Shown piece after piece: positions 1 through 11,082 of a DNA stretch of 11,082 bases. How positions within the stretch are numbered: position 1 is the first letter of the stretch; the number at the start of each line of letters is the position of its first letter. A model generated the notes under the pieces. The model was not told where the DNA came from. It did not search any database and was given only the letters and a program-made list of their open reading frames with translations. The position numbers and the translations under genes are program-made. The stretch comes from Trebonia sp. (GTDB lineage Bacteria > Actinomycetota > Actinomycetes > Streptosporangiales > Streptosporangiaceae), in the NCBI GenBank assembly GCA_030038035.1, contig JASHPP010000425.1, positions 1-11,082 on the forward strand, read 5' to 3'.

Positions 1-957
1 CTGGCGCGCACGCGCTCGCACGCCGAGCTCGCCGCGCAGGTCGAGTTCACCCGCCGCGGCGCCGAGCAGCTGCGCGAGCAGACCAGGGCGCTGGTCAGCG
101 CGCTGCGCCGGCCGGAGGCGCGCGGGCGGTGGGGCGAGCTGCAGCTGCGCCGGGTCGTCGAGCTGGCCGGGATGGCGGACCGGTGTGACTTCGACGAGCA
201 GGTCGTCCTCGGTTCCGGCCAGCGGCCGGACATGGTGGTGCGGCTGGCCGGGGGCAAGAACATCGTCGTCGACTCCAAGGTCTCGCTCGCCGCCTACCTG
301 GAAGCCGCCGAGGCGGCCGACGACGGGGTGCGCGAGGACCGGCTGAACGCGCACGCGCGGCACCTGCGCGCGCACGTCGACCAGCTCGGCGCCAGGGCGT
401 ACTGGAACGCGCTGCGGGAAACGCCGGAATTCGTGATCTTGTTCATCCCTGGCGAGGCGTTCCTCGCGCCGGCCCTCGAGCGCGATCCTGGCCTGCTCGA
501 GCATGCGATCTCGCGCCGGGTGCACATCGCCACGCCGACCACGCTGGTGTCGATGCTTCGCACGGCGCAGTACGCGTGGCAGCAGCAGGCGCTCTCGGAC
601 AACGCGCGGGCGGTGTTCGACCTCGGGCGTCAGCTGCACGAGCGGCTGTCCGGGCTTGGGCGGCACGTGGAGCGGCTCGGCAAGTCGCTGACCGACGCGG
701 TCGGCGCCTACAACGCCGCCGTCGGGTCGCTGGAAAGCCGGGTGCTTGTCAGCGCCAGGCGGCTTGCCGAGCTCGGCATCGTGGAGGCCGAGCTGCCAGG
801 GCCCGGGGCGATTGCGGAGACGGCGCGGCCGCTGTCCGCGCCGGAACTGCTCGCCGCCGAGCCCGGTCTCGACGCCGATCTTGACGCAGGTGCTGACGCC
901 GGTGCTGACGCTATTTGCGAAGCTCGCGCGGGAGCTGGAACGACATCCGCTCGGTGA
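1..957 (+). CDS. rmuC: RmuC family DNA recombination protein (5' end outside window)
   Basis: The reading frame is open from the first base, and 318 residues are visible before the TGA. The product matches RmuC, a predicted PD-(D/E)XK-like nuclease-fold protein that limits rearrangements at short inverted repeats in E. coli. The visible part begins in the coiled-coil stretch that precedes the core. It then shows the family hallmarks [17 protein letters not shown] (about 42-58 of the visible part), RPDMVV (75-80, D77) and IVVDSK (88-93, D91 and K93), followed by [13 protein letters not shown] and [19 protein letters not shown]. The start is not in the window; the ATG at 172 is internal, because homology runs upstream of it. 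The C-terminal tail is Ala/Asp-rich, low in complexity and probably not conserved. Its last 47 nt overlap the 3' end of the convergent ispH gene. The family assignment is secure; the nuclease activity is inferred from the fold. Confidence 0.93.
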
Positions 958-1861
958 CGGCTTCGACCTCCGCCACGTCGCTGAACCCGAGCTTGTCCAG
1001 CCTGGCGAGCACGCCGCTGACCAGCTGCTCGGGAACCGAGGCCCCGCTGGTGACGCCGACCGTGCCGGCCCCGGCCAGCCAGCGGTCTTCGATCTCGCCG
1101 GCATCATCCACGAGGTAGGCAGCGCCCGCTCCGGCGTCCCTGGCCACCTCGACGAGGCGGACCGAGTTGGACGAGTTCGGCGAGCCGACGACGAGCACGA
1201 CGTCCGCCTCGCGGGCGATCACCTTGACCGCGGCCTGCCGGTTCTGGGTCGCGTAGCAGATGTCGTCGCTCGGCGGGTCGACCAGCTGCGGGAAACGCTC
1301 CCGCAGCGCGGCGACCGTCTGGGTGGTCTCGTCCACCGACAGGGTCGTCTGGGACAGCCACACCACCTTGGCCGGATCGCGCACCTCGACCGTGGCCGCG
1401 CCGTCGGTCCCGTCGACCAGGCGGACCCGCGCCGGGGCCTCGCCGGTCGTGCCGACAACCTCCTCGTGGCCGTCGTGGCCGATCAGCAGGATGTCGTAGT
1501 CACCGGCCGCGAAGCGCCGCGCCTCGTTGTGCACCTTGGTGACGAGCGGGCAGGTGGCGTCGATCGCGCGCAGCCCGCGCTGCTGCGCAGCCAGGCGCAC
1601 CTCAGGCGCGATGCCGTGCGCGGAGAACACCACGACGCCGCCCTCGGGCACCTCGTCGGTCTCCTCGACGAAGACCGCGCCCCGCTTCTCCAATTCGTTG
1701 ACCACATGAGTGTTGTGTACGATCTGCTTGCGCACGTAAACTGGCGCGCCGAACCGGTCAAGCGCGATCTCCACAGCTTGCACGGCTCGGTCGACCCCTG
1801 CGCAGTAGCCTCGTGGCTTCGCCAGCAGGACCCGGCGGTGGGTCTCGGACATGCCTCCCAT
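911..1861 (-). CDS. ispH: 4-hydroxy-3-methylbut-2-enyl diphosphate reductase (IspH/LytB)
   Basis: IspH is the last enzyme of the MEP pathway. It reduces HMBPP to isopentenyl and dimethylallyl diphosphate with a [4Fe-4S] cluster, in the cytosol. The 316-residue product is full length. The three cluster cysteines are C20 (RGYCAGV), C104 (DATCPLV) and C202 (DICYATQ). The diphosphate and proton-relay residues are also present: H50-region VHNTHVV, SAHG (H82), GHDGHEEV (H132, E134), SQTTLS, and SPNSSNS (N232). The first ATG ([10 protein letters not shown]) has no Shine-Dalgarno sequence. A second ATG three codons in has GGGAGG only 1 nt before it, so neither start is ideal and a start at 1861 is a choice of length. 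The gene is divergent from the PETAV-repeat gene and converges on rmuC. The same ispH - small protein - xseA - xseB order is known from mycobacteria. Confidence 0.97.
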
Positions 1862-1956
1862 GGTAGGCGAGAGACCCGGTCCGCCGGCCAGACGACCGCT
1901 TTATATCGGTGGTCGTGCATAACGCCGTGTGTCAGCCAGCTTCACATTTGCGTGTC

Positions 1957-1972
1957 TGGCGGGAAACCGCCA
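1957..1972. other. Perfect 6-bp hairpin with GAAA tetraloop
   Basis: TGGCGG - GAAA - CCGCCA folds into a perfect stem closed by a GNRA-type tetraloop. With one bulged A, the flanking TCT/AGA bases extend it to 8 pairs. It lies between divergent genes and so does not terminate either one. It could be an operator, or part of the 5' untranslated region of the rightward gene. No U-tract follows it. Confidence 0.45.
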
Positions 1973-1980
1973 AGATACCT

Positions 1981-1992
1981 CCTTAACTAAGG
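1981..1992. other. 12-nt palindrome CCTTAACTAAGG
   Basis: CCTTA-AC-TAAGG is a perfect 5-bp dyad around a 2-nt centre, in an A+T-rich patch of a very GC-rich genome, 8 nt after the GAAA hairpin. Position and symmetry suggest a protein-binding site for regulation of ispH or of the rightward gene. There is no direct evidence for a binding factor. Confidence 0.35.
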
Positions 1993-2055
1993 CACAACGG
2001 ACGGGGCCCTGCTGCGGCACACTGGTGGTACCCGTCCTCCGAGGAGAGTGTGATT

Positions 2056-2571
2056 ATGCGAGTCCCGCAGGTCAACGAGCGCGTCAAGGATGCCCCAGCG
2101 AATACGCTGCGGGCCATGTTCGCGGGAATCGGCCAGCTGCTGTCCATCACGGACAAGTTCCGGAACAAGTCCGCCGCGGCCCCCGCGGACACCGTCGCTC
2201 CTGAAACGGCCGTCCCCGAGGCCGCCGCCCCGCAGTCGGCTGCCCCGGAGACGGCGGCGCCTGAGACCGCGGTCCCAGAGACCGCGGTCCCAGAGACCGC
2301 GGTTCCCGAGACCGCGGTCCCAGAGACCGCCGTTCCCGAGACCGCGGTGGGCGGGCACGTCAAGGTGCTGCCGACGGAGGCTGCGGCGGCGGCCGGCGAG
2401 CCGCCGGTTCCGAACTACGACAGCCTGTCGGTCGCCTCGCTGCGCGCCAGGCTCCGGAACCTCACGCCTGCCGAGCTCGGCCAGCTCATCGAGTACGAGA
2501 AGGGGCACGCGGGCCGCGCGGACGTGATCACCATGTTCGAGCGCCGCATCGCCAAGCTCGCCGAGGAGTAG
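2056..2571 (+). CDS. Probable lipid droplet-associated protein family (Rv1109c-like) with PETAV repeats
   Basis: This is a small 171-residue protein of the family that sits between ispH and xseA in actinomycetes (Rv1109c in M. tuberculosis), often labelled lipid droplet-associated. The N-terminal 35 residues are amphipathic (NTLRAMFAGIGQLLSITDKF). Residues 50-98 are an Ala/Pro/Glu/Thr-rich linker made of near-perfect PETAV/PETAA pentapeptides. The C-terminal 55 residues are the conserved helical part (PNYDSLSVASLRARL, LTPAELGQLIEYEKGHA, DVITMFERRIAKL). I chose the ATG at 2056 because AGGAG at 2042-2046 is 9 nt upstream; a GTG two codons earlier (2050) is possible but is only 3 nt from that site. 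No signal peptide or membrane helix is seen. The molecular function is unknown, and the family name rests on C-terminal pattern and context, not on a search. Confidence 0.75.
   Translation: MRVPQVNERVKDAPANTLRAMFAGIGQLLSITDKFRNKSAAAPADTVAPETAVPEAAAPQSAAPETAAPETAVPETAVPETAVPETAVPETAVPETAVGGHVKVLPTEAAAAAGEPPVPNYDSLSVASLRARLRNLTPAELGQLIEYEKGHAGRADVITMFERRIAKLAEE
2203..2349 (+). repeat. 15-bp tandem repeat (about 10 units) coding PETAV, with internal palindromes
   Basis: The period is 15 bp, in frame with the host gene. The six rightmost units from 2263 are nearly identical (GAGACCGCGGTCCCA and GAGACCGCGGTTCCC forms; the last lacks 3 nt). The four left units are degenerate. Three units (2265-2274, 2280-2289, 2310-2319) contain the perfect palindrome GACCGCGGTC, and two others keep its 8-bp core ACCGCGGT. 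Both the protein linker length and local DNA folding could therefore vary with unit number. Confidence 0.95.
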
Positions 2572-2588
2572 CACGCGCCCCGGCGAGT

Positions 2589-2610
2589 CGCGCGGCGGCT
2601 GCGCCGCGCG
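2589..2610 (+). terminator. 9-bp perfect GC hairpin after the PETAV-repeat gene
   Basis: CGCGCGGCG - GCTG - CGCCGCGCG is a perfect 9-bp stem with a 4-nt loop, 17 nt after the stop codon of the PETAV-repeat gene and 27 nt before xseA. No T-tract follows. This is common for actinomycete terminators but makes the call uncertain. If it works as a terminator, xseA has its own promoter downstream. Confidence 0.45.
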
Positions 2611-2637
2611 GTCCGCCGACCGTGGTGGGATGGTGGC

Positions 2638-3861
2638 ATGGCCCTAGAGACGTCCGCCGAGTCCCCGGTCCCGGTGCGGACGGTGCTTCAGCTCGTCGGC
2701 GGCTGGATCGGACGCCTGGGCCGGGTCTGGGTCGAGGGACAGATCGCCGAGTGCAGCAAGCGCGGCGCCGCCGTGTTCCTCACCCTCCGGGATCCGGTCG
2801 CGGCCGTCTCCGTCCAGGTCATCTGCACGCGGCAGGTGTTCGAGGCGGCCAGCCCCGCGCCCGTGACGGGCGCCCGGGTGGTCGTGTTCGCCAAGCCCGA
2901 GTTCAACGCGACGCGCGGCTCGTTCGCGCTGACCGGACTCGAGATCCGCGCCGTGGGGGTCGGCGAGCTGCTGGCGCGGCTGGACAGGCTGCGCCGCGCG
3001 CTCGCCGCCGAGGGCCTGTTCGACCCCCAGCGCAAGCGCGCCCTGCCGTTCCTGCCCGGCGTGATCGGCCTGATCTGCGGGCGCGAGTCCGCGGCCGAGC
3101 GCGACGTCGTCCGCAACGCCGAGCACCGCTGGCCGGCCGTCAAGTTCAGGATCGAGCAGACCGCGGTGCAGGGCCCGTACGCGGCCGGGGACGTCATCGC
3201 CGCGCTGCGGCGGCTGGACGAGGACCCGGACGTGGACGTGATCATCATCGCCAGGGGCGGCGGCTCCGTGGAGGACCTGCTGCCGTTCTCCGACGAGGAC
3301 CTGATCAGGGCGGTGGCGGCCTGCCGGACTCCCGTGGTGAGCGCGATCGGGCACGAGCAGGACACGCCGCTCCTCGACTACGTGGCTGACCTGCGGGCAT
3401 CCACGCCGACCGACGCGGCCAAACGGGTCGTTCCCGACGTCACGGAGGAGTTCGCGCTGGTCACCCAGCTGCGCGACCGGGCCCGCCGCTCGGTGCTCGG
3501 CTGGCTGGACCGCGAGCGAGCCTGGCTAGACGCCGTCAGGTCGCGCCCGGCGCTTGCCGACCCGGTACGCGAGATCGAGCGCCAGGCCGAGCAGGTCGAC
3601 GCCCTCGCCAGGCGCGCCCGCCAGTCGCTGGACGGCAGCCTCGCGCGGGCCAGCGACGACATCGCCCACACGCGCGCCAGGCTGCTCGCGCTCTCGCCCG
3701 CCGCGACGCTGCGGCGCGGCTACGCGATCGTGCAGCGCGCTGACTCGGCCGTGGTCCGCGCGGTCGCGCAGGTGTCCCCCGGCGAGCTGCTCACCGTACG
3801 GTTCGCGGAAGACCAGCTCGCCGTTCGCGCTGTCGCCACCGGCGACGGCGACCACGAGTAG
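2638..3861 (+). CDS. xseA: Exodeoxyribonuclease VII large subunit
   Basis: XseA is the catalytic subunit of exonuclease VII, a metal-independent single-strand DNA exonuclease acting from both ends in repair and mutagenesis. The 407-residue product has the N-terminal OB-fold at about 14-106 ([24 protein letters not shown]). The catalytic domain follows, with GRESAAERD (148-156), [18 protein letters not shown] (205-222) and [17 protein letters not shown] with RASTPTDAA (235-261). A charged helical region (about 270-350) and the C-terminal RRGYAIVQ strand complete it. The length is normal for actinomycetes. The ATG is preceded only by a weak G-rich Shine-Dalgarno sequence, but the N-terminus aligns with the family from this point. 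xseB starts 10 nt after the stop, so the two subunits are very likely co-transcribed. Confidence 0.96.
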
Positions 3862-3871
3862 GATCTATTTC

Positions 3872-4117
3872 GTGACAGATCGTGAATCACTCTCCTACGA
3901 GCAGGCACGTGACGAGCTCGCCGGTGTGGTGAAGCGGCTCGAGGCGGGCGGGCTGTCCCTCGAGCAGTCACTCGACCTGTGGGAGCGCGGCGAGAAGCTG
4001 GCCGCGATCTGCGCCGAATGGCTGGACGGGGCCCGGGCCAGGCTGACCACCGCGATCGCGGCCCGCGAACCCGACGACGCCGGGCCCGACCCTGGCGCCG
4101 CAGGCGCCCCGTTCTGA
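3872..4117 (+). CDS. xseB: Exodeoxyribonuclease VII small subunit
   Basis: XseB is the short helical subunit that binds the XseA stalk and is needed for exonuclease VII activity. The 81-residue product shows the whole family core: SYEQARDELAGVVKRLE, LSLEQSLDLWERGEKL and AAICAEWLDGARARL. A GTG start is chosen because AGGA (3860-3863, overlapping the xseA stop) lies 8 nt upstream and the family begins at this point. Longer readings in this frame run inside xseA and are not expected. The C-terminal tail of about 20 residues is Asp/Pro/Ala-rich and variable in the family. Confidence 0.95.
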   Translation: MTDRESLSYEQARDELAGVVKRLEAGGLSLEQSLDLWERGEKLAAICAEWLDGARARLTTAIAAREPDDAGPDPGAAGAPF

Positions 4118-4139
4118 GCCGCTCGCCCGCCGCTCGCCC
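4118..4139. repeat. Perfect tandem duplication of an 11-mer
   Basis: GCCGCTCGCCC occurs twice in direct succession right after the xseB stop codon. It is probably a slippage product in the short spacer before the next gene. No function is apparent. Confidence 0.8.
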
Positions 4140-4164
4140 GCGCGTGGCCGCTCGACGCGGCATC

Positions 4165-4170
4165 TAGGCT
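4165..4170 (+). promoter_or_regulatory. Possible -10 box for a leaderless start of the FrnE-like gene
   Basis: TAGGCT fits the actinomycete -10 pattern TANNNT and ends 6 nt before the ATG, the spacing expected of leaderless transcripts. No good Shine-Dalgarno sequence or -35 is seen. The box would let this gene be transcribed independently of xseAB. Confidence 0.35.
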
Positions 4171-4176
4171 GTAGGC

Positions 4177-4812
4177 ATGCGCGTGGATATCTGGAGCGAC
4201 GTCGTCTGCCCGTGGTGCTATGTCGGCAAGGCGCGGTTCGAGAAGGCGCTGCGCGCCTTCGGGCATCGCGACGAGGTCGAGGTCGTGTACCGCTCGTTCG
4301 AGCTGGATCCCGACTACCCCAAGGGCCAGCGGGACACCGTCGTGAGGATGCTGAGCAGGAAATACGGCATGGCCGAAGAGGAGGCGCTCGCCGCCGACGC
4401 GCGCGTCGCCGCGCTGGCCCGGGCCGAGGGGCTCGGTTTCGACTCCGACAGGCCCATCGGCAACACGTTCGACATCCACCGCGTGCTCCACCTCGGCCGC
4501 GAGAGCGGCGTGCAGCGCGAGCTCGTCGCCGCGGTCAACGAGGCCTACTTCGCGCAGGCGCTGCAGGTCTTCGACCGGGATGTGCTCGCCGAGGTGGCGG
4601 CGGACGCGGGACTCGACTACGGCAAGGTCGGCGAGATCCTCGACGGTGACGCGTACGCCGACGCGGTGCGGCAGGACGAACGGATGGCCCGCGAGCTCGG
4701 CATCGGCGGGGTCCCGTTCTTCGTCTTCGACATGGCGCTCGCGGTGTCCGGGGCGCAGTCGCCCGAGACTTTCGCCAGCGCCCTGAACCAGGCCCGGCCC
4801 CGCCGCGGCTAA
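4177..4812 (+). CDS. DsbA family oxidoreductase, FrnE-like
   Basis: This is a 211-residue thioredoxin-fold protein of the DsbA superfamily, FrnE subgroup. The redox motif CPWC (C11-C14) sits directly after the first strand (VDIWSDVVCPWCYVGK). The all-helical insertion spans roughly residues 50-150, including RPIGNTFDIHRVLHLG, typical of FrnE. The cis-proline loop is GIGGVPFFVFD (P180), followed by the conserved ALAVSGAQSPETF. There is no signal peptide, so it acts in the cytoplasm, unlike periplasmic DsbA. FrnE relatives act as disulfide isomerases or oxidoreductases in oxidative-stress tolerance, or in polyketide biosynthesis for FrnE itself; the substrate here is unknown. It lies 59 nt after xseB and 27 nt before glpX, with no clear functional link to either. 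Confidence 0.92.
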   Translation: MRVDIWSDVVCPWCYVGKARFEKALRAFGHRDEVEVVYRSFELDPDYPKGQRDTVVRMLSRKYGMAEEEALAADARVAALARAEGLGFDSDRPIGNTFDIHRVLHLGRESGVQRELVAAVNEAYFAQALQVFDRDVLAEVAADAGLDYGKVGEILDGDAYADAVRQDERMARELGIGGVPFFVFDMALAVSGAQSPETFASALNQARPRRG

Positions 4813-4839
4813 CGCCGCGAGCGGGGTAGAACATTCACC

Positions 4840-5886
4840 ATGACGGACGAGCAGATCGATACCTCCCGCGATGCGGGCATACCGGGGACGCCTGAGCCGG
4901 GACGGCACGCGCCCAGCCGGAACCTGGCGCTTGAACTCGCCCGGGTCACTGAGGCGGCCGCGATGGCGGCCGCACGCTGGGTAGGGCGCGGGGACAAGAT
5001 CGGGGCGGACGCGGCCGCCGTGAACGCGATGCGCAGGCTCATCAACTCCGTGTCGATGCGCGGTGTCGTGGTCATCGGCGAAGGCGAGAAGGACAACGCC
5101 CCGATGCTGTTCAACGGCGAGGAGGTCGGCGACGGCACCGGCCCGGCCTGCGACGTCGCCGTCGACCCGATCGACGGCACCAGGTTGTGCGCCAACGGGA
5201 TGCCGAACGCGATCTCGGTGCTCGCGGTCGCCGAGCGCGGCTCGATGTACGACCCGTCCGCGGTCTTCTACATGAGCAAGCTGGCCACCGGCCCGGAGGC
5301 GGCCGGCGTGGTCGACATCAACGCGCCCCCCGCCGCCAACGTCGCCGCGGTGGCCAAGGCCAAGGGCATCTCGGCGAACGACGTCACCGTGGTCATCCTG
5401 GACCGGCCGCGGCACGCGGACCTGATCGCGGCGGTCCGCGTGAGCGGCGCGCGGATTCACCTGATCACCGACGGGGACGTGGCCGGCGCGATCATGGCGG
5501 CGCGCGCCGACACCGGGATCGACCTCATGCTCGGCATCGGCGGGACCCCGGAAGGGGTCATCGCGGCCAGCGCGCTGAAGTGCCTCGGCGGGGTGATCCT
5601 CGGCAAGCTCGCCCCCCGCGACGACGCCGAGCGCCGCCGTGCCCTCGACGCCGGGCACGACCTGGACCGGGTGCTCACCACCGACGACCTGGTCTCCTCC
5701 GACGACGTGTTCTTCGCGGCCACCGGGATCACCGACGGCGAGCTGCTGGCCGGGGTCCGCTACAAGCGCGGCGGGGCCACCACGCACTCGCTGGTGATGC
5801 GGTCCCGTTCCGGCACGATCAGGTCCATCAGGAGCGAGCACGCCCTGTGGAAGCTGAGCGCGTACAGCTCGATCAAGTACGACTGA
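4840..5886 (+). CDS. glpX: Class II fructose-1,6-bisphosphatase
   Basis: GlpX hydrolyses fructose 1,6-bisphosphate to fructose 6-phosphate in gluconeogenesis; in many actinomycetes it is the only FBPase. The 348-residue product has the metal and substrate residues of the family: D57 ([11 protein letters not shown]), E81 ([14 protein letters not shown]), D109 and D112 (VDPIDGT) and E238 (GIGGTPEGV). [21 protein letters not shown] and [13 protein letters not shown] are also intact. The first 28 residues form a Pro/Asp-rich extension relative to E. coli GlpX, which begins at the equivalent of [13 protein letters not shown]. The ATG is kept because the frame is good and no better internal start with a ribosome site is visible. 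The gene is convergent with the DUF1707 gene, with only 7 nt between the stop codons. Confidence 0.96.
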
Positions 5887-5893
5887 CGCCGCG

Positions 5894-6496
5894 TTACGGT
5901 AGCGAGGCTCGCCGCCGCCGCGGCAGCCAGCGGCGCGGTCGCGGCGGCGTGCGCACAAGCACCTCGCTCATGACCAGCAGCCCGCGGACCTCGACCACGG
6001 GAACGTCCGCGGAGGACGGCACCCACTTCACCGTCGCGCCCCGCTGGCGGCCGATCACTTCGGTCCCGTTCATCGCGACCTCGACGCCCGCCGGCACGAT
6101 CAGCCGCACCCGGCCGAAGAACGCGTACACGTTGAGCACGACGTGCCGGTCCTGCAGCATCGCCTCGCGCAGGTCGAGCACGGCCTCACCGCACACGGCC
6201 GAGCACGTCATGACCGGCGGGACCACCCAGCGGCCGTGCCGCTCCTCGGTGCTGAACACCGCCGCCACGACCTTCCCGTCGTCCAGCCGGACCGGCTGCT
6301 GCGCGGGCGGGGCCAGGTCGGAGGTCAGCCCAGCGAGCTCGCCGAGCGTGCGGGCGGAAAGAGCCGCCGCCATGCGTTCGGAATGCTCGTCCTGGGTAAG
6401 GCGGCCGTCGCCGAGCGCGGCGGCCAGCATGGCAATCACCCGGTCGCGATCTGAGTCGGACGCGCGCAGATCGCGTGGCGCGGGCCGTGGTGGCAT
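5894..6496 (-). CDS. DUF1707 and LiaF-like (cell wall-active antibiotic response) domain protein
   Basis: This is a 200-residue protein. Residues 8-60 are a DUF1707 domain (DLRASDSDRDRVIAML, GDGRLTQDEHSERM, ARTLGELAGLTSDL). Residues about 95-185 resemble the C-terminal domain of LiaF/DUF2154 proteins (VLDLREAMLQDRHVVLNVYAFFGRVRLIVPAGVEV, then VEVRGLLVMSEVLVRT), a right-handed beta stack. No membrane segment is seen and the C-terminus is Arg-rich. Proteins of this architecture are common in actinomycetes, and a role in envelope-stress signalling is suggested only by the LiaF resemblance. The start is supported by a leaderless -10 (TATGTT, 6 nt upstream) and by near-identity with the second DUF1707 copy, which starts at the same residue. 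Its N-terminal 73 residues match that copy at 61 positions. This is the intact member of the pair. Confidence 0.85.
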   Translation of the reverse strand: MPPRPAPRDLRASDSDRDRVIAMLAAALGDGRLTQDEHSERMAAALSARTLGELAGLTSDLAPPAQQPVRLDDGKVVAAVFSTEERHGRWVVPPVMTCSAVCGEAVLDLREAMLQDRHVVLNVYAFFGRVRLIVPAGVEVAMNGTEVIGRQRGATVKWVPSSADVPVVEVRGLLVMSEVLVRTPPRPRRWLPRRRRASLP

Positions 6497-6520
6497 GGTC
6501 AGAACATACCCTTTTTGCCC
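6497..6520. promoter_or_regulatory. Bidirectional promoter, left copy
   Basis: Leftward: TATGTT (complement of 6503-6508) ends 6 nt before the DUF1707 ATG. Rightward: TACCCT (6507-6512) ends 8 nt before the ATG of the glutamine synthetase remnant at 6521. The two boxes share the central TA. No Shine-Dalgarno sequence or clear -35 is present, so leaderless transcription is likely for DUF1707. The rightward activity, if any, would read antisense into the istB fusion gene. Confidence 0.5.
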
Positions 6521-6544
6521 ATGACCGACGTCCTGCGGCGGGCC
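6521..6544 (+). pseudogene. Remnant of the glutamine synthetase-like gene start (8 codons)
   Basis: ATGACCGACGTCCTGCGGCG and the next four bases (reading MTDVLRRA) match the first 24 nt of the intact gene at 7583 (MTDILRRA) at 22 of 24 positions. Similarity stops abruptly after this point, 12 nt before the stop codon of the istB fusion gene. The frame stays open rightward only as antisense of istB, so no functional product is expected. Confidence 0.7.
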
Positions 6545-6556
6545 GCCGGCCCGCGG

Positions 6557-7558
6557 CTACTGCTCGGGGCGCGCGCGGGCGGCCTGGACGAGCCGGTAGG
6601 ACTCGCTGCCGGTCTCGATGATCTGGGCGCCGTAGGTGAGCCTTTCGACGATCGCGGCGCAGAGCCTGGGGTCGGTGAAGAACCGGTTCCACTCGGAGAA
6701 CGTGGCGTTCGACGCGACGGCGATCGAGCGGCGTTCCTCGCGGTCGGTGAAGACCTGGAACAGCAGCCGGACGCCCGCGGCGTCGAGCTCGAGGTAGCCG
6801 AACTCGTCCAGGCAGAGCAGGTTGCAGCGGCCGTAGCGGGCCAGCACCTTGCTCAGCTGCCTGTCATCGACGGCCTCGGCGAGCTCGTTGACCAGGTTCG
6901 CGGTGGTCGTGTAGCGGACCTTCAGGCCTGCCTCGGCGATCGCGGTGCCGATGCCGATGAGCAGATGCGACTTGCCGGTGCCGGAGCCGCCGATCAGGCA
7001 CAGCGGCTGCCCGGCGGTCACCCAGGCAGGGTGGCACAGGGCGGCGACCTGCCCGGGCGAGACGTTGGGGTTGGCGGCGAAGTCGAAGTCCTCGATCCGC
7101 TTGGCGCGGGGGAAGTGCGCCTGCCGGACCAGGTGCCGCCTGCGCCGGGAGACTTCCTCGCCGAGCACGGCGGCGAGGAACTCCTTGTAGGTGAACCGCT
7201 CGCGCAGGGCGTAGGCGGCGGCTTCCTCGTATCGGTCGCGGACCGCGGGCAGGTTCAGGATGCGGGTCGCTTCCTCGATCGAGGCCACCGGGCTGCCCGG
7301 CTGCCGTTCCTCGGTGCGCGCCAGCGCCGCGACCACTTTGTCGTCCAGATGGACCGGCTGCTCGGCAGCCGGGGCCAGGTCGGCGGTCAGCCCCGCGAGC
7401 TCGCCCAGGGTGCGGGCTGAAAGAGCCGCCTCGGTTCGTTCGGAATGCTCATCGGGAGTGAGGCGGCCGTCGGCGAGCGCGGCGGCCAGCATGGCGACTA
7501 CCCGGTCGCGGTCTGAGTCAGACGCGCGCAGATCACGCGCCCCGGACCGTGGTGGCAT
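6557..7558 (-). CDS. DUF1707 - IstB-type AAA+ ATPase fusion protein
   Basis: This is a 333-residue protein made of two unrelated parts in one frame. Residues 1-85 are a DUF1707 N-terminus, 61 of 73 residues identical to the neighbouring gene. From about residue 91 it is an almost complete IstB/DnaC-like AAA+ ATPase of actinomycete IS21 type (VASIEEATRILNLPAVRDRY, FDFAANPNVSPGQVAAL). Walker A is GGSGTGKS (190-197), Walker B is LLCLDEF (D251, E252), and sensor-1-like SN is at 283-284. The typical end FTDPRLCAAIVERLTYGAQIIETGSESYRL is present. Only the first few IstB residues appear lost. IstB normally helps the IstA transposase choose targets; no istA is nearby. The ATG at 7558 is chosen because it equals the start of the paralogue and has TATCTT 7 nt upstream. 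A longer reading to 7723 would run antisense inside the divergent gene. The intact motifs argue for a working or recently working ATPase. The role is unknown. Confidence 0.85.
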   Translation of the reverse strand: MPPRSGARDLRASDSDRDRVVAMLAAALADGRLTPDEHSERTEAALSARTLGELAGLTADLAPAAEQPVHLDDKVVAALARTEERQPGSPVASIEEATRILNLPAVRDRYEEAAAYALRERFTYKEFLAAVLGEEVSRRRRHLVRQAHFPRAKRIEDFDFAANPNVSPGQVAALCHPAWVTAGQPLCLIGGSGTGKSHLLIGIGTAIAEAGLKVRYTTTANLVNELAEAVDDRQLSKVLARYGRCNLLCLDEFGYLELDAAGVRLLFQVFTDREERRSIAVASNATFSEWNRFFTDPRLCAAIVERLTYGAQIIETGSESYRLVQAARARPEQ

Positions 7559-7606
7559 GGTCAGAAAGATACTCTTCGCGCTATGACCGACATCCTGCGG
7601 CGAGCC
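7304..7606. repeat. Right copy of the duplicated ~305-bp block
   Basis: This is the partner of 6239-6544: it covers the first 85 codons of the fusion gene, the 24-nt promoter and the first 8 codons of the glutamine synthetase-like gene. The left boundary coincides with the DUF1707/IstB junction (TEER is shared, then HGRW versus QPGSP). The DNA between the copies (6545-7303, 759 nt) is almost exactly the istB coding part. Confidence 0.9.
7559..7582. promoter_or_regulatory. Symmetric bidirectional leaderless promoter
   Basis: The 24 nt between two divergent ATG codons are organised symmetrically. Leftward, TATCTT (complement of 7566-7571) is followed by 7 nt and the ATG of the fusion gene. Rightward, TACTCT (7570-7575) is followed by 7 nt and the ATG of the glutamine synthetase-like gene. 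The boxes overlap by the self-complementary TA at 7570-7571. There is no room for Shine-Dalgarno sequences, and -35 elements are not obvious in either gene's coding start. Confidence 0.6.
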
Positions 7607-8914
7607 CGCGAGGAGAACGTCTCGCTGGTGCGATTCCTGTACGCCGACCACGGCGGGATCGTCCGCGGCAAGGCGGCGGCGACGGCGCGGCTCGCCGAGC
7701 GGATCGACAGCGGCATCGGCCACACCCGGGCGATGATGGCGATGTCGATGATGGACGAACTGGCGCCCGTCGACGGCATGGGGCCGGTCGGCGAGGTGCG
7801 GATCAAGCCGGACCCTAACACTTTCGTCACGTTGCCTTACGCGTTCGGTGTCGCCGCTATGCTCTCTGACCAGGTAAACCCGGACGGCACGCCGTGGGAC
7901 GGGTGCGCGCGCACCTTCCTCAGGCAGGCGATCGCCGAGCTGGGCGCCGACGGGTACGAGCTGCAGGCGGCGTTCGAGCCAGAGTTCTCACTCGGCCGCC
8001 GCGACGGTGCAGATTTCGTGCCAATCGACGAAAGCCTGTGCTACTCCGCTACCGGTTTTCACCTAGCGCACGACTATACGATCGACCTCGTCGGCGCGCT
8101 GAACAAACAAGGTCTAGAGGTCGAGCACTATTACCCCGAGCTTGGTCACGGCCAGCAGGAAATACCCATCAGGCACGCGACGGCGCTGCGCGCCGCGGAC
8201 AACCACGTCCTGCTGCGCGAGACCGTCCGTGCGGTCGCGATCAGGCACGGGCTGTGGGCGAGCTTCGCGCCCAAGCCGCTGCCAGACCAGGCGGGCAACG
8301 GCGCCCACCTGCACGCCTCGCTGTGGTCGCACGGGGGTAACGCCTTCGCGGACCCGTCCGGCCAGTTCGGGCTGTCCCGGCTCGGCTACCACTTCGTGGG
8401 CGGCGTGCTCGCGCACCTGCCCGCCCTCGTGGCGCTGACCTGCGGGAGCGTGAACAGCTACCGGCGGCTCGCGCCATCGACGTGGTCCGGCGCGTACGCG
8501 TGCTACGGTCCCGACAACCGGGAGGCCGCGGTCCGCATCTGCTCGCCCGTCGGCGCGACCGGCTCGGTCAACCTCGAGCTCAAGCCGTGCGACTCCAGCG
8601 GCAACCCGTACCTCGCCCTCGGCGGGTTCATCCACGCGGGCCTTGACGGGATCCGCCGCAGGCTCGATCCAGGTCAGCCGCTCCTGGTCGATCCCGCCAC
8701 CCTTTCTTCTTCCGAACGGTCCCGGCTTGCTGTCATACGGCTGCCCTCCTCGCTGTCGGAGGCGGTGGACGCCCTGGCGGCGGACTCGCTGCTGATGTCG
8801 GCGCTCGGCCCGCTGCGTTCGGCGGCCTACCTCGCGGTCAAGCGCTCGGAGGCCGCGCACTTCGCCCGGCATGACGCCGGCTACGAGTGCTACCAGCACT
8901 GGATGAGGTTTTAG
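7583..8914 (+). CDS. Glutamine synthetase-like gamma-glutamyl ligase (GlnA-like family)
   Basis: This 443-residue protein has the full glutamine synthetase fold. The N-terminal beta-grasp part is LVRFLYADHGGIVRGKAA. The catalytic signatures are FEPEF (E132, E134), YYPELGHGQQEI (E186, E193), GNGAHLHASLW (H242), NSYRRLAP, PDNREAAVRI (R313) and LELKPCDSSGNPYLALGGF (E332). It differs from true GlnA. The E327 position of enteric glutamine synthetase, which takes up the ammonium proton, aligns to W301 (SYRRLAPSTWSG). The R359 position is K334, and the adenylylated Tyr segment is replaced by DPGQPLLVDPATLSSSERS. These traits fit the GS-like ligases that glutamylate amines such as polyamines or ethanolamine (PuuA, GlnA3/GlnA4 type), so the substrate is probably an amine other than ammonia. 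The start has TACTCT 7 nt upstream, indicating a leaderless message. It is divergent from the DUF1707-IstB gene. Confidence 0.88.
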   Translation: MTDILRRAREENVSLVRFLYADHGGIVRGKAAATARLAERIDSGIGHTRAMMAMSMMDELAPVDGMGPVGEVRIKPDPNTFVTLPYAFGVAAMLSDQVNPDGTPWDGCARTFLRQAIAELGADGYELQAAFEPEFSLGRRDGADFVPIDESLCYSATGFHLAHDYTIDLVGALNKQGLEVEHYYPELGHGQQEIPIRHATALRAADNHVLLRETVRAVAIRHGLWASFAPKPLPDQAGNGAHLHASLWSHGGNAFADPSGQFGLSRLGYHFVGGVLAHLPALVALTCGSVNSYRRLAPSTWSGAYACYGPDNREAAVRICSPVGATGSVNLELKPCDSSGNPYLALGGFIHAGLDGIRRRLDPGQPLLVDPATLSSSERSRLAVIRLPSSLSEAVDALAADSLLMSALGPLRSAAYLAVKRSEAAHFARHDAGYECYQHWMRF

Positions 8915-8928
8915 AGGGGTTGGTTTGC

Positions 8929-8948
8929 CCGGGGGGGCGACCCCCCGG
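8929..8948 (+). terminator. Perfect 8-bp GC hairpin after the glutamine synthetase-like gene
   Basis: CCGGGGGG - GCGA - CCCCCCGG forms a perfect 8-bp stem 14 nt after the TAG stop. No T-tract follows. Position and strength suggest a terminator of the kind common in GC-rich actinomycetes. Confidence 0.55.
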
Positions 8949-8951
8949 AAC

Positions 8952-8983
8952 CCCCCGGCCGCGCCTTGACGGCGCACCTGCTC
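8952..8983. repeat. 32-nt direct repeat, copy 1
   Basis: This is identical over 32 nt to 9006-9037, 54 nt further on. Each copy starts CCCCCGGCCGCG and ends CACCTGCTC, and contains the hairpin GCGCC-TTGAC-GGCGC (here 8961-8975). It lies in the intergenic region after the GC hairpin. It looks like a dispersed intergenic repeat element of REP type; whether it recurs elsewhere in the genome cannot be seen here. Confidence 0.9.
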
Positions 8984-9005
8984 CGGGGTTGCCGCGGTTC
9001 CCGAT

Positions 9006-9037
9006 CCCCCGGCCGCGCCTTGACGGCGCACCTGCTC
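9006..9037. repeat. 32-nt direct repeat, copy 2
   Basis: Second perfect copy, with the same internal hairpin at 9015-9029. The 22 nt between the copies are unique. The remaining intergenic DNA up to the MarR promoter (9038-9079) shows nothing recognisable. Confidence 0.9.
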
Positions 9038-9079
9038 GAAGGGGTCTGGTTACGCACTGCGATCCCCGGCTGATACCTC

Positions 9080-9108
9080 TTGGCCCTGTCGTGCATGCCT
9101 CATATAGT
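9080..9108 (+). promoter_or_regulatory. Promoter of the MarR-ABC operon
   Basis: TTGGCC (-35, 9080-9085), a 17-bp spacer and TATAGT (-10, 9103-9108) form the best sigma-70-type promoter in the window. The -10 ends 7 nt before the GTG at 9116, so the first transcribed base would fall at or next to the start codon. No Shine-Dalgarno sequence precedes that GTG, which agrees with a leaderless message. Confidence 0.7.
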
Positions 9109-9115
9109 TAGCTCT

Positions 9116-9619
9116 GTGAACGATGTAAGTTCCGCGCGGCACGCCCAGGCGCGGTGCGCGTCAGCGGGCGCGGCCGAGCAAGCCAAGGCCGAGGCGGCTG
9201 AGCTGCTCGCGGCCATGGGAGCGGTACGGCGGGTGGCCCGCCGGGCGGTGCGCGTTTCCGCGGACGCGCAGGCGCTTCCGCCGGCGCGCTCGGAACTGCT
9301 CCGCCTCACCGCCCGCAGGCCGGGAATCAGCGTCGCCGAGGCGGCGCAAGAGCTGCGCCTTGCCCCGAACAGCGTGAGCACCATGGTCAGCAAGCTGACC
9401 GCGGACGGACTGCTCAGCCGGGGCCGGGCGGCGTCCGACGGCCGCTGTGCCCAGCTGACCGTGACCGACGAGGGCACCGCGCGGATCAGGCAGTGGCACG
9501 ACATCAGGGCCGACCTGGCCGGCCGCGCGCTCGAGGAGCTCGGCGCGGCCGACCGCCAGGCCATCAGGGCCGCCGTACCCGCGCTGGCCAGGCTGGCCGA
9601 GCAGATGGAGGAACTGTGA
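9116..9619 (+). CDS. MarR family transcriptional regulator
   Basis: This is a 167-residue winged-helix regulator. The recognition region is ISVAEAAQELRLAPNSVSTMVSKLTADGLLSRGRAASDGR (71-110), with the wing ending CAQLTVTDEGTARI. Long flanking helices for dimerisation lie at 25-50 and 125-165. It is slightly longer than usual at the N-terminus. I chose GTG at 9116 over an earlier in-frame TTG at 9080 because that TTG is part of the -35 box and the -10 sits 7 nt before the GTG. The stop overlaps the start of the ABC ATPase gene (GTGA, 4 nt), so the two are translationally coupled. By analogy with MarR-exporter operons it probably represses its own promoter and releases on binding a transported compound. 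The ligand is unknown. Confidence 0.9.
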   Translation: MNDVSSARHAQARCASAGAAEQAKAEAAELLAAMGAVRRVARRAVRVSADAQALPPARSELLRLTARRPGISVAEAAQELRLAPNSVSTMVSKLTADGLLSRGRAASDGRCAQLTVTDEGTARIRQWHDIRADLAGRALEELGAADRQAIRAAVPALARLAEQMEEL

Positions 9620-10461
9620 CCGCTGGCGCCGCCGAAATCGCACCGGAGGAAACCACGACGTACGCGGTCCGCTGCGCGGACCTCAGCTATCACTTCGGCA
9701 CCCACACCGCCGTGGACCACGTCGACCTGAACATCGCGCCAGGCGAGATGTTCGGCCTGCTCGGGCCGAACGGCGCGGGCAAGACCACCACGATCCGCAT
9801 GCTGACCACGCTGCTGAAGCCGGCGACAGGGACGGTGACCGTGCTGGGCATCGACGCGGTGGCCCATCCGATGCAGGTGCGGCGCGTGATCGGCTACGTA
9901 CCCCAGATGCTGTCCGCGGACGCGAACCTGACGGGCGTCGAGAATGTCCAGCTGTTCGCCCGGCTCTTCGACGTGCCGCGCAAGGCAAGGAAGGACCTTG
10001 TGGACGGAACGCTGCGGGCGATGGGGCTGACCGAGGCGGCCAACAGGCTGGCCGGCACGTACTCGGGCGGCATGATCCGCCGCCTCGAGCTCGCCCAGGC
10101 GCTGGTCAACGCGCCCCGGCTGCTGGTCCTCGACGAGCCGACGGTCGGCCTCGACCCGATCGCCCGTGGCGATGTCTGGGAGTACATAGAGCGGCTGCGC
10201 GAGGAACACCACATGACCGTGCTGATGACGACCCACTACATGGACGAGGCCGACGCGTACTGCGACCGGGTGTCGCTGATGCACCGCGGCACGATCCGCG
10301 CCACCGGCCGCCCCGCCGACCTGCGGGCGGGGCTCGGCGACGGCGCCACGCTCGACGACGTGTTCCGGCACTACACCGGCGACACCCTGGACGACGCACA
10401 GGAAGAAGGAGGCATCCGTGACGTACGCCGTGCCCGGCGCACCGCGCGCCGCCTGGGATAA
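9616..10461 (+). CDS. ABC transporter ATP-binding protein, DrrA-like
   Basis: This is a 281-residue nucleotide-binding subunit of an ABC-2 type exporter. It has Walker A GPNGAGKTT (50-58), the Q-loop at Q97 (IGYVPQ), the signature YSGGM (149-153), Walker B LLVLDEP (D173, E174), the D-loop GLDP and the switch histidine H207 (MTTHYMDEAD). The C-terminal LDDVFRHYTGDTLDD is typical of the daunorubicin-resistance (DrrA) group. The last about 20 residues are Arg-rich and come from overlap with the permease gene. GTG at 9616 is the start: GGAGG at 9607-9611 lies 4 nt upstream and the codon overlaps the MarR stop. The longer reading frame upstream belongs to antiparallel or shifted frames of marR. 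The transported substrate (drug, lipid or polyketide) cannot be told from the sequence. Confidence 0.95.
   Translation: MTAGAAEIAPEETTTYAVRCADLSYHFGTHTAVDHVDLNIAPGEMFGLLGPNGAGKTTTIRMLTTLLKPATGTVTVLGIDAVAHPMQVRRVIGYVPQMLSADANLTGVENVQLFARLFDVPRKARKDLVDGTLRAMGLTEAANRLAGTYSGGMIRRLELAQALVNAPRLLVLDEPTVGLDPIARGDVWEYIERLREEHHMTVLMTTHYMDEADAYCDRVSLMHRGTIRATGRPADLRAGLGDGATLDDVFRHYTGDTLDDAQEEGGIRDVRRARRTARRLG
10406..10412 (+). promoter_or_regulatory. Strong ribosome binding site of the permease gene
   Basis: AAGGAGG, 5 nt before a GTG, is a near-perfect anti-16S match inside the 3' end of the ATPase gene. It fixes the start of the permease 44 nt before the ATPase stop. Confidence 0.85.
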
Positions 10462-11082
10462 CCCGATCGTCGGCCTGCGCCGGCTCGCCAGCCGCATCGC
10501 CACGCTGTGCTGGGTGGAGCTGCGCAAGATCCGGCACGACCGCACCGAGCTGTACACCAGGGCCATCCAGCCAGCGCTGTGGCTGCTGATCTACGGTGAG
10601 GTCTTCACCCGCCTGCATGCGATCCCCATGCCAAAGGGCGTCTCCTACCTGGCCTATCTGTCGCCCGGCATCCTGGCGCAGTCCGCGCTGTTCATCGCCA
10701 TCTTCTACGGCATCCAGATCATCTGGGAACGCGACGCCGGCGTGCTGACCAAGCTGATGGTGACGCCGACCCCCAGGTCCGCGCTGATCACGGGAAAGGC
10801 GTTCGCCGCGGGCGTGCGGTCGCTGATCCAGGGCGTGGTCGTCCTGATCATCGCCGCGATCCTCGGCGTCGCCTTCACCGACAACCCGCTGAAGATAATC
10901 GCCGCCATGGCCATCCTCGTGCTCGGCTCGGCGTTCTTCGCCTGCCTGTCCATGTCGATCGCCGGCGTCGCGCTCGCCAGGGACCGGCTGATGGGCATCG
11001 GCCAGGCGATCACGATGCCGCTGTTCTTCAGCTCAAGCGCGCTGTACCCGACCAAGTTCATGCCCGGCTGGCTGCAGGCCGT
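10418..11082 (+). CDS. ABC-2 type transporter permease (3' end outside window)
   Basis: The frame is open from the GTG to the window end, giving 221 residues. The N-terminus is cytoplasmic (LCWVELRKIRHDRTELYTRAIQP), followed by the first membrane segment ALWLLIYGEVF. The segment YLAYLSPGILAQSALFIAIFYG is typical of DrrB-like permeases. IIWERDAGVLTKLMVTPTPRSALITGK is the conserved coupling region of the ABC-2 family. Further membrane segments are GVVVLIIAAILGVAF, IIAAMAILVLGSAFFACLSMSIAGVA and ITMPLFFSSSALYPTKFMPGWLQ. With the DrrA-like ATPase it would form the exporter in the cytoplasmic membrane. The gene overlaps the ATPase gene by 44 nt, consistent with coupled translation. About 30-40 C-terminal residues are probably missing beyond the window. 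Confidence 0.93.
   Translation, partial: MTYAVPGAPRAAWDNPIVGLRRLASRIATLCWVELRKIRHDRTELYTRAIQPALWLLIYGEVFTRLHAIPMPKGVSYLAYLSPGILAQSALFIAIFYGIQIIWERDAGVLTKLMVTPTPRSALITGKAFAAGVRSLIQGVVVLIIAAILGVAFTDNPLKIIAAMAILVLGSAFFACLSMSIAGVALARDRLMGIGQAITMPLFFSSSALYPTKFMPGWLQA

What the first reader, a model, noticed from the sequence alone, without database searches (positions are those of the whole stretch)
6557..7558. In-frame fusion of a DUF1707 domain to an IstB AAA+ ATPase
The sequence directly shows one uninterrupted frame joining 85 residues of a DUF1707 protein to a near-complete IstB/DnaC-like ATPase with intact Walker A, Walker B and C-terminal motifs. IstB is known as the partner of IstA in IS21 transposition, and DUF1707 is an actinomycete domain of unknown role, usually found before LiaF-like or membrane parts. 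I do not know of this pairing as an established family. The inference is that a transposon ATPase was captured and put under a host promoter and N-terminal domain, giving a possible new regulator or helicase-loader-like protein.
Basis: partly seen in the sequence, partly recalled or inferred. Interest (0 to 1): 0.75.

Follow-up and report, generated by a model that had tools for sequence, protein, structure and literature searches.

The report
Transposon ATPase fused to DUF1707 domain
In some uncultured soil actinomycetes, a helper ATPase from a jumping gene has replaced the back half of a duplicated host gene, and the hybrid has stayed intact, so it looks like a transposon part turned into a host protein whose job is still unknown.

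Summary
The fusion is real and conserved. Window 6557-7558 (-) encodes one open frame of 333 residues: DUF1707 (10-61), a linker, then essentially a whole IstB (94-333). Eight further protein clusters have the same architecture (68-86% identity), with IstB starting at the same residue. The nine form one clade among stand-alone IstBs.

It arose from a tandem duplication of a DUF1707-LiaF gene. The intact sister copy lies next door (5894-6496), and a 24-nt copy of the 5' end of the divergent glutamine-synthetase-like gene sits between the two. IstB replaced the LiaF-like half of one copy. Six genomes of the same genus have one DUF1707-LiaF gene near glpX and no IstB there. One named MAG (Trebonia sp. 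JOPF254) has the window's arrangement.

dN/dS between window and that MAG is 0.32; three neighbouring genes give 0.20-0.22. The MAG, which is incomplete, shows no IstA. ATP-binding and sensor II residues are invariant in 9 of 9, but a stretch after sensor I that IS21 IstBs conserve has drifted.

Best reading: a domesticated IS21 ATPase, probably an ATP-controlled DNA-binding oligomer, targeted by DUF1707 to the partner or membrane site used by DUF1707-LiaF. Domestication is well supported; the function is inferred.

The parts
6557..7558 (-). DUF1707-IstB fusion gene, 333 codons
   Evidence: open frame; Pfam and NCBIfam; eight relatives
7376..7531 (-). DUF1707 (SHOCT-like) domain, residues 10-61
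   Evidence: Pfam E 5.4e-19; pLDDT over 90 in most of it
7280..7375 (-). linker, residues 62-93, ending at the join of host gene and IstB
   Evidence: homology to DUF1707-LiaF ends here; low pLDDT in part
6557..7279 (-). IstB part, residues 94-333 and stop
   Evidence: Pfam, PDB sequence match from residue 94, Foldseek match to 8q3w
6968..6991 (-). Walker A, residues 190-197 (K196)
   Evidence: K196 invariant in 9 of 9 fusions and 117 of 117 stand-alone IstBs
6803..6820 (-). Walker B, residues 247-252 (D251, E252)
   Evidence: D251 in 9 of 9 fusions; E252 in 6 of 9, D in 3
6665..6706 (-). post-sensor-I stretch, residues 285-298, conserved in IS21 IstBs but drifted in the fusions
   Evidence: 6 of 8 conserved columns changed in two or more fusions
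5894..6496 (-). intact sister gene DUF1707-LiaF_C (200 aa)
   Evidence: Pfam; 80% DNA identity to the fusion's first part
6521..6544 (+). trapped copy of the first 24 nt of the GS gene
   Evidence: 92% identical to 7583-7606 at the same offset of 1062 as the duplicated DUF1707 block
7583..8914 (+). divergent glutamine-synthetase-like gene, start codon 24 bp from that of the fusion
   Evidence: Pfam, NCBIfam
7566..7575 (.). overlapping TANNNT-type -10-like elements, each 7 nt from one of the two divergent ATGs (TATCTT on -, TACTCT on +)
   Evidence: read by eye; motif from PMC3898074; the sigma-70 scan found no site

Best explanation
This is a domesticated IS21 helper ATPase. In a Trebonia-type actinomycete lineage a DUF1707-LiaF gene, divergent from a glutamine-synthetase-like gene, was tandemly duplicated, and in the copy next to GS the LiaF-like half was replaced by an almost complete IstB. 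Shown: the duplication, the shared IstB entry point, the single clade, the related loci without IstB, and constraint on the frame. Inferred: the IstB half still binds ATP, assembles through its N-terminal and AAA+ parts and binds or bends duplex DNA without sequence preference, but no longer serves a transposase. Inferred with less certainty: the DUF1707 half hangs on the outside of that assembly and brings it to whatever DUF1707-LiaF contacts (its neighbour's product or a membrane-proximal site), perhaps linking envelope state to DNA.
For: Tandem duplicate with trapped GS 5' end; in G333 and G338 one DUF1707-LiaF gene stands 22 bp from the start of GS, in G338 a GS remnant. Six loci of the genus lack IstB; L001 has fusion plus parent copy in the window's order. 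Nine fusions, one clade, SH-aLRT 97, among 117 stand-alone IstBs, with IstB entering at the same residue. dN/dS 0.315 against 0.20-0.22 in three neighbouring genes, with similar dS. No IstA in the MAG. Nucleotide-site residues kept, a post-sensor-I stretch drifted. Full IstB fold. SHOCT-like domains, partly detected by the DUF1707 model, are predicted to anchor domains to the membrane (PMC11237479, passages).
Against: No expression or biochemical data. DNA for only one relative. The MAG is incomplete (4.2 Mb), so absence of IstA is weak; G336, without a fusion, also has none. The AAA+ part alone has pN/pS 0.484 (0.285-0.945), looser than the neighbours. Three of nine fusions have Walker B E to D and one has lost sensor I N, so ATP hydrolysis may be failing in some. 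The clustering of drifted columns is weak (p 0.028, window width chosen after looking) and the control ignores phylogeny. The DUF1707 tree does not resolve one origin. Only one of five AlphaFold models is good. A tested SHOCT domain did not oligomerise (PMC3581485, passages).
Confidence: 0.68

Rival explanations
1. Anti-IS21 decoy: the fusion keeps IstB assembly surfaces and poisons incoming IS21 elements by co-assembling with their IstB or capturing their IstA (transposon-derived immunity).
For: Assembly residues kept; the fusion-bearing MAG has no IstA match while 6 of its 7 genus mates have one.
Against: One incomplete genome; G336 also has no IstA without a fusion. The drifted stretch makes contact with IstA uncertain, though whether it touches IstA is not known to me.
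Confidence: 0.13
2. Decaying insertion product: an IS21 remnant joined to a redundant gene copy by deletion, neutral and on its way out.
For: A redundant sister copy exists; the AAA+ part is looser than the neighbours; E to D and N loss in some fusions.
Against: Nine intact frames at 68-86% identity, dN/dS 0.315 with bootstrap pN/pS below 0.53. Protein databases hide broken copies, however.
Confidence: 0.11
3. Active transposon part: the fusion still serves IS21 IstA in trans, or moves as part of an element.
For: Catalytic residues intact in the window copy.
Against: Same chromosomal place in two genomes; no IstA in the MAG; no inverted repeats bracketing the IstB part in the repeat search.
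Confidence: 0.07
4. Assembly chimera.
For: L001 is a MAG; the origin of the window and of the other seven clusters is not named, and their contigs are short.
Against: Nine different sequences, with source tags ncbi, jgi and ena, share the IstB entry point; two have the same flanks.
Confidence: 0.01

Closest known systems
IS21 helper ATPase IstB (PF01695, NF038214; IS5376 IstB, PDB 8q3w, 8q4d, 5bq5)
   Same: Full AAA+ and N-terminal dimerisation parts; Walker A K, Walker B D, Tyr170, sensor II equivalents kept in 9 of 9
   Different: DUF1707 in front, no neighbouring IstA, fixed beside host genes, conserved post-sensor-I stretch drifted, four residues of the connecting helix missing in six of nine
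DUF1707-LiaF_C protein (PF08044 + PF09922), the window's 5894-6496 gene
   Same: Same N-terminal domain, same promoter-proximal sequence, tandem sister
   Different: LiaF-like half replaced by IstB
Host-transposase fusion genes (domesticated transposases; recalled, no call)
   Same: A host domain joined to a transposon-derived domain and kept by selection
   Different: The captured part is the AAA+ helper, not the DDE transposase, and the host is a bacterium
DnaC/DnaI helicase loaders
   Same: Related AAA+ fold
   Different: Sequence models far below their cut-offs (DnaC 21.9 bits against 357)

Membership tests
IstB protein family | match to curated IstB models above cut-off | tested here: met
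   222.6 bits against 200; P0006 235.1 and P0009 210.2; Pfam 185.6 against 24.1
IstB protein family | AAA+ nucleotide-site residues | tested here: met
   met in the window copy; across fusions K196, D251, Y255, R306, R322 9 of 9, E252 6 of 9, N284 8 of 9
IstB protein family | N-terminal dimerisation part and IstB fold | tested here: met
   PDB sequence match from residue 94; Foldseek 8q3w over 243 columns
IS21 transposable element | istA beside istB | tested here: not met
   flanking genes are DUF1707-LiaF and GS; no IstA in G001. A stand-alone example, L090, has both
IS21 transposable element | terminal inverted repeats around the unit | tested here: inconclusive
   none bracketing the IstB part, but short imperfect ends could be missed
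IS21 helper function | stimulates IstA | not testable with these tools
   needs a transposition assay
DUF1707 protein | PF08044 above cut-off | tested here: met
   68.4 bits against 27.6
DUF1707-LiaF protein | LiaF-like C-terminal half | tested here: not met
   absent from the fusion, present in the sister gene
Domesticated transposon gene | fixed syntenic place in more than one genome | tested here: met
   window and L001 only; context of the other seven not available
Domesticated transposon gene | purifying selection | tested here: met
   dN/dS 0.315, one pair
Domesticated transposon gene | shown host function | not testable with these tools
   needs knock-out or biochemistry
DnaC-type helicase loader | best profile match to DnaC or DnaI | tested here: not met
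   IstB models lead; DnaC 21.9 of 357, DnaI 23.5 of 228 bits

The most novel reading that the evidence does not exclude
A bacterial host has turned an IS21 target-DNA-bending AAA+ ATPase into an envelope-linked DNA organiser: DUF1707 ties an ATP-gated, DNA-wrapping IstB assembly to the site where DUF1707-LiaF works, giving an IstB that functions without a transposase.
Probability: 0.25. Interest if true: 0.78.

Novelty: new variant of a known kind. Interest (0 to 1): 0.56.

Why it matters
Domesticated DDE transposases are well known (recalled). A transposon helper ATPase kept at a fixed host locus would show that the target-binding and DNA-bending half of a transposon can be useful on its own. 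It would also give a handle on DUF1707, a common actinomycete domain of unknown role, because its usual partner has here been swapped for one whose biochemistry is known. The locus still shows the steps of the event: duplication, trapped GS fragment, domain replacement and retained parent copy.

Tried and rejected
Viral contigs: no relative. Whole genome of the window: none held, so its own IS content could not be measured. Family-wide search: 126 of 341 genomes have a match at E <= 1e-20, with six candidates scored per genome and a capped list of matches; a fusion would rank at the top, and only G001 covers the model from position 1 without stops. Some rows reached into the DUF1707 columns through stop codons (for example G316), so 46 fetched loci were rechecked with the DUF1707 and IstB parts separately: only L032 and L036, both from the G001 contig, hold both. 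The DUF1707 tree, built to date the fusion against the parent gene, is unresolved. The sigma-70 promoter and terminator scan found nothing; the TANNNT reading is by eye. The PADLOC match 'DrmD' was set aside: the model matches the IstB part over nearly its whole length, so it is taken (from recall of what DrmD is) as an IstB filed under a DISARM name. The helicase-loader reading was rejected on family scores.

Literature: a full-text search for DUF1707 found 4 papers; passages of three were read, none on a fusion to IstB; PMC12654330 was seen in the listing only. IstB searches listed no paper whose title or shown abstract start reports an IstB fusion or domestication; of the papers listed there only PMC11208146 was opened (sections 6 and 9 read, passages elsewhere). 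So 'not in print' rests in an open-access library.

Full report
OBSERVATION. The frame at 6557-7558 (-) is open for 333 codons from an ATG at 7558. Pfam finds DUF1707 and IstB_IS21 in it, both far above cut-off, and NCBIfam names the second part an IS21 helper ATPase.

HOW WIDESPREAD. A protein search gave 1188 hits, 120 of them listed. Nine of the 120 carry both domains: the window's own (P0001) and eight others at 68-86% identity over 92-98% of the query. P0003 is the protein of L001. The others are untraced; judging by source tags and contig lengths they come from metagenomes or MAGs. A search with the alignment (1711 hits, 120 listed) gave the same nine and no more in the list. A search with the DUF1707 part alone listed 120 of 991 hits: five fusions, the rest DUF1707 with or without LiaF_C, so LiaF_C is the usual partner. 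In one-genome-per-species contigs 31 loci encode relatives of the query, and only L001, from a MAG named Trebonia sp. isolate JOPF254, is a fusion (L002 and L003, which match residues 61-333, show no DUF1707). Among 341 genomes of that MAG's family only the MAG itself showed it (capped list). It is a narrow trait that has nevertheless diversified.

ORIGIN. Window 6218-6504 and 7280-7566 are 80% identical at an offset of 1062. At the same offset the first 24 nt of the divergent GS gene (7583-7606) recur at 6521-6544, 92% identical. In G333 and G338 a single DUF1707-LiaF gene stands 22 bp from the start of GS, which in G338 is a remnant. The window thus holds a tandem duplicate of [DUF1707-LiaF + GS 5' end]. 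The copy next to GS has IstB in place of its LiaF half; the other copy is intact. Of the other seven genomes of the genus searched, six have the DUF1707-LiaF gene near glpX (within 0.2 kb in four, 1.6-2.0 kb in G339 and G335) and none of these six loci has IstB; the G337 contig ends 1.1 kb beyond the gene. G336 gave no close orthologue. L001 has fusion and parent copy in the window's order, with 19 nt between the fusion's stop and the parent's ATG; no trapped GS fragment is visible there. IstB enters at the same residue in all nine; in P0005 and P0008 the parent's HGR.VVP runs straight into SIEEA of IstB, while the linker has diverged in others (a 5-residue loss in P0003, an insertion in P0009). 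On a tree of 126 IstB cores the nine form one clade (SH-aLRT 97, no bootstrap) inside stand-alone IstBs. One stand-alone example, L090, has an IS21 transposase (202.1 bits, cut-off 160) next to its IstB. One event is the simplest reading; the short DUF1707 tree does not resolve it.

SELECTION. Window against L001: fusion dN/dS 0.315, pN/pS 0.345 (500 codon bootstraps 0.228-0.525); DUF1707a 0.223; GS 0.200 (384 codons); glpX 0.203 (227 codons). dS is 0.20 for the fusion and 0.23-0.30 for the other three, so it seems to have aged with them. The AAA+ part alone is looser, pN/pS 0.484 (0.285-0.945); the IstB N-terminal part is tight, 0.160 (0.044-0.397). dS between the two DUF1707 copies (0.28 and 0.38) is about that of the orthologues or a little above, which fits a duplication before the split of window and L001; the presence of both copies in both says the same.

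WHAT IS KEPT AND LOST. Residues were mapped by hand from IS5376 IstB through the alignment; the paper names Tyr35, Tyr170, Asn199 (sensor I) and Arg237 (sensor II) (PMC11208146). R306 as the arginine finger is recalled. All nine fusions keep Y124, K196, D251, Y255, R306 and R322; E252 is D in three; N284 is lost in one. Arg84 of IS5376, which joins two IstB decamers, falls on a non-arginine in the window (by eye). Of 107 columns at least 97% conserved in 117 stand-alone IstBs, 19 are changed in two or more fusions; in 300 random sets of nine stand-alone rows the mean is 0.55 and the maximum 5. That control ignores phylogeny, so it shows a shift but not its size. Six of the 19 lie among the 8 conserved columns of residues 285-298, 13 among the other 99 (permutation p 0.028 for a 13-residue window, width chosen after looking). 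Four residues of the helix between the N-terminal part and AAA+ are missing in six of nine fusions, scattered on the tree so that more than one change is needed.

STRUCTURE. AlphaFold2 with 55 rows gives mean pLDDT 87 for the best model (the other four 69-73); DUF1707 blocks 88-97, linker blocks 58-74. The IstB half matches DNA-bound IstB 8q3w (E 2.6e-18, TM 0.83 by target length, 243 columns), N-terminal part included. In IS5376 the N-terminal parts form the dimers, lie outside the AAA+ ring and contribute DNA contacts (PMC11208146, section 6). A domain put in front would hang outside the assembly and need not block it (inference).

MECHANISM. Shown: architecture, origin, constraint. Inferred: ATP-dependent assembly on duplex DNA, since the residues are kept. 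Inferred with less certainty: targeting by DUF1707. SHOCT-like domains, partly detected by the DUF1707 model, are predicted to anchor disparate domains to the inner face of the membrane (PMC11237479, passages). A SHOCT domain tested for oligomerisation did not oligomerise (PMC3581485, passages). A DUF1707 gene, rv0966c, is reported to matter for fatty-acid import in M. tuberculosis (PMC6368401, passage), and a mutant of its M. avium homologue was hypertolerant to three drugs (PMC8557931, passages). As the parent gene is next door in the same direction, the two products may share partners (inference). Expression: overlapping TANNNT elements at 7566-7575 lie 7 nt from each of the two divergent start codons, which would suit leaderless transcripts (by eye; motif from PMC3898074, passages).

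ALTERNATIVES. A decoy against IS21 is not excluded: the fusion-bearing MAG has no IstA match while 6 of its 7 genus mates do, but that is one incomplete genome and G336 also has none. A decaying remnant is unlikely given nine open frames, though broken copies would not appear in a protein database. A working transposon part is unlikely given the fixed place and missing IstA. A chimera is excluded by the shared entry point.

VERDICT. It is a new variant of a known kind (a host-transposon domain fusion), with a function that is open but testable.

Noticed in passing
2212-2348: 15-nt tandem array (about 7 copies) coding a degenerate PETAV repeat inside a protein weakly like the lipid-droplet-associated Rv1109c family (58.4 bits, cut-off 110), gene 2050-2571.
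   Followed up: no
7559-7582: Only 24 bp separate the start codons of the fusion and the divergent GS gene, with overlapping -10-like elements; the duplicate at 6497-6520 has the same layout, so a promoter-like element there points antisense into the fusion's 3' end.
   Followed up: partly
L092:4138-4646: In G338 the syntenic GS gene is a remnant (tblastn pieces 1-44 and 68-249), and in the G334, G335 and G337 loci no GS match was found next to the DUF1707-LiaF gene: the GS gene seems dispensable in this genus (contig end 1.1 kb away in G337).
   Followed up: no
6557-7279: PADLOC model PDLC02630, labelled DrmD, matches the IstB part at E 1.9e-33; probably an IstB model filed under a DISARM name, a possible source of false defence-system calls.
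   Followed up: no
7583-8914: GS-like protein is closest to gamma-glutamylputrescine synthetase (467.3 bits) but under that model's cut-off of 650.
   Followed up: no
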